Shown: one piece after another, positions 1 through 64,000 of the stretch | Position numbering within the stretch: the stretch's first letter is position 1 | Layout: the number at the start of each line of letters is the position of its first letter | Origin: Synechococcus sp. J7-Johnson | Lineage (GTDB): Bacteria; Cyanobacteriota; Cyanobacteriia; PCC-6307; Cyanobiaceae | Direction: 5' to 3' | NCBI RefSeq assembly: GCF_024345795.1 | Contig: NZ_JAGQBU010000012.1 | Location: 1 to 64,000, forward strand | Length of the DNA stretch: 64,000 nt | The notes under the pieces: generated by a model | Told to the model about the DNA's origin: nothing | Databases searched by the model: none | Seen by the model: only the letters and a program-made list of their open reading frames with translations | Made by a program: the position numbers and the translations under genes

Positions 1-382
1 CCATGTAGCAGAAAATGCCGATCAGGAAGTGGAAGACCACCAGCTGGTAGGGACCGCCGTTGTACAGCCACTCGTCGAGGCTGGCGGCTTCCCAGATCGG
101 GTAGAAGTGCAGGCCGATGGCGTTGCTGGAGGGAACAACGGCGCCGGAGATGATGTTGTTGCCGTAAAGCAGCGAGCCGGCAACGGGCTCACGGATGCCG
201 TCGATGTCGACGGGAGGTGCAGCGATGAAGGCCACGATGAAGCAGATCGTGGCAGCCAGCAGGGTGGGGATCATCAGCACACCGAACCAGCCCACGTAGA
301 GGCGGTTGTTGGTGGAGGTGACCCACTCGCAGAACTGGCTCCAGGCAGACGCGCCTTGGCGCTGCTGAAGGGTGGTGGTCAT
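1..382 (-). CDS. psbA: Photosystem II D1 protein, N-terminal part (cut by window edge)
   Basis: Encodes the D1 reaction-centre subunit of photosystem II in the thylakoid membrane. About 127 codons are visible. The protein starts [10 protein letters not shown] and continues into the hallmark stretches [54 protein letters not shown] and LIGIFCYM, covering the first membrane helix, the first lumenal loop and the start of the second helix. The ATG is at 380-382. The window ends at residue 127/128, just before position 130, whose Gln or Glu separates the D1:1 and D1:2 forms, so this copy cannot be typed. It is transcribed away from the radical SAM gene at 617. Family identity is certain. Confidence 0.98.
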
Positions 383-616
383 GAGAGCGTGAGTGTGTGC
401 CCCGGAAGGAGCGGGTAGGTAGAACGACAAAACGGATCAGGAATTCCTGTCCGGTAGGCCCGAAAGCCTGTCGCCTGCTGCAATGTAACAGACCATTGCG
501 GGATGTGTGAGGCGCTTAAGGTTTGCTTCCGGCTTCGGTGGGCTGGCTGATCTTCCAGGCCGGCCCACTTCCCTGCATGCACGCTTGTTAGCGTCCGGCC
601 TTGCCTGAGGAAGCCG
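383..616. promoter_or_regulatory. Divergent intergenic region between psbA and the radical SAM gene
   Basis: These 234 bp must hold the psbA promoter and 5' leader on the minus strand and probably the promoter of the plus-strand radical SAM gene. Read on the minus strand there is a weak -10-like TACATT about 90 nt before the psbA ATG, with no convincing -35. A perfect 12-bp palindrome, CAGGAATTCCTG, lies at 438-449 in the psbA leader. A GAGGAAG Shine-Dalgarno-like run sits just before the ATG at 617. Promoter positions are inference only. Confidence 0.4.
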
Positions 617-2236
617 ATGTCGCGGCCGGAGCAGCAGTTGGAAAAGAATCTGCCTGTCTCCGGTGCCGATGCTGAGCGGATACTGCTGATTCGCCTGCCC
701 TGCAATCCGATCTTCCCGATAGGTCCGGTCTATCTGGCCGATCACCTGCACAAACGCTTCCCGGAGCTGCCGCAGCGAATCCTCGATCTGGCGGCTCTGC
801 CTTTGCTGGATGTGGAGCGGGTGCTGCTAGCCACGATCGAGGCCTTTCGCCCTACCCTGCTGGTGTACTCCTGGCGCGACATTCAGATCTATGCGCCGGT
901 CGATGGTCGCGGCGGCAATCCACTGCAGAACTCATTTGAGGTGTTCTATGCCTCCAATCCCATCAGGCGCCTGCGGGGTGCCTTCGGTGGCCTGCGCCTG
1001 ATGGGGGCGTTCTACGGCGAGCTCTGGCGCAACCTGCGTCTGGTGCGCCGTGGCCTGCACTGTGCCCGCCGCTTCCAGCCGGGTGCGCGGGTGGTGATCG
1101 GTGGCGGCGCGGTGAGCGTGTTCTATGAGCAACTCGGCAAGAGCCTGCCGGCGGGCACCGTGGTTTCGGTGGGAGAAGGGGAGCCCCTGCTGGAGAAGCT
1201 GATCAGCGGCCGCTCCCTGGCCTCCGAGCGCTGCTACGTGGTAGGTGAGCAGCCTCGGGAGGGCCTGATCCATGAGCAGCCCGAGGGGGTGATCAAAACC
1301 GCCTGCGACTACCCCTACATCGCCTCGATCTGGCCCCAGCTCGACTGGTATCTCGAGGGAGGTGATTTCTACGTTGGCGTGCAGACCAAGCGCGGCTGCC
1401 CCCACAACTGCTGCTACTGCGTCTACACCGTGGTGGAAGGCAAGGCGGTGCGGGTGAATCCGGTGGAGGAGGTGGTGGCTGAGATGCGCCAGCTCTACGA
1501 CCGTGGCGTACGCGGCTTCTGGTTCACGGACGCCCAGTTCATTCCGGCCCGTCGCTACATCGAAGACGCCAAACAGTTGCTTCGAGCGATTCTGGCGGCG
1601 GGCATGGACGACATCCGCTGGGCGGCCTACATCCGCGCCGACAACCTCGACGCCGAGCTGGCCGAGCTGATGGTGGCCACCGGCATGGACTACTTCGAGA
1701 TCGGCATCACCTCCGGCAGCCAGGAGCTTGTGCGCAAGATGCGGATGGGCTACAACCTGCGCACGGTGCTGGAGAACTGCCGCCTGCTGGCCAGAGCCGG
1801 TTTCCGGGAGCACGTGTCGGTGAATTACTCCTTCAACGTGATCGACGAGCGGCCAGAAACCATCCGCCAGACCGTTGCCTATCACCGCGAACTGGAGCGC
1901 ATTTTCGGTGCCGACAAGGTGGAGCCGGCCATCTTCTTCATCGGCCTGCAGCCCCACACCCACCTGGAGCAGTACGGCTTCGAGCAGGGCCTGATCGAGC
2001 CCGGCTACAACCCGATGAGCATGATGCCCTGGACGGCCCGCAAGCTGCTCTGGAATCCCGAGCCGATGGGCAGCGTGTTCGGCCGGATCTGCCTGGAGGC
2101 CTTCGAGACCAACCCCGGCGATTTCGGCCGCACCGTGATGGCGCTGCTCGAGCGGACCTACGGCCTGGCCCCCCTGGAGGAGGCACTGCATGCGCCGGTG
2201 GAGGGCCGCAAGGCGCTGGCCACGGCGGTGCGCTGA
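617..2236 (+). CDS. B12-binding-type radical SAM protein (cyanobacterial, possible photosystem II acclimation role)
   Basis: A 539-residue radical SAM enzyme. The [4Fe-4S] motif CxxxCxxC is intact in RGCPHNCCYCVY (Cys261, 265, 268) and is followed by a typical TIM-barrel region with GVRGFWFTDAQF and FEIGITSGSQ. The N-terminal ~210 residues, with LIRLPCNPIFPIGPVYLADHL and VVIGGGAVS, look like a cobalamin-binding-type domain, although no clear DxHxxG motif is seen. I recall a cyanobacterial family of this architecture named photosystem II high light acclimation radical SAM protein; the position next to psbA fits but does not prove it. The start is supported by GAGGAAG upstream. The substrate is unknown. 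Confidence 0.8.
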   Translation: MSRPEQQLEKNLPVSGADAERILLIRLPCNPIFPIGPVYLADHLHKRFPELPQRILDLAALPLLDVERVLLATIEAFRPTLLVYSWRDIQIYAPVDGRGGNPLQNSFEVFYASNPIRRLRGAFGGLRLMGAFYGELWRNLRLVRRGLHCARRFQPGARVVIGGGAVSVFYEQLGKSLPAGTVVSVGEGEPLLEKLISGRSLASERCYVVGEQPREGLIHEQPEGVIKTACDYPYIASIWPQLDWYLEGGDFYVGVQTKRGCPHNCCYCVYTVVEGKAVRVNPVEEVVAEMRQLYDRGVRGFWFTDAQFIPARRYIEDAKQLLRAILAAGMDDIRWAAYIRADNLDAELAELMVATGMDYFEIGITSGSQELVRKMRMGYNLRTVLENCRLLARAGFREHVSVNYSFNVIDERPETIRQTVAYHRELERIFGADKVEPAIFFIGLQPHTHLEQYGFEQGLIEPGYNPMSMMPWTARKLLWNPEPMGSVFGRICLEAFETNPGDFGRTVMALLERTYGLAPLEEALHAPVEGRKALATAVR

Positions 2237-2243
2237 TCCCTGC

Positions 2244-3071
2244 TCACCAGAAGCGCCGCCGCACCCAGAGCAGAGCGGCCAGTCCTGCCCAGCCGAGCAA
2301 TCCACCGATTGGATTGGGATCAGCCCCACCGGGCCCGGCCAGCCAGAGCGGCACTGTGGGGCTGATCTGCAGCGGCCCGGCCAGCAGGGAAAACCATCCG
2401 CCCACCAGGCCACCGTGCAGTCCCACGGCACCCCAGAGGGAGCCGCCGTCGGCTCGCCGCTGCAGCCCCAGCGCCAGTCCCAGCAGCAGCAGACCCACCA
2501 GCAACCCGGCCATCGGCACGACGCCGAGGTTGAAGCGGGTGTGGGCGAGGCTGAAGATTGCCGCCTGGGCGATCAGGGCCCGCTGATCGGCCTTTGCTCC
2601 CCCGCCCAGCAGCTGTTTCAGCTCACCCCAGAGCCAGCCGCGGAACACCAGTTCTTCGGCGAAGCCGACCCCCAGGATCAGCAGCACGGCATTGACGACC
2701 TGGGCCCACGTCAGTCCGCCATCCCAGCTGGCCTGCCCACTGATCAGCAGTACACCCGCCACGAAGACCAGCAGCAGCAGGGCTTTGAGCAGACCACGCA
2801 GCAGGGAGCGCAGACCCACGCCCCAGCCCATGGCAACCCCGAGCGCCCGCCACGGCCGCCGTTCACCCCAGGTCCGGCCCAGGCGCAGGGGCAGGGTCAG
2901 CAGCAGCAGCAGGAAGGAGAGCCCCGTGCCCAGCAGGGCGATCTGATCAGCCCTCCAACCGCCCAGAATGCCTGCCGCCACCAACGGTTGCACCGTCAAC
3001 CAGCCGAGTCCATAGAGCAAAGGCAGGTAAAGCAGCGTGCTGATCCAGCCCAGCCAGGCGCGCCTCGGCAC
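2244..3071 (-). CDS. CPBP family intramembrane metalloprotease
   Basis: A 275-residue polytopic membrane protein of the CPBP (CAAX protease and bacteriocin-processing, Abi) family. The motifs are in the expected order: EELVFR (Glu139, Glu140, Arg144) within GFAEELVFRGWLW, then His177 in SLAHTRFN and His219 in VGLHGG, which together form the predicted metal site inside the membrane. Six to eight hydrophobic segments are evident. It lies 1 nt from clpS in the same direction, so co-transcription is likely. Cyanobacteria have several paralogues; the substrate cannot be told from sequence. Confidence 0.9.
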   Translation of the reverse strand: MPRRAWLGWISTLLYLPLLYGLGWLTVQPLVAAGILGGWRADQIALLGTGLSFLLLLLTLPLRLGRTWGERRPWRALGVAMGWGVGLRSLLRGLLKALLLLVFVAGVLLISGQASWDGGLTWAQVVNAVLLILGVGFAEELVFRGWLWGELKQLLGGGAKADQRALIAQAAIFSLAHTRFNLGVVPMAGLLVGLLLLGLALGLQRRADGGSLWGAVGLHGGLVGGWFSLLAGPLQISPTVPLWLAGPGGADPNPIGGLLGWAGLAALLWVRRRFW

Positions 3072-3419
3072 TCAGCTCTCCGGCTCGATCGTGCTGGTCA
3101 GGCCTTTGGCCTTGAGGGTCTCGCTGTAGAACTCAGCGGGCTCCAGATCGCAGACGATCACCAGGCCGACGCCGGTGTTGTGTGCTTCCAGCATCACGGC
3201 GATGGCGTCCTGTTCACTGAGGGAGGGCACCACCTGGCGCAGGGTGCCCACCACGTACTCCATCGAGTTCACGGGATCGTTGTGCAGCAGCACCTTGTAG
3301 CGAGGCGAGGGCTTGCGCACCCGCTGCTTCTCCTTCTCGATCACCGCAGCACCGCCGGGCGACCGGCTTGGGGTTTCCACGGCGAGGGGGGGAGCCATCA
3401 GCAGAGGGGAGACGATCAT
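3072..3419 (-). CDS. clpS: ATP-dependent Clp protease adaptor ClpS
   Basis: ClpS delivers N-degron substrates to the ClpCP protease. The core is clear: PRYKVLLHNDPVNSMEYVV, then VMLEAHNTGVGLVIVCDLEPAEFY and the ending KGLTSTIEP. The HND motif and the hydrophobic pocket residues match the family. I use the ATG at 3417-3419 (115 residues). A second ATG at 3396-3398 would give 108 residues, and a TTG further upstream is also in frame, so the start is uncertain. Cyanobacteria usually carry two ClpS paralogues; I cannot firmly assign ClpS1 or ClpS2. It follows dapL by 64 nt on the same strand. Confidence 0.92.
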   Translation of the reverse strand: MIVSPLLMAPPLAVETPSRSPGGAAVIEKEKQRVRKPSPRYKVLLHNDPVNSMEYVVGTLRQVVPSLSEQDAIAVMLEAHNTGVGLVIVCDLEPAEFYSETLKAKGLTSTIEPES

Positions 3420-3483
3420 CCGGCAGGAACAGTTAGGGGTATCGCTGGCGACAGGACCTTGGCCCGCGGAGCAAGCTCCCAAA

Positions 3484-4743
3484 TTAGGCGGCGGCCCCTG
3501 CTGTCGCAGGCATCAGGCAGCCCCGCGCGATCCGGGTCATCGCCTCCTCCACATTTGCCCGGCTGTTGAAGGCCGAGAGCCGGAAGTAGCCCTCACCGGC
3601 GGCGCCGAAGCCGCTGCCCGGGGTGCCCACCACATGGGCCTCGTTCAGGAGCTGGTCGAAGAAGCCCCAGGAATCCACTCCCTCAGGGGTTTTCAGCCAC
3701 ACGTAGGGGGCCTGCTCGCCGCCGTACACCTCCAGGCCGGCAGCCGTGAGTTCGCGGCGGATGATTGCCGCGTTCTCCATGTAGAAGGCCACCAGTGCCT
3801 TCACCTGGGCCTGCCCCTCAGCCGAGTACACCGCTTCGGCACCTCGCTGCACGACGTAGCTCACGCCATTGAACTTGGTGCTCTGGCGGCGGTTCCATAG
3901 GGCCCAGAGCTCGGCGCTCTCCCCATCCGCACTGCTGCCCATCAGGCCCCTGGGCACCACGGTGATCGCACAGCGGGTGCCGGTGAAGCCGGCGTTCTTG
4001 GAGAAGGAGCGGAACTCGATCGCGCACTCCCGCGCCCCATCGATCTCATAGATGGAATGGGGCAGCTCGGGGTCCTGGATGAAGGCTTCGTAGGCGGCAT
4101 CGAACAGGATCAGGGCGCCATTGGCGCAGGCGTAGTCCACCCAGGCTTTGAGCTGCTCCCTTGTGGCAACCGCACCTGTGGGGTTGTTGGGGAAGCAGAG
4201 ATAGATGAGATCCACCGGCTCGCTCGGGATCTGGGCGCTGAAGCCGTTCTCGGCATTGATCGGCAGGTAGGTGAGGCCGCCGTACTGGCCGTTGCCATCA
4301 GCGTCGCCGGTGCGGCCGGCCATCACATTGCTGTCCACATAAACCGGATACACCGGGTCGGTCACGGCGATGCGGTTTTCCGGTCCGAGGATGTCAAGGA
4401 TGTTGGCGCTGTCGCACTTGCTGCCGTCAGACACGAAGATCTCCTCGGCGCTGATCTGGCAGCCGCGGGCCTGGAAATCGTGCTTGGCGATCGCCTCCCG
4501 CAGCCACAGGTAGCCCTGCTCGGGGCCGTAGCCGTGGAAGCCCTCATGGGTTCCCATGGCGTCGATGGCCGTTTTCATCGCCTCGCGGCAGGCCAGGGGG
4601 AGCGGTTCGGTGACATCACCGATGCCCAGGCGAATCAGCTGGGCCTCCGGGTGGGCTTCGGCAAACGCCTTCACCCGCCGGGCGATCTCCGGGAAGAGGT
4701 ATCCCGCCTTGAGCTTGAGATAGTTGCCGTTGATCTGAACCAT
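3484..4743 (-). CDS. dapL: LL-diaminopimelate aminotransferase
   Basis: A PLP-dependent fold-type I aminotransferase that converts tetrahydrodipicolinate directly to LL-diaminopimelate with glutamate as donor, for lysine and peptidoglycan synthesis. The length of 419 residues is near the usual ~410. It begins [20 protein letters not shown], typical of DapL. The Schiff-base lysine is Lys249 in [12 protein letters not shown], and FPNNPTGAV and FDAAYEAF match the cofactor-binding regions. This transaminase route is the standard lysine branch of cyanobacteria and plants. It precedes clpS on the same strand. Confidence 0.96.
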
Positions 4744-4777
4744 CTCGCGCGGAGCTGCTTGGACTGCTCGGATTGTC

Positions 4778-5938
4778 CTATGGAGCGGTGGTGAACTGGC
4801 TGGCTTCCAGCGGCGACCGCACCCAGATGCCTGGTTTCACTGCATAGCTCCCATCCACCGGCGAGATCAGTTCCGCCCGCTCCGGTTGGAGCTGTTGCAC
4901 CAGCTCATGGAAGCCGCGTGAGAGCTTCGGGGCTTTTGAGAGTTTGATTTCGTACACCCGCCGGCGCTGGCCCCGCTCCAGCACCAGATCCAGTTCGGCC
5001 CCATTGCTGGTGCGCAGGAAATGGGGGCGCCAGCGTGGATGGGCAGCAATCAGCTGCTCGATCACGAAGCCCTCCCAGCTCTCGCCGGCCTGGGGGTGGG
5101 CCAGGAGGTCGTCGTAGGTCTCGATGCCGAGCAGGTTGTGCAGCAGGCCGCTGTCGCGCAAATACAGCTTGGGCGAGCGCACCAGCCGCTTGCTTAGGTT
5201 CGCTTCCAGCGGCGGCAGGCGCCGCAGCATGAAGGTTTGCTCCAGCACTGCCAGCAGCTGCTGCAGTCGGGCGCTGCTTAGGTCCAGCAGCCCCGACAGT
5301 CGGCTGGCATTGAGAGTCTGGCCCTGGCTGTGGGCAAGAAGGCGCCACAGCCGCTCCATGAGTGGCAGAGGCAGCCCCAGCTCGAGGGAGGCGATATCCC
5401 GTCCCAGGAAGGTGTGGATGAAGTCCTCACGCCAGTCGATGCTGTCTTCTCCCGTGGCGGCCAGCAGGCTCTCCGGGAAGCCACCGCGCAGCCACAGCTG
5501 CTGCCAGCTGCTGGTGCCGCTCACCTCCTGCAGCAGAAATGGAGTGAGTTCCACCTGGGCGATGCGTCCTGCCAGGCTTTCGTGGCTCTGGCGCAGCAGA
5601 GGCCCGGAGGCCGAGCCCAGCAGCAGAAAGCGACCGGGCCGGCGATCCCGGTCGATCTCGGAGCGCAGCAGGCTGAAGAACTCCGGCAGTAGCTGGATTT
5701 CATCCAGACACACCAGCTGGCTGCGGTGGGCCTCGAGGAACAGCTCCGGCTCTGCCAGCTTGGCCCGATCGCCGCGGTCCTGGAGATCCAGCAGCACGCC
5801 ATCGCCGCGCTCCGCCAGAAGCTTTCTGGCCAGGGTGGACTTGCCGCACTGGCGTGGCCCCAGCAGCAGGGCCGCTGGCGCCCGAGCCAGGGCCTTCGCC
5901 AGGCCCGCGGCTGCATTCCTAAATAGATAACCATGCAT
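4778..5938 (-). CDS. AAA ATPase with DUF4143 C-terminal domain
   Basis: A 386-residue protein of the AAA_14/DUF4143 group. The Walker A motif GPRQCGKST is at residues 27-35, the Walker B-like LVCLDEIQ has Asp79 and Glu80, and LLLGSAS is a sensor-1-like segment. The C-terminal half has [12 protein letters not shown] and ends in a PD-(D/E)XK-like portion ([26 protein letters not shown]) typical of DUF4143, so a nuclease-like fold is possible but its activity is unproven. These genes are patchily distributed and often mobile. The start codon at 5936-5938 lies in one arm of a perfect 18-bp inverted repeat. The family's function is largely unknown. Confidence 0.88.
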
Positions 5939-5970
5939 TTCTGCATTTTAAGTGCAGAAATGCATGGTTA
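5928..5970. repeat. Perfect 18-bp inverted repeat with 7-nt spacer over the ATPase start
   Basis: The left arm TAACCATGCATTTCTGCA (5928-5945) and the right arm (5953-5970) are exact reverse complements, separated by TTTTAAG. The arms include the ATG of the minus-strand ATPase, and because of the symmetry both strands read ATG-CAT-GGT. The block is AT-rich against its GC-rich surroundings. It could be an operator for a dimeric regulator, an mRNA hairpin hiding the start codon, or the remnant of an insertion. The repeat itself is seen directly; its function is inference. Confidence 0.9.
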
Positions 5971-6056
5971 ATGCTTTGGTGGGGAAGTCCGGCTTTGCCT
6001 GCGTGGTCTCTGGCCTCCATACGATCAAGGCTGCACCCAGCCGCCACCCTCTGTGA
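5964..6056 (+). CDS. Possible 30-residue leader ORF upstream of the radical SAM/DUF2344 gene
   Basis: A short open frame begins with an ATG inside the right arm of the inverted repeat (MVNALVGKSG...) and ends with a TGA that overlaps the GTG start of the next gene as GTGA. It could allow coupled translation. No ribosome-binding site is evident and I know of no homologue, so chance is quite possible. Confidence 0.2.
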   Translation: MVNALVGKSGFACVVSGLHTIKAAPSRHPL

Positions 6057-8725
6057 CCGTCGCCCCTGCGAGCGAGCCGATCGAGTGGGCGCCGATCGAT
6101 TTCGATCGCCTGGTGGATCCGACCATCGCCAAGCCAGGCCGCTACCTCGGCAATGAGCTGGGGGTGGAGCCCCGCGACTGGTCGGCCGCCGCTGTGCGCT
6201 GGGCTCTCACCTACCCCGAGATCTACGAGGTGGGTGCCAGCAACCTGGGCCACATCATTCTCTATTCCATCTTAAACGCCGTGCCTGGTCAGCTCTGCGA
6301 CCGGGCCTACCTGCCGGCGCCGGATCTGGCCGCACGGCTGCGGGAACGGCAGCAGGCCCTGTTCGCGGTGGAAAGCCGCCGGCCCCTGCCCGCCTTCGAC
6401 CTGCTCGGCTTCAGCCTCAGCTACGAGCTCGGAGCCACCAACATCCTGGAAATGCTGGATCTGGCTCATGTGCCGATCCATGCCTCAGGCCGTGGCGACC
6501 TGCCCTTGGCGGATCCCGCCGCTCCGCCGCTGATCTTCGCCGGTGGCCCCACCGCCACCAGCAACCCCGAGCCCTTCGCCGCGTTCTTCGATTTCATCGC
6601 CCTCGGCGACGGCGAGGAACTGTTGCCCGAGATCGGTCTGGTGGTGGCGGAAGGCAAGGCTGCCGGCCTCAGCCGCTCCGCCCTGCTGCGGGATCTGGCC
6701 CAGGTGCCAGGGGTCTACGTGCCATCGCTCTATGGCCCCGGTCCCGATGGCATCAGCCTGGTGCCACTGGTTGCCGGCGCGCCGCCGCGGCTGCTGCGCC
6801 GGGTGGCCACGCCCATGCCCCACTACGGCATGGGGCTGGTGCCCCACATCGAAACCGTCCACGACCGGCTCACGATCGAGATCCGCCGCGGCTGCACCCG
6901 TGGCTGCCGCTTCTGTCAGCCCGGCATGCTCACCCGCCCGGCCCGCGACGTGGAGCCCGAGGCGGTGATCGAGGCGGTGGAAACGGGAATGGAGCGAACC
7001 GGCTACAGCGATTTCTCCCTGCTCTCGCTCAGCTGCTCCGACTACCTGGCCCTGCCGGCGGTGGGGGTGGAGCTGCGCAACCGCCTGGCCGAGCAGAACG
7101 TGAGCCTCACCCTGCCCAGCCAGCGGGTCGATCGCTTCGACGAGAACATCGCCCATATCCTCGGCGGCACTCGCAAGGCCGGGCTCACCTTCGCCCCGGA
7201 AGCCGGTACCCAGCGCCTGCGCGACATCGTCAACAAGGGCCTCACCGACGCCGAGCTGCTGCGCGGCATTCGCACCGCCATGGAGAGCGGCTACCGCAAG
7301 GTCAAGCTCTATTTCATGATCGGCCTGCCCGGTGAAACCGATGCAGATGTGCTCGGAATCGCCTATACCTGCCGGTCGTTGCAGCAGCAGTGCCGCGACC
7401 TGGGGCGCCTGGAGCTGAATCTGACGATCAGCAACTTCACCCCCAAGCCCCACACTCCCTTTCAGTGGCACAGCGTGTCCACATCGGAGTTCCGGCGGCG
7501 GCAGGAGCTGCTGCGGCGGGAGCTGCGCACGCTCCGGGGAATCAAGACTAACTTCACCGATGCGCGCCTCTCGGCGATGGAGGACTTCGTGGGGCGCGGT
7601 GATCGCCGCCTGGCGCCGGTGATCGAAGCCGCCTGGCGCGCCGGTGCCGGCCTCGATGCCTGGTTCGAGACGGTTGAGGCCACCTATGCCGCCTGGACCG
7701 GTGCCATCGAGGCGGCGGGGCTGGGCGGCCGCTATCGGGCCCTGGAGCTGGGCGACTGGGGCGCGACCGGTGCCAGGAGTACCTCCGACCTGGCGGCCTT
7801 CTGCGCCCAGCCCCTCCCCTGGGATCACATTGACACCGGTGTCGACAAAGCCTGGCTGGCGGAGGACCTGCAGCGGGCGCTCGACGCGGTGGTGGTGCCC
7901 GACTGCTCCTTCGACGGCTGCAGCAGTTGTGGCGTCTGCGGCCCGGAGTTCGGCCACAACGTGGTGGTGGAAGCTCCGCCGATCCCCGTGCAGCAACCCA
8001 CCCGCGCTCCTGCCAGTGAACGGTTGCAGCGCCTGCGCTTCGGTTTCAGCAAAACCGGTTCCCTGGCCCTGCTGAGCCACCTCGATCTGGTGCGGTTGAT
8101 GGAGCGGGCCCTGCGCCGCAGCGGCCTGCCCGTGAGCTTCACCGGTGGTTTCCATCCGCTGCCCCGCCTGCAGTTCGCCCTGGCGCTGCCCCTGGGGGTG
8201 GAAGCCGGCGGCGAGTGGTTCGATCTGGAGTTCAGCGGCAGCGTCGACCCCCCCGGCGCCTTGGCACAGCTTCAGGCCACCCTGCCCGAAGGGCTTGTGC
8301 TGGCCGGTGTGGAGGAGGTGCCGGTCAGCGCGCCGAGTCTGTCCCAGGAGCTGGAGGGGGCCGAGTGGCAGGCTGAGCTCGTGGCCGGTGCCCCTGGCCC
8401 GGGTGCCGCAGCCTGGGGGCCTGCCCTGCTGACCCTGCTCACAGCGGCTGAACTCCCCTGGAGCGACACCGACAAGAAGGGGCGGCCGCGCCAGCGGGAC
8501 TGCCGGCCCTGGCTTGAAGAGCTAACCCTGGTATCCGCAGACGCTGAGTCCTGCCGGTTTCGCCTTGGAGCCCGGATCGATTCCCAGGGGCGGAGCCTGC
8601 GCCCGGATCAGGTGCGCGTCTGGCTTCAGGAGCGGCTGGGATGTCCCCTGCAGCTCCGGCATGTGAGCCGTGAACGGCTGCGGCTTCGACCAGCTGAAAC
8701 AGGGGCCCAGGAAGGCCCGTGCTAA
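6053..8725 (+). CDS. Fused radical SAM protein with C-terminal DUF2344 domain
   Basis: An 890-residue two-part protein. Residues ~1-600 form a B12-binding-type radical SAM unit of the TIGR03960 kind: LTYPEIYEVGASNLG, GGPTATSNPEPF, the cluster motif RGCTRGCRFCQ (Cys281, 285, 288) and FAPEAGTQRLRDIVNK. Residues ~665-880 match the TIGR03936/DUF2344 unit (RLRFGFSKTGSLALLSHLDLVRLMERALRRSGLP...GFHPLP). In many bacteria this gene sits beside the RNase E/G gene, as here, so a role in RNA metabolism or tRNA modification has been suspected; the reaction is unknown. The start is GTG at 6053; DUF2344 can also occur as a separate protein. Confidence 0.9.
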   Translation: MTVAPASEPIEWAPIDFDRLVDPTIAKPGRYLGNELGVEPRDWSAAAVRWALTYPEIYEVGASNLGHIILYSILNAVPGQLCDRAYLPAPDLAARLRERQQALFAVESRRPLPAFDLLGFSLSYELGATNILEMLDLAHVPIHASGRGDLPLADPAAPPLIFAGGPTATSNPEPFAAFFDFIALGDGEELLPEIGLVVAEGKAAGLSRSALLRDLAQVPGVYVPSLYGPGPDGISLVPLVAGAPPRLLRRVATPMPHYGMGLVPHIETVHDRLTIEIRRGCTRGCRFCQPGMLTRPARDVEPEAVIEAVETGMERTGYSDFSLLSLSCSDYLALPAVGVELRNRLAEQNVSLTLPSQRVDRFDENIAHILGGTRKAGLTFAPEAGTQRLRDIVNKGLTDAELLRGIRTAMESGYRKVKLYFMIGLPGETDADVLGIAYTCRSLQQQCRDLGRLELNLTISNFTPKPHTPFQWHSVSTSEFRRRQELLRRELRTLRGIKTNFTDARLSAMEDFVGRGDRRLAPVIEAAWRAGAGLDAWFETVEATYAAWTGAIEAAGLGGRYRALELGDWGATGARSTSDLAAFCAQPLPWDHIDTGVDKAWLAEDLQRALDAVVVPDCSFDGCSSCGVCGPEFGHNVVVEAPPIPVQQPTRAPASERLQRLRFGFSKTGSLALLSHLDLVRLMERALRRSGLPVSFTGGFHPLPRLQFALALPLGVEAGGEWFDLEFSGSVDPPGALAQLQATLPEGLVLAGVEEVPVSAPSLSQELEGAEWQAELVAGAPGPGAAAWGPALLTLLTAAELPWSDTDKKGRPRQRDCRPWLEELTLVSADAESCRFRLGARIDSQGRSLRPDQVRVWLQERLGCPLQLRHVSRERLRLRPAETGAQEGPC

Positions 8726-9017
8726 CTTCGGCAGAAGACGGCAGTTCTGTCTGTAGATTCCATTCTGCAGACTTTGTCTTACGGCACATGGTTCCGTAAG
8801 ACCTGTTCCGCGCTTTGGCCGGTCTCGTTCCGGCAGCATCGCCGCGAATGGAGGTTGATCCTCCTGAGGATGCTCCTCAAAAGGTTTTTCTCCTCCGTCT
8901 TCTTCCTGCTGGTCCAGCAGTCGAGCAGCTTTGCGTCGCGCTCTGCCCGGCGGGTTTGTGCTTCAGGGATCAACTCCCATCCATGGCATGGCTCCACAGA
9001 GCCACCCCCTATCATCC
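8726..9017 (+). promoter_or_regulatory. Long 5' leader of rne with hairpins and a pyrimidine-rich tract
   Basis: This 292-bp non-coding stretch precedes rne. It holds a 9-bp perfect stem GTCTTACGG/CCGTAAGAC (8776-8784 with 8794-8802, 9-nt loop), a smaller ATCCT/AGGAT hairpin at 8858-8871, and a U/C-rich tract near 8880-8915. Long rne leaders that mediate feedback by RNase E cleavage are known in enterobacteria, and long leaders are reported for cyanobacterial rne. An equivalent role here is inference. The true transcription start is not visible. Confidence 0.5.
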
Positions 9018-11132
9018 ATGCCCCAGCAGATCGTCATCGCTGAGCAACTGCGGATCGCCGCGGTGCTCACCGACGAACGTGTTGATGAACTGGTCGTAGC
9101 ACAGGGTCGCTATCAGATAGGCGACGTCTATCTCGGCCGAGTTGAGAATGTGCTCCCCGGTATTGACGCCGCTTTTGTCAACATCGGCGAGAGCGAAAAG
9201 AATGGCTTTATTCATGTCACCGATCTCGGCCCCCTGCGCCTGAGAAAAGGTGCTGCAGGCATCACCGAACTGCTTGAGCCCCGCCAGAAGGTGCTCGTTC
9301 AGGTGATGAAGGAGCCCACTGGCACCAAAGGGCCTCGCCTCACCGGCAATCTCACCCTGCCCGGCCGCTTTCTGGTGCTGCAGCCCCAGGGCCAGGGTGT
9401 GAGCATTTCACGGCGGATCAGCGGTGAGAACGAACGCAACCGTCTCAGGGCCCTCGGGGTGCTGATCAAGCCCCCCGGCGCAGGCCTGCTGGTGCGCACC
9501 GAAGCCGAGGGCGTGAGCGAAGACCAGCTGATTGACGACCTCGAGAGCCTGCTCAGGCAGTGGGAGGGGATTCAGGAGGCCGCTGAGACGGCCACCCCTC
9601 CGGTGCTGCTCAACCGCGACGAAGACTTCATCCACCGGATCCTGCGCGATCTCTACGGCCCCGAGGTCTGGAGGGTGGTGGTGGATACTCCCGCCGCGGT
9701 CGCCAGGGTGAACGCCTTTCTCGGCGTCGATCAGGCCAATCTGCTGGTGGAGCACCACAGCGATGGCACCGATGTGCTCGAGCACTACCGGGTGAACGCC
9801 GCCATCCGTGATGCCCTCAAGCCAAGGGTTGACCTGCCATCCGGCGGTTACGTGATCATCGAGCCCACCGAAGCGCTCACGGTGATCGATGTGAACTCGG
9901 GCTCGTTCACCCGCTCCGCCAGTTCACGTGAAACGGTGCTCTGGACCAACTGCGAAGCCGCCGCTGAGATTGCCCGTCAACTCAAGCTCCGGAACATCGG
10001 TGGGGTGGTGATCATCGACTTCATCGACATGGAGTCGCGCCGTGATCAGTTGATGCTGCTGGAGCACTTCACCCAATCGGTGCAGGACGACGCGGCCCGC
10101 CCCCAGATCGCTCAGCTCACCGAGCTGGGTCTGGTGGAACTGACCCGCAAACGGCAGGGTCAGAACATCTACGAACTGTTCGGTCGTGCCTGCCCCAGCT
10201 GCGGTGGCCTCGGCCATGTGGCAGTCCTGCCGGGCAAGGACACCCTCCAGCCCCTGGCCACCGTCACCGGCCTGGTGCGCTCGGCCGCTTCGGCGCGGGC
10301 TGAAGTGCCCAGCCCCAACGGGGCCGAACCCGCCACGGGCCGACGCCGCGGTGGCCGCGGCGGCCGCGGCGGTCGTGGCGCCGGCGAAGCGGTCGAGACC
10401 GCCCCTGCAGCCACTTTCTTCCCAGACATACAGGACGCGGCCCCTGCCGCCGCGACGGAGCCAGGCCATGGCGGCCCCGCCGCTGACAACAGCGCCGGAA
10501 GCAACCTCAGCCGCCGGCAGGATCCCGATCTGGTGGCGGTCCCCATGGACTCTGACCAGGAACTCGTCTACGGCTGGATGGGCCTCAGCCCTGCCCTGCT
10601 GCTGGATCCGCCCCCCACTGGCGAGAATCTGGTGGTGCGGGTCGTGCGGCCCGGCGAAGACGGGGATGCGGTGCTTGAAGCCGCCCGCCAGCAGCTGGCG
10701 GCTTCCGGCTCCCGCCGGCGACGCCGCGGTGGTCGTGGTGGCAGTGGTGGCGAATCCCCAGCCCCCAGTGTCCGCACGATCGGGGAGACCCCAGTTGTCC
10801 GCCGCGACGACGACGCCCAGGCGACGCTCGTGGAAATCACCCCTTTGCCTGAAGCCTTTGGCGAGCCCGACGAGGCTCCGATGACCACCGTGATCGAGTC
10901 CTCGGTGATGCAGATCCCTGTTTCCCAGGTGTCTTCGCCTGAGTCGCGGCGGGTGGGTCGCTCCCAGCCCAGGACACGCCGTCAGGATCTGCGCGAGGAC
11001 GGCGGCGGCAGCGCCGTCGCCGTGGCCGAAGCCCCCCTGGAAGCTCCCCCCGCGCCGCTGCTGGAAGAGAGTGAGAGTGATCCCAGCGGTGAGCCCCGCC
11101 GCCGCCGCCGTCGCTCCTCCGCCAGCGTCTGA
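9018..11132 (+). CDS. rne: Ribonuclease E/G
   Basis: An endoribonuclease central to mRNA turnover and rRNA processing. I start at the ATG at 9018 (MPQQIVIAEQLRIAAVL); this gives 704 residues and drops an unconserved upstream extension. In order: an S1 domain (IGDVYLGRVENVLPGIDAAFVNIGES), the DNase I-like catalytic region with Asp291 in VIDVNSGSFT and Asp334 in IIDFIDM, and the zinc-link CPSC at Cys392/395. The C-terminal half is low-complexity with two arginine/glycine-rich runs. It ends RRRRRRSSASV, which contains the conserved cyanobacterial RRRRRRSSA nonapeptide reported to bind PNPase. rnhB follows without a gap. Confidence 0.96.
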   Translation: MPQQIVIAEQLRIAAVLTDERVDELVVAQGRYQIGDVYLGRVENVLPGIDAAFVNIGESEKNGFIHVTDLGPLRLRKGAAGITELLEPRQKVLVQVMKEPTGTKGPRLTGNLTLPGRFLVLQPQGQGVSISRRISGENERNRLRALGVLIKPPGAGLLVRTEAEGVSEDQLIDDLESLLRQWEGIQEAAETATPPVLLNRDEDFIHRILRDLYGPEVWRVVVDTPAAVARVNAFLGVDQANLLVEHHSDGTDVLEHYRVNAAIRDALKPRVDLPSGGYVIIEPTEALTVIDVNSGSFTRSASSRETVLWTNCEAAAEIARQLKLRNIGGVVIIDFIDMESRRDQLMLLEHFTQSVQDDAARPQIAQLTELGLVELTRKRQGQNIYELFGRACPSCGGLGHVAVLPGKDTLQPLATVTGLVRSAASARAEVPSPNGAEPATGRRRGGRGGRGGRGAGEAVETAPAATFFPDIQDAAPAAATEPGHGGPAADNSAGSNLSRRQDPDLVAVPMDSDQELVYGWMGLSPALLLDPPPTGENLVVRVVRPGEDGDAVLEAARQQLAASGSRRRRRGGRGGSGGESPAPSVRTIGETPVVRRDDDAQATLVEITPLPEAFGEPDEAPMTTVIESSVMQIPVSQVSSPESRRVGRSQPRTRRQDLREDGGGSAVAVAEAPLEAPPAPLLEESESDPSGEPRRRRRRSSASV

Positions 11133-11729
11133 GTGGTCCAGAGGGCCCTGGCCGGTGTGGATGAGGTGGGCCGGGGGTCTCTGTTCGGCCCGGTCTTCGC
11201 CGCAGCTGTGGTGTTGCCGTCCCAGGCGGCGGCGCCCCTGGCGGCCGCTGGTCTGACCGACAGCAAGGCCCTTCGCCCTCTCCATCGCCAGCGGCTGGTG
11301 CCCCTGATCACTGCCTGGGCCTCCGCCTGGGCGCTCGGCCAGGCCTCTGCCTCCGACATTGACCGCGTCGGCATCAGGGCCGCCACGGAGATGGCCATGC
11401 TCAGGGCCCTGCAGCGGCTGTCCCAGGCGCCTGCCCTGGTGGTCGTCGACGGTGTCCTGCCCCTGCGGCTGTGGCCGGGCCGGCAGCGCACTCTCGTGCA
11501 TGGCGATCGCCGTTGCCTGGCGATAGCCGCCGCCAGCGTGCTCGCAAAGCAGGCCCGCGATGCCCTGATCGTGCGCCTGGCGGAGCGCTTCCCCGGCTAT
11601 GGCCTCGAGCGCCATGCCGGCTATGGCACCGTCCTTCATCGGGAGGCCCTGGCCCGCCTTGGCCCAAGCCCCCTGCACCGCCTCAGCTTCCTGGGACGGG
11701 TGCTCAGCGGCCCTCGCGCCAGTGGCTGA
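11133..11729 (+). CDS. rnhB: Ribonuclease HII
   Basis: Cleaves RNA in RNA/DNA hybrids and removes misincorporated ribonucleotides. At 198 residues it is of normal length. The catalytic signature [15 protein letters not shown] carries the Asp-Glu pair, followed by [15 protein letters not shown], the VVVDG strand and [21 protein letters not shown] with further acidic residues. The GTG start at 11133 directly follows the rne stop, so the two are translated from one mRNA; rne-rnhB pairing is widespread in cyanobacteria. The 3' end overlaps the convergent DUF1997 gene by 26 bp. Confidence 0.95.
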
Positions 11730-12216
11730 AATCCTTGAGGAGCTGCTGGCTCACCCGGGAGCGGATGCCCAGCAGGACGCCGCCCAGCAGTGAGCGGCCG
11801 GTGGCTTCGAGCACCCCTGGTGCAATCAGGCGCAGCATCGGCGGCCGGCTCACGCTCACGGCCATCTGGGCCTCCCCCTCCAGCCCCTGGCCGCCCACCT
11901 CCAGCCAGGAGGTCAGATTCAGCTGGAAGTCCTCCACCAGGCCAAGCCCCTCCAGGTGGCACTCCACCGCTTCGAGCTCCAGACGTCCTGGCCGTCGCTG
12001 GGCGCGCAACTGCACCACCGGCTTGACCTGCAGCTGGAACACCTGGAACCGCGTCACGTCGTAGCGGTAGGTGCCCGGGCCGAGGCGGGTCAGCTGGCTG
12101 GGATCGAGCAGGGCCTGAATCACTCGCTCCTCGTCGTCGAGGTAAGTCACCAGCTCCTCGGCCCGCTCGTCGATCGGGAGGCTGAGCTGCTGGCTGGCAC
12201 TGAAGGCCAGGGTCAT
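11704..12216 (-). CDS. DUF1997 family protein
   Basis: A protein of about 170 residues of the cyanobacterial/plastid DUF1997 family. I start at the ATG at 12214-12216 ([15 protein letters not shown]). Family-like stretches are [31 protein letters not shown] in the middle and [31 protein letters not shown] at the end; the shape suggests an SRPBCC-like lipid- or pigment-binding fold, which is inference. No catalytic motif and no signal peptide are seen. It overlaps rnhB by 26 bp and is divergent from pheA with 61 bp between. Function unknown. Confidence 0.85.
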
Positions 12217-12277
12217 CGCCTCGTCTCGGTGGGCGGGGAGAGATGATCTTATCGACCGCCGTTTCACCCCCTTCACC

Positions 12278-13123
12278 ATGCGTCTTGCCTTCCTCGGCCC
12301 TGCCGGCACCTACGGCGAGCAGGCGACGCGGCAGCTGGCGGCCCTCGAGGGGATCGACGCGCCGGAACTGCTGCCCCAGAGCGGCATCCGCTCGGTGGTC
12401 AAGGCCCTGGCGGAGGGTCGCTGCGATGCCGCCGTGGTGCCCGTGGAGAACTCGGTAGAGGGAGGCGTGACCGCCTGCCTCGATGGCCTCTGGGAGCACC
12501 CCGACCTGCGCATCCGCCGCGGTCTGGTGTTGCCGATCCGCCATGCCCTGCTGGGCTCCGGGCCGATCGAGCGGGTAAGTGAGGTGCTCTCCCATCCACA
12601 GGCCCTGGCCCAATGCAGCCTCTGGCTGAGCGAACACCTCAGTGAGGCCCTGCAGCTACCCACCAGCTCCACCGCCGAGGCGGCCCGGCTGGTGGCCGGC
12701 AGCCTCTTCCGCGCAGCGGTGGCCTCTCCCCGTGCCGCCCAGGAGCATGGGCTCAAGGTGCTGGCCTACCCCATCAACGATGTGCCAGGAAACTGCACCC
12801 GTTTCCTGATGCTGCAGCGGCAGGCGGGGAGCCGGACTGCCGATGCGGCCACGCTCTGCAGCCTGGCTTTCTCACTGTGCAGCAACAGCCCCGGGGCCCT
12901 GCTGGAGGCCCTGAGCTGCTTCGCGACGCTGAAGCTGAACATGAGCCGGATTGAGTCACGCCCTTCCAAGCGGGAGATGGGCGAGTACATCTTCTTCGTC
13001 GATCTGGAGCTGCCGGCGGATCCCGCTCTGCTGGAGGAGGCGATCGAAGCCTTGCGCGGCCATTGCCAGCACCTGGCCCTGTTCGGGAACTACCCGCTCA
13101 CCAATCTTTCCGAGGAGCAGTAG
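12278..13123 (+). CDS. pheA: Prephenate dehydratase
   Basis: Converts prephenate to phenylpyruvate for phenylalanine synthesis. At 281 residues it is a monofunctional enzyme without chorismate mutase. The dehydratase half opens with RLAFLGPAGTYGEQA and includes VPVENSVEGGVTACLDGL and STAEAARLV; NCTRFLML carries the family's Thr-Arg-Phe motif. The C-terminal ACT domain has NSPGALLEALSCFATLKLNMSRIESRPSK, with the ESRP element used for phenylalanine feedback. The 3' end overlaps the convergent methyltransferase gene by 34 bp. Confidence 0.96.
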   Translation: MRLAFLGPAGTYGEQATRQLAALEGIDAPELLPQSGIRSVVKALAEGRCDAAVVPVENSVEGGVTACLDGLWEHPDLRIRRGLVLPIRHALLGSGPIERVSEVLSHPQALAQCSLWLSEHLSEALQLPTSSTAEAARLVAGSLFRAAVASPRAAQEHGLKVLAYPINDVPGNCTRFLMLQRQAGSRTADAATLCSLAFSLCSNSPGALLEALSCFATLKLNMSRIESRPSKREMGEYIFFVDLELPADPALLEEAIEALRGHCQHLALFGNYPLTNLSEEQ

Positions 13124-14064
13124 CGGAATACCCCGAAGCGCATCATCCCGGTGCTGAAGGCCCAGTGCATCAGCAGGATCGTGGGGGCTTCGCGCAGACC
13201 CTGCAGCACGGCTGCAGGTCCAAGGCTGAGGATGGCACCTGGACGCCGTATCCCCTCGAGGATGGAGTCGATCCAGGAGGGCAGGGTGGCCTCGCTCCAG
13301 TCGGCGGTATCCACCAGCCCGCCCCGCCGATGGGGGCTGGCCTCGAGGTTGCGGCGGAACGAGGGGATGGAGGCGAATTCCGGATGGGCCCATTGATTCA
13401 GCAGCTGATCCATCACCCAACGCTCCAGACCGTTGAGTTCGCCGTCGGCAGGATCGCGCCGGTTCCAATCGGCCACCACCAGCTGCCCTCCGGGCGTCAG
13501 CATCCGCAGCAGTTCGTCGGCGTAGCGCTGCTTGTCAGGCATGTGAGGTCCGGCTTCCACGCTCCAGACGGCCAGAAAACTGGCGTCCTCCAGCTCCAGC
13601 GCCAGGGCGTCCATCACCGCGAAGCGGCACGAGAGCCCGGCGGGGGTGAGCTGGCGGGCCCGCTCAACCTGGGCTGGGCTGATGCTGATGCCGAGCACAT
13701 CGAAGCCGTAGTCGCGGGCCAGGATGCGGGCGCTGCCGCCGATGCCGCAACCCACGTCGAGCAGGCGGGTGCCGCGGGGCAACCGGTCCAGGCCCGACCA
13801 GCGCACCAGCTCATGCACGAACTGCTCCTTGGCGGCCCGGAAATCGCGTGATTCCGGGGGGGTGCCGTAGTGCCCCAGGTGCACGTGCTCACCCCAGAGA
13901 TTTTCCAGCAGACGATCACCGGTCCAGCGGTCGTAGGCCTCGGCCACGGTGGCCGTGCTCTGGAAGCGGCGGTCACGGCGCTGCCATTCCCGCACCAGAC
14001 CAAGACCGAGCAGACCGGCTCCAGCGCCGATGGCCAGAGGCGGCAGCCAGGTTGGAAGGGGCAT
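13090..14064 (-). CDS. MPBQ/MSBQ methyltransferase (tocopherol/plastoquinone-type)
   Basis: A SAM-dependent methyltransferase of 324 residues with an N-terminal membrane anchor (residues ~7-24). The SAM site is LLDVGCGIGG (101-110). Conserved stretches WGEHVHLGHYGTPP, FAVMDALALELEDASF and AVWSVEAGPHMPDKQRYADELLRML match the cyanobacterial sll0418 enzyme, which methylates 2-methyl-6-phytylbenzoquinol in tocopherol synthesis. gamma-Tocopherol methyltransferases are the closest alternative; the N-terminal anchor favours the sll0418 type. Its ATG shares 1 nt with the stop of the LON-domain gene upstream, so translation is probably coupled. Confidence 0.85.
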   Translation of the reverse strand: MPLPTWLPPLAIGAGAGLLGLGLVREWQRRDRRFQSTATVAEAYDRWTGDRLLENLWGEHVHLGHYGTPPESRDFRAAKEQFVHELVRWSGLDRLPRGTRLLDVGCGIGGSARILARDYGFDVLGISISPAQVERARQLTPAGLSCRFAVMDALALELEDASFLAVWSVEAGPHMPDKQRYADELLRMLTPGGQLVVADWNRRDPADGELNGLERWVMDQLLNQWAHPEFASIPSFRRNLEASPHRRGGLVDTADWSEATLPSWIDSILEGIRRPGAILSLGPAAVLQGLREAPTILLMHWAFSTGMMRFGVFRYCSSERLVSG

Positions 14065-14756
14065 CAGGAGGGTTCTTGCCTGGGTTCGCCCAGGTCCTTG
14101 AAGGTGTCCTTCAGAACCGTGCGTGCCGCGAGCTGCCGTCGGGTCTGGTCGAGCAGGGCGAATTCCTGGCGCAGGCGTTCGGAGGTGTCGGTGAGCTCCA
14201 GCAGGGCCTGTTGATGGTCCGCCACGGGGCCCCCCAGGTGAGAACCGATCCAGAAGGACAATTCGCGCGGAAGATCGGGCAGATCAGCTGGAAGGGTGGT
14301 CGGCTTGCCGATCAGTTTGCCGGTCAGATCCACCACATCCCTCAGGGCCTGGGTGACCTGTAAGCCAAGATCCTGAAGCACGTCGTGGCTGGTGTTGGGA
14401 TCGTCCTCGATCCAGCTGACCATGGCCACACGGAAAGGGGCCTCCCGCACCACTTCAAGCACGCGAAATCGTTGCTGGCCGAGGGTGACGATATTGCTGC
14501 GATCATCGTCCTGGGTCTGGTGTTGAAGAATTTCAGCGCAGCAGCCCACCTGGGCCATCTCCTGCTGATTCGGGTCCCAGCGCACCACACCGAAACGACG
14601 GTCAGTCTCAAGCACCGTTCGCAACATCATGCGATAACGGGGTTCAAAAATATGCAGGGGTAAAACTTCCTGCGGGAACAGCACCACATCCGGCAGGGGG
14701 AAGAGTGGGAGTTCCCTCACGGCCAGATCACTCACGGAAGGTCGGCGGGGCGGCAA
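14064..14756 (-). CDS. LON substrate-binding domain protein
   Basis: A 230-residue stand-alone version of the N-terminal substrate-binding domain of Lon protease, without the ATPase or protease parts. Typical sequence is LPLFPLPDVVLFPQEVLPLHIFEPRYRMML, then RFGVVRW and QQRFRVLEVVREAPFRVAMVSW. Such proteins are conserved in cyanobacteria; their role is not established. It overlaps the downstream methyltransferase start by 1 nt (ATGA), suggesting one transcript. The ATG is at 14754-14756. Confidence 0.88.
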   Translation of the reverse strand: MPPRRPSVSDLAVRELPLFPLPDVVLFPQEVLPLHIFEPRYRMMLRTVLETDRRFGVVRWDPNQQEMAQVGCCAEILQHQTQDDDRSNIVTLGQQRFRVLEVVREAPFRVAMVSWIEDDPNTSHDVLQDLGLQVTQALRDVVDLTGKLIGKPTTLPADLPDLPRELSFWIGSHLGGPVADHQQALLELTDTSERLRQEFALLDQTRRQLAARTVLKDTFKDLGEPRQEPS

Positions 14757-14818
14757 TGGGTGGTTGGAGGTTTGGTCAGCGAAGCTGCTCGAGACGCCTG
14801 GTGGGCAAAATCAGTCTA

Positions 14819-14849
14819 GAAAAAAAGGACCCACCAAGAGGGTGGGCCC
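14819..14849 (-). terminator. Rho-independent terminator after rpsJ
   Basis: Read on the minus strand, a 9-bp stem GGGCCCACC/GGUGGGUCC (one G-U pair) with a 5-nt loop is followed at once by a run of U. The stem arms are 14841-14849 and 14827-14835 and the T-tract is at 14821-14826. It lies 31 nt past the rpsJ stop and closes the str operon. This is the clearest intrinsic terminator in the window. Confidence 0.88.
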
Positions 14850-14880
14850 AGGAATTCGTCGCGTCGGGCCGGCCTGGAGC

Positions 14881-15201
14881 TCAGAGCTTCACTTCGATGT
14901 CGACACCACTGGGCAGATCAAGCTTCATCAGCGCGTCGATCGTCTTGGCCGTTGGGCTGTAGATGTCGATGATGCGACGGTGGGTGCGGGTCTCGAAGTG
15001 CTCACGGGAATCCTTGTCCACGTGGGGCGAGCGCAGTACACAATAAATCCTGCGCTTGGTGGGCAGGGGGATCGGACCGATGGCCGTGGCGGCTGTGTGA
15101 TCGGCCGTTTCGATGATCTTTTCGCAGGAAAGGTCCAGCATGCGGCGATCAAACGCCTTGAGACGGATGCGGATCTTCTGCTGGGCGATGGCGGCTGACA
15201 T
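14881..15201 (-). CDS. rpsJ: 30S ribosomal protein S10
   Basis: S10 of the small ribosomal subunit, which also acts in NusB-dependent antitermination. It has 106 residues, starting [18 protein letters not shown] at the ATG 15199-15201. [39 protein letters not shown] and [13 protein letters not shown] are typical. It is the last gene of the rpsL-rpsG-fusA-tuf-rpsJ cluster, an arrangement common in cyanobacteria. A canonical terminator follows. Confidence 0.97.
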
Positions 15202-15358
15202 GGCAGGACTCGTGGGAACGCAGGCCTTGGTGGAGACCGCGGCCGAGGGACAGGAAAAAGGGTGAAGGGAGGCTGGAGAGTGGTTGGCCGAGGCCAAGCT
15301 CATTTCCACCGAAGACAACCGAGGCCGGTTGGGGGCAACTTGTCGAGGTGCGTGACGA

Positions 15359-15386
15359 GGGGCCGATCCAACGGTGGATCGGCCCC
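15359..15386 (-). other. Perfect 12-bp hairpin between tuf and rpsJ
   Basis: GGGGCCGATCCA (15359-15370) and its exact reverse complement (15375-15386) flank a 4-nt loop, 25 nt past the tuf stop. No U-tract follows on the minus strand. It may be a processing or stability element or a partial terminator that lowers rpsJ relative to tuf. The structure is seen; the role is inference. Confidence 0.75.
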
Positions 15387-15410
15387 TGGCTGAGCTCAGC
15401 CGTTTCAGCC

Positions 15411-16640
<1,230 letters not shown>

Positions 16641-16680
16641 TGAAGGAAAGAATCGGGGGGTTGTGTTTAGGGTTGAGAGA

Positions 16681-18756
16681 TCAGGAGTTGCCCTGATTCT
16701 TGGCGATGATGGCCTCAGCTACATTGCGAGGAACTTCCTCGTAATGGCTGAACTCCATCGAGAAAATACCCCGACCCTGGGTCATGGATCGGAGCTGAGT
16801 GGCGTAGCCGAACATTTCGGCCAGGGGCACCTTGGTCTGGACTTTAGACTGTCCATTGTCGATGGATTGCCCTTCGACCTGTCCGCGCCGGGAGGAGAGG
16901 TCGCCGATGACCGAACCGAGGTAATCCTCGGGGATCTCGACTTCGACCTTCATCATCGGCTCAAGAAGAACGGGATTGCACTTCTTGACGCCGTCTTTGA
17001 AGGCCATGGAGCCGGCAATCTTGAACGCCATTTCAGAGGAGTCCACATCGTGGTAGGACCCATCGACCATGGTGACCTTGATATCGATCATCGGGAAGCC
17101 TGCAATCACACCGGACTGGCAGGTTTCCTTCATGCCGTTCTCGGCTGGACCGATGTATTCCTTGGGGACGATGCCGCCAACGATCTTGTTGACGAATTCG
17201 AAGCCGGTACCAGGCTCGCCCGGCTCCATCTCAATCACCACGTGTCCGTACTGGCCCTTGCCACCGGTTTGCCGGGCAAACTTGCCCTCACCTTTGGCGC
17301 TGGCGCGAATGGTTTCGCGGTAGGACACCTGGGGGGCGCCGATGTTCGCTTCCACCTTGAATTCGCGCAGCATCCGATCCACCAGGATTTCCAGGTGCAG
17401 CTCGCCCATGCCGGCGATCACGGTCTGGCTGGTTTCGGGATCGGTGGACACCCGGAAGGTGGGGTCCTCTTCTGAAAGAGATTGAAGAGCTTTGGAGAGC
17501 TTCTCCATGTCGCCCTTGGTCTTGGGCTCCACCGCCACTGAGATCACCGGTTCAGGAATGAACAGGGATTCCAGAATGATCGGGTCGCTTTCCACGCAGA
17601 GCGTGTCGCCGGTGGTGGTATCCTTGAGGCCAAGCACGGCTCCAAGATCACCGGCACGCAGCTCATCCACCTCCTCGCGGTCGTCGGCTTTGAGCAGGAT
17701 CAGGCGGGAGATGCGCTCTTTCTTGTCTTTGGTGCTGTTGAGCACGTAGCTGCCCTTCTTAAGTACCCCGGAGTACATGCGCACGAAGGTGAGCTTGCCG
17801 TAGGGGTCGGCCATGACCTTGAACGCCAGGGCGCTGAAGGGGGCGTTGTCGTCGCAGGGACGATTCGATTCGGTTCCGTCGGACAGCAGACCCGTGATGG
17901 GTGGCACGTCCACCGGGGCAGGCAGATAATCCACCACGGCGTCCAGCACCAGCTGGACGCCCTTGTTCTTGAAGGCCGAGCCACAGAGCATCGGCACAAG
18001 ACCGTGCTTGACCACACCGGTGCGAATGCCTTTGATCAACTGTTCCTGGGTGAGTTCACCATTTTCCAGGAAAGCTTCCAGCAGCTCTTCATCGGTTTCG
18101 GCAACCGATTCCATCAATTTGCCGCGCCACTCGGCGGCCTCTTCCTTCATATTGTCGGGAATCTCGCTCTCGACGATGTCGGTGCCGAGATCGTTGGTGT
18201 AGAGAATCGCCTTCTCCCGCACTAAATCAACGATTCCCTTGAGTTCCCCTTCAGCGCCGATCGGCAACTGCAGCGGAACGGCATTGGCCTTGAGGCGATC
18301 CTTGATCTGGTCGTAGACCTTGAGGAAATTGGCGCCGGTGCGGTCCATCTTGTTGACGAACACGATCCGAGGCACGTTGTAGCGATCGGCCTGGCGCCAC
18401 ACCGTTTCCGACTGGGGTTGCACACCACCCACTGCGCAGAAGACGGCCACGACGCCGTCAAGCACGCGCATCGAGCGCTCCACCTCAATGGTGAAATCGA
18501 CGTGCCCGGGGGTGTCGATGATATTGATGCGGTGATCCTTCCAGCTGGTGGAGATGGCCGCTGCCGTGATGGTGATGCCGCGTTCGCGCTCCTGCTCCAT
18601 CCAGTCGGTCACTGCGGCGCCATCGTGCACCTCGCCCATTTTGTGAACGACACCTGAATAAAACAGGATCCGTTCGGTCGTGGTGGTCTTGCCCGCGTCG
18701 ATATGGGCAGCAATGCCGATATTTCTGACGCGGTCCAAGGGATAGGCGCGGGCCAC
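16681..18756 (-). CDS. fusA: Translation elongation factor G
   Basis: The GTPase for ribosomal translocation. I choose the GTG at 18754-18756 (reading [29 protein letters not shown]), which gives 691 residues, the usual cyanobacterial length, with a GGAG-type ribosome site upstream; a longer frame back to 18840 adds 28 unconserved residues. Motifs: [22 protein letters not shown], then domains II-V with GMGELHLEI and the ending [16 protein letters not shown]. It sits between rpsG and tuf. Confidence 0.97.
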
Positions 18757-18858
18757 GGGGAAGGTCTCCGGTGTTTGATCTACGAATTTTGCGGGCGCAA
18801 GTTTAAGGGTTGGCCTGATCTGGGTGGAGGCGCCCGCCATCCAGCCCAGGAGGGGTGC

Positions 18859-19329
18859 TCAGTAGCGGTAGTGGGCGAAGGCCTTGTTGGCCTCAGCCAT
18901 CTTGTGGGTTTCTTCGCGCTTGCGCACTGCACTGCCGGCTTCGTTGGCGGCGTCCATCAGTTCACCGGCGAGCTTCTGGGCCATGCTGCGGCCATTGCGT
19001 GCCCGGGAAAAGTTGACCAGCCAACGCAGGGCCATGGCAGTGCCGCGTTCCTGGCGCACTTCCATTGGCACCTGGTAGGTGGCGCCGCCCACCCGGCGAG
19101 CTCGCACCTCCACCAGCGGGGTGGAGTTGCGGACGGCCGTTTCGAACACCTCGAGTGGGTCGCTGCCGGTGCGGTCGTTGATAAGTCCGAATGCGTCGGA
19201 GAGAATCCGCTGAGCAGTGGACTTCTTGCCGTGCTTCATCAGGCGCGCCACAACCATTGAGGCCAGGCGGCTGTTGAACTGGGGATCAGGAAGAACTGGG
19301 CGCTTCTCAGCGGCGTTACGGCGGGACAT
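18859..19329 (-). CDS. rpsG: 30S ribosomal protein S7
   Basis: Binds the 3' domain of 16S rRNA at the head of the 30S subunit. It has 156 residues beginning [16 protein letters not shown]. The core [25 protein letters not shown] and the end [20 protein letters not shown] are diagnostic. It is the second gene of the str operon, 72 nt after rpsL. Confidence 0.98.
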
Positions 19330-19401
19330 AAACCTGTGGGGATCGGCGGTGCGAGGGAGTGGGGATAAAGACGTTCAGGGCCTGGAATCAAGGCCCTGGA
19401 A

Positions 19402-19776
19402 TCAGCCTTTGGGGGTCTTGGCGCCGTACTTGGAGCGGCTCTGGCGGCGATCCTTCACACCGGACGTGTCGAGGGTGCCACGAATGATGTGGTACCTGAC
19501 CCCGGGGAGGTCCTTGACGCGGCCTCCTCGGATCAGCACCACGGAGTGCTCCTGGAGGTTGTGGCCGATCCCGGGGATGTAGGCAGTGACTTCAAAGCCT
19601 GATGTGAGACGCACACGGGCCACCTTGCGAAGGGCCGAGTTCGGCTTCTTCGGGGTGGAGGTGTACACACGGGTGCAGACCCCACGGCGCTCTGGGCAGG
19701 CGCGCAGAGCCGGGGACTTGGTCTTGCGGGTGAGGTGCTGCCGTTCGGTGCGGATCAGCTGCTGAATCGTGGGCAT
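19402..19776 (-). CDS. rpsL: 30S ribosomal protein S12
   Basis: The decoding-centre protein of the 30S subunit. It has 124 residues from the ATG at 19774-19776 ([13 protein letters not shown]). It contains [20 protein letters not shown], with the Lys linked to streptomycin response, and [20 protein letters not shown]. It is the first gene of the str operon. The promoter is probably in the 52 bp up to the neighbouring HesB-like gene or within that gene; no convincing -35/-10 pair is seen. Confidence 0.98.
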
Positions 19777-19828
19777 CGAGGGCCGGAGAATTAGGCCGGA
19801 CGTCCGACCGTTTCGACAATCCGTCACC

Positions 19829-20185
19829 TTACTTTGTCGTGGTCCCCCCAGGACCTGTGCGGCTGAAGGCGGCTCCACAGGCGCAGCAGCTCACTCCCTC
19901 GCCGGAGCGGATCAGGAAGCCCCCACCGCTGAGATCTCCGCGATAGTCCAGGCTCAGCCCCGCCAGCAGAGGAATCTGGGCGGAAGGCGCATGCAGGGTG
20001 ATGCCATCGGCCCGGGCCACGGGAACACCGGCGAGATGGCCGGGACGGATCCTGAGCACCCATTGCTCGCATCCCCCCTCCAGCAGGTCGAGGTGCATCA
20101 GGCCAGGGGTGCCGGCCACGGCGGCCTGCCGGCCCAGCTCGGCCGCCGCCGCTGAGGACAGGCGCAGGCTCAGACCCTTGGGCAT
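19829..20185 (-). CDS. HesB/IscA-like iron-sulfur assembly protein
   Basis: A 118-residue A-type carrier relative. The three-cysteine pattern is recognisable: Cys39 in LLEGGCEQW and the C-terminal SCCACGAAF with Cys101 and Cys103, the equivalent of CGCG/SF in IscA/SufA. The middle is more divergent than canonical SufA. It ends with a Gly/Thr-rich tail. It lies directly upstream of rpsL on the same strand, and the glycosidase gene is 65 bp upstream. An A-type carrier role is likely but unproven. Confidence 0.78.
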
Positions 20186-20250
20186 GGGGCGTTCGCGCTC
20201 GTTGGCGGCAGAGGCAGGCTCCAGCTTGCCAGGGCTGGAGCCCGCACGGC

Positions 20251-22095
20251 TCAGCCGCCGGCCCGGTCGCCGGCTCGGTTGCCCTCGGCCCGCCCGCCGC
20301 GGGGCACCAGACCGAGGCCGTTATGGATGGAGGCGGCCACTCCCCGGCCCCGCACCGTCTGGGTGTTGCCCACGAACAGTCCGGTGGAGCTGCCGCCATC
20401 GAGATTCAGGGCCTCGCGCAGGCCCAGTTGCCGCAGCACAGCGGCCGTCTCGCCCAGGGTCGGCCCGGCGTGATCCACCCCCTGCAGCGTCAGCAACCAG
20501 ATCTGACGGCCATCGCTGCCGATCACAGTGCGCGGGGCGCCTTGTCCCTGGAAGGCGCTGCTGAAACCTTCGGCCGTGCCGTTGAGGACGACCCGACCGG
20601 CTTGAAGCAGCAGGGGACCGCCTCCCATCACATAGGCCTGCTGGCCAACCGGGTCGCTGGATTGGCTGGAGAGCGTCAGTCGGCTGGCCTCGGACCAGGG
20701 CGGAATCACACCGGACCTGCCCACCACCAGCGTGTCCTCGTTCCCCAGGGGGATGCCCCCTTGCAGTTGGGCTCCATTGAGCCGCTGCAGCACCACCCCA
20801 CCCCGGATCAGCACCCCCGATTCATTGCCGCTGAGGGCCTGGTAGCCGCTCCCCCAGTCGGCTGTGTAACGGGCCAGGCCACGCTGCACGTACCCGGTGT
20901 TCAGGCTCGTGAGGGGCCAGCGCTGGCCCCTCTCATCGATCAGCTGCTCCTGGAGGACCAGCCGACCGAAGCTGGGCAGGCCGCCCGGCTGCCAGCCGAT
21001 GGCGCCGCGGTTGAGGATCGGTCCGGAGAGCCAGCGTCCCTCGGCCTTGAGGGCTCCCAGCGGCAGCCGCCGCACCCGGTTGAAGAAGCCGCCATTGATG
21101 GCCACCAAGGCCTGCTCCTGCTGGGCCAGGGCCGTCAGAGACGTAAGCCCCTGCATCCCGTCCGGACGGGTGAGCAGCCGCAGATCGAGGGGACTCTGCC
21201 GGGGATCGAAGCGGACGCTGCTGATCAGCATCCGCCGTGATCCCACAGGCAGCACCTGGCGATCAAGTTGGACACTGCGATTGAGCAGGGCCTGCAATCG
21301 GGGGTCCAGGGGCGGCGCCGCAGGGCTGGCCGCCGTTGTTCCCCCGGCGCTGGACCCCGGCGGGATGGCAAACACCACCCGGTCGGGCCCCCCGAGGGTC
21401 AGCACCCGCCCACCGCCGCGCGGGCGCAACAGCAGCCCCTCCCTGCTGGCGCTGACCGCCACGCCAAGGGCCTGCAGTTCAGAGCGCTGGCTGGCGGTGC
21501 TCTGCAAGCCCAGCAGGATCTGACCGGACTCCTGGCGGACCACGGCCGCCCCATCGAGATCGAGTACCACCTGGCGATCGGCTCCCGGGGGCGACGCTCT
21601 CACCCGAAGCAGCCCGGGCATGGGCATCTCCAGAAGCAGGCGGTCTCCATCGCTCTGGAGTCGGACCCCTGCCGCTTGCAGCAATGGGCTGGCATCCACG
21701 GCCACCTCATCGTCGAGGCTGCGCTGCTCGCTGCTGGGCACCAGCTGCTTCCGCCCGAACCACTCCAGATCCAGGCTTCCATCGACCCGGGGACTGCTGG
21801 CTACCCCCAGCTGGCCTTGCAGCACCTCAAGCGGCAGCCAGAGCTGGGAGGGGTTGCCCCCCACGGACGGGAGCAACTGCCAGCGTGCGGTCTGCTCCCG
21901 TCCGTTGATGACGATCAGGCGGCCCTCCTGGCGGGAAGAGACCGGGCTGCGGGCCGGCAGGCCCTGGACGGTGGCGCCAGCGATGGAAGCGGTCGGTCGG
22001 GCCTGGGCCCGGGAAAGGCCGCCGTCGGCCCCCGGCAGCAAGGCCATCACCGTCAGGCTGATCAGCCCAGCAGGAAGGGATCGGCACCGCATCAC
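20251..22095 (-). CDS. Secreted phosphodiester glycosidase (NAGPA/DUF2233) family protein
   Basis: A 614-residue protein with an N-terminal signal peptide (RSLPAGLISLTVMALLPGADG). Residues ~60-260 are a less conserved region that resembles AMIN-like or copper-amine-oxidase-like envelope modules. The C-terminal ~330 residues are the phosphodiester glycosidase domain: ALVAINGGFFNRVRRLPLGAL, YVMGGGPLLLQAGR, and REALNLDGGSSTGLFVG followed by RGRGVAASIHNGLGL. The human relative uncovers mannose-6-phosphate; bacterial substrates are probably envelope or exopolysaccharide phosphodiesters. Divergent from glsF. Confidence 0.85.
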   Translation of the reverse strand: MMRCRSLPAGLISLTVMALLPGADGGLSRAQARPTASIAGATVQGLPARSPVSSRQEGRLIVINGREQTARWQLLPSVGGNPSQLWLPLEVLQGQLGVASSPRVDGSLDLEWFGRKQLVPSSEQRSLDDEVAVDASPLLQAAGVRLQSDGDRLLLEMPMPGLLRVRASPPGADRQVVLDLDGAAVVRQESGQILLGLQSTASQRSELQALGVAVSASREGLLLRPRGGGRVLTLGGPDRVVFAIPPGSSAGGTTAASPAAPPLDPRLQALLNRSVQLDRQVLPVGSRRMLISSVRFDPRQSPLDLRLLTRPDGMQGLTSLTALAQQEQALVAINGGFFNRVRRLPLGALKAEGRWLSGPILNRGAIGWQPGGLPSFGRLVLQEQLIDERGQRWPLTSLNTGYVQRGLARYTADWGSGYQALSGNESGVLIRGGVVLQRLNGAQLQGGIPLGNEDTLVVGRSGVIPPWSEASRLTLSSQSSDPVGQQAYVMGGGPLLLQAGRVVLNGTAEGFSSAFQGQGAPRTVIGSDGRQIWLLTLQGVDHAGPTLGETAAVLRQLGLREALNLDGGSSTGLFVGNTQTVRGRGVAASIHNGLGLVPRGGRAEGNRAGDRAGG

Positions 22096-22224
22096 GATTG
22101 GACCCGCATCCGTTGGTGGTGAACGCTAACGCTGAACACACGTCTCTAGGATCCGATTTCTCTTCCGCGCGGAAGTCGCCTTGTTCGAGGCTTCCGCGGT
22201 CTACCGACAGGTTGTTGCCGGGCT
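22096..22224. promoter_or_regulatory. Divergent region before glsF with 14-bp palindrome
   Basis: A 129-bp region between the glycosidase and glsF. It contains a perfect palindrome CTTCCGCGCGGAAG at 22162-22175, and the half CTTCCGCG recurs at 22191-22198. No NtcA box (GTA-N8-TAC) is visible, which might have been expected for a nitrogen-assimilation gene. Regulatory meaning is inference. Confidence 0.4.
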
Positions 22225-25200
22225 ATGCCTCTTCATCGCCGCTCTGTTTGGCCCCATTGCGACAGTCCGGCACCGACGGAGGTTGCGGGCGAAAAGGATG
22301 CATGTGGCGTTGGCTTCCTGGCCCAGCTCAGCGGTGAGCCCAGTCACTGGCTGCTGGAGCAGGCCCTGCGCGGCCTGGGCTGCATGGAGCACCGCGGCGG
22401 CTGCGGCGGCGATGGCGATTCCGGCGACGGCGCAGGTGTGCTCTGCGGTATCCCTTGGAGCTATCTGGCAGAGGTCTGGCCCGAATCCGCCCTGGCGGCG
22501 GAGGGTCGCCGGGGCCTGGCGATGGTCTTCCTGCCGGTCGATGAGCAGAAACTCCAGGAGGTCAAGCGGTTGTGCGAGCAGGCTGCCGCCCTGGTGGGCC
22601 TGCGCAGCCTCGGCTGGCGAGAAGTGCCCGTGGAGCCTTCCGTACTCGGCCCCCTCGCGCTCCAGACGGCCCCGCGCATTCAGCAGTGGCTGGTGGAGGG
22701 CCCCGAGTCGGGCGATGCGCTCGAATCCCTGCTGTTCCGCTGCCGCCGCCGGGCCGTCGATCTGGTGAGGGCCACCCCAGGCGTTGATCCCAGCGACCTC
22801 TACTTCGCCTCCTTCAGTGGCCGCACCCTCGTTTACAAGGGAATGGTGCGCTCCGAGGTGCTGGCGGCCTTCTACGGCGACCTGCGCGATCGGCGCTTCG
22901 CGGTCAGTTTTGCGGTCTACCACCGCCGCTTCAGTACCAACACCCTGCCCCGGTGGCCCCTGGCCCAGCCGATGCGGCTCCTGGGTCACAACGGCGAGAT
23001 CAACACCCTGCTGGGGAACATCAACTGGGCCCAGGCGGCCGAGTCCCACCTTGATGCGGTCTGGGGTGAGGCCGCCTCCGACCTAAAGCCTGTGGTCAAC
23101 GCCGCCTTCAGCGATTCGGCCAACCTCGACGCCATGCTCGAGCTGATGGTGCGCAGCGGCCGGCCGATCACCGACAGCCTGCTCACCCTGGTACCGGAAG
23201 CGTTTCGACAGCAGCCCGAGCTTGAGGGCCGGCCGGAGATCAAGGCCTTTTATGAGTATTCCGCCTGCCTGCAGGAGCCGTGGGACGGTCCTGCCCTGCT
23301 GGTGTTCAGCGACGGCCGCAGTGTGGGCGCCACCCTCGATCGGAACGGACTCCGTCCTGCCCGCTACTGCATCACCAGTGATGGTCTGGTGGTGATGGGT
23401 TCGGAAACCGGGGTGGTGGAGATCGAAGAGAGCCGCATCGTCGAAAAGGGCCGCCTCGGCCCCGGCCAGATGCTGGCCGTGGATCTCGAGCAGGGCCGCC
23501 TGCTGCACAACTGGGAGGTGAAGGAGGAGGTGGCCTCCCGCTACCCCTACGCCGCCTGGCTGCAGGAACACCATCGCTCGCTGAAGCCCCAGCCCTGGAG
23601 CACGGAGCATCAGCTCACCGACCTGGACCTGCTCTCTCACCAGACCGCCTTCGGCTTCACCGCCGAGGATCTGGATCTGGTGATCGACGAGATGGCCGGC
23701 CAGGGCAAGGAGCCCACCTATTGCATGGGCGACGACATCCCCCTGGCGGTGCTCTCCGACAAGCCCCACCTTCTCTACGACTACTTCAAGCAGCGCTTCG
23801 CCCAGGTCACCAACCCTCCGATCGACCCACTCCGCGAGGAGTTGGTGATGAGCCTGGACATGCACCTGGGGCGGCGTGGATCGGCCCTGCGGCCAGAGCC
23901 ATCGGCTGCCTCGGTGCTCCACATCGCTACGCCAGTCCTCAACGAGTCCGACCTGGATGCGCTGCCCCACCAGGGCCTGGCCACCACCACCCTCTCCACC
24001 CTCTACGGGCTTGAGCAGGGTCCGGCTGGCCTTGAGGCCGCTGTGCAGCGTCTCTGTCAGGCGGCGGAGCAGGCGGTGCGAGACGGAAGTCAGATCCTTG
24101 TGCTCTCCGACCGGGTTGCCGGTGGCCTCAGTGCCACCACCACCTTCATCCCGGCGCTGCTGGCGGTGGGTGCGGTCCACCAGCATCTGCTCAGGCTTGG
24201 ACTGCGCCTGCACTGCTCCCTGGTGATTGACACGGCCCAGTGCTGGAGCACCCACCACCTGGCCTGCCTGATCGGCTTCGGAGCCAGTGCCGTCTGCCCC
24301 TGGCTCACCTGGGAAACCACCCGCCACTGGCTGGCCCACCCCAAGACCCGCTCCCTGATGGAGCGAGGCAAGTTGCCGGCGATCGATGCCGCCAAGGCTC
24401 AGGCCAACGTGCGCAAGGCCCTGGAAGCTGGCCTGCGCAAGATCCTCTCCAAGATCGGCATCTCTCTGCTCGCCAGCTACCACGGCGCCCAGATCTTCGA
24501 GGCGATCGGCATCGGCGCCGATCTGATCGATCTGGCCTTCCGCGGCACCACCAGCCGAGTGGCGGGCCTCAGTCTCCGTGATCTCGCCAACGAAACCCTG
24601 GCGTTCCACGCCAAGGCCTTTCCTGAGCTCAACCGCACCAAGCTCGAGTTCATGGGCTTCGTGCAATACCGCTCCGGCGGTGAGTTCCATCTCAACAGCC
24701 CTGAGATGGCCAAGGCCCTGCACGCGGCCGTTGCAGCAGGCCCCGGCTACGACCATTTCGCCACTTATCGCACCCTGCTGGAGAACCGTCCTGTCACGGC
24801 CCTGCGCGACCTGCTGGAGCTGCGCCCAGCCCCCACCCCACTGCCGATCGAGCAGGTCGAGAGCGTGGAGAGCATCTGCAGCCGGTTCTGCACCGGTGGC
24901 ATGAGCCTGGGGGCCCTCTCCCGAGAAGCCCACGAGGTGCTGGCGGTGGCGATGAATCGCATCGGCGGCAAGAGCAACAGCGGTGAGGGAGGAGAGGATC
25001 CCGCTCGCTACCACCCGCTAACGGATGTCGACGCGGACGGCCGCTCGGCCACCCTGCCGACCCTGCGGGGCCTGGTGCCCGGTGACAGCGCCTGCTCCGC
25101 CATCAAGCAGGTGGCCTCGGGGCGTTTCGGAGTCACGCCGGAGTATCTGCGCAGCGGCCAGCAGCTGGAGATCAAGGTGGCCCAGGGGGCCAAGCCAGGT

Positions 25201-26823
25201 GAAGGCGGCCAGCTGCCCGGTCCCAAGGTGGATGCCTACATCGGCTGGCTGCGCAACAGCAAGCCAGGCGTGGCGCTGATCTCCCCGCCTCCACACCACG
25301 ACATTTATTCAATTGAAGACCTGGCCCAGCTGATCCACGATCTGCATCAGGTGCATCCCACCGCCAAGGTGTCGGTAAAGCTGGTGGCCGAAATCGGAAT
25401 CGGCACGATCGCCGCCGGCGTGGCCAAGGCCAATGCCGATGTGATTCAGATCTCCGGCCACGACGGCGGCACCGGTGCGTCGCCACTGAGCTCGATCAAG
25501 CACGCCGGCAGCCCCTGGGAACTGGGCCTTTCCGAGGTGCACCGCAGCCTTCTGGCGAACGGTCTGCGCAACCGGGTGCTGCTTCGCGCCGATGGCGGTC
25601 TCAAGACCGGCTGGGATGTGCTGATGGCGGCCCTGCTGGGTGCCGAAGAATATGGATTCGGTTCGGTGGCCATGATTGCCGAGGGCTGCATCATGGCCCG
25701 GGTCTGCCACACCAATAACTGCCCGGTGGGCGTGGCCACCCAGAAGGAAGCTCTGCGCAAGCGCTTCACCGGTCTGCCTGAGCATGTCGTCAATTTCTTC
25801 CACTACGTGGCCGAGGAAGTGCGCCAGCTGCTGAGTGTGCTCGGGGTGGCCCGCCTGGAAGACCTCATCGGTCGCGTCGAGCTGCTCCATCCCCGTGAGG
25901 TGGCCCTGGCCAAGACCAGCGCCCTTGATCTCACCTGCCTGCTGGCTCCGCTGCCTGGTCCTGACGACCGCAGCTGGCTGCGCCATGACAGCCAGGCCCA
26001 CGGCAACGGAGTGATTCTGGAAGATCAGCTCCTGGCAGATCCTGAGGTGCTCTCGGCCATCGATCAGCATGGGTCGGTTGCCCGCCGACTGGCGATCGTG
26101 AACACCGATCGAAGTGTGGGGGCCCGCCTGGCCGGCGAGGTGGCTGCCCGCCATGGCAACAAGGGGTTCAAGGGCCTGCTCGATCTCTGCTTCGAGGGTG
26201 CCGCAGGCCAGAGTTTCGGTGCCTTCACGCTGCAGGGCATGAACCTGCGCCTGGAGGGGGATGCCAACGACTACGTCGGCAAGGGCATCAACGGTGGCCG
26301 CATCACGGTTGTGCCTTCCGCTGCAACCCGTGATCCCGGCAACCAGGTGATCCTGGGCAACACCTGCCTCTACGGCGCCACCGGTGGCGAGCTGTTCGCC
26401 CTCGGACGGGCTGGTGAGCGCTTCGCCGTCCGCAACAGCGGCGCGCGCACCGTGGTCGAAGGCTGCGGCGACCACTGCTGTGAATACATGACCGGTGGTG
26501 TGGTTGTTGTGCTGGGCAGCACCGGCCGCAACGTGGCTGCGGGCATGACCGGGGGTGTGGCCTTCCTCCTCGACTCGGAGGATGCCCTTAGAGGGCGTCT
26601 TAACCCCGAGATCGTCTCGGTTCATTCCCTGGAGACGCCAGAGCAGGAGCAGCTGATCAAACCGCTGCTGGAAGCCCATCTGGAGGTCACCGGCAGCCGC
26701 AAAGCTGCCGAGATCCTGGCGAACTGGCCTCAGTGGCGCTCACGCTTCAAGGTGCTGGTGCCCCCCAGTGAAGTGGCCACAGTTGGCCTGCTGGAGCGGG
26801 AGAAACTGGCCATGGCCACCTGA
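22225..26823 (+). CDS. glsF: Ferredoxin-dependent glutamate synthase
   Basis: Makes glutamate from 2-oxoglutarate and glutamine with electrons from photosynthetic ferredoxin. It has 1532 residues, the full single-chain length. The amidotransferase Cys is Cys27 in EKDACGVGFLAQ after a short propeptide, so the mature chain probably starts there. The FMN/synthase domain has GEGGEDPARY and SGHDGGTGASPLSSIKHAG. The 3Fe-4S ligands are in CIMARVCHTNNCPVG (Cys1155, 1161, 1166). The C-terminal beta-helix (GAxxG-type repeats, GDHCCEYMTGG) is complete. No small beta subunit lies nearby, in line with the Fd-type. Confidence 0.97.
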   Translation: MPLHRRSVWPHCDSPAPTEVAGEKDACGVGFLAQLSGEPSHWLLEQALRGLGCMEHRGGCGGDGDSGDGAGVLCGIPWSYLAEVWPESALAAEGRRGLAMVFLPVDEQKLQEVKRLCEQAAALVGLRSLGWREVPVEPSVLGPLALQTAPRIQQWLVEGPESGDALESLLFRCRRRAVDLVRATPGVDPSDLYFASFSGRTLVYKGMVRSEVLAAFYGDLRDRRFAVSFAVYHRRFSTNTLPRWPLAQPMRLLGHNGEINTLLGNINWAQAAESHLDAVWGEAASDLKPVVNAAFSDSANLDAMLELMVRSGRPITDSLLTLVPEAFRQQPELEGRPEIKAFYEYSACLQEPWDGPALLVFSDGRSVGATLDRNGLRPARYCITSDGLVVMGSETGVVEIEESRIVEKGRLGPGQMLAVDLEQGRLLHNWEVKEEVASRYPYAAWLQEHHRSLKPQPWSTEHQLTDLDLLSHQTAFGFTAEDLDLVIDEMAGQGKEPTYCMGDDIPLAVLSDKPHLLYDYFKQRFAQVTNPPIDPLREELVMSLDMHLGRRGSALRPEPSAASVLHIATPVLNESDLDALPHQGLATTTLSTLYGLEQGPAGLEAAVQRLCQAAEQAVRDGSQILVLSDRVAGGLSATTTFIPALLAVGAVHQHLLRLGLRLHCSLVIDTAQCWSTHHLACLIGFGASAVCPWLTWETTRHWLAHPKTRSLMERGKLPAIDAAKAQANVRKALEAGLRKILSKIGISLLASYHGAQIFEAIGIGADLIDLAFRGTTSRVAGLSLRDLANETLAFHAKAFPELNRTKLEFMGFVQYRSGGEFHLNSPEMAKALHAAVAAGPGYDHFATYRTLLENRPVTALRDLLELRPAPTPLPIEQVESVESICSRFCTGGMSLGALSREAHEVLAVAMNRIGGKSNSGEGGEDPARYHPLTDVDADGRSATLPTLRGLVPGDSACSAIKQVASGRFGVTPEYLRSGQQLEIKVAQGAKPGEGGQLPGPKVDAYIGWLRNSKPGVALISPPPHHDIYSIEDLAQLIHDLHQVHPTAKVSVKLVAEIGIGTIAAGVAKANADVIQISGHDGGTGASPLSSIKHAGSPWELGLSEVHRSLLANGLRNRVLLRADGGLKTGWDVLMAALLGAEEYGFGSVAMIAEGCIMARVCHTNNCPVGVATQKEALRKRFTGLPEHVVNFFHYVAEEVRQLLSVLGVARLEDLIGRVELLHPREVALAKTSALDLTCLLAPLPGPDDRSWLRHDSQAHGNGVILEDQLLADPEVLSAIDQHGSVARRLAIVNTDRSVGARLAGEVAARHGNKGFKGLLDLCFEGAAGQSFGAFTLQGMNLRLEGDANDYVGKGINGGRITVVPSAATRDPGNQVILGNTCLYGATGGELFALGRAGERFAVRNSGARTVVEGCGDHCCEYMTGGVVVVLGSTGRNVAAGMTGGVAFLLDSEDALRGRLNPEIVSVHSLETPEQEQLIKPLLEAHLEVTGSRKAAEILANWPQWRSRFKVLVPPSEVATVGLLEREKLAMAT

Positions 26824-26857
26824 GCCTGGCCGTTCGGATTCGGGCGGAGCCGGCGAT

Positions 26858-27577
26858 TCAGCTGCGCTCGAATTCGATCAGCCGCGAGAAGTAGAACGGA
26901 GCCTGGTTGAGGCTGCGGCGCTTGGGCTTGAAGCCGGCCTCAGCGGCGGCGGCCACGATGCCGTCCTCCCGCAGGGTGTAGGCCCGGGTGGTCTTGCTCG
27001 GCCCCGGGAACAGCTGCCCGATTGATTTGAGCAGGGCCAGCAGCGGGGTGTAGGGAGCAAAACTGACGATCAGCCGCCGCTCGGCCAGTCCGGCCAGGTG
27101 ACGCACCATCTCCTCGGCCGCGGCCTGGGGGTAGTGAATGAACACGTCCAGACAGACCACCGTGTCGTAGCGGCCCTGGAGGCTCTCCAGATCGGAGGCG
27201 CTGAACTGCACCCGATCAAGGCCGATACCGCCGGCCTCCAGACGATGGCGGGCCTCTTCCACCATGGCTTCGGAGAGGTCGCTGGCGGCGATGCTGCCTG
27301 CCCCTAGCTGGGCCAGCGGCAGGCTGAGGCTGCCCACGCCGCAGCCGGCATCGCAGAAGCTGCGCTGGGGCAGGTCGCCCTCCTCCTGCAGCCACTCGAG
27401 CACCTGATCCACCGTCTTCTGGTGCCCCAGGCGGATGTTGCGCTGCACCTTGTTGACGTCGTCGCTGTCGCTGTAGATCCGCTTCCAGCGCTCGAAGCCC
27501 GTGCTGTTGAAGTAGTCGCGCACTTCTGCCTTCTCGGCCAGCTTGGCGCCGGCGTCAGGCGCTGGAGACGTGGCCAT
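26858..27577 (-). CDS. chlM: Magnesium-protoporphyrin IX methyltransferase
   Basis: The SAM-dependent enzyme that methylates the propionate of Mg-protoporphyrin IX in chlorophyll synthesis. It has 239 residues. VRDYFNSTGFERWKRIYSDSDDVNKVQRNIRLGHQ is the family's N-terminal signature; CDAGCGVGSLSLPLAQLGA is the SAM site; DTVVCLDVFIHYPQ and RLIVSFAPYTPLLALLK follow. It ends convergent to glsF with a 34-bp gap and is preceded by nagA on the same strand, 27 bp away. Confidence 0.96.
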   Translation of the reverse strand: MATSPAPDAGAKLAEKAEVRDYFNSTGFERWKRIYSDSDDVNKVQRNIRLGHQKTVDQVLEWLQEEGDLPQRSFCDAGCGVGSLSLPLAQLGAGSIAASDLSEAMVEEARHRLEAGGIGLDRVQFSASDLESLQGRYDTVVCLDVFIHYPQAAAEEMVRHLAGLAERRLIVSFAPYTPLLALLKSIGQLFPGPSKTTRAYTLREDGIVAAAAEAGFKPKRRSLNQAPFYFSRLIEFERS

Positions 27578-27604
27578 GGGTGCGCTTGTACGGGTGGGCG
27601 GATC

Positions 27605-28780
27605 TTAAGGAGCCGCTTCGGACCCACGCCGCCAGCGCAGCTCCCCGTCGGCCCCCGCCCGCCAGCGCAGGGATTCGGCCAGGGGCCTTCCAAGCAGCAT
27701 CTGGGACGGAGTGCGCCGCTCCCCGAGCACCCGCCGGGGCACAAGGGTGGCGGCGGCGATCGCCCGTCCCGGTTCGCCGCTCCAGCGGGCCAGGCGCGTC
27801 ACCCCCTCCAGCAGGGGCAGAGTCACGCCCGCCAGGGTGCCGTCCTCCAACCTGCAGCTTCCGTCCTCCACCAGCAGCACCCGTTCATCCCAGCGGTGGC
27901 GCCCCTCGGTCAGGCCATAGGGTCCGAGCGCGTCGCTCACCAGCAGCACCTGTTCGGGTGCCAGCCGCTGAAGCAGTACCGCCATCGAGGGGGCCACATG
28001 CACCCCGTCTGCGATCAGCCCGAGGGCCACATCGCCGCGCAGCAGCGCAGCCGCCACCGGACCGGGGGCTCGTCGGTGCAGGTCGGCCATGGCATTGAAG
28101 ACATGGGTGAGCATGCCCACCCCCGCCGCGAAAGCCCGCCCAGCCTCGGCCTCCGTTGCCGCGCTGTGGCCCAGGCTCACCACGATGCCGTGTTGCCGCA
28201 GGGCGGCGATCACTGCTTCGGCCCCCTCCAGTTCCGGGGCAAGGGTCACCAGGGCGATCTCCTGCTCATGCCCGCTGATCCGCTCCTGCAGGGCCTCCAG
28301 GCTGGGGAGGGCCAGGTGGGCCGCCGGGTGGGCACCGCGACGCGCCTCGGCCAGGAAGGGGCCCTCCAGATGGGCGCCGAGAAGCTGGCAGCGCCCGGGT
28401 TGATGCTGGAGGCGGGCCTGGTGCAGCACGGCCAGGGCCTGGCGCAGGGCAGGTACAGCGCAGGTCACCAGGGTGGGGCAGATCGCCTCCACCCCATCGG
28501 TCCAGAGCAGCTCCAGCAGCTCCAGCAGCCGCGGCAGGTCGGTCGGCTCCAGTTCGGGGAAGGCCAGTCCCAGTCCTCCGTTGATCTGCAGATCAACCCC
28601 CATGGGGCTGATCCAGTCGCCGTCCCAGTCGTCGCCGGCGGCGCAGCTGCCGGGATCGAGTGCCAGCACCCGATCGATCACACCCCGGCTGTCCACCCCG
28701 AGACGCCAGCGGCGCTCGGAGCCATGGCTGCAGCGCGACGCCTGGGGCAGGCGGACGTTGCTGATCCAGCGCACGGTCAT
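27605..28780 (-). CDS. nagA: N-acetylglucosamine-6-phosphate deacetylase
   Basis: Removes acetyl from GlcNAc-6-phosphate in amino-sugar recycling. I start at the ATG at 28778-28780 ([12 protein letters not shown]), giving 391 residues; an upstream ATG at 28813 would overlap purE. Amidohydrolase features: [11 protein letters not shown], the metal-binding Glu in [16 protein letters not shown], His in VSLGHSAAT and THVFNAM, and the catalytic Asp in [11 protein letters not shown]. No nagB or sugar transporter is adjacent, so the likely role is recovery of its own wall material. Confidence 0.9.
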
Positions 28781-28806
28781 CAGCTCCGGGGCGAACGGGC
28801 GGGAGA

Positions 28807-29427
28807 ATGCCATCCTCGCCGCACGGCCCCCGCCGCTCCCCTTTGACCCTCGAACCCGTCTCCGCTGCCGTTGAGGGAGCCAACCCGCCGACCCCCAGTT
28901 CCAGGGATGCTCCCCTCGTGGCCGTGGTGATGGGCAGCGATTCCGACCTGCCGACGATGCAGCCGGCGGTGAAGGTGCTTGAAGACTTCGGGGTGGGCGT
29001 GGAGGTGCGGGTGCTCTCGGCTCACCGCACCCCGCGGGAGATGCTGAACTTCGCGGAAGCTGCAGCCAGCCGCGGCCTCAAGGTGATCGTGGCTGGGGCC
29101 GGCGGTGCCGCCCACCTGCCGGGGATGGTGGCGGCCCTCACCACCTTGCCGGTGATCGGTGTGCCGGTGGTCAGCAGGACCCTCTCGGGGGTCGATTCGC
29201 TTCATTCAATTGTGCAGATGCCGGCCGGGATCCCCGTCGCCACGGTGGCCATCGGCAACGGCACCAACGCCGGGCTGCTCGCGGTCCAGATCCTGGCCAC
29301 GGCCGATCCGGTCCTGGCCGAGCAGCTCAGGCGGCATCGCCTGGGGCTCCATGACCAGGTCTGCGCCAAGGACGCCCGCCTGGGCGAGCTTGGCAGCAAG
29401 GCCTATCTGGCCGCGATGGAGGGCTGA
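28807..29427 (+). CDS. purE: N5-carboxyaminoimidazole ribonucleotide mutase
   Basis: A purine-pathway enzyme that rearranges N5-CAIR to CAIR. The class I core is clear: [55 protein letters not shown] and [29 protein letters not shown]. The frame gives 206 residues, of which the first ~35 are low-complexity and unconserved; a later start is possible, but no better codon is obvious. It is divergent from nagA with 26 bp between the chosen starts. Confidence 0.95.
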
Positions 29428-29430
29428 GGA

Positions 29431-30993
29431 ATGGTGGACTCGGGTCCTGCACCAGCTCGTGGACCGGAGCGGCCGGCGGCGGCGGCCGCCTGGACCTGGT
29501 GGCTGCTGCTGTTCTTCGCTGGTGCCCTCAGCCGCTGGCTCACTCGCACGGAGCTGGTGCAGGCCTGGGATGCGGGCAACTTCGTGCTCGCTCTCACCGA
29601 CTTCGAGCTGGATCGCCACCAGCCCCACCTGCCCGGTTGCTTCTGGTGGCTGATCAGCCTTGGACGCCTGAGCCTGCCGCTCACCGGGGGCAATGGGGTG
29701 GCGGCCCTGGAGTTGGTGAATGCGCTGGTCTCGGCGGCCGCGCTGCCCTTCGGCTGGATCCTGGCCCGGCGTTGGGGGGGGCAGCGGGCCGCCTGGTGGA
29801 TGGTGGTGCTGCTGTTCAGCAGTCCCCTGCTCTGGTTTTACGCCAGTCAACCCCTCAGTTATGGCACCGAGCTGGGCTGGGTCACGGCGATCGCCTGCTG
29901 CGCCTGGTTCGTGGCCGAGGGGGATCAGCGCTTCCTGCCCCCCCTGGCGCTGCTGATGGCTACCGCCGGTGGCATCCGGCCGAATACCCCCCTGTTCCTG
30001 TTGCCCCTGGTGGTGGTGTGCTGCTTCAGGGGTAGCAGCCGAGGCCTGAAGGCCTGGCGGCTGCTGGTGGCTGTGGCACTCGGCCTCGGGGTGCTCGTGT
30101 GGTGGGGCCAGGCCTTTCTGGAGGAGGCGGGCGGGCTGGCCATGTTCTGGTCGCAGTTGATGGCCTGGAAGGGGGATCACGCCCAGCAGGCCTCCGACCG
30201 CGGGGTGCTGGGCAACGGCTGGTTGATGATCCGCACGGTGGCGCTCACGGCCCCGGCTGGTCTGGCCCTGGCCCTGGCCCTGGCCACCAGCAGGGCAGGG
30301 CCGGTCGCGAAGGCCCCTGGACCGCTCCCGCGCCAGGAACGGATCTGGCGGCGCTGGTTCATCGCCCTCTGGGTGGTCCCCTCGGCGTCTTATCTGCTGG
30401 CCGTGCACTTCACGCGCATGGGGCACGCCACCACCCTGCTGCCGGCCGTGCTGCTGTTGCTTTCCGCCCGCCTGGCGGAGCGGACAGGTGGGGCCGGGGC
30501 GCTGCGCTGGCCGCGGCCCCTGCTGCTGGTGCTCGCCCTGCAATGCGCCCTCTTTTTGCTGATTCCCGGCGATCGCTTTCTGGAGAATCTGCGCTCCTAC
30601 GATCACGAATGGGGCCTGGCTATCCGCGCGGTGAAGCGCTTCGATCCCGCCACCACCCTGGTGGTGGTGACCGGCCGTTCCAACCGCCGTGCCTATCGCC
30701 TGCCCTCGGTGCATCTTCCCGCCTACGACCACGGCGAGGCCGATCTGGTGCTCGACCAACGGGACGAGATCATTGAAGTGCGACCTCCCCTGAAGCGGGT
30801 GGTGCTGATCGATCGCGGGCTGTCGGTGCAGCCTGGCGACGTGCCGGGCGGGCGGTTCGAGTCCCTGATTCCTGGAAGGCTGCAGCTGATCGATGTGGCG
30901 GTGCCTGCCTCAGGCCTGGAGGTATCCCGCCGGCAGGTGAAGCCTCTGCCCCCAGCCGAGCCGGACCCGGCGGCGGCAGTTCCAGCACCATGA
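29431..30993 (+). CDS. Polytopic membrane protein, GT-C glycosyltransferase-like
   Basis: A 520-residue protein with about ten hydrophobic segments in the first ~390 residues and a soluble C-terminal domain. The early loop RTELVQAWDAGNFVLALTDFELDRHQPHLPGC, with acidic residues after the first membrane segment, resembles the catalytic loop of GT-C (ArnT/PMT-type) enzymes. No named family can be assigned with confidence. It starts 3 nt after purE and its TGA overlaps the ATG of the AI-2E gene, so the three are probably co-transcribed. A glycan-building role is inference. Confidence 0.65.
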   Translation: MVDSGPAPARGPERPAAAAAWTWWLLLFFAGALSRWLTRTELVQAWDAGNFVLALTDFELDRHQPHLPGCFWWLISLGRLSLPLTGGNGVAALELVNALVSAAALPFGWILARRWGGQRAAWWMVVLLFSSPLLWFYASQPLSYGTELGWVTAIACCAWFVAEGDQRFLPPLALLMATAGGIRPNTPLFLLPLVVVCCFRGSSRGLKAWRLLVAVALGLGVLVWWGQAFLEEAGGLAMFWSQLMAWKGDHAQQASDRGVLGNGWLMIRTVALTAPAGLALALALATSRAGPVAKAPGPLPRQERIWRRWFIALWVVPSASYLLAVHFTRMGHATTLLPAVLLLLSARLAERTGGAGALRWPRPLLLVLALQCALFLLIPGDRFLENLRSYDHEWGLAIRAVKRFDPATTLVVVTGRSNRRAYRLPSVHLPAYDHGEADLVLDQRDEIIEVRPPLKRVVLIDRGLSVQPGDVPGGRFESLIPGRLQLIDVAVPASGLEVSRRQVKPLPPAEPDPAAAVPAP

Positions 30994-32129
30994 TCCGCCC
31001 GGCCCCATTCACCACCTGGCAGCGGCTCGGCCTTGTCTTGCCCCTGCTGGTGCTCAATTTCTGGGTGCTGCGTCAGCTGTTGTTGCCGCTCGCTCCCTTC
31101 CCAGCGCTGTTTCTCACGGCTGCGCTGATCGCCTTTCTGCTCGATCTCCCCAGCCGCTGGCTGACGGGCCGGGGCCTGCCCAGGCCCCTGGCCCTCGCCC
31201 TGGTGCTCGGACTGGCCCTGCTGGTGCTTGTGCTGGTGGCCCTCTGGATCATTCCCCTGCTGGTGGAGCAGCTGGCGGATCTGCTCACGGCCTTGCCGGG
31301 TTGGTTCGTGCAGGCGGAAACCCTGCTCAACCAGGCCCAGGACTGGGCCGTGGAGCATGGCCTGCCGGCGGATTTCGGCGATCTCAGCAGTGCCCTGCTC
31401 ACCCGCTCCACCCGGTACGCCTCGCAGCTCAGCCAGAAGCTGCTGGGACTGCTGGGCGCCACACTCACCCTCACGATCAACAGTGTGATCGTGATCGTGC
31501 TGGCCATCTTCCTGCTGCTGGGTGGCGAGTCGACCAGTCGCGGACTGGCCCGTTGGTTGCCGGCCAGCTGGCGGGAGCTGGTGCTGGCCACCGTGAACCG
31601 CACCTTCCGCGGTTACTTCGGCGGCCAGGTGATCCTGGCGCTGATTCTGAGCTTGGCCCAGATCATGGTCTTCACCCTGCTGGGGATTCCCTATGGCGTG
31701 CTCTTCGCCGTCGCGATCGGGTCCACCACCTTGATCCCCTATGCCAGTGCCTTCACGATCGTGCTGGTAAGCGTGCTGCTGGCCCTGGAGGATCCACGCA
31801 CTGGTCTGGAGGTGCTGGCTGTGGCGATCGCCGTGGGCCAGGTGGTGGACCAGGTGATCCAGCCCCGGTTGATGGGCAAGATCGTGGGGTTGCAGCCGGC
31901 CTGGCTGCTGCTCAGCCTGCCGGTCGGTGCTCGGATCGGCAGCCTGCTGGGTCTCGGCGACCTGCTGGGCCTGCTGCTGGCCGTGCCGGTGGCGAGCTGC
32001 CTCAAGGCCTTTCTCGATGAGCTGGCCCGTCGCCTGGGGCTGCCGGAGCCAGAACCTCTCCCCAGTCAGGCGGCCATGGCGCCGGTCTTCAGCCCGCCGC
32101 GATCAACCCCTGATGCTCCAGGTAACTGA
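30990..32129 (+). CDS. AI-2E family transporter (PerM/UPF0118)
   Basis: A 379-residue inner-membrane protein with seven to eight hydrophobic segments. Family features are an N-terminal helix pair, a long amphipathic region ([25 protein letters not shown]), [43 protein letters not shown] and [26 protein letters not shown]. Despite the family name, transport of autoinducer-2 is shown for few members; others move ions or are unknown. The start overlaps the preceding stop (ATGA). The 3' end overlaps convergent cysC by 41 bp. Confidence 0.88.
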
Positions 32130-32712
32130 TCACCTGGGCCACGTTCTCCTCCAGCCTGCCGCCGGTGTCTACCCGCAGTTCAGGGGACTCCGGAGCTTCA
32201 TAGGGGCTGGAGATGCCGGTGAAATCCTTGATCACGCCAGCGCGGGCCTTGGCATAAAGCCCCTTGGGATCCCGCTGCTCGCAGACCGCCAGTTCGGCGG
32301 CGCAGTGAATCTCGATGAAATCCCCGGGTTGCACCAGGGAGCGGGCCCGATCGCGGTCGGCCCGGAAGGGCGACACGAAGGCGGTGAGGGTGATCACGCC
32401 GGCGTCGAGGAAAAGCTTGGCCACCTCGCCGATGCGCCGGATGTTCTCCTCCCGGTCGGCATCGGAGAACCCCAGGTCGTTGCAGAGGCCATGGCGAACG
32501 TTGTCACCATCGAGCAGGTAAGTGGCCAGCCCTCGCTGGAACAGTTCCACGTTCACGGCGTTGGCCAGGGTGCTCTTACCGGCGCCCGAGAGCCCCGTGA
32601 ACCAGAGGATGGCGCTGCGGTGGCCCCGCTGGCTGGCGCGTGAGTCGCGGTCCACCGCGGCCTCATGCCAGACGATGTTGGTGGCGTTGCTGTCGGTGGG
32701 GGAGCTGGTCAT
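32089..32712 (-). CDS. cysC: Adenylylsulfate kinase
   Basis: Phosphorylates APS to PAPS in sulfate assimilation. It has 207 residues: the P-loop GLSGAGKST, the APS-binding [36 protein letters not shown], and [15 protein letters not shown]. The C-terminal [13 protein letters not shown] is typical. No sulfurylase is adjacent in this window. It overlaps the AI-2E gene tail to tail. Confidence 0.95.
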
Positions 32713-32785
32713 CGACGGGGCGGACGTGGCGGGAAGGGTGGGGCGATGCTCTCACCTTCCCGCCACGTCTGGTGGTCGGGGCTGC

Positions 32786-33112
32786 TCAGCCCCCCGCCTG
32801 TCTGGGCCGGAAGCCCTCTGCGGTGAGCGTCTCCAGGCAGATGGCCACCTGATCCCCCTGCAGCTCGATCACGCCGTCTTTGAGGGTGCCGCCGCTGCCG
32901 GCTCTGGCCTTCAGACGCTTGAGCAGGGCCCGGGCATCGGCGTCGCTGATCTCCATGCCGGTGATGGCAGTCACGGTCTTGCCGCCCTTCCCCGCCTTGG
33001 TGCGCTGCACCCGCACCCGTTGCTGCGGGCGAGGGGTGTCCGCTGCCCCGGCAGCCGCTGGCCGGGCTGTGCTCGCCCCGGCGCTGAATTCCTGCCAGCC
33101 TCCCTTGCCCAT
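32786..33112 (-). CDS. SUI1/eIF1-like translation factor (YciH type)
   Basis: A small protein with a SUI1 fold at its C-terminus: VRVQRTKAGKGGKTVTAITGMEISDADARALLKRLKARAGSGGTLKDGVIELQGDQ. In E. coli the homologue YciH affects initiation fidelity. I use the ATG at 33110-33112 (MGKGGWQEFSAG, 108 residues), which is typical of cyanobacterial members; an in-frame ATG also exists at 33137-33139. The first ~35 residues after the start are a flexible Ala/Pro-rich linker. Confidence 0.9.
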   Translation of the reverse strand: MGKGGWQEFSAGASTARPAAAGAADTPRPQQRVRVQRTKAGKGGKTVTAITGMEISDADARALLKRLKARAGSGGTLKDGVIELQGDQVAICLETLTAEGFRPRQAGG

Positions 33113-33214
33113 GGCGTCTGTTGCCGCTTTTCCTTCCATCACAGCGCACCCATGGGCTGATGGATCTGTCGCTGCGGCCCGCTTCCTAGGCTGAAGCATC
33201 CCGATCGATCACCG

Positions 33215-34495
33215 GTGACGAGCACCCTCCCCCCGATCCCGCAGGACTCCGCAGCCCTAACCGGTGCCGCTGCCCTCGAGGAGGGCGCCCGCCCGAATGC
33301 GCTCGGGCGCTTCGGGCGTTACGGCGGGCAGTACGTACCGGAGACGCTGATGCCGGCCCTGGCGGAGCTGGAGCAGGCCGCGGCTGAGGCCTGGGCTGAT
33401 CCCGCCTTCACCAGCAGGCTCGATCACCTGCTCAAAACCTACGTCGGTCGCCCCTCGCCCCTCTACGAGGCCGAGCGGCTCACAGCCCACTACCAGCGCC
33501 CCGAGGGTGGCCCCCGCATCTGGCTCAAGCGGGAGGACCTGAACCACACGGGGGCCCACAAGATCAACAACGCTCTGGGTCAGGCGTTGCTGGCCCTGCG
33601 CATGGGCAAGAAGCGGATCATCGCTGAAACCGGCGCTGGCCAGCATGGCGTCGCCACCGCCACCGTCTGCGCACGCTTCGGCCTGGAGTGCGTGATCTAC
33701 ATGGGGGCCGAGGACATGCGTCGACAGGCCCTGAACGTGTTCCGCATGCGCCTGCTGGGTGCCACTGTGCAGCCGGTCACCGCCGGTACCGCCACTCTCA
33801 AGGACGCCACCAGCGAAGCCATCCGCGACTGGGTCACAAACGTGGAGAGCACTCACTACATCCTGGGGTCAGTGGCCGGGCCCCACCCCTACCCGATGCT
33901 GGTGCGGGATTTTCACGCGGTGATCGGCGAGGAAACCAAGGTCCAGTGCCAGGCGGCTTTCGGCCGTCTGCCCGATGTTCTGCTTGCCTGCGTGGGCGGT
34001 GGCTCCAACGCCATGGGCCTCTTCCACCCCTTCGTCACCGACACCTCCGTCCGTCTGATCGGCGTGGAGGCTGCCGGCGAAGGGGTGGCGACGGGCCGTC
34101 ATGCCGCCACGATCACCGAAGGCCGCGTCGGGGTGCTGCACGGTGCCATGAGCCTGCTGCTGCAGGACGAGCAGGGGCAGGTCCAGGAGGCCCACTCGAT
34201 CAGCGCCGGTCTCGACTACCCGGGGGTGGGCCCCGAGCACAGCTACCTGCAGGAGTTGGGCCGGGCCGAATATGCCGCCGTGACCGACCGGGAGGCCCTA
34301 GATGCGCTGCAACGGGTCAGTCTGCTCGAGGGCATCATCCCGGCCCTGGAAACGGCCCATGCCTTCGCCTGGCTGGAGCAACTCTGCCCCACCCTGGCGC
34401 CTGGCACCGAGCTGGTGATCAACCTCTCCGGCCGCGGCGACAAGGACGTGAACACCGTGGCCGACCAGCTGGGAGACCGGTTGGCGGGCGGCTGA
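33215..34495 (+). CDS. trpB: Tryptophan synthase beta chain
   Basis: Condenses indole with serine to tryptophan, as partner of TrpA. It has 426 residues with a GTG start at 33215. The PLP lysine is Lys116 in [49 protein letters not shown] and [12 protein letters not shown] are all intact. The extra ~25 N-terminal residues are common in cyanobacterial TrpB. trpA is not in the window. Confidence 0.97.
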
Positions 34496-34504
34496 CCCAC
34501 CGGC

Positions 34505-35320
34505 TCAGTCCGGAGGTTCCTGGGACTGCTCCCAGGGGAAGCGGGGCAGCTTCTGCATGGCCTGGCGCTGGGTTTCGATCCAGATCCTGTTGATCTCGGC
34601 GATCTCGCGGGCGCCCCGCTCCAGCCGCTGGTGGTGCGCCACCACCAGGCTGTCGCGGGGGTAGAGAGCCACCTCGAAGGGAGGCCCCACGGTGAGGTTG
34701 GAGCGGCGGGTAATCACCTGCGACACCAGGCAGAGCCGGGCTGCGTCTTCCAGCGACATCCGGCAGTGCCCCACCGCATCGAGGGGGGGTTTGCCGTACT
34801 TGCTCTCCCCGATCTGCAGGAAGGGCGTTTCCGGCGTGGCCATGATCGTGTTGCCCTGGGGGTAGATCAGGTACAGGCCATGGGGTTGGCCGGCGATCTG
34901 ACCGCCGAGGATGAAGCTGGCTTCACCGCTGGCGCCTACCTGGTGCAGCGCCGAGTGATTGTCGTTCTGCACTTTCACGCTCAGCCGGCCGATGTAGGCG
35001 GCCACCTCGAACAGGTAGTTGGCACTGAGTAGGTCGTGCTGTCTGGGGGGCACGCCGGAACCCCCCTGACTGGCCAACGGCCGCCCCGCCAGGCCCGGAC
35101 CATCGCGCCGGGCCTGGTTGAGGTCGCGCTTGATGTGGTTGATCACGGCCTGGGTGGTGGCCAGGTTGCCGGCGGCCAGAAGCATGAACAGCCTGTCGGG
35201 AGCCGGCTCGAAGGTGTACAGCTTTCTGTACGACGAGATGTAGTCGACCCCGGCGTTGGTGCGGGAATCGGAGGCCATCACCAGACCGGCCTCCAACCAG
35301 AACCCCACGCAATAGGTCAT
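34505..35320 (-). CDS. Anbu (ancestral beta subunit) proteasome-related peptidase
   Basis: A 271-residue N-terminal-nucleophile hydrolase of the Anbu family, bacterial relatives of proteasome beta subunits and HslV. It starts MTYCVGFWLEAGLVMASDSRTNAGVDYISSYRKLYTF; Thr2 would be the nucleophile after Met removal, and ASDSRTNAGVD carries the conserved Asp and Arg. FLQIGESKYGKPPLD fits the family. In many bacteria Anbu lies with alpha-E, ATP-grasp and transglutaminase-like genes; none of these is next to it here. The substrate is unknown. Confidence 0.9.
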   Translation of the reverse strand: MTYCVGFWLEAGLVMASDSRTNAGVDYISSYRKLYTFEPAPDRLFMLLAAGNLATTQAVINHIKRDLNQARRDGPGLAGRPLASQGGSGVPPRQHDLLSANYLFEVAAYIGRLSVKVQNDNHSALHQVGASGEASFILGGQIAGQPHGLYLIYPQGNTIMATPETPFLQIGESKYGKPPLDAVGHCRMSLEDAARLCLVSQVITRRSNLTVGPPFEVALYPRDSLVVAHHQRLERGAREIAEINRIWIETQRQAMQKLPRFPWEQSQEPPD

Positions 35321-35332
35321 TCAGTTGGGGCC

Positions 35333-36334
35333 TCAGCTGAGCAGACGTTGCAGGCTAGTGGCCACGGAGCGCACCGCTGAGATCGCCGTGGCATAGGCCA
35401 TGCGCATCGGTCCAAGCAGGGCCACCTGGCCCTCGCTGCCGTCCCCGCTCCGATAGGTGGCTCGTACCACGGCGCACTGGCGCAGGGCCGGGTGGGGATG
35501 CTCCGCTCCGATCCAGATTCCCTCCGGATCCTGCTGCTGGGCCGGTTGGAGCAGTCGCAGAGGCTCCTCCTCCACCAGTTGCAGCAATGGTCTGAGATCA
35601 GCGCTGCGGCTGAATTCGGGCTGGGCCAGCAGTCCGCCCATGCCCACGACCACGGCGCCATCGCCATCGCTGCTTCGGGCCTGACGGTGGCTGCGCAGAG
35701 CCTGGCGCAGCACGCCGCCGCTGCTGCGAAGCTGGGAGGGGAGGCGCTCCCAGCGGATCAGGCCCCCGGGGGGGCGATCGAGTTCCGTCTGCAGCCACCC
35801 TTCCAGGGCAGGCAGCTCAAGGCCGCTTCCTGGGGGGAGCCACAGGTTGAGGCTGCTGGCCACCAGAGCGTTCTGCACCAGCAGCACCAGCAGCCGCTCG
35901 CCGTTGGGCACCAGCCGGATCGCCTGCAAGCGTGATTCAGCCCGTTGGGGACGGGTGATCAGGCTCATCAGACCGGTGAGATCCGCCAGGCGACGGGCCA
36001 GATGCAGCAGCAGATCATCCAGGGCCGCCCACTGCAGGCTCAGGCCCAGCATTTCCCGTTGCAGCTGCACCGCCCCGGCACCAGGGGCCGGCAGGAGAGC
36101 ATCCACGTAGAGGCGATAGCCCTGCTGGCTGGGGATGCGGCCGGCTGACGTGTGTGGCTGCAGCAGCAGGCCCCGTTGTTCAAGGGCTCCCATGGTGGAT
36201 CGCACCGTGGCTGCGCTGGCGGGCAATCCGAAGCGGCGGATCAGGGTGCGGCTGCCCACCGGCTCCATGGTGTCGACGTAGTGATGCACCGTGGCCTGCA
36301 GCACCTGCTGTTGGCGGTGGGGCAGGGCGATCAC
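35333..36334 (-). CDS. hrcA: Heat-inducible transcription repressor HrcA
   Basis: A repressor that binds CIRCE elements upstream of chaperone operons. It has 333 residues. The N-terminal winged helix is LPHRQQQVLQATVHHYVDTMEPVGSRTLIRRFGLPASAATVRSTMGALEQRGLLLQPHTSAGRIPSQQGYRLYV; the C-terminal part has the IVGM-like VVVGMGGLLAQPEFS and a closing VALLGPMRMAYATAISAV. No CIRCE box or chaperone gene is in the neighbourhood. It is followed 12 nt later by the Anbu gene. Confidence 0.93.
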   Translation of the reverse strand: MIALPHRQQQVLQATVHHYVDTMEPVGSRTLIRRFGLPASAATVRSTMGALEQRGLLLQPHTSAGRIPSQQGYRLYVDALLPAPGAGAVQLQREMLGLSLQWAALDDLLLHLARRLADLTGLMSLITRPQRAESRLQAIRLVPNGERLLVLLVQNALVASSLNLWLPPGSGLELPALEGWLQTELDRPPGGLIRWERLPSQLRSSGGVLRQALRSHRQARSSDGDGAVVVGMGGLLAQPEFSRSADLRPLLQLVEEEPLRLLQPAQQQDPEGIWIGAEHPHPALRQCAVVRATYRSGDGSEGQVALLGPMRMAYATAISAVRSVATSLQRLLS

Positions 36335-36439
36335 ATGCGAGCTGGCGGAACGTCTGGAGCTGATCGTAGGGAATGATTCCTCATGTCATAGACAGTTTGT
36401 TGCGGCCACGCCAGGAACCGGCTCTGCAGATCAGCCCTC

Positions 36440-36468
36440 AGTAGCGCGGCACCTAGTAGCGCGGCACC
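36440..36468. repeat. 15-bp-period tandem duplication over the rhodanese stop codon
   Basis: AGTAGCGCGGCACC occurs at 36440-36453 and again at 36455-36468. On the minus strand this reads Val-Pro-Arg-Tyr-TAG then Val-Pro-Arg-Tyr-TGA, so the second set is an untranslated copy of the C-terminus unless the TAG is read through. Confidence 0.9.
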
Positions 36469-36812
36469 GAGGGATCCACCTCCACGCTCCAGGCGTCGAT
36501 CCCCCCCTGCAGGTTGAGCACGTCGTCATAACCCTGGGCCTCCATCAACCAGCAGGCGAACTGCCAGCTGCGGATTCCGGCATGACAGAGCACCACCACC
36601 GTCTGGTCCCGCCCGATCAGGCTCTCGATGCGCTCCACCCACTCGGCTGAGCGGCTCAGCGGCAGATGCAGCACCGGCTCTGGCAGCGAGGCCATTTCCA
36701 GTTCAGCGGGTTCGCGCACGTCCACCAGCTGCAGCGGTTCCCCGTCGATCAGCCGTTGCTGGAGTGCGCTGGCGCGGATGGCCCTGGGGGTCGGGGTAGT
36801 CATGGCATCCAT
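36453..36812 (-). CDS. Rhodanese-like domain protein
   Basis: A single-domain rhodanese of 119 residues: QLVDVREPAELEMASLPEPVLHLPLS, the active-site loop VLCHAGIRS with Cys76, and DVLNLQGGIDAW. Such proteins carry or transfer sulfane sulfur; the partner is unknown. The last four codons and the stop (Val-Pro-Arg-Tyr-stop) are duplicated directly downstream, see the repeat at 36440-36468. The ATG could be residue 1 or 4. Confidence 0.9.
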   Translation of the reverse strand: MDAMTTPTPRAIRASALQQRLIDGEPLQLVDVREPAELEMASLPEPVLHLPLSRSAEWVERIESLIGRDQTVVVLCHAGIRSWQFACWLMEAQGYDDVLNLQGGIDAWSVEVDPSVPRY

Positions 36813-36898
36813 GGTGGCGGGATCGGCTCAGCACTGGGTCCTGGGGACCTGGGGCTGTCAGCGGGCGTGGTCATGGATGAAGATGACAGGACCCCTGC

Positions 36899-38548
36899 GT
36901 GCGGCGCATGAAGGCCCGCCCCTTCCTGGCGGCTGTGCTGACGGCAGCCCTGCTCCTGCTCTCCCTGGGGGGAGGCTTCTGGTGGCTGGCTCTCCGTCAG
37001 AGTCCCCTGCACCTGGAGCAGCAGCCGCTGCACCTGCCCCTGGCGGCCCGCTTCGTGCCGCGGAGTGCGCTGCTCAGTCTTCACCTGCTGGTCAAACCCG
37101 ACGACCTGGTGGCCTACGCCAGGGCCGTGGCCCCGCCGCCCCAGCGACGGGAAGCGGCCGAGCTGATGACGAACCTGCGCGATGGCGCCTTTGCCACGGC
37201 CGGCCTGGCGTACACCAGTGAGCTCGCCGGATGGCTGGGCCCTGACACCACCCTGGCGGTGATCGCTCCTGAGGGGAGCGGTGGTCCCAGCGGCTGGTTG
37301 CTGGCTCTCGGGTGCCGCGAACCTGAGGGCGCCCGCCTCTTTCTGCAGCGCTTCTGGCAATCCCGCAGCCTTGCAGGCACTGCCCTGCAGATCAGCAGTT
37401 ACCGGGGCATGGGGCTGATCAGTGGACGCGGCGCCCTGGCTGGTGAGTCCAGCCAGCCCCTGGCCACGGCCCTGATCGACGACCAGCTGGTGTTGATCGC
37501 CTCTGGCCGCGGTGTGCTGGAGCAGGCCCTCGACGTCTCCCAGATCGAGGAACTCAACCAGGCAGGACAACACTCGCTCCAGGCCGCCGTAGGTCGGCTG
37601 GAGAAGGGAGTGGCCCTGCTCACCGCCCGCCCGCAGGCCTTCAGCGACTGGCTCGATCTACCCACCACCCTGAAGGGGGCTGAGGGGGTGGGTGACTTGG
37701 TGGTGACCCTGATACCCGACGGCCGGAGTCTGCAGCTCCAGGCGCTGCTGCCTGTGCGCCAGCAATTGCAGCAGCTGCAGCTGGATCCGCTGCCCGACTT
37801 GCCTGCCCAGCTACGCGGGCCAGTGGCCAGCCTGGCCCTGATCCAGGATCCGGCCTCCCTGCTGGCGGAGCCTGGCGAGCAGGCCAGCTCTGACCTCTGG
37901 AATGACCTGGTGGGCCCGCTGCTGCGCCAGGCTCTCGCTCAGCTGAATGGGCCGCTGCCATCGCTGGTGGCGGCCGCCAACCATGGACCCTTGCTGGGCC
38001 TGCGCCGGGAGGGGGGCTGGATGCTCGCCACCGCCGCTTCCCCCCTGGCCACCGAGCAGCTGAGCCCTCCCCTGCTCCAGCAGGGCTACAGCCCAGCACC
38101 CCTGAGCCGTGCTGGCCAGACCCTTCAGGTCTGGAGCCGCCTGGAGGCCCGCTCCGGCAAGGGCGATCCCGACCGCCTGCAGGCCACGCTGGCCGGTGCC
38201 CGCTTGGATCAGGGCGAGACGTCCTGGTGGAGCGAGGGCCTGGCGGCCCTCGACGATCAGCTGCAGGGCCGCCAGCCCCCCCCCCGGGAGCGAATCGAGC
38301 AACTGCAGGCCCTGGGCAGCCGGGGTGCTCCTCTGCAGGCGGCCCTGGCCGCTGGGCCCGCACAGGCCCTGCTGGCGCCTTGGCACCCATGGCAACTGGT
38401 CTCCAGCCTGGTGGGCCGTCCCCTGCTGGTCGGCGTGCAGGGCCTGGCCTTCAGCCTGGCGATCGAGCCGCCCTTGCCGGAGGATTCGCCGCCGCCGCTT
38501 GGCCCGTCTTCGCTGCTCGCCCTGCGGGCACGCCTGGAGCTGGGTTGA
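36899..38548 (+). CDS. DUF3352 domain-containing protein
   Basis: A 549-residue cyanobacterial protein with an N-terminal membrane anchor or signal (FLAAVLTAALLLLSLGGGFWWL). The rest is mostly periplasmic-type sequence with LPLAARFVPRSALLSLHLLV and repeated short Leu/Gln-rich helices, matching DUF3352. No enzyme motif is seen. The start is GTG at 36899, or ATG at 36908. sixA follows 2 nt after the stop. Function unknown. Confidence 0.82.
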   Translation: MRRMKARPFLAAVLTAALLLLSLGGGFWWLALRQSPLHLEQQPLHLPLAARFVPRSALLSLHLLVKPDDLVAYARAVAPPPQRREAAELMTNLRDGAFATAGLAYTSELAGWLGPDTTLAVIAPEGSGGPSGWLLALGCREPEGARLFLQRFWQSRSLAGTALQISSYRGMGLISGRGALAGESSQPLATALIDDQLVLIASGRGVLEQALDVSQIEELNQAGQHSLQAAVGRLEKGVALLTARPQAFSDWLDLPTTLKGAEGVGDLVVTLIPDGRSLQLQALLPVRQQLQQLQLDPLPDLPAQLRGPVASLALIQDPASLLAEPGEQASSDLWNDLVGPLLRQALAQLNGPLPSLVAAANHGPLLGLRREGGWMLATAASPLATEQLSPPLLQQGYSPAPLSRAGQTLQVWSRLEARSGKGDPDRLQATLAGARLDQGETSWWSEGLAALDDQLQGRQPPPRERIEQLQALGSRGAPLQAALAAGPAQALLAPWHPWQLVSSLVGRPLLVGVQGLAFSLAIEPPLPEDSPPPLGPSSLLALRARLELG

Positions 38549-38550
38549 CC

Positions 38551-39081
38551 ATGGCCACCGTTTCCCTGCTGTTGCTGCGCCATGGCATTGCCGAGGAGCG
38601 CCAGGAGCCTGGTCCTGGTGTGCGGCCCGATCGTGAGCGCCCGCTGACGGAGCGGGGGCGCCAGCGGACTGCCGCGGTGGTGCGGCGGTTGCTTGAGCTG
38701 GATCTGCATTGCGATCAGCTGTTGAGCAGTCCGCTGGTGCGGGCGCTCCAGACAGCCCAGATCGCCCGGGAGGAGGGCCTCTGCGCTGCGTTGGCGATCG
38801 CTGCGGAACTCTCTCCCGACGCCGACCCGATCCCTCTGCTGGGGGAGTGGCTGGCGGTGGATGGTCCCCTGGCCGCTGGTGGCCGCCTTGGGCTGGTGGG
38901 CCATGAGCCCGACCTCAGTGCCCTGGCCGCCCGCCTCTGCGGCGCTCCTCCCGGGGCCTTTTGCCTGAAGAAGGCCGGAGTGGCGTTGCTCGAGCTGCCT
39001 GCCCCCCGCAGCGTTGGCGAACAGCCCCTTATGGGCAGCGCCTGCCTGCGCCTTCTGCTCAGCCCCGCATGCCTCATCTGA
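38551..39081 (+). CDS. sixA: SixA-type phosphohistidine phosphatase
   Basis: A histidine-phosphatase-superfamily protein of 176 residues. LLLLRHGIAEER has the catalytic Arg10-His11-Gly12, LLSSPLVRALQTAQIA is the second arginine region, and LVGHEPDLSALAARL holds the second His. In E. coli SixA removes phosphate from histidine phosphotransfer proteins, notably NPr; its cyanobacterial target is not established. The start at 38551 follows DUF3352 by 2 nt. Confidence 0.88.
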   Translation: MATVSLLLLRHGIAEERQEPGPGVRPDRERPLTERGRQRTAAVVRRLLELDLHCDQLLSSPLVRALQTAQIAREEGLCAALAIAAELSPDADPIPLLGEWLAVDGPLAAGGRLGLVGHEPDLSALAARLCGAPPGAFCLKKAGVALLELPAPRSVGEQPLMGSACLRLLLSPACLI

Positions 39082-39145
39082 GGGGTGGTCAGCAGGGCTA
39101 CGGCAGGGGGCGGAGCCTCGGCCTAGCTTCGGATCTGAAGCCGGG

Positions 39146-40339
39146 ATGATGCGGATGGTGGTGGATGCAAACCGGGTTGCGGCAGAAGCGGCACCCGTCT
39201 TCCGTCCTGGGCTGGAGGGTGTGCCGGCAACCCAGTCGGCCATCTGTGACATTGACGGCCTCCAGGGTCTGCTCACCTACCGCGGCTATCCCCTGGAGGA
39301 ACTGGCGGCCCACAGCACCTTCCTAGAAACCACCCACCTGCTGATCTGGGGTGAGCTGCCCACCGTCGAGCGCCTGCGGGCCTTCGAACACGACGTGCAG
39401 ATGCACCGGAGGGTGAGCTTCCGCATCCGGGACATGATGAAGTGCTTCCCGGCCAACGGGCACCCCATGGACGCGCTGCAGTCGAGCGCGGCCTCTCTGG
39501 GGCTGTTCTATTCCCGCCGTGCTCTGGATGATCCCGGTTACATCGAGGCGGCCGTGGTGCGCCTGATCGCCAAGATCCCCACGATGGTGGCCGCCTTCCA
39601 GCTGATCCGTCTGGGCCAGGATCCGATCCAGCCCCGCGATGATCTCGCCTATGCGGCCAATTTTCTCTACATGCTCACCGAGCGGGAGCCCGACCCGCTG
39701 GCGGCCCGCATCTTCGATGCCTGCCTGATCCTGCACGCCGAACACAGCCTCAACGCCAGCACCTTCAGTGCCCGCGTCACTGCCAGCACCCTCACCGATC
39801 CCTACGCCGTTGTGGCCTCTGCCGTCGGCACCCTGGCCGGCCCTCTGCACGGCGGTGCCAACGAAGACGTTCTGGCCATGCTCGAGCAGATCGGCAGTGA
39901 GGACCGGGCCGAAGCCTGGCTGGATAGGGCCATTGCCGAGAAGCAGAAGATCATGGGTTTCGGGCACCGTGAGTACAAGGTCAAGGACCCCCGGGCCGTG
40001 ATTCTCCAGGGGTTGGCTGAGCAGCTGTTCGACCGCTTTGGGCACGACGCCATGTACGACGTGGCCAGGCGGCTCGAGGAGGTGGCCTCCGAGCGCCTTG
40101 GCCCCAAGGGCATCTACCCCAACGTTGACTTCTACTCAGGGCTGGTGTACCGCAAGCTGGGCATCCCCAGGGATCTGTTCACGCCGATCTTCGCGATCGC
40201 CCGGGTGGCTGGCTGGCTGGCTCACTGGAAGGAGCAGCTGGGGGCCAACCGCATTTACAGACCCACGCAGATCTATACCGGTTCCGAGCTCAGGAGTTGG
40301 TTGCCTCAGGATGCCCGCAATGCCCTGCCTGCCGTTTAA
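39146..40339 (+). CDS. gltA: Citrate synthase
   Basis: Condenses oxaloacetate with acetyl-CoA, feeding 2-oxoglutarate to nitrogen assimilation. I use the ATG at 39146 (MMRMVVDANR), giving 397 residues; an upstream frame would run into sixA. Catalytic regions LHAEHSLNASTF, GPLHGGANEDVL and MGFGHREYKVKDPRA are intact, and PNVDFYSGLVYRKLGIP is the Arg/Asp-containing C-terminal site. The ~397-residue length indicates the short type II-like dimeric form usual in cyanobacteria. Confidence 0.96.
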   Translation: MMRMVVDANRVAAEAAPVFRPGLEGVPATQSAICDIDGLQGLLTYRGYPLEELAAHSTFLETTHLLIWGELPTVERLRAFEHDVQMHRRVSFRIRDMMKCFPANGHPMDALQSSAASLGLFYSRRALDDPGYIEAAVVRLIAKIPTMVAAFQLIRLGQDPIQPRDDLAYAANFLYMLTEREPDPLAARIFDACLILHAEHSLNASTFSARVTASTLTDPYAVVASAVGTLAGPLHGGANEDVLAMLEQIGSEDRAEAWLDRAIAEKQKIMGFGHREYKVKDPRAVILQGLAEQLFDRFGHDAMYDVARRLEEVASERLGPKGIYPNVDFYSGLVYRKLGIPRDLFTPIFAIARVAGWLAHWKEQLGANRIYRPTQIYTGSELRSWLPQDARNALPAV

Positions 40340-40375
40340 GTTGCCCCCATCTCAGCTTGAAGCGGAGTTGTCACG

Positions 40376-41551
40376 GTGTTGATCGACCCGGCACCAGTCC
40401 CCTTGATCACCAGCTGGCCCGCACTGGCTGTGGTGGGCGCTGGTATTGACCTTCAGTCCAGTTTCACCAGCACCCTGGAGGGATTCGGCCTGAGCCAGGG
40501 CACGGCCCATCTGCTCTGGCTGCCCCTGCCGATGCTGCTGGTGCTGGTGGCGGCCGTCATCGGCGTGTTGGTCAACGTCTGGCTGGAGCGCAAGATCTCA
40601 GCCGCCGTGCAGCAGCGGATCGGCCCTGAATACGCCGGCGCCCTCGGGGTGCTGCAGCCGATGGCTGATGGCCTCAAGCTGCTCTTCAAGGAAGACGTCA
40701 TCCCCCACCGTGCCGACGGGCTGCTGTTCACCCTCGGTCCGGTGCTGGTGCTGGTGCCGGTGATCCTGTCCTGGCTGGTGGTGCCCTTCGGTCAGAACCT
40801 GCTTATCAGTGATGTGGGCATCGGCGTGTTCCTCTGGATCGCCCTCAGCAGCATCCAGCCGATCGGTCTGTTGATGAGCGGCTACGCCAGCAACAACAAG
40901 TACTCCCTGCTGGGGGGTCTACGGGCCGCGGCCCAGTCGATCAGTTACGAGATCCCCCTGGCCCTGGCGGTGCTGGCGGTCGTGATGATGAGCAACTCGC
41001 TCAGCACCGTCGACATCGTCAACCAGCAGAGCGGAGCCGGCATTCTCAGCTGGAACATCTGGCGCCAGCCGGTCGGCTTCCTGATCTTCTGGATCTGCGC
41101 CCTGGCCGAGTGCGAACGCCTCCCATTCGACCTTCCAGAGGCGGAAGAGGAGCTCGTTGCCGGCTATCAGACCGAGTACGCCGGCATGAAGTTCGCCCTC
41201 TTCTACCTGGGCAGCTACATCAACCTGGTGCTCTCGGCCCTGCTGGTGGCCGTCCTCTATCTCGGCGGCTGGGGTTTCCCCTTTCCGGTGGAGTGGTTGG
41301 CTGGCGCCCTGGGCCAGTCGGTCGATGCTCCTCTGGTGCAGGTGATCACCGGTTCCCTGGGCATCGTCATGACGGTGCTCAAGGCCTACCTGCTTGTGTT
41401 CATCGCCATCCTGCTGCGCTGGACACTGCCGCGGGTGCGCATCGACCAGCTTCTCGATCTGGGCTGGAAGTTCCTGCTGCCGATCGCCCTGGTCAATCTT
41501 CTGGTCACCGCTGGTCTCAAGCTCGCCTTCCCCGCCTTTTTCGGCGGTTGA
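40376..41551 (+). CDS. ndhA: NAD(P)H-quinone oxidoreductase subunit 1 (NdhA)
   Basis: A membrane subunit of NDH-1 next to the quinone site, corresponding to complex I ND1/NuoH. It has 391 residues and eight membrane segments. The conserved loops [40 protein letters not shown] and [36 protein letters not shown] are intact. GTG start at 40376. First gene of ndhA-ndhI-ndhG-ndhE. Confidence 0.97.
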
Positions 41552-41649
41552 CAGGCCAGCCGGTCATCATGGGACCAGCTCCCAGTTACGGCCCAGCCAC
41601 TGCTCCAACCCTTCAGCTCCTGTCTACGTTCCTCTCCGACTCCTTCTCC

Positions 41650-42261
41650 ATGTTCGGATTCCTGCAAAAGGTCGGTGACTACACCAAGGACGCCCTTGGC
41701 GCGGCCAATTACATCACCCAGGGCCTATCGATCACGTTTGATCATCTGCGCCGCCGGCCGATCACCGTCCAATACCCTTACGAGAAGTTGATTCCCTCGG
41801 AGCGTTACCGCGGCAGAATCCACTACGAATTCGATAAGTGTATTTCCTGCGAAGTCTGTGTGCGGGTGTGCCCAATCAACCTGCCAGTGGTTGATTGGGT
41901 TATGAACAAAGAGACCAAAAAGAAAGAGCTAAAAAACTACTCCATCGACTTCGGAGTCTGTATTTTCTGCGGTAATTGCGTGGAGTACTGCCCCACCAAC
42001 TGCCTCTCCATGACTGAGGAATACGAGCTGGCCGCCTTTGACCGCCACAGTCTCAACTACGACAACGTTGCTCTGGGCCGCCTGCCCACCAGCGTCACCA
42101 GTGATCCGGCCGTGGTGCCCCTGCGCGAGCTGGCCTACCTGCCCAAGGGTGAGATGGACCCCCATGGGGTCGACCCCTCCAGGCCGAGAGCCGGTCGGCT
42201 GCCGGAGCAGGTGCAGGCTGAGATGGCTGCCGCAGCGGCCAAGCCCGCGGAGAACGCCTGA
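41650..42261 (+). CDS. ndhI: NAD(P)H-quinone oxidoreductase subunit I (NdhI)
   Basis: The iron-sulfur subunit of NDH-1. It has 203 residues from the ATG at 41650 ([14 protein letters not shown]). Two [4Fe-4S] motifs: [12 protein letters not shown] (Cys64, 67, 70, 74) and [12 protein letters not shown] (Cys104, 107, 110, 114). The C-terminus is an Ala/Pro-rich tail. There is a 98-bp gap after ndhA. The TGA overlaps the ndhG start (TGATG). Confidence 0.97.
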
Positions 42262-42887
42262 TGACGATCGCGTCCGTCACCCAGCTCGTCTGCTTCATTG
42301 CCCTCTCCCTAACTCTGGTGCTGGGGTCTCTGGGGGTGGTGCTGCTGCCCAACATCGTGTATTCCGCCTTCCTGCTGGCTGGCGTGTTTCTCTCGGTGGC
42401 GGGCCTCTATCTGCTGCTGAATGCCAGTTTCATTGCCGCAGCCCAGGTGCTCGTTTATGTGGGCGCCGTGAATGTGCTGATCCTGTTCGCGATCATGCTC
42501 GTGAACAAGAAGGAGGCCATGGCTGAGATACCCGGCCTGCTTCTCCGACGCGTCCTCTCAGGGGTCGTCTGCCTCGGGCTTTTTCTGTTGATCCTGCGGG
42601 TCGATCTCACCACTCCATGGGCAGTCCCAGGCCCCACCCCCCTCGGCGACGACTCCACGGTGCTGATCGGGATCCACCTGTTCAGCGACTATCTGCTGCC
42701 CTTTGAGCTGGCCTCGGTGCTGCTGCTGATGGCGATGATCGGAGCGATCGTGCTCGCCCGCCGTGATGTGTTCAGCAGCGATGTGATCACGGGCGAAGCT
42801 GCGGATCAGGGACTGATCGAAAAAGAGCGCACACCCCTGCTGCTGGAGAGCACAGCCGGCGAGACCAACCTGCTGGAGAAAGTCTGA
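42261..42887 (+). CDS. ndhG: NAD(P)H-quinone oxidoreductase subunit 6 (NdhG)
   Basis: A membrane subunit corresponding to ND6/NuoJ. It has 208 residues and five membrane segments. [55 protein letters not shown] is highly characteristic. The start shares 1 nt with the ndhI stop and ndhE begins 2 nt after the end, so coupled translation is likely. Confidence 0.96.
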
Positions 42888-42889
42888 TC

Positions 42890-43216
42890 ATGCCCGCCAC
42901 TTCCATCGACATTCCGCTGCAGGCCTACCTGGTGCTCGCAGCCATCCTCTTCTGCACCGGGGTCTGGGGTTTGATCAATAGTCGCAACGCCGTGCGCGTG
43001 CTGATGAGTATCGAGCTGATGCTCAATGCTGTGAACATCAACCTCATGGCCTTTTCCAGCTACATCGATGGCCAGCAGATTCGTGGGCAAGTCTTTGCCA
43101 TTTTTGTGATCACGGTTGCGGCCGCCGAAGCTGCAGTGGGCCTGGCGATTCTGCTCTCTCTCTATCGCAACCGCGAAACTGTCGATATGGAGCGCTTCAA
43201 CCTGTTGCGTTGGTGA
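42890..43216 (+). CDS. ndhE: NAD(P)H-quinone oxidoreductase subunit 4L (NdhE)
   Basis: A small membrane subunit corresponding to ND4L/NuoK. It has 108 residues and three membrane helices, with [29 protein letters not shown] and the conserved intramembrane Glu in [16 protein letters not shown]. It is the last ndh gene of this cluster; nadK follows after 54 bp. Confidence 0.97.
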
Positions 43217-43270
43217 ACGGTCCCGCCGCTTACTCACTGCTGAGTCCATTCAGGATTCGCGCTTGATTCC

Positions 43271-44230
43271 ATGCAGCTCCAGAGGGTCTGGCTGATCGTT
43301 CGCTCAGGAAGCCAGGCCGCCCAGCGTCAGGCTAGCCGCTGCTGTGAAGATCTGCGCTCCCAGGGTGTTCAGGTATCAGTGGCCAGCAGTGGAGCCAGCT
43401 TCAATCCCTTTCCAGGCCTGCTGGCCACCGAGCCTTGCCTGCCAGACCTCACTGTGGTGCTGGGTGGGGATGGCACCGTCCTGGGGGCGGCCCGTCACCT
43501 CGGCCCGCTGGAGGTGCCGATCCTGAGTTTCAACGTGGGCGGGCACCTCGGCTTCCTCACCCATGAACGCAAGCTGCTGGTGCTCAGCAACACCTCCTCA
43601 GACGACAACCTCTGGCAAAGGCTGCGAGATGACCGCTTCGCCCTCGAGCGCCGCATGATGCTGGAGGCCTTCGTTGATCGTGGGGACGGAGTTCCCGAAG
43701 GGGATGAGCCGGAAGACCCTGCCAGCGATGGGCCCGCCCGGCTGCACCGTGCGCTCAACGATTTTTATTTCCGCCCTTTCCTCGATGAGCTCTCGCCCAC
43801 CTGCGTGCTTGAGCTGGAGATCGACGGGGAGGTCGTGGACCAGTTCCGCGGCGATGGTTTGATCATCGCCACCTCCACCGGCTCCACTGGATATGCCATG
43901 GCGGCTGGAGGGCCGATTCTCCATCCCGGCATCGATGCCATCGTGGTCAATCCGATCTGCCCGATGAGCCTCTCCAGCCGGCCGGTGGTGGTGCCACCGC
44001 GCTCCCAGCTGGCGATCTGGCCCCTGGGTGAGCCGAGCCGTCGGGTGAAGCTCTGGAAGGATGGCGCCCACGCAACGGTGCTCGAGCCGGGCGATCGCTG
44101 CGTCGTGCAGCGCTCCGGCCACTGCGCCCTGATGGTGGTGCTGCAGCAGAGCCCCTCCTATTACCGCACCCTCAGCCACAAGCTGCACTGGGCTGGCGAC
44201 CTCACCTCCTCCGAACCCTCCGCCAACTGA
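43271..44230 (+). CDS. nadK: NAD kinase
   Basis: Phosphorylates NAD to NADP. It has 319 residues. The GGDGT motif is at residues 65-69 ([17 protein letters not shown]), followed by [11 protein letters not shown] and [25 protein letters not shown]. Cyanobacteria usually have two NAD kinases; this is the form linked to the ndhAIGE cluster. Supply of NADP beside an electron-transfer operon makes physiological sense, though a direct link is inference. Confidence 0.95.
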
Positions 44231-44296
44231 ACGGAGCAGCGCCAAGGCCTCGGCCCTGGCAGCAGGATGACCTGGTCGTCTTGGCGGAGTGGATCG

Positions 44297-44905
44297 GTGG
44301 CTCTTGAGATCGAGCGCCGCTTCCTTGTGGGGGGAACCGGGTGGAGAGAGCACATCCTCTGGCGGCAGCACCTTTGCCAGGGCTATCTGCAGACTTCAGC
44401 CGATGGGGTCACCGTGCGGGTGCGCCTGGAGGATCGGCGAACCGAGGCGACGGCGACGGCAGGGCAGTTGGTGGTTCAGCCCGATCCGGAGCGTTCAGCG
44501 GGCCGCTCGGAGAGTGGTGCCAGGGCGTGGCTGACCCTCAAGGCCACCGTCACCGCCATCACCCGGAAGGAGTTCGAGTATGCGATTCCAGCCGCCGACG
44601 CCCGCCAGCTGCTGGGTCTGGCCGCGGCCAGCCTGAGCAAGGAGCGCTATGGGCTTGATCTGCCTGGCGGCGACTGGGTGCTTGATGTATTCGAAGGAGA
44701 GAACGCCCCACTGGTGGTGGCGGAGGTGGAGCTGGAGCGGGAGGACCAACCCCTGACGCTGCCGCCCTGGTGCGCTCGGGAGATCACCGGTCGTGGGGAG
44801 CTCAGCAATGCGGCCCTGGCCAGACGCCCCTGGAGCCGCTGGTCCGAGGCGGATCGGCAGGATCTGCTGGTGGATAGTCTTTGTAACGACAGCGACATCC
44901 GCTAG
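44297..44905 (+). CDS. CYTH domain protein (triphosphate tunnel metalloenzyme)
   Basis: A 202-residue CYTH/TTM protein. The hallmark is LEIERRFLV at the N-terminus, then GYLQTSADGVTVRVRLED, AWLTLKATVTAITRKEFEYAIP, RYGLDLPGGDWVLDVFEGENAPLVVAEVELE and REITGRGELSNAALARRPW. Metal-binding acidic and triphosphate-binding basic residues alternate as expected. Bacterial homologues are often tripolyphosphatases or adenylate-cyclase-like; activity here is unknown. The start is GTG at 44297; it lies 66 bp after nadK. Confidence 0.88.
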   Translation: MALEIERRFLVGGTGWREHILWRQHLCQGYLQTSADGVTVRVRLEDRRTEATATAGQLVVQPDPERSAGRSESGARAWLTLKATVTAITRKEFEYAIPAADARQLLGLAAASLSKERYGLDLPGGDWVLDVFEGENAPLVVAEVELEREDQPLTLPPWCAREITGRGELSNAALARRPWSRWSEADRQDLLVDSLCNDSDIR

Positions 44906-44912
44906 GATTTCG

Positions 44913-44930
44913 TTAAGGATTTCTCCTTAA
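44913..44930 (+). other. Small AT-rich hairpin after the CYTH gene
   Basis: TTAAGGA and its reverse complement TCCTTAA flank a 4-nt loop, 7 nt past the CYTH stop. No clear T-tract follows, only a C/T-rich run, so it is at best a weak terminator. Confidence 0.4.
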
Positions 44931-44953
44931 TTCCCCCTTCCCCAGCTCCGTCC

Positions 44954-45139
44954 GTGATCGGCCTCTACGACCACCAAGGCCTGCTCCGCTTCGTCGGCCG
45001 CGACAGCGACGATTGCCTCGACTACGCCGATCTGTTCGGGCTCGGACCCGACCTGTACATCCTCCAGTCCCTCACCCCCTCAGTTGAGGTGAACGCCCTG
45101 CCGAGGGCCCTATCGGTCTCGACCGCCCAGAGTGTCTGA
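44954..45139 (+). CDS. Small hypothetical protein, 61 residues
   Basis: A short frame with GTG start at 44954 (MIGLYDHQGLLRFVGRDSD). It looks protein-like: an alternating hydrophobic pattern, acidic helix DCLDYADLFGLG and no membrane segment. I believe similar small proteins occur in picocyanobacteria, but I cannot confirm this. No good ribosome site is visible. Function unknown. Confidence 0.5.
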   Translation: MIGLYDHQGLLRFVGRDSDDCLDYADLFGLGPDLYILQSLTPSVEVNALPRALSVSTAQSV

Positions 45140-45258
45140 TTGACCAGGGGCGCTGCTCGGATCCTGACCGCTTTGATTTTGGAGCACTGCTGGATTTTGG
45201 AGAAATCCTGAGTGCCCGCACCTCCGGCACCTGGTTGAGTAGCGGCTGAAGCCGGAAC

Positions 45259-45528
45259 TCAGCTTTCAGGGCTGGGTAAATTGCAGCAATTGAAACCATC
45301 TCGGCAGATCTTGCCGTTGTCCATCGCCCAGTTCAGCAGGGCGACACGATTCTTGGCGCCGGTCTTGGTGAAGATATTGCTGACGTGGTTGTCGACCGTT
45401 CGCTTGCTGATCATCAGCTCAAGGGCTATCTCTTGATTGGTCAGGCCCGTCGCTACCCGCTCGATGATTTCCAATTCGCGTTCCGAAAGGCTGGAGCGCA
45501 GTTGGATGAGATTGTCTCGATCGGACAT
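45259..45528 (-). CDS. pedR: PedR-like LuxR-type redox-responsive regulator
   Basis: An 89-residue stand-alone LuxR-type helix-turn-helix protein: SLSERELEIIERVATGLTNQEIALELMISKRTVDNHVSNIFTKTGAKNRVALLNWA. The C-terminal KICRDGFNCC has Cys75, 81 and 82. Synechocystis PedR is the same size and loses activity through a thioredoxin-linked cysteine near position 80 under high light, so this is the probable orthologue. It is divergent from metF across 78 bp, where both promoters must lie. Confidence 0.85.
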   Translation of the reverse strand: MSDRDNLIQLRSSLSERELEIIERVATGLTNQEIALELMISKRTVDNHVSNIFTKTGAKNRVALLNWAMDNGKICRDGFNCCNLPSPES

Positions 45529-45606
45529 CCAGACTCCACACCTCCACGGGCCCACTGTAAGCAGCAGCCGTTGACGCATGATGGGCCCTGAGCGATCCCC
45601 TATCCC

Positions 45607-46527
45607 TTGCTTCTGCGCCAGGCCCTGGAGACCGGTCAGTTCGCCATCACGGCTGAGGTGACCCCGCCGAGGGGAGGCGACCCCAGCCGAACCCTCGCCG
45701 TGGCCGCCAAGCTGCGCGGACTGGTCCATGCAGTCAATGTCACTGATGGCAGCAGGGCAGTGATGCGGATGAGCAGCCTCGCCCTCTGCCGCCTGCTCCT
45801 TGATGCCGGACTCGAGCCTGTGCTGCAGCTGGCCTGTCGCGACCGTAACCGGATTGCGCTTCAGGCCGATCTGCTCGGAGCCCATGCCCTCGGCATCCGC
45901 AATGTGCTCTGCCTCACCGGGGACCCGGTGGGCGCCGGTGATCAGCCAGGCGCCAGGGCCGTCAATGAGCTGGAAGCCGTGCGCCTGCTGCAGTTGGTGG
46001 GCCATCTCAACGCTGGTCTCGATCCAGTGGAGGGCCTGCTGCTGGATGGTCCCACGGCCCTGTTCCCAGGGGCTGCGGCAGACCCCCAGTCGACCAGCTG
46101 GAGCGGCCTGCGGGCCAGGGTGGCGCGTAAGCAGGCCGCAGGCGCGTGCTTTCTGCAGACCCAGATGGTGATGAATACAGAAGCCCTGCGCCGCTTCTGC
46201 GGCGAGATCAGTGAACCACTGGGTCTGCCGGTGCTGGCTGGGGTGTTTCTGCTCAAGTCGGCGCGGAACGCGGCCTTCATCAACCGGGTCGTGCCTGGTG
46301 CCTCGATTCCCCAGCCGATCATCGACCGGCTGGCGGCTTCAGCGGATCCGGCGGCCGAGGGTGTGGCGATCGCCGCCGAGCAGGTGCGCTCCTACAGCGC
46401 CATTGCCCAGGGTGTTCACCTGATGGCCGTGAAGGCGGAGGAGCGCATCCCCCTGATCCTGGCTGAGGCCGGTGTTTCGGCCCCTGGGGGATCGCTGCCG
46501 ATGGACGTCAGTTCTCTCCCACACTGA
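45607..46527 (+). CDS. metF: Methylenetetrahydrofolate reductase
   Basis: Reduces 5,10-methylene-THF to 5-methyl-THF for methionine synthesis. It has 306 residues in a TIM barrel: AITAEVTPPRGGD carries the catalytic Glu region, then AVNVTDGSRAVMRMSS, RNVLCLTGDPVG and FLQTQMVMNTEALRRF. The start is TTG at 45607; no upstream ATG fits. The 3' end overlaps the convergent nucleotidyltransferase by 20 bp. Confidence 0.94.
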   Translation: MLLRQALETGQFAITAEVTPPRGGDPSRTLAVAAKLRGLVHAVNVTDGSRAVMRMSSLALCRLLLDAGLEPVLQLACRDRNRIALQADLLGAHALGIRNVLCLTGDPVGAGDQPGARAVNELEAVRLLQLVGHLNAGLDPVEGLLLDGPTALFPGAAADPQSTSWSGLRARVARKQAAGACFLQTQMVMNTEALRRFCGEISEPLGLPVLAGVFLLKSARNAAFINRVVPGASIPQPIIDRLAASADPAAEGVAIAAEQVRSYSAIAQGVHLMAVKAEERIPLILAEAGVSAPGGSLPMDVSSLPH

Positions 46528-47698
46528 GGGCAAGGTCTGTGCCGAGCAGATCAGCCATCGCCTTCTGCTGGGGCGAAGGCTGCACCACATCCTGGCGGCG
46601 CACGTCGGTGATCAGCCAGTCGAGGGAAGCTTCCTGCAGGTCGAAGTGGTCACCGTTGCGATCCACGCAGTAGCGGCCGAACACCAGCTTCTCCACCAGA
46701 CGTACGCCGGCACCGATGCGGGAGTAATCGAAAATGATCGAGTTGTCGATCGTGGCACCTTCACAGATGTGGCAGCTCGGTCCGATCATCGCCGGCCCCA
46801 CGATCGTCACCCCAGGATCGATGCGGGTCATGCCCCCCACATAGATGGGCCCGGTCACATTGATCTTGTCCCAGTCGGCGGCCACGTTCAGACCCGTGAA
46901 GATCCCAGGCCGCACTTCCCGGCCAGGCACCTGCACCTGACGCACTTCGCCCTTGAGCACGCTGCGGATCGCCTGCCAGTAGTCGGGCACCTTGCCGATG
47001 TCCACCCACTCGAAATCCATCGGCAGGGCGTAGAAGGGGGCTCCTGCAGCCACCAGCCGGGGGAAGAGATCGGCACCGATGTCAAAGGGAACGCCGGCAG
47101 GGATGTGTTCGAGAACCTCCGGTTCGAAGATGTAGATGCCGGTGTTGATCATGTCGCTGGCGGCCTCCTGGATGGAGGGCTTCTCCTGGAAGCTCAGCAC
47201 CCGGCTGTCCTGGTCGGTGACCACCACGCCGTAACTGCTCACCTGGTCCTTGGGCACCTGCTTGGTGACCAGGGAGGCCATGGCGCCTTTCTCCTTGTGG
47301 CGGCGCACAGCCTCGGTGAGATCGAGATCGATCAGGGCATCGCCGCAGAGAACCACGAAGGTGTCGTCGAAAAATGGTTGAAAGGTCTGGATTTTCTTGA
47401 GGCCGCCGGCGGAACCAAGGGCCGCGCCGATCAGTTCGCCGTCTTCAATGCGCCCTTCGAAGCTGTAGGCGATCTCCACACCGAAGCGTTGGCCATCTCT
47501 GAAGTAGTTCTCAATCTCCTCGGCCAGGTGTGAAACATTGACCATCACTTCGGTGAACCCGTGCTCACGCAGCAGCTCCAGCAGAAACTCCATAACGGGT
47601 TTCTGCAGGATCGGGATCATCGGTTTGGGGATCGTGTGGGTGATGGGCTGCACCCGAGTTCCCTTTCCGGCCGCGAGAATCATGGCCTTCATGGGCAC
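46508..47698 (-). CDS. NDP-sugar pyrophosphorylase (mannose-1-phosphate guanylyltransferase-like)
   Basis: A 396-residue sugar-1-phosphate nucleotidyltransferase. The N-terminal Rossmann-like domain starts MKAMILAAGKGTRVQPITHTIPKPMIPI with the G-x-G-T-R...PKP signature, followed by LCGDALIDLDL (metal Asp) and FQEKPSIQEA. From ~residue 255 a hexapeptide-type left-handed helix follows (VTGPIYVGGMTRIDPGVTIVGPAMIGPSCHICEGATIDNSIIF). The sugar specificity cannot be told; cyanobacterial relatives are usually named mannose-1-phosphate guanylyltransferase. The product probably feeds envelope glycans. Confidence 0.88.
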   Translation of the reverse strand: MPMKAMILAAGKGTRVQPITHTIPKPMIPILQKPVMEFLLELLREHGFTEVMVNVSHLAEEIENYFRDGQRFGVEIAYSFEGRIEDGELIGAALGSAGGLKKIQTFQPFFDDTFVVLCGDALIDLDLTEAVRRHKEKGAMASLVTKQVPKDQVSSYGVVVTDQDSRVLSFQEKPSIQEAASDMINTGIYIFEPEVLEHIPAGVPFDIGADLFPRLVAAGAPFYALPMDFEWVDIGKVPDYWQAIRSVLKGEVRQVQVPGREVRPGIFTGLNVAADWDKINVTGPIYVGGMTRIDPGVTIVGPAMIGPSCHICEGATIDNSIIFDYSRIGAGVRLVEKLVFGRYCVDRNGDHFDLQEASLDWLITDVRRQDVVQPSPQQKAMADLLGTDLALSVGEN

Positions 47699-47741
47699 CT
47701 GTCCGCTTCTGATCTGACTCTTTTCAGCCTAAACAAGACCC

Positions 47742-48620
47742 TCAGGCGGCCTGGGCCTGCCGAGCCGGAGACGGAGCTGGCCCCAGTCCCTGAGTCAGGG
47801 CGGAGGGCAGCCTGCCCACTCCTTCCAGGCAACCCCTGAGGAAGAGGGGCCCGAACAGATCACCTTCCTGCTGCAGGTCGATCCTGCCCTGGGAGCACAG
47901 GAAGAGCAGGGCCCAGAACACCCCCACTCTGTCCTGGTCCAGATCCGCCGGTGCGGCCTCGGCCCAGGCTTCCACCAGCACCTCGAAGTTCACCCAGTCT
48001 CTGGCGGCCTGCCACTCCAGGAGGAAGTGGCTGAGGGCGGCGGTGGTTTCGGGCAGTTTCTCGCGGTGGGCCAGGGCCGCCACCTGCTCGATCGCCGCCC
48101 GCTCGCTGTAGCGACGTCCGCGTTGTCTGGTTCGCCCGCTCGCTTCCCCCTGCTCCAGCCGCTCGGCGATGTCCTCCAGCTGGCGGATCAGTTCCCCCAG
48201 GGTGACGGGGCGCTGCAGCGGCGGTGGAGCCACGGCCCGCCGCAGCAGGTGACGTTCCGGCCGGCGCGGCAGCTGGAAGGAGAGCAGCTCAAAGGAGTCG
48301 GCGCCGTCGTCATCGATGCTGAAGGTCTCCAGCTCCGGCTCCGGCGGCAGGGTCTGTTGCTCGAGGATCTCGGCCTTCAGGCTCACCAGCACAGACGCGG
48401 CTAGGAACGCCTCGCTGGTGGCGGCCAGATCGCTCTCAAAGCTGCCCCCCTCACCGGGCCGGCTCACCAGCCGGGGGGCGCCGATCCTCTGGCGCAGCTG
48501 GTCCAGAAAGCCGTCGACCACGGCAATGACATCGACGTCCCAGGGGTCAATCTCGCCACGCTCGGCGGCGTCCTGCAGCAGGCGAATCGCCAGCCTGGCG
48601 CCTGCATCAGCCAAGATCAT
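47742..48620 (-). CDS. scpA: Segregation and condensation protein A
   Basis: The kleisin subunit of the SMC-ScpAB chromosome condensin. It has 292 residues. The N-terminal ARLAIRLLQDAAERGEIDPWDVDVIAVVDGFLDQL and FLAASVLVSLKAEILEQQ are typical of cyanobacterial ScpA; the middle acidic/proline part is the linker; the C-terminal helix FEVLVEAWAEA...VGVFWALLFLCSQGRIDLQQEGDLFGPLFL is the winged-helix end. scpB and smc are not in the window. Confidence 0.9.
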   Translation of the reverse strand: MILADAGARLAIRLLQDAAERGEIDPWDVDVIAVVDGFLDQLRQRIGAPRLVSRPGEGGSFESDLAATSEAFLAASVLVSLKAEILEQQTLPPEPELETFSIDDDGADSFELLSFQLPRRPERHLLRRAVAPPPLQRPVTLGELIRQLEDIAERLEQGEASGRTRQRGRRYSERAAIEQVAALAHREKLPETTAALSHFLLEWQAARDWVNFEVLVEAWAEAAPADLDQDRVGVFWALLFLCSQGRIDLQQEGDLFGPLFLRGCLEGVGRLPSALTQGLGPAPSPARQAQAA

Positions 48621-48683
48621 GCCACGTCTGCCGGAAACGTACCCCGCCTGGGGTCTGAGGGCCAGCCGGGCCCTGGTTCAGAC

Positions 48684-49052
48684 CTAGTCAGGCTGGAGCT
48701 CTGGGCTCGGAGCAGAACTCTGACCGGCGGCCGGCAGCAGGCTCAGCTGCGCATCGACAGTGGCCCGGTAGCGCTGGATGTCTGCTTCCAGCTCCTGGAT
48801 CCGCACCTGCTGGGCCTCCAGCTCGCCCTGCTCCTGTAGCTCCTCCACCTTCTTGACGACGCCGGTCCAGACGGCGAACACCCAGGCGGAGGTGGCACCG
48901 ATGCCTCCCACCACCAGCATCATCGCCGCCAGGGGCAAGGTGGCGCTCACCCCGGGCAGAAAGTGCACCGTGGTGGCGGTGGTGTTCTCCAGGGTGAACA
49001 TCACCGTGGCCAGGCCAAAGCTGAAGATCAGCAGGAAGTTCAGCTGACGCAT
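48684..49052 (-). CDS. LapA (DUF1049) domain membrane protein
   Basis: A 122-residue protein with two membrane helices (LNFLLIFSFGLATVMFTLENT and ATLPLAAMMLVVGGIGATSAWVFAVW) followed by a coiled-coil (VKKVEELQEQGELEAQQVRIQELEADIQRY), the layout of LapA-domain proteins. In E. coli LapA works with LapB in lipopolysaccharide assembly control; the cyanobacterial role is unknown. It lies 63 bp upstream of scpA on the same strand. Confidence 0.85.
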   Translation of the reverse strand: MRQLNFLLIFSFGLATVMFTLENTTATTVHFLPGVSATLPLAAMMLVVGGIGATSAWVFAVWTGVVKKVEELQEQGELEAQQVRIQELEADIQRYRATVDAQLSLLPAAGQSSAPSPELQPD

Positions 49053-49144
49053 GGTTCGAGACGCTTGATGCGAGGCGAAAGGGTGAAGGCTGGAGCAGGG
49101 GGGGGAGGGGCGGTTGGCATCCGCAGAGTTTCGTAACCCCTCGC

Positions 49145-50827
49145 TCAGGGCAGCAGCGGCGCCACCAACAGGGGCTGATGGGCCTCCACGCCAGGGCTGA
49201 TCAGGGCCAGGGGAGGGTTCTGACGGATCAGGCCCTGGCGGCCGGCTGGAATCATGCGGGCCATGGAGGCCTCTTCCCGTTGCACTAGGGCCTCGATCGA
49301 GGCGCGGTAGCTGTCTGTCATCAGGCGTGGATAGAGACCGATGCCGATGATCGGCACCAGCAGGCAGGAGATGACGTAGATCTCACGCGGTTCGGCGTCG
49401 ACCAGCTTGGTGTGGGAGGCCAGCTCGGTGTTCTCCTTGCCGAAGAAGATCTCCCGCAGCATCGAGAGCAGGTAGATCGGGGTGAGGATCACCCCTACGG
49501 CCGCCAGAACCGCCATCACGATGCGGAAGCTGAGCGAGTAGGCCTCGCTGGTGGCGAAGCCCACGAACACCATCAGCTCCGAGACGAAGCCGCTCATGCC
49601 AGGCAGGGCAAGGGAGGCAAGGGAGCAGACCGTCCAGAGGGCGAACATCTTGCGCATCTTCTGGCCCACGCCGCCCATCTCATCGAGCTGGAGGGTGTGG
49701 GTGCGGTCGTAGGTGGCCCCCACCAGGAAGAACAGGCTGGCGCCGATCAGTCCATGGCTGACCATCTGCAACATCGCGCCGCTGGTGCCGAGGGCGGAGA
49801 AGCTGCCGATACCTATCAGCACGAAGCCCATGTGGCTGATCGAGCTGTAGGCAATCTTGCGCTTGAGGTTGCGCTGGGCGAAGGAGGTGAGCGCCGCGTA
49901 AATGATGTTCACCACCCCCAGCACCACCAGCAGGGGGGCGAACTGGGCGTGGGCGTCGGGGAGCAGCTGCACGTTGAAGCGCAGCAGGGCATAGCCCCCC
50001 ATCTTCAGCAGGATGCCCGCAAGGAGCATGTGTACCGGTGCAGTTGCTTCGCCGTGGGCATCGGGGAGCCAGGTGTGCAGCGGCACAATCGGCAGCTTCA
50101 CGCCGAAGGCGATCAGCAGACCGGCGTAGGCCAGCAGCTGGAAGCGGGTGCCGAATTCCTTGGCCGCCAGGGTGGTGTATTCGAAGCTGGGAGTGCCACC
50201 GCCGTGGAATCCCATCGCCAGGGCCGCCAGCAGGATGAACACCGAGCCACCGGCGGTGTAGAGGATGAATTTGGTGGCGGCGTACTGGCGCTTCTTTGCG
50301 CCCCAGATCGCCAGCAGCAGATAGACCGGCAGCAGTTCCAGTTCCCAGGACAGGAAGAACAGGAGCATGTCCTGCACTGCGAAGACGGCGATCTGGCCGC
50401 CATCCATGGCCAGAATGAGAAAATAGAACAGGCGTGGCTTGAAGGTGACTGGCCAGGCCGCGAGCACAGCCAGGGCTGTGATGAAACTGGTGAGCAGGAT
50501 CAGGGGCATCGAGAGCCCGTCGGCCCCCACCGACCAGGCCAGGCCCAGATCAGGCACCCACTCCACCCGCTCGATCAACTGCAGACCGGCCACCGAGGGG
50601 TCGTAGCCGTTGAGATAGGCCCCGGCGGTGACCAGGAAGGTGACCAGGGCGACTCCGAGGGCGTACCAGCGGATCGTCTTGCCGTCGCCTGGATCGGGAA
50701 TGAAGGGGATCAGCAGAGCCGCGGCGATCGGCATCAGGATCGAAACGCTCAGCCAGGGAAAGACGGTGGCGGGTGCGTCGCTCAAGGCACCAAGGGCGCC
50801 CGTGGCAACGGCAGGATCGAGCGGCAC
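49145..50827 (-). CDS. ndhD: NAD(P)H-quinone oxidoreductase chain 4 (NdhD)
   Basis: A proton-pumping antiporter-like subunit of NDH-1 corresponding to ND4/NuoM. It has 560 residues and about 14 membrane helices. [43 protein letters not shown] with the key Glu, [43 protein letters not shown] and [21 protein letters not shown] are intact. Pairing with ndhF downstream of the same strand suggests the NdhD1/NdhF1 respiratory and cyclic-flow type. GTG start at 50825-50827. Confidence 0.96.
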
Positions 50828-50931
50828 GGAGGCAGGGATCAGGTCTGGGCGGAGTGTAGAAATACCTGCTGCTCAGGCCGCTCCCAGATAAGGGTTGACA
50901 CACACAGAGCCTGGTGGTCAGCCGGCCTGGC

Positions 50932-52974
50932 TCAGAAGCTGCTGAACAGAACCACCAAAGCGATCACGCCGCCGAACACGATCAGGGCATAGAACTGGGC
51001 CCGGCCGGTTTCGAAATACTTGAGACCTTCGCCGCTGCCCAGGGTCAACAGGCCGGTGAGGTTCACCACCCCATCCACCACCTTGGCGTCCACTTCCAGC
51101 ACCTGACGAGCCAGCTTGCGGCTGCCCTGCACGAACAGCTTGTCGTTGAGGTCGTCGAGGTACCACTTGTTGGCCAGGAACGCGTTGATGCTGGGGAAGC
51201 GGGCTGCCACCAAGGTGGCCAGATCCAGCTTGTGGAGGGAGTAGGCCAGCACCGCAATGGTGATTCCGGTGATCGAGATCGCCACCGAAGCACCTGCAAG
51301 GGGCAGGAATTCAGACCAGGAGAAGTGCTCAGCCATCTCGGCGGCTTCCTTGGGATCAAGCAGGCCGGCGAAGCGGCTGTGCCAAGGGGTTCCCAGCAGG
51401 CCGACCAGGGCCGACGGAACCGCCAGCACCGCGAGGGGCAAGGCCATCTGCCAGCCGGACTCGTGGGGGTGGCTGGCGTGGTGACCATGGCTGGCGACAT
51501 CGCCCTCCCCATCCGACCCCGGGGCGACCTTGCCGGCTTCCTTGAGCAGCTGGGCCTGGACGGCCGCGTCGTTGCCGCGGAACTCGCCCTCGAAGGTAAG
51601 GAAGTAAAGCCTGAACATGTAGAAGGCCGTCATGCCGGCGGTGAGAAAGCCCACAACCCACAGGATCGGATAGGTGTTGAAGGCCTGCCCGAGAATCTCG
51701 TCCTTGCTCCAGAAGCCTGCCAGTGGCGGAATGCCGCTGATGGCCACACAGCCGATCAGGAAGGTGATCGCCGTCACGGGCATGAACTGACGCAGGCCGC
51801 CCATCAGGCGCATGTCCTGGGCCAGCACCGGCTCATGGCCCACCACCTCTTCCATGGCATGGATCACCGAGCCGGAGCCCAGGAAAAGCATCGCCTTGAA
51901 GAAGGCGTGGGTCACCAGGTGGAACATGCCGGCGACCGGGGCGCCGCAGCCCATTGCAAGCATCATGTAACCCAGCTGGCTGACGGTGCTGTAAGCCAGT
52001 CCCTTCTTCAGGTCCATCTGGGTGAGGGCAATCGAAGCCCCCAGGAAGCAGGTGATCGTGCCGACCACCGCGATCACCAGCTGGACCTGGGGGAAAGGGG
52101 CATAGACAGGTTGCAGCCGGGCCACCAGGAACACTCCCGCCGCCACCATCGTGGCGGCATGGATCAGGGCGGAGATGGGGGTTGGACCCTCCATGGCATC
52201 GGGCAGCCAAACGTGCAGGGGGAACTGGGCCGACTTGGCCATCGGTCCCATGAACACCAGCAGGCAGAGCAGCACTGCAGCTCCATTGGAAAGGCTGCCG
52301 CCTGCCACGGCGTCCGCCAGGCGTGAGCCGATCTCCTCAAAGCCGAAGGCGCCCGTGGCCCAGAACAGCCCGAGAATGCCAAGCAGCAGGCCGAAGTCTC
52401 CGACCCGGTTCACCACAAAGGCCTTCTGGGCGGCATTGGCGGCACCGTCACGGTCGTACCAGAAGCCCACCAGCAGGTAGGAGCACATGCCCACCAGCTC
52501 CCAGAACACATAGATCTCAAGCAGGTTCGGGCTGATCACCAGGCCCAGCATCGAGCTGCTGAACAGGGCCAGATAGGTGAAAAAGCGCACATAACCCTTG
52601 TCGTGGGCCATGTAGCCATCGGAGTACACCATCACCAGCAGGGCGATGGTGGTGACCAGCGAGAGCATCACAGCCCCGAGCGCATCCACCCGGAAGCCCA
52701 TCTGCAGATTGAAACTGCCCGCGCTGGCCCAGTCGAAGAGCACTTCGGTGGCGGGAGCCCCAGCCAACTGCTCTGCCAGCACGGCGAAGCTGAGCACAGC
52801 GGCCGCTCCGACGCAGCTGATCAGGAGCAGGGCCACCGGCTTGCGCAGCCGGTTGACGGTTCGATTGAAGCTGATCAGGCCGAGGCCGGTGATGGCCGCC
52901 CCAGCCAGGGGCAGCACGGGGATCAACCAGGCAAGTTCGGCAGCCGACGTCATCCAGCTCAGGGTGCGGGCCAT
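50932..52974 (-). CDS. ndhF: NAD(P)H-quinone oxidoreductase chain 5 (NdhF)
   Basis: The distal antiporter-like subunit of NDH-1, with the long lateral helix, corresponding to ND5/NuoL. It has 680 residues. MGFRVDALGAVMLSLVTTIALLVMVYSDGYM, FWELVGMCSYLLVGFWYDR, KSAQFPLHVWLPDAMEGPTPISALIHAATMVAAGVFLVAR and KKGLAYSTVSQLGYMMLAMG are diagnostic. The C-terminal ~150 residues form the connector and lateral helix. It is upstream of ndhD by 104 bp. The start may be the ATG at residue 1 or 8. Confidence 0.96.
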   Translation of the reverse strand: MARTLSWMTSAAELAWLIPVLPLAGAAITGLGLISFNRTVNRLRKPVALLLISCVGAAAVLSFAVLAEQLAGAPATEVLFDWASAGSFNLQMGFRVDALGAVMLSLVTTIALLVMVYSDGYMAHDKGYVRFFTYLALFSSSMLGLVISPNLLEIYVFWELVGMCSYLLVGFWYDRDGAANAAQKAFVVNRVGDFGLLLGILGLFWATGAFGFEEIGSRLADAVAGGSLSNGAAVLLCLLVFMGPMAKSAQFPLHVWLPDAMEGPTPISALIHAATMVAAGVFLVARLQPVYAPFPQVQLVIAVVGTITCFLGASIALTQMDLKKGLAYSTVSQLGYMMLAMGCGAPVAGMFHLVTHAFFKAMLFLGSGSVIHAMEEVVGHEPVLAQDMRLMGGLRQFMPVTAITFLIGCVAISGIPPLAGFWSKDEILGQAFNTYPILWVVGFLTAGMTAFYMFRLYFLTFEGEFRGNDAAVQAQLLKEAGKVAPGSDGEGDVASHGHHASHPHESGWQMALPLAVLAVPSALVGLLGTPWHSRFAGLLDPKEAAEMAEHFSWSEFLPLAGASVAISITGITIAVLAYSLHKLDLATLVAARFPSINAFLANKWYLDDLNDKLFVQGSRKLARQVLEVDAKVVDGVVNLTGLLTLGSGEGLKYFETGRAQFYALIVFGGVIALVVLFSSF

Positions 52975-53058
52975 TGGAGTGTAAGCAGCCTGCCCCAGCG
53001 GGTTCGGGCTGTGTGTTGGACCGCGATCAGGGGTTTTGACCAGGCACCATCGACGTCC

Positions 53059-53790
53059 TCAGCCCAGCAACCGACCCAGGGGTCCCGCCAGAAACGCCTC
53101 TGCCGCCAGCCCCAGGAAGCGGTGGCTCCACCAGATCAGACCGATGGCGATGGCGATCCCCAGCTGGGCTGGCCGCAGGAATTCCGCCCAGACCAGCTGC
53201 TGGCGGCCGTCGAGCACGGCGCGGAAGGGGATCACGGAGGTGCTGGCGCGCAGCTCCTCGAATGCCTCCCCGAAGCGGGCCCGCAGCCGCCGGTCGCCAT
53301 GCCAGACCGCGAACAGGTGGTGGCCGATCAGGCCCGCGCAGGTGACCAGCATGAAGCTGCTGCCGATCCAGAGCAGGTGGGTGGCGCACCAGAGCACCTG
53401 CCCCACCGCCTGGGGATGGCGGCTGATGCGGATGATCCCGCTGGCGTAGAGGCGCACCTGGGGCTTCAGCAATGCCGGGATCTCCAGCAGGTTGTAGGTG
53501 GCCGGATAGAGAAAAAGGAAGCTGATGGCCGTGCCCACCCAGACCAGGGGGATCAGCCCGGGGGTGCCCTGGAAGTTCCAGAGCCGTACTCCCTCGTAGC
53601 GGTGGGCGATGAAATAGCCCACCACCACCACGGCCGCCGGGATGCTCACGGCCGCGAACAGCAGGCGCCACAGCCGTGCCCCGACGAGCTGTTCAGCTCG
53701 GACCCGGAGGGCCGCACCGCCGCTGTGGAGCAAAGCGAACCCCACCAGCAGGGCGAACATCACCAGGCTGGAGCGGTGCTCCGGCGCCAT
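53059..53790 (-). CDS. 15-cis-zeta-carotene isomerase-like NnrU family membrane protein (Z-ISO)
   Basis: A 243-residue membrane protein with about six helices. RISRHPQAVGQVLWCATHLLWIGSSFML, LIGHHLFAVWHGDRRLRARFGEAFEELR and TSVIPFRAVLDGRQQL closely follow plant Z-ISO, a haem-dependent isomerase acting between phytoene desaturase and zeta-carotene desaturase; the conserved His residues are the candidate haem ligands. I choose the ATG at 53788-53790; a TTG at 53841 would add 17 residues. Denitrification NnrU proteins are related. pds and crtB lie within 5 kb, which supports the carotenoid role. Confidence 0.82.
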   Translation of the reverse strand: MAPEHRSSLVMFALLVGFALLHSGGAALRVRAEQLVGARLWRLLFAAVSIPAAVVVVGYFIAHRYEGVRLWNFQGTPGLIPLVWVGTAISFLFLYPATYNLLEIPALLKPQVRLYASGIIRISRHPQAVGQVLWCATHLLWIGSSFMLVTCAGLIGHHLFAVWHGDRRLRARFGEAFEELRASTSVIPFRAVLDGRQQLVWAEFLRPAQLGIAIAIGLIWWSHRFLGLAAEAFLAGPLGRLLG

Positions 53791-53974
53791 GGCGCCGATT
53801 CCGGTGGTGAACAGGGCGAAGCTGGGCGGCGACTGGGCCAAGAAGCCGAAGCGGAAGCGGTGATTCTGGCGGAGGTGTCATTCCATCCCGCCCAGGGATC
53901 TCAGGCCCCGGGGTTCACGAGTTTCCCCATTAGAGTTTCCACTCCCAGCCGGAGCAAGGCCCAGGGCCCATCCC

Positions 53975-54979
53975 ATGGCTGATCTGCCTTTCACCCTCGA
54001 TCAGCTGCGCATCTTGCGCGCCATCTCCAGCGAGGGCAGCTTCAAGAAGGCTGCCGACAGCCTGTACGTCACCCAGCCAGCGGTCAGTCTCCAGATCCAG
54101 AACCTGGAGAAGCAGCTTGATGTCTCCCTGTTCGACCGGGGTGGCCGCAAGGCGCAGCTCACCGAAGCCGGCCATCTCCTGCTCAGCTATTGCGACCGGA
54201 TCCTGAGCCAGTGCCAGGAGGCCTGCCGCGCCCTCGACGACCTACACAATCTGCGCGGTGGCTCGTTGATCGTGGGGGCGAGCCAGACCACGGGCACCTA
54301 TCTGATGCCCCGCATGATCGGGCTGTTCCGCCAGAAATATCCCGATGTTTCGGTGCAGCTCCAGGTGCATAGCACCCGCCGCACCAGCTGGAGCGTGGCC
54401 AACGGTCAGATCGATCTGGCGATCATCGGCGGTGAGTTGCCCAGCGAACTGGTGGATCTGCTGCAGGTGGTGCCTTACACCAACGATGAACTGGTGCTGG
54501 TGCTGCCGGTGAAACACCCCTTGGCACGTCTGCCCGAGCTCAACAAGGACGATCTATACCGCCTCGGCTTCGTCTGCCTCGATGCCCAGTCGACCACCCG
54601 CAAGATGGTGGATCAGCTGTTGGCGCGCTCTGGTTTGGAGGTGCAGCGCCTCAAGATCGAAATGGAGCTCAACTCCTTCGAGGCGATCAAGAACGCCGTC
54701 CAGTCTGGCCTCGGTGCAGCTTTCCTGCCGGTGGTCTCGATCGAGCGCGAACTGGCCACGGGCAGCTTGCACCGCCTGAGCGTCTCCGATCTGCACGTGC
54801 GTCGTCAGCTCAAGTTGATCACCCATCCCGCCCGCTATTGCTCCAGGGCCTCAGAGGCCTTCCGCCGCGAAGTTCTGCCGTTGTTCGCCAGTCCCGACAG
54901 TCCTCTGCGCCAGCCCGCGGCACGGCCTGCGGCCACTCCGCTTCAGGAGGCTGTGGTCCAGGCGGCCACAGCCTCCTGA
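53975..54979 (+). CDS. rbcR: LysR-type regulator RbcR (Ycf30)
   Basis: A 334-residue LysR-family regulator. The winged HTH is [61 protein letters not shown]; the effector domain spans ~95-300. RbcR controls Rubisco and carbon-fixation genes in red-lineage plastids and cyanobacteria. CmpR and CcmR/NdhR are close relatives, but the conserved opening [14 protein letters not shown] and the long C-terminal tail favour RbcR. Its last codons form half of a 21-bp inverted repeat. Confidence 0.9.
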
Positions 54980-54986
54980 AGCGGAG
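54936..54986. terminator. 21-bp perfect inverted repeat at the rbcR 3' end
   Basis: Arms 54936-54956 and 54966-54986 are exact reverse complements around a 9-nt loop, with the core CTTCAGGAGGCTGTGG. The repeat covers the last 14 codons and the stop of rbcR and ends 7 bp before the stop of the convergent DUF3172 gene. No T-tract follows on either strand, so it would act as a U-less bidirectional terminator or an RNA-stability element. The structure is seen; its role is inference. Confidence 0.75.
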
Positions 54987-54993
54987 GCCCCGA

Positions 54994-55736
54994 TCAGAAC
55001 TGGCCGGCTTCGGGTGTGAGCCCGGTGGCGTCGTCGGCGGCGCCGGCAATGCCCCTGGTCTGGAACTTGTTGCCGCTGATATCAGTCTGGTAGACGCATC
55101 GCACGACGGGTTTGTCGCGGATCGAGCCGATGTAGGCGAAGGTGTTCATGCGCTGCTTGCACTGGCGCATCTGCTCAGATGTGACGGCGCCCTCTTTCTG
55201 GAGCACGCTCCAGTTCTCCCGCCGGATCACGCAGCCCGGCTGCAGGGTGGGCTGGGTCACGAAGCTGCTGCTGGGGTTCATCGTGGTGTACAGCTCCACG
55301 TCCATCACGAAGGCGCTGGCCCCCCACTGCTTGCAGAACTCGGGATCTGGAACTGCCAGATCCAGCTGTTGGCTGCTGGCGATGTTGCCCTGGTTGCCGG
55401 GAGTGTTGCTCGAGAGGGCCGTGCCGATGCCGATGCCCAGTACCAACACGCCAGCAAGAACGGCGATGGTGCCCACATTCAGCTGAATGGGACTGCCAGC
55501 ACCTCCGCCCCCGCCGGATCCACCACCGCCTCCCGGGCCACCGTTGCCCCCGCCCCCGCCTTGCTCGGCTGTCCGCCGTCCCCGGGGCGAGCGGTCGTAG
55601 GTCTCGTAGGGATCACGTCCCTCTGCTGCCGGGAGGGAGCGGGTTTCGCTGCCTCGCCCATAGCCGCCGCGGGCGGCATCCCCACGGCTGTTGTCGTTCC
55701 AGCCGGCGCGTCCACCTCGGTCGTAACGGGAGCGGG

Positions 55737-55740
<4 letters not shown>
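54994..55740 (-). CDS. DUF3172 domain-containing membrane protein
   Basis: A 248-residue protein: an Arg/Gly-rich N-terminus with [12 protein letters not shown], a glycine-rich linker (residues ~62-82), one membrane helix ([18 protein letters not shown]) and a C-terminal cysteine-bearing domain ([51 protein letters not shown]) matching DUF3172. The TTG start overlaps the ndhM stop (TTGA), so it is co-translated with ndhM. Function unknown; linkage to ndhM suggests a thylakoid role. Confidence 0.82.
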
Positions 55741-58550
<2,810 letters not shown>

Positions 58551-59567
58551 GCCACTCGATCAGGATCGGGTTCACCAGTTGTGGGGCCTCGTCGTGGGGA
58601 CAGTGACCCAACCCCGGCAGCAGCCGCAGCTCACGGATGCAGCTGAACTGCTCCGCCCATTGACTGGCTTCAGTGGGATTTTCCCAGGGATCCTGCTCGC
58701 CCCAGATCATGCGCACCGGCAGGGAGCCCAGCCGGGCAAGGATCTCCGGGGCAAGGTGGTCGTCGAACAGGTTGACGAAGCCGCGGAAGCTCTCCGGGGC
58801 CCCGGGATCTGTACTTGGGCGAAAAAGCAGCTCCACCAGCGCGTCATCGACGTTGGCACCGCTGGGATAGGCCATGGCCAGGACCCGCCGGATGAAGCCG
58901 GGCCGCGCCAGGGTGCGGAACAGTGGGGCGATCAGCCAGCGCTGGCGCACCAGTTGCTTGATCAGGGGGCGGCTGGCGCGCTGGGGCCAGGGCAGCAGGG
59001 CCACCCGTTTCTCGTCGAGAGTGCGCTGGGCGCAATCGATCAGAATCACTTGGCGCAGGGGCAGGCCGCGGGCGATCAGCAGCTCACTGGCCCTCAGGGC
59101 GACTACACCGCCGATGGAGTTACCCACCAACTGCAGGCTTGGCACCGGGCCCGACTGGTGGATGCAGGTGCTGGCCAGGATCCAGGCAGCGAAGTCGGCC
59201 ACCTGCTCCGCCCAGAGATCGAAGCCGTAGCTGACGGACCCTGCCCTGGCTACTTCCCCACGCAACCGGGAGCTTGGCTTGTCGCTGGAACCGAATCCCA
59301 GCAGGTCGATGGCGTATGTGGGAAAGTGCTTCCCCAGCTCGGGAAGGTTGTGGCGCCAGTGGCCACTGGATGCCCCGAAGCCGTGGATCAGCACCACAAC
59401 GGCTTGAGCGGAATCCCGAGATGGAGTGTCTTCTGAGCCCGATCCCGGGGTCTGGCTGGTGAAGCCGATCGAGTGACCCCGCCAGCACCAGTGCTGAAGC
59501 GGGCGAGGATCATCAACAGCTGGTTCAGTCACGCACCAGGCCTGAGGGGAGCAAAAGGGTTTCCCGG

Positions 59568-59590
59568 CTCAGACGGCAACCTCAGACGGC
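59568..59590. repeat. Short direct repeat at the rbp stop codon
   Basis: CTCAGACGGC occurs at 59568-59577 and 59581-59590. The second copy contains the stop codon of the RRM gene, so its Val-stop end is echoed just downstream. Could be a small tandem duplication or chance. Confidence 0.6.
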
Positions 59591-60013
59591 GGCAGTCTGG
59601 TTGGCCAGGAGGGACTTGAGTTTGGACAGCTCGCCGGCCCAGCGTGGATCGGGGGCGCCTTCGGTGATGTCATCGCTGTGTACCACCTTGTTGACGGCCT
59701 TACGGGCCACGGTGGAGGTGGCGCCACCGCTACGGCGGTCTGTGCTGGGGGTGGCAGTGCGGGAATCGCGTCGCTCGGAGCGCTCGATGCGCAGGCTGTT
59801 GCCACCGAAATCGCGGCCGTTGAGCTGCTCAATCACCACATCGGCCAGCTTCTCGTCGTCGACGTTGGCGAAGCCGAAACCGCGGCAAGCGCCGGTCTCG
59901 CGGTCCTGAACGGTCTTGAAGCGAACGCCTTCGCCTACGGCGGTGAACAGGTCGGTCAGTTCCTTGTCATCGAAGCTCTGCGGCAGGTTGCCGACGTAAA
60001 GACGAACGCTCAT
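59582..60013 (-). CDS. rbp: RRM-type RNA-binding protein
   Basis: A single-RRM protein of the cyanobacterial Rbp family with 143 residues. RNP2 is RLYVGNLP at residues 4-11 and RNP1 is CRGFGFANV around residues 43-51. The C-terminal part is a Ser/Thr/Arg-rich tail. Homologues are cold-induced in several cyanobacteria and some localise photosystem mRNAs to thylakoids. The 171-bp upstream region (60014-60184) probably holds its promoter and a long leader; nothing definite is seen there. Confidence 0.94.
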   Translation of the reverse strand: MSVRLYVGNLPQSFDDKELTDLFTAVGEGVRFKTVQDRETGACRGFGFANVDDEKLADVVIEQLNGRDFGGNSLRIERSERRDSRTATPSTDRRSGGATSTVARKAVNKVVHSDDITEGAPDPRWAGELSKLKSLLANQTAAV

Positions 60014-60184
60014 GAAACGAGGGGAGGAAGGGGAATTTTGGTCCGATGGCGGAGTGTTGATCGATGAACAGGTTGGTCTGGAGAGCCAGTGGCTCGGAAA
60101 TCCCTTGACGAAACCTCTGACGATCAGCCGATGCTCACGGGCGGTGTCAGGCTGTGGATTAATGCCTTTTCACTATCAAGTAAA

Positions 60185-61450
60185 TCATGCCGCGGTTCCC
60201 TCAAGCCAGAGCCTGGCCTGGCGCAGGGCCTCCTGTTGGCCCTGGATGCGGCCGTAGGCGGCCTCGTGCGTGAGATGGGCGAGCAGCTCCCCCAGCTGCC
60301 GGGACGGGCTCAGTCCCAGCTGGTCCTGCAGGCTGCGGCCATCAATCGGTGGACGGGGATGAAACAACGGATCCTGGGTATTACGCCAGCGCGCTAACCA
60401 GTCCGCCGCCAGGTTGGCTGGAAAAAACTGCAGCAGGGCCGGAAGATCCTCCTCAAGCTGCTGATGCAGGCTCAGTCGCTCCGCCTCGCCCAGGCGCTGC
60501 AGCCCGGAGGCGGCGCCCTCGGCATTGTCGAGCAGCCGTAGCAACCAGTGCCGCAACCGTTCGCAGCGCTGCTGCAACTGACGGCTGCTGCGCAAGCGCT
60601 CCAGGGACGCGGCATCAAACACCCTCGCCAGTCGGGCCAGGGGCAGGGCCCGGGCTGCTTCCGCGGGGGTCAGCTCCAGCTCCAGCTCTGGTTGCCAGAC
60701 CGGATACGGACCGCTCGAGCGCCAGGGATCGAGCAGGCCGTAGCTGAGAGCCTCCCCCAGACCCTTCCCGCCGCTGGGGGCCTGCACCAGCTTCTCCAGT
60801 TCCTGCAGCACCCGCTCCGGCGCCACCTCGCTGATCCGGCCGTGGTGCCGCTCGATCCAGCCGCGGGTGCGGGGCTCCAGGCGAAAGCCCAGCTCCGCGG
60901 CCAGGCGCACTCCTCGCAGCATTCGCAGGGGATCGTCAATCAGGTTCGCTTCCCGCACCGCCACCAGTTCTCCTTCCACCAGGTCACCCAGACCACCTGT
61001 GGGATCAATCAGCTCGGAACCTGGCGCCAGCGGCAGGGCCATGGCATTCAGCCTGAAGTCCCTTCTCCAGAGATCACTCTCCAGGTCGTCCCCCACCTGT
61101 CGGGCCAGGTCAAGGCTCCAGCCGCGCAGCACCAGCCGGGCGATGGAGCGCTCGGCATCAAGAACCACGACGCGGCCGCCATGGCGGCGACTCAGGCTGT
61201 TGCAGAGACCGAGGGCGTCCCCGGGCACCACCAGGTCCAGATCGGGCTGAGGTCCAAGACGCCCCAGCAGTCCATCGCGCACGGCGCCCCCCACCAGGGC
61301 TGTGCCAGTGGGGAAGGAGTCCGGGGGCCATGGCCAGTCCTCGACGGCAATGGCCTGGCGCAGCACGGTGGTGGCCGCAGCCCTGCGGCCCTCAGGGGAG
61401 CAGGCCCACTTCAGAATGGGGGAAGTGGAGGGCTCCGGCGGCATGTGCAT
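60185..61450 (-). CDS. cca: CCA-adding tRNA nucleotidyltransferase/poly(A) polymerase family
   Basis: A class II nucleotidyltransferase of 421 residues that builds or repairs the tRNA 3' CCA end. ALVGGAVRDGLLGRLGPQPDLDLVVPGD carries the GG and Asp-x-Asp motifs; DLWRRDFRLNAMAL and DPTGGLGDL are motifs B/C; DDPLRMLRGVRLAAELGF binds the nucleotide. Many cyanobacteria may split CC- and A-adding activity, so strict function is open. The ATG at 61448-61450 overlaps the divergent ycf34 start; an ATG two codons later (61442-61444) is also possible. Confidence 0.93.
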   Translation of the reverse strand: MHMPPEPSTSPILKWACSPEGRRAAATTVLRQAIAVEDWPWPPDSFPTGTALVGGAVRDGLLGRLGPQPDLDLVVPGDALGLCNSLSRRHGGRVVVLDAERSIARLVLRGWSLDLARQVGDDLESDLWRRDFRLNAMALPLAPGSELIDPTGGLGDLVEGELVAVREANLIDDPLRMLRGVRLAAELGFRLEPRTRGWIERHHGRISEVAPERVLQELEKLVQAPSGGKGLGEALSYGLLDPWRSSGPYPVWQPELELELTPAEAARALPLARLARVFDAASLERLRSSRQLQQRCERLRHWLLRLLDNAEGAASGLQRLGEAERLSLHQQLEEDLPALLQFFPANLAADWLARWRNTQDPLFHPRPPIDGRSLQDQLGLSPSRQLGELLAHLTHEAAYGRIQGQQEALRQARLWLEGTAA

Positions 61451-61694
61451 CTGCGTCGACTGCCACTGGGTGGAGCGTTGTCAGGCCTATCACGCGGTGG
61501 AACGGCAGCACGGTGTGGAGCACCTCAGTGCAGATCCGGACCTGTGTCCCACAGCCCCCCGCATCCACGTGCAAGTAATCAGCCTGGAGGGCGCTCAGGT
61601 GGGGGTTGAGTGGGATGTGCGGGCCTGCGGCAGCTTCCAGTTGGACCCGGGCCGCTGGAGTCGCCTGCGCCCGGGTGAAGTGGTGCCGGCATGA
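61443..61694 (+). CDS. ycf34: Ycf34 family protein
   Basis: An 83-residue protein conserved in cyanobacteria and red-lineage plastids. MCICVDCHWVERCQAYHAVERQHGVEHL at the N-terminus has Cys2, 4, 7 and 13 and is diagnostic; Synechocystis Ycf34 binds an iron-sulfur cluster and affects photosynthetic electron transport. The ATG at 61443 overlaps the start region of the divergent cca gene. The TGA overlaps the tsaB start (ATGA). Confidence 0.92.
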   Translation: MCICVDCHWVERCQAYHAVERQHGVEHLSADPDLCPTAPRIHVQVISLEGAQVGVEWDVRACGSFQLDPGRWSRLRPGEVVPA

Positions 61695-62350
61695 GCACTG
61701 TCGCCCCCTCCTGGCTGCTGGCGCTGCACAGCACCAGCGACGAGCTTGGGCTGGGTCTCGCCCCCCTGTTGTCGTCCTCTGCTCCTGGGACCCTGGACCC
61801 GCCGAGCCCCCGCATCACCAGCCATCCTCTGGGCCGGCGGCTCTCCAACGATCTGCTGGCCTGTGTCGAGCAGCTGCTGCCGGCCCACCAGTGGCGTGAG
61901 CTGGGGCGTCTGGCCGTGGCCACGGGTCCTGGGGGGTTTACCGGCACCCGCCTGAGCGTGGTTTTCGCCCGCACCCTGGCCCAGCAGCTGGCGCTGCCGC
62001 TGGATGGATTCAGCAGCTTCCTGCTGATTGCCCAGCGTCTGCGTCAGCGCGCCGAAGTGGGCGATCAGCCCTTCTGGCTGTTGCAGGAGCTTCCCCGTCG
62101 CGGCATCGTGGCTGGTTGCTATGCCGCGGACGAGTGGGCACTGGGGGGAATGGCCGAGCGGGAGGCTCCACGCCTGTTCGGACAGCTGGCCGATCTGCCG
62201 CCAGGCGTTCGGCTGGAGGCTCGGGTCGATCCGGCGGCCGACGTGGCCCAGTTGCTGCGGCTGAGTGGGCTGGCGGCGGCGGCGGAATCGGCGGCTCCCT
62301 GGGCCAGCGTGCTGCCCCTGTATCCCACCAGTCCGGTGGGGCAGCCCTGA
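61691..62350 (+). CDS. tsaB: tRNA threonylcarbamoyladenosine biosynthesis protein TsaB
   Basis: A partner of TsaD and TsaE in making t6A37 on ANN-decoding tRNAs. It has 219 residues. LLALHSTSDELGLGL opens the ASKHA fold and LAVATGPGGFTGTRLSVVFARTLAQQL is the family signature. The C-terminal half is divergent, as is usual. It overlaps ycf34 (ATGA) and the YdcF gene (TGATG), so the three form one operon. Confidence 0.93.
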   Translation: MSTVAPSWLLALHSTSDELGLGLAPLLSSSAPGTLDPPSPRITSHPLGRRLSNDLLACVEQLLPAHQWRELGRLAVATGPGGFTGTRLSVVFARTLAQQLALPLDGFSSFLLIAQRLRQRAEVGDQPFWLLQELPRRGIVAGCYAADEWALGGMAEREAPRLFGQLADLPPGVRLEARVDPAADVAQLLRLSGLAAAAESAAPWASVLPLYPTSPVGQP

Positions 62351-62934
62351 TGCGACGGCTGCTGGTGCTGGCACTGCTGGCCGGCTCTCTGGTGCTGTTC
62401 GGCCGCGGATGGCTGCTGCCCAGTCTCGGCCAGCCTCAGTTGATCCTGGTGCTGGGTGGCGATATCGAGCGGGAGAAACTGGCCGGTCGGCTGGCCCACC
62501 GTGAGGGGCTGCCCCTGCTGGTGAGTGGTGGAAGCAATCCTGAATACGCCCAGTGGTTGTTCAGCCAGGAGGGGCTTGATCGCCGCCAGTTTCGCCTGGA
62601 TTACAGAGCCCGCGACACCCTCGGCAACTTCACCACGGTGGTGGATGACCTCAAGCGACTGGGCATCCACCATGTGTTGCTGGTCACCAGCAGCGATCAC
62701 ATGGACCGGGCCCTCCTGGTGGGACGGATTGTGGCCGGCAGTCGCGGCATCCACCTCACCCCGGTGGCCGTGCCCTGCGGGGACCGCTGCCTGCCGGAGG
62801 GGCGCCGCAAGGTCTGGGGAGATGGCCTCCGGGCCGCTGCCTGGGTGGTCACCGGTCGGGATCTGCGCTCGTGGGCGGCAGGGCGGATCGGGCCCGCGCT
62901 GGGGCCAGCAGGCCCTGGTCAAGGAGAGCGTTGA
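62350..62934 (+). CDS. YdcF/DUF218 family protein
   Basis: A 194-residue protein with an N-terminal membrane helix (RLLVLALLAGSLVLFGRGWLL). The DUF218 core follows: QLILVLGGDIEREKLAGRLAHREGLPLLVSGGSNPEYA, RDTLGNFTTVVDDLKRLGIHHVLLVTSSDHMDRALLVGR. Homologues are linked to envelope or vancomycin-related (SanA) functions; activity is unknown. The 3' end overlaps the convergent plsC by 86 bp, so the last ~28 codons of each are shared on opposite strands. Confidence 0.88.
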   Translation: MRRLLVLALLAGSLVLFGRGWLLPSLGQPQLILVLGGDIEREKLAGRLAHREGLPLLVSGGSNPEYAQWLFSQEGLDRRQFRLDYRARDTLGNFTTVVDDLKRLGIHHVLLVTSSDHMDRALLVGRIVAGSRGIHLTPVAVPCGDRCLPEGRRKVWGDGLRAAAWVVTGRDLRSWAAGRIGPALGPAGPGQGER

Positions 62935-63619
62935 TCTGATCCTGGCAGGCGGCTGTGGTGGCCAGCAGGTCGACACGGCGACGGGAGGCCGGTGGCGGGA
63001 TGATCTGGCCGATGCGGATGTGGATCGGCACAAGCCTTGGGGTGCTCTGACCGGTCCCCAGGGCCCGGTGACTGTTGATGATCGCCACCGGCAGCAGCGG
63101 CGCCCCCGCCCGGGCCGCCAGCAGGGCGGCCCCGGGCTGCGGCTGGTTCACGCGCCCATCCGCCTGACGGGTGCCGTCGATGAAGACTCCGGTGGCCCAG
63201 CCCTCGAGCAGACGGTCGGTGGCGATGCGGATTGCCTCCCGGTCGCTGGCACCACGGGAGACGGGATAGGCGCCACAGGCCCGGATGATGGCCCCCAGCA
63301 AGGGCACCCGGAACAGCTCCGCCTTCGCCATGAACGCCACCGGACGCCCCAGGGCATGCCCCAGCAGGGGCGGGTCGAGGTGCGAGCCGTGGTTCGCGAC
63401 CACCACCAGGGCCCCATCCAAGGGCACCTGGTCGTTGCCGCTGGTACGGCCCCTGAACAGCAGCCGGAACACCGGAAACACCAGCAGGTAGCTGATCAGG
63501 CGGTATGTGAGGCTCGGCCTGGGCGTCAGCAGGGCCGGGGGGGCAACCCGGCGGCGCAGGCCGCGGCGGCGGGGCACGATCGGCCCGCTGGCCGGGAGAC
63601 CCTTCTCTGTTTCGCTCAC
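62849..63619 (-). CDS. plsC: 1-acyl-sn-glycerol-3-phosphate acyltransferase
   Basis: Adds the second acyl chain to make phosphatidate. It has 256 residues from the GTG at 63617-63619, which overlaps the fabD stop (GTGA). The catalytic H-x4-D motif is His77 to Asp82 in VVANHGSHLDP; FMAKAELFRVPLLG, GVFIDGTRQADG and LLPVAIINSHRAL are later motifs. One membrane-associated helix lies at ~40-57. Coupling to fabD links lipid assembly to fatty acid synthesis. Confidence 0.92.
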   Translation of the reverse strand: MSETEKGLPASGPIVPRRRGLRRRVAPPALLTPRPSLTYRLISYLLVFPVFRLLFRGRTSGNDQVPLDGALVVVANHGSHLDPPLLGHALGRPVAFMAKAELFRVPLLGAIIRACGAYPVSRGASDREAIRIATDRLLEGWATGVFIDGTRQADGRVNQPQPGAALLAARAGAPLLPVAIINSHRALGTGQSTPRLVPIHIRIGQIIPPPASRRRVDLLATTAACQDQINALLDQGLLAPARARSALPPTSADPDR

Positions 63620-64000
63620 AGTCCCAGGTCGGCGGCGCTGCTGATCTGGGCGGTGGTCACTCCCGTCAGGCTGCGTTTGATCAGACCACTGAGCACGTTG
63701 CCAGGGCCGATCTCCACCACGGTGTCGATGCCCTGGGCCGCCAGCTGATCCATGATTTCGCGCCAACGCACACCGCTCACCATCTGCCGCCGCAGCCGTT
63801 GCTTGAGCTCGCTCCCGTCGCGGCAGGGGGTTGGATCGGTGTTGCTCAGCACCGGGATGCTGGCGTCGGCGAAGGGCACCTCCTCCAGCAGGGCGGCGAA
63901 GGCGGCGGCCGCATCGGCCATGAACGGCGAGTGGAACGCCCCGGAGACCGCCAGGGGAATGGCTCGCTTGCAGGGGAGCTGAGCGGCCACAGCGGCCACG
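63616..64000 (-). CDS. fabD: Malonyl CoA-ACP transacylase, C-terminal part (cut by window edge)
   Basis: Loads malonate on the acyl carrier protein for fatty acid synthesis. About 127 C-terminal codons are visible: PLAVSGAFHSPFM contains the catalytic His, followed by IPVLSNTDPTP, QMVSGVRWREIMDQLAAQGIDTVVEIGPGNVLSGLIKR. The active-site Ser (GHSLGE) would be beyond the window edge. The TGA overlaps the plsC start. Confidence 0.95.
   Translation of the reverse strand, partial: VAAVAAQLPCKRAIPLAVSGAFHSPFMADAAAAFAALLEEVPFADASIPVLSNTDPTPCRDGSELKQRLRRQMVSGVRWREIMDQLAAQGIDTVVEIGPGNVLSGLIKRSLTGVTTAQISSAADLGL

Follow-up and report, generated by a model that had tools for sequence, protein, structure and literature searches.

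The inverted repeat at positions 5928-5970 of the stretch of DNA analyzed here (64,000 nucleotides from Synechococcus sp. J7-Johnson, hereafter the window) looks like a switch that is read by the product of the gene it precedes, a DUF4143 ATPase, because the promoters of related genes carry palindromes that covary with the residues that would contact them. Judging from comparisons of sequence, we put the probability that the ATPase recognises its own palindrome at roughly 0.9, and we consider it probable that the ATPase represses itself through this palindrome. The preliminary description of the window had proposed that the repeat is the operator of a dimeric regulator, which might be the ATPase, and the conservation of the palindrome, the occurrence of clean sites at DUF4143 genes only and the covariation all speak for this proposal. 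Conservation, position, uniqueness and covariation of the palindrome, and its insertion with the gene as a unit, emerged from computation. The window has the following features.

4778 to 5938, minus strand: DUF4143 ATPase gene, 386 aa, with AAA_14 at residues 21-139, a winged helix at about residues 191-241 and DUF4143 at residues 180-334; matched by PADLOC PDC-S01.
5928 to 5970, no strand: perfect inverted repeat, arms 5928-5945 and 5953-5970, with counterparts in relatives at an equal distance from Walker A.
5936 to 5938, minus strand: start codon of the ATPase in the proximal arm, at d11-d13 counted from the dyad, reading CAT on the plus strand.
5945 to 5950, minus strand: candidate -10 box TAAAAT, lying on the dyad and 6 nt upstream of the ATG, proposed from the sequence and the register of relatives.
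5837 to 5860, minus strand: Walker A motif GPRQCGKS, residues 27-34.

The two exact 18-bp arms, the 7-nt spacer and the position of the ATPase start codon within one arm were all confirmed as originally described. Around the single central base 5949, 20 of 21 pairs match, and allowing this one mismatch extends the arms to 21 bp. In ten 64-kb first-order Markov sequences, with a spacer of up to 20, the longest perfect arm was 10-14, and the palindrome is therefore not a product of chance, as had been claimed from its length. Its GC content is 0.35 compared to 0.66 for the window, i.e., an AT-rich island in GC-rich surroundings, again as described. A start context had also been noted on the other strand; the mirrored ATGCATGG is indeed present on the plus strand, but no gene starts there, since a stop codon follows after three codons. 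Exact copies of the core 12-mer TGCATTTCTGCA in the 2.99-Mb genome of this organism, which contains one DUF4143 gene, are limited to the two arms, and with up to 1 mismatch it occurs at 9 places. The window contains a longer perfect inverted repeat at 54936-54986, with 21-bp GC-rich arms and a 9-nt loop, located between the convergent genes 53975-54979 (plus strand, LysR-like by eye) and 54994-55740 (minus strand), and this is probably an ordinary two-way terminator.

The palindrome of the window is one case of a general rule for DUF4143 genes. Many of 80 relatives from bacterial genomes have a palindrome at the equivalent place, with the same core found in betaproteobacteria, Bacteroidota, Planctomycetota and others, and palindromes of other sequence, varying by clade, are found at a roughly equal position in more distant DUF4143 genes. 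Our final set comprised 395 non-redundant DUF4143 genes, reduced from 427 by removing genes with less than 190 nt upstream and near-duplicates more than 80% identical upstream; 15 open reading frames without a Walker A match were dropped before counting. A dyad of at least 14 of 22 pairs is present upstream of 247 of the 395 genes compared to 18 of 395 gene-body control windows, and a dyad of at least 16 of 22 pairs is present at 134 genes and in 1 control (395 each), leaving 148 of the 395 genes with no dyad of at least 14 pairs. When the genes are grouped by HMM class, dyads of at least 14 pairs are present in 116 of 179 (at least 450 bits), 91 of 130, 31 of 58 and 9 of 28 (below 100 bits). 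Scored by arm, 125 of 316 genes reach at least 11, compared to 3 of 948 gene-body, 19 of 852 farther-upstream and 3 of 316 shuffled windows. Examination of the 116 clade-1 genes with at least 14 pairs demonstrated that the dyad lies exactly 88 nt before the Walker A codon in 55 and 89 nt before it in 15. Absence of the repeat at orthologous ATPase genes, which the preliminary description had named as evidence against an operator, was not what we observed; the palindrome is conserved upstream of DUF4143 genes.

The dyad thresholds, and the residue pairs considered below, were picked while viewing these same data, and only a set of plasmid genes was fetched afterwards; of these 15 plasmid DUF4143 genes outside the main set, 12 have a dyad of at least 14 pairs. 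A search of viral contigs with a single-protein query found no relative, and a query with an alignment found 10 loci, of which 8 genes were read, with few clear dyads. In one locus (L043, G256:C294), two divergent DUF4143 genes lie back to back, with a palindrome upstream of each. Single genomes can hold between 14 and 23 DUF4143 matches (G240, G077, G016, G256 and G279), and such genomes may permit tests of orthogonality within one cell.

Clean sites of the window's type were specific to DUF4143 genes in the genomes scanned. When the half-site pattern of the type present in the window was scanned in 34 genomes, 76 matches were returned, 75 of them listed, and 25 of these 75 lie near a DUF4143 gene. 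Among the matches listed, the combination of 31-bp spacing with inner symmetry of at least 4/8 occurs 22 times at DUF4143 genes and 0 times elsewhere; one 32-bp site with inner symmetry 6/9 is located away from DUF4143 genes in these 34 genomes. The preliminary description had also allowed that the arm might prove to be a generic repeat found at many unrelated loci, and in these 34 genomes clean sites occur at DUF4143 genes only. The same data bear on whether the palindrome is instead the operator of a host regulator encoded elsewhere, since any dimeric regulator would suffice to explain a palindrome over a promoter. Paralogues within one genome, however, have a half-site identity of 0.51 (26 pairs), and so differ nearly as much as random distant pairs (0.43), whereas the nearest homologues in other genomes have an identity of 0.67 (24). 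This, the absence of clean sites elsewhere in the genomes, and the covariation of palindrome bases with the ATPase make a host regulator very improbable.

Analysis of the position of the palindrome relative to promoter elements showed two registers. Of the 74 genes whose dyad is at -88, 73 have the ATG at d19; the left arm carries a TTGCAA-like box and, 17 bp farther on, the right arm carries a TAAAAT-like box that ends 6 nt from the ATG. In this register the arms depart from symmetry in the direction of the -10 consensus, with T at the right d7 in 31 of 74 genes compared to the mirror letter at the left d7 in 10. With the dyad at -89 (21 genes, including the window), the ATG lies at d11 in 18 of 21, partly because ATGCA is itself conserved; a -10-like box spans the dyad in the window and some others, and a TTGAC-type -35 box precedes the left arm in L289, L290, L291, L292, L293 and L259. 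The window and the other cyanobacterial members are without a good -35 box. As far as the sequences allow a judgment, both registers suggest leaderless transcripts, and the ATPase gene has a symmetric site over its own promoter, as an autoregulatory repressor would need. For the Bacteroidota -7 motif (TAnnTTTG), the commonest offset from the dyad occurs in only 5 of 83 genes, too few to conclude.

This arrangement also bears on the suggestion, made in the preliminary description, that the repeat forms a hairpin in the mRNA and so masks the start codon. The start codon does lie within one arm, and a perfect stem would be possible if both arms were transcribed, but with a -10 box about 6 nt upstream of the ATG, as in both registers, the left arm would stay untranscribed. 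In addition, mismatched pairs are nearly balanced, with 53 G.T compared to 46 A.C in a first set, 152 compared to 117 in a larger set (p = 0.04), and 134 compared to 109 (p = 0.12) in the larger set without d7, the position at which the -10 box disturbs the symmetry. Selection for an RNA stem should favor G.T far more, and we therefore read the palindrome as a DNA rather than an RNA element. A search of Rfam gave no match at the gathering score and far-below-score matches mostly to microRNA models; neither an Rfam family nor wobble-tolerant covariation was found, the G.T excess being small. As the bases of the palindrome also covary with protein residues, a masking hairpin is extremely improbable.

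In the protein itself, Pfam identifies AAA_14 (PF13173; 5.8e-24, 85 bits, cut-off 27) and DUF4143 (PF13635; 9.1e-39, 133 bits, cut-off 28.1), and seven PADLOC PDC-S01 models match the window protein, the best being PDLC04790 (3e-87); we take PDC-S01 to be COG1373. The parts of the protein that matter for recognition are encoded as follows.

5216 to 5368, minus strand: codons of the winged helix-turn-helix, residues about 191-241, from the AlphaFold2 model (mean pLDDT 92.4).
5270 to 5278, minus strand: residues 221-223 (SSA), where the recognition helix begins; these covary with half-site positions d5-d7.
5003 to 5008, minus strand: residues 311-312 (SN), part of the RTxxG turn; these covary with half-site positions d13-d16.
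4943 to 4996, minus strand: PD-(D/E)XK-like active site E315, D317, E330 and K332, from conservation and fold matches of the domain alone.

In the AlphaFold2 model, the recognition helix of the winged helix comprises residues 222-234, with residue 222 at its start, and a turn at 311-314 in the DUF4143 domain separates the strand that ends at 310 from the one carrying E315 and D317. The winged helix of the model is the predicted DNA-binding domain that an autoregulatory repressor should possess. The DUF4143 domain was modelled separately (pLDDT 78.6) because, with the whole model, the VIA-align rows were mostly confined to residues 1-285. With this model, Foldseek returned only one match below 1e-3 (Can2, 9.2e-4), and VIA gave Z scores of up to 8.5, with most of the named rows being PD-(D/E)XK nucleases; matches of the domain alone include Can2/Card1, McrC, Hjc resolvases, FokI and restriction enzymes. 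These fold matches are consistent with a PD-(D/E)XK domain, short of proof.

Covariation between protein residues and half-site bases was analyzed in 218 genes with a dyad of at least 14 of 22 pairs and a score of at least 150 bits, using letters only where both arms agree. In 105 sister pairs (5440 tests), the strongest associations were A223-d6 (4.8e-7), S222-d7 (8.8e-6) and N312-d16 (1.5e-5). With pair identity as a covariate, A223-d6 ranks first (2.4e-5) and N312-d16 fourth (6.3e-4), and S222-d7 falls outside the top 30. A chi-square ranking of columns was dominated by mostly conserved ones, with columns 307, 177 and 155 at the top for d6, d13 and d17, and was given up in favor of mutual information combined with a filter for variability. 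The mutual-information scan, covering about 260 variable columns and 99 clusters at 60% identity, places residue 223 top for d5 and d6, 222 for d7, 212 for d9, 311 for d13 and d14, and 312 for d16; d12-d14 and d17 carry phylogenetic background. Permutation gave p = 5e-5, the floor, for the main residue-base pairs, compared to 0.08-0.85 for six mismatched pairs. Clustering at 50% (47 groups) left 222-d7 (1e-4), 223-d6 (0.008) and 312-d16 (0.011) significant, and 311-d13 (p = 0.06) and 221-d5 (p = 0.31) not significant.

Counted by cluster, individual residues go with individual bases. For example, at d7, H222 occurs with G in 14 of 17, D222 with C in 7 of 7 and Y222 with A in 3 of 3; at d6, K223 occurs with G in 9 of 10, P223 with A in 21 of 24, T223 with A in 7 of 9 and N223 with T in 4 of 6. 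The same is seen at d16, where N312 occurs with A (15 of 15), A312 with T (12 of 13), D312 with C (9 of 15) and H312 with G (4 of 7), and at d13, where H311 occurs with A (15 of 18) and N311 with C (9 of 9). The window fits this pattern, having N312 with A at d16.

Bases could also be predicted across clades, with each prediction trained only on rows below a set limit of identity (50% or 40%). Below 50% identity, residue 222 predicts d7 in 39 of 56 cases (commonest base 14, nearest homologue 21), residue 312 predicts d16 in 56 of 84 (commonest base 36, nearest homologue 41) and residue 311 predicts d13 in 48 of 84 (commonest base 31, nearest homologue 46). Below 40%, the corresponding values are 33 of 49 for residue 222 (commonest base 18, nearest homologue 15), 49 of 81 for residue 312 (commonest base 36, nearest homologue 21) and 41 of 75 for residue 311, compared to 18 by nearest homologue. 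Residue 221 predicts d5 in 51 of 71, barely above the commonest base (49 of 71). Among the plasmid genes, K223 is accompanied by G at d6 in 8 of 8, and d16 is T on both arms in 13 of 14, although this latter part tests little because all of its predictions concern A312. Taking covariation and out-of-clade prediction together, the protein residues appear to determine the site.

We infer from this that the palindrome is the cognate operator of the adjoining DUF4143 ATPase, with two protomers occupying the two half-sites. The inner bases d5-d7 would be read by residues 221-223, where the recognition helix of the winged helix begins, and the outer bases d13-d16 by residues 311-312, in the turn before the PD-(D/E)XK-like active site. 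Occupancy of the operator would switch off transcription of the ATPase's own gene, because the site covers the -35 and -10 elements and the start codon of a probably leaderless gene. Release could follow the binding or hydrolysis of ATP, or come about when another DNA captures the protein.

For a simple repressor, a conserved nuclease-like active site is an unusual feature. The palindrome might instead be a substrate of the nuclease domain of the ATPase, which would act as an ATP-gated, site-specific enzyme that cuts or nicks copies of the palindrome in its own promoter, in incoming related elements or in an extruded cruciform, with repression being secondary. E315, D317, E330 and K332 are 98-100% conserved (1.00, 0.99, 0.98 and 1.00, respectively, in 179 clade-1 genes), the outer bases would be read by the turn directly before the active-site strand, and the domain alone matches PD-(D/E)XK nucleases, with a top Z of 8.5 and below. 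Against this, the site is located in the gene's own promoter and is intact in most lineages, and the empty locus of relatives offers no target palindrome. On balance, we think a nuclease substrate somewhat unlikely. A broader idea, which we offer as speculation and regard with more doubt, is that DUF4143/PDC-S01 proteins are site-specific nucleases, ATP-gated and self-recognising, that use a two-part DNA code, the promoter palindrome serving as both off-switch and identity tag, so that the protein would be silent when bound at home and act on DNA that titrates or competes for it. If this were true, tens of thousands of genes would be orthogonal sensors of self and non-self DNA, with a specificity predictable from four or five residues.

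Comparison of the locus with relatives showed that the gene and its palindrome travel together as a one-gene unit, with the following boundaries.

4784 to 6016, no strand: interval absent from relatives without the gene, containing palindrome and gene, between two divergent promoter-like host motifs.
4770 to 4783 (dapL side) and 6017 to 6030 (radical-SAM side), divergent: host promoter-like motifs flanking the insert, from locus comparison.

The neighbouring genes presumably encode LL-diaminopimelate aminotransferase and a radical-SAM protein. A DUF4143 gene is present between these same neighbours in 3 of 30 family loci (L457, L458 and L470). At empty sites, the promoter-like motifs of both host genes lie close together, and no palindrome was found in any of the 12 empty sites displayed; the GATTGTCCTA motif of the window is exact in four of them (L459, L464, L465 and L484) and varied in others. 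Filled sites keep both host motifs, with palindrome and gene between them. Within the phylum the distribution is patchy, with DUF4143 in 50 of 244 genomes.

This patchiness, the 3 of 30 family loci filled at the junction and the insertion of gene plus palindrome between two host promoters would also suit a palindrome that a transposing or homing element uses as its end or its target. Such an element is nevertheless improbable, as there is a single palindrome, at one end only, no target-site duplication was recognised, and the empty sites are without the palindrome. Other observations concern the surroundings of these genes. At about 2600-2660 of L041 (G246:C2:64653), a truncated tandem DUF4143 copy retains its own palindrome, 305 bp upstream of the palindrome of the intact gene. 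At about 1870-2990 of L479, from another member of the family, about 1.1 kb of other DNA with no DUF4143 match lies between the same two host genes, and this junction may accept inserts repeatedly. On plasmids of Octadecabacter and Dinoroseobacter (L487 and L490), a DUF4143 gene is located directly downstream of repC; in L496 such a gene is near repC, and in L500 near another replication gene.

By profile match, the window protein belongs to PDC-S01, a single-gene phage-defence candidate in PADLOC. In one study, PDC-S01 is presented as an ATPase with a fused PD-(D/E)XK domain that ranks fourth in frequency among prokaryotic defence systems (29,494 in Bacteria, 9,986 in Archaea), most candidates of this kind still awaiting validation (PMC12988326), and in another it is reported as the single locus found most often in rumen genomes (PMC13356809). 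In T. thermophilus, an AAA_14/DUF4143 homologue is listed as changed 6.6-fold between a plasmid-bearing and a plasmid-free strain (PMC4406477), in which we see no more than a hint that foreign DNA derepresses the gene. Searches of the literature, which covered few subscription papers, gave no description of an operator, a DNA target or a recognition pattern for DUF4143/PDC-S01, an absence that carries little weight. An apparent DNA target, with a recognition pattern and a self-regulatory logic, makes this function-unknown family testable, and the family would supply many orthogonal repressor-operator pairs.

The nearest solved structures are the archaeal Walker-type ATPases 2qen and 2fna, which match the ATPase and winged-helix part (Z 18.1 and 16.8; about 250 residues); the alignment ends at about residue 271, with the DUF4143 domain outside it, and we know of no operator for either. 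The window protein appears to have in common with Type II restriction enzymes and other PD-(D/E)XK nucleases a predicted fold, catalytic residues and the reading of a symmetric site, but unlike Type II restriction enzymes it has an AAA ATPase and a winged helix fused to this domain, its site lies in its own promoter, and its nuclease role is putative. The closest regulatory parallels are HigA and MazE, which, as proposed here for the ATPase, are reported to bind a palindrome over their own promoter, and RptR, which is reported to regulate defence genes. Unlike in these three systems, the reader here would be a one-gene ATPase, and its nuclease-like domain seems to read half of the site.
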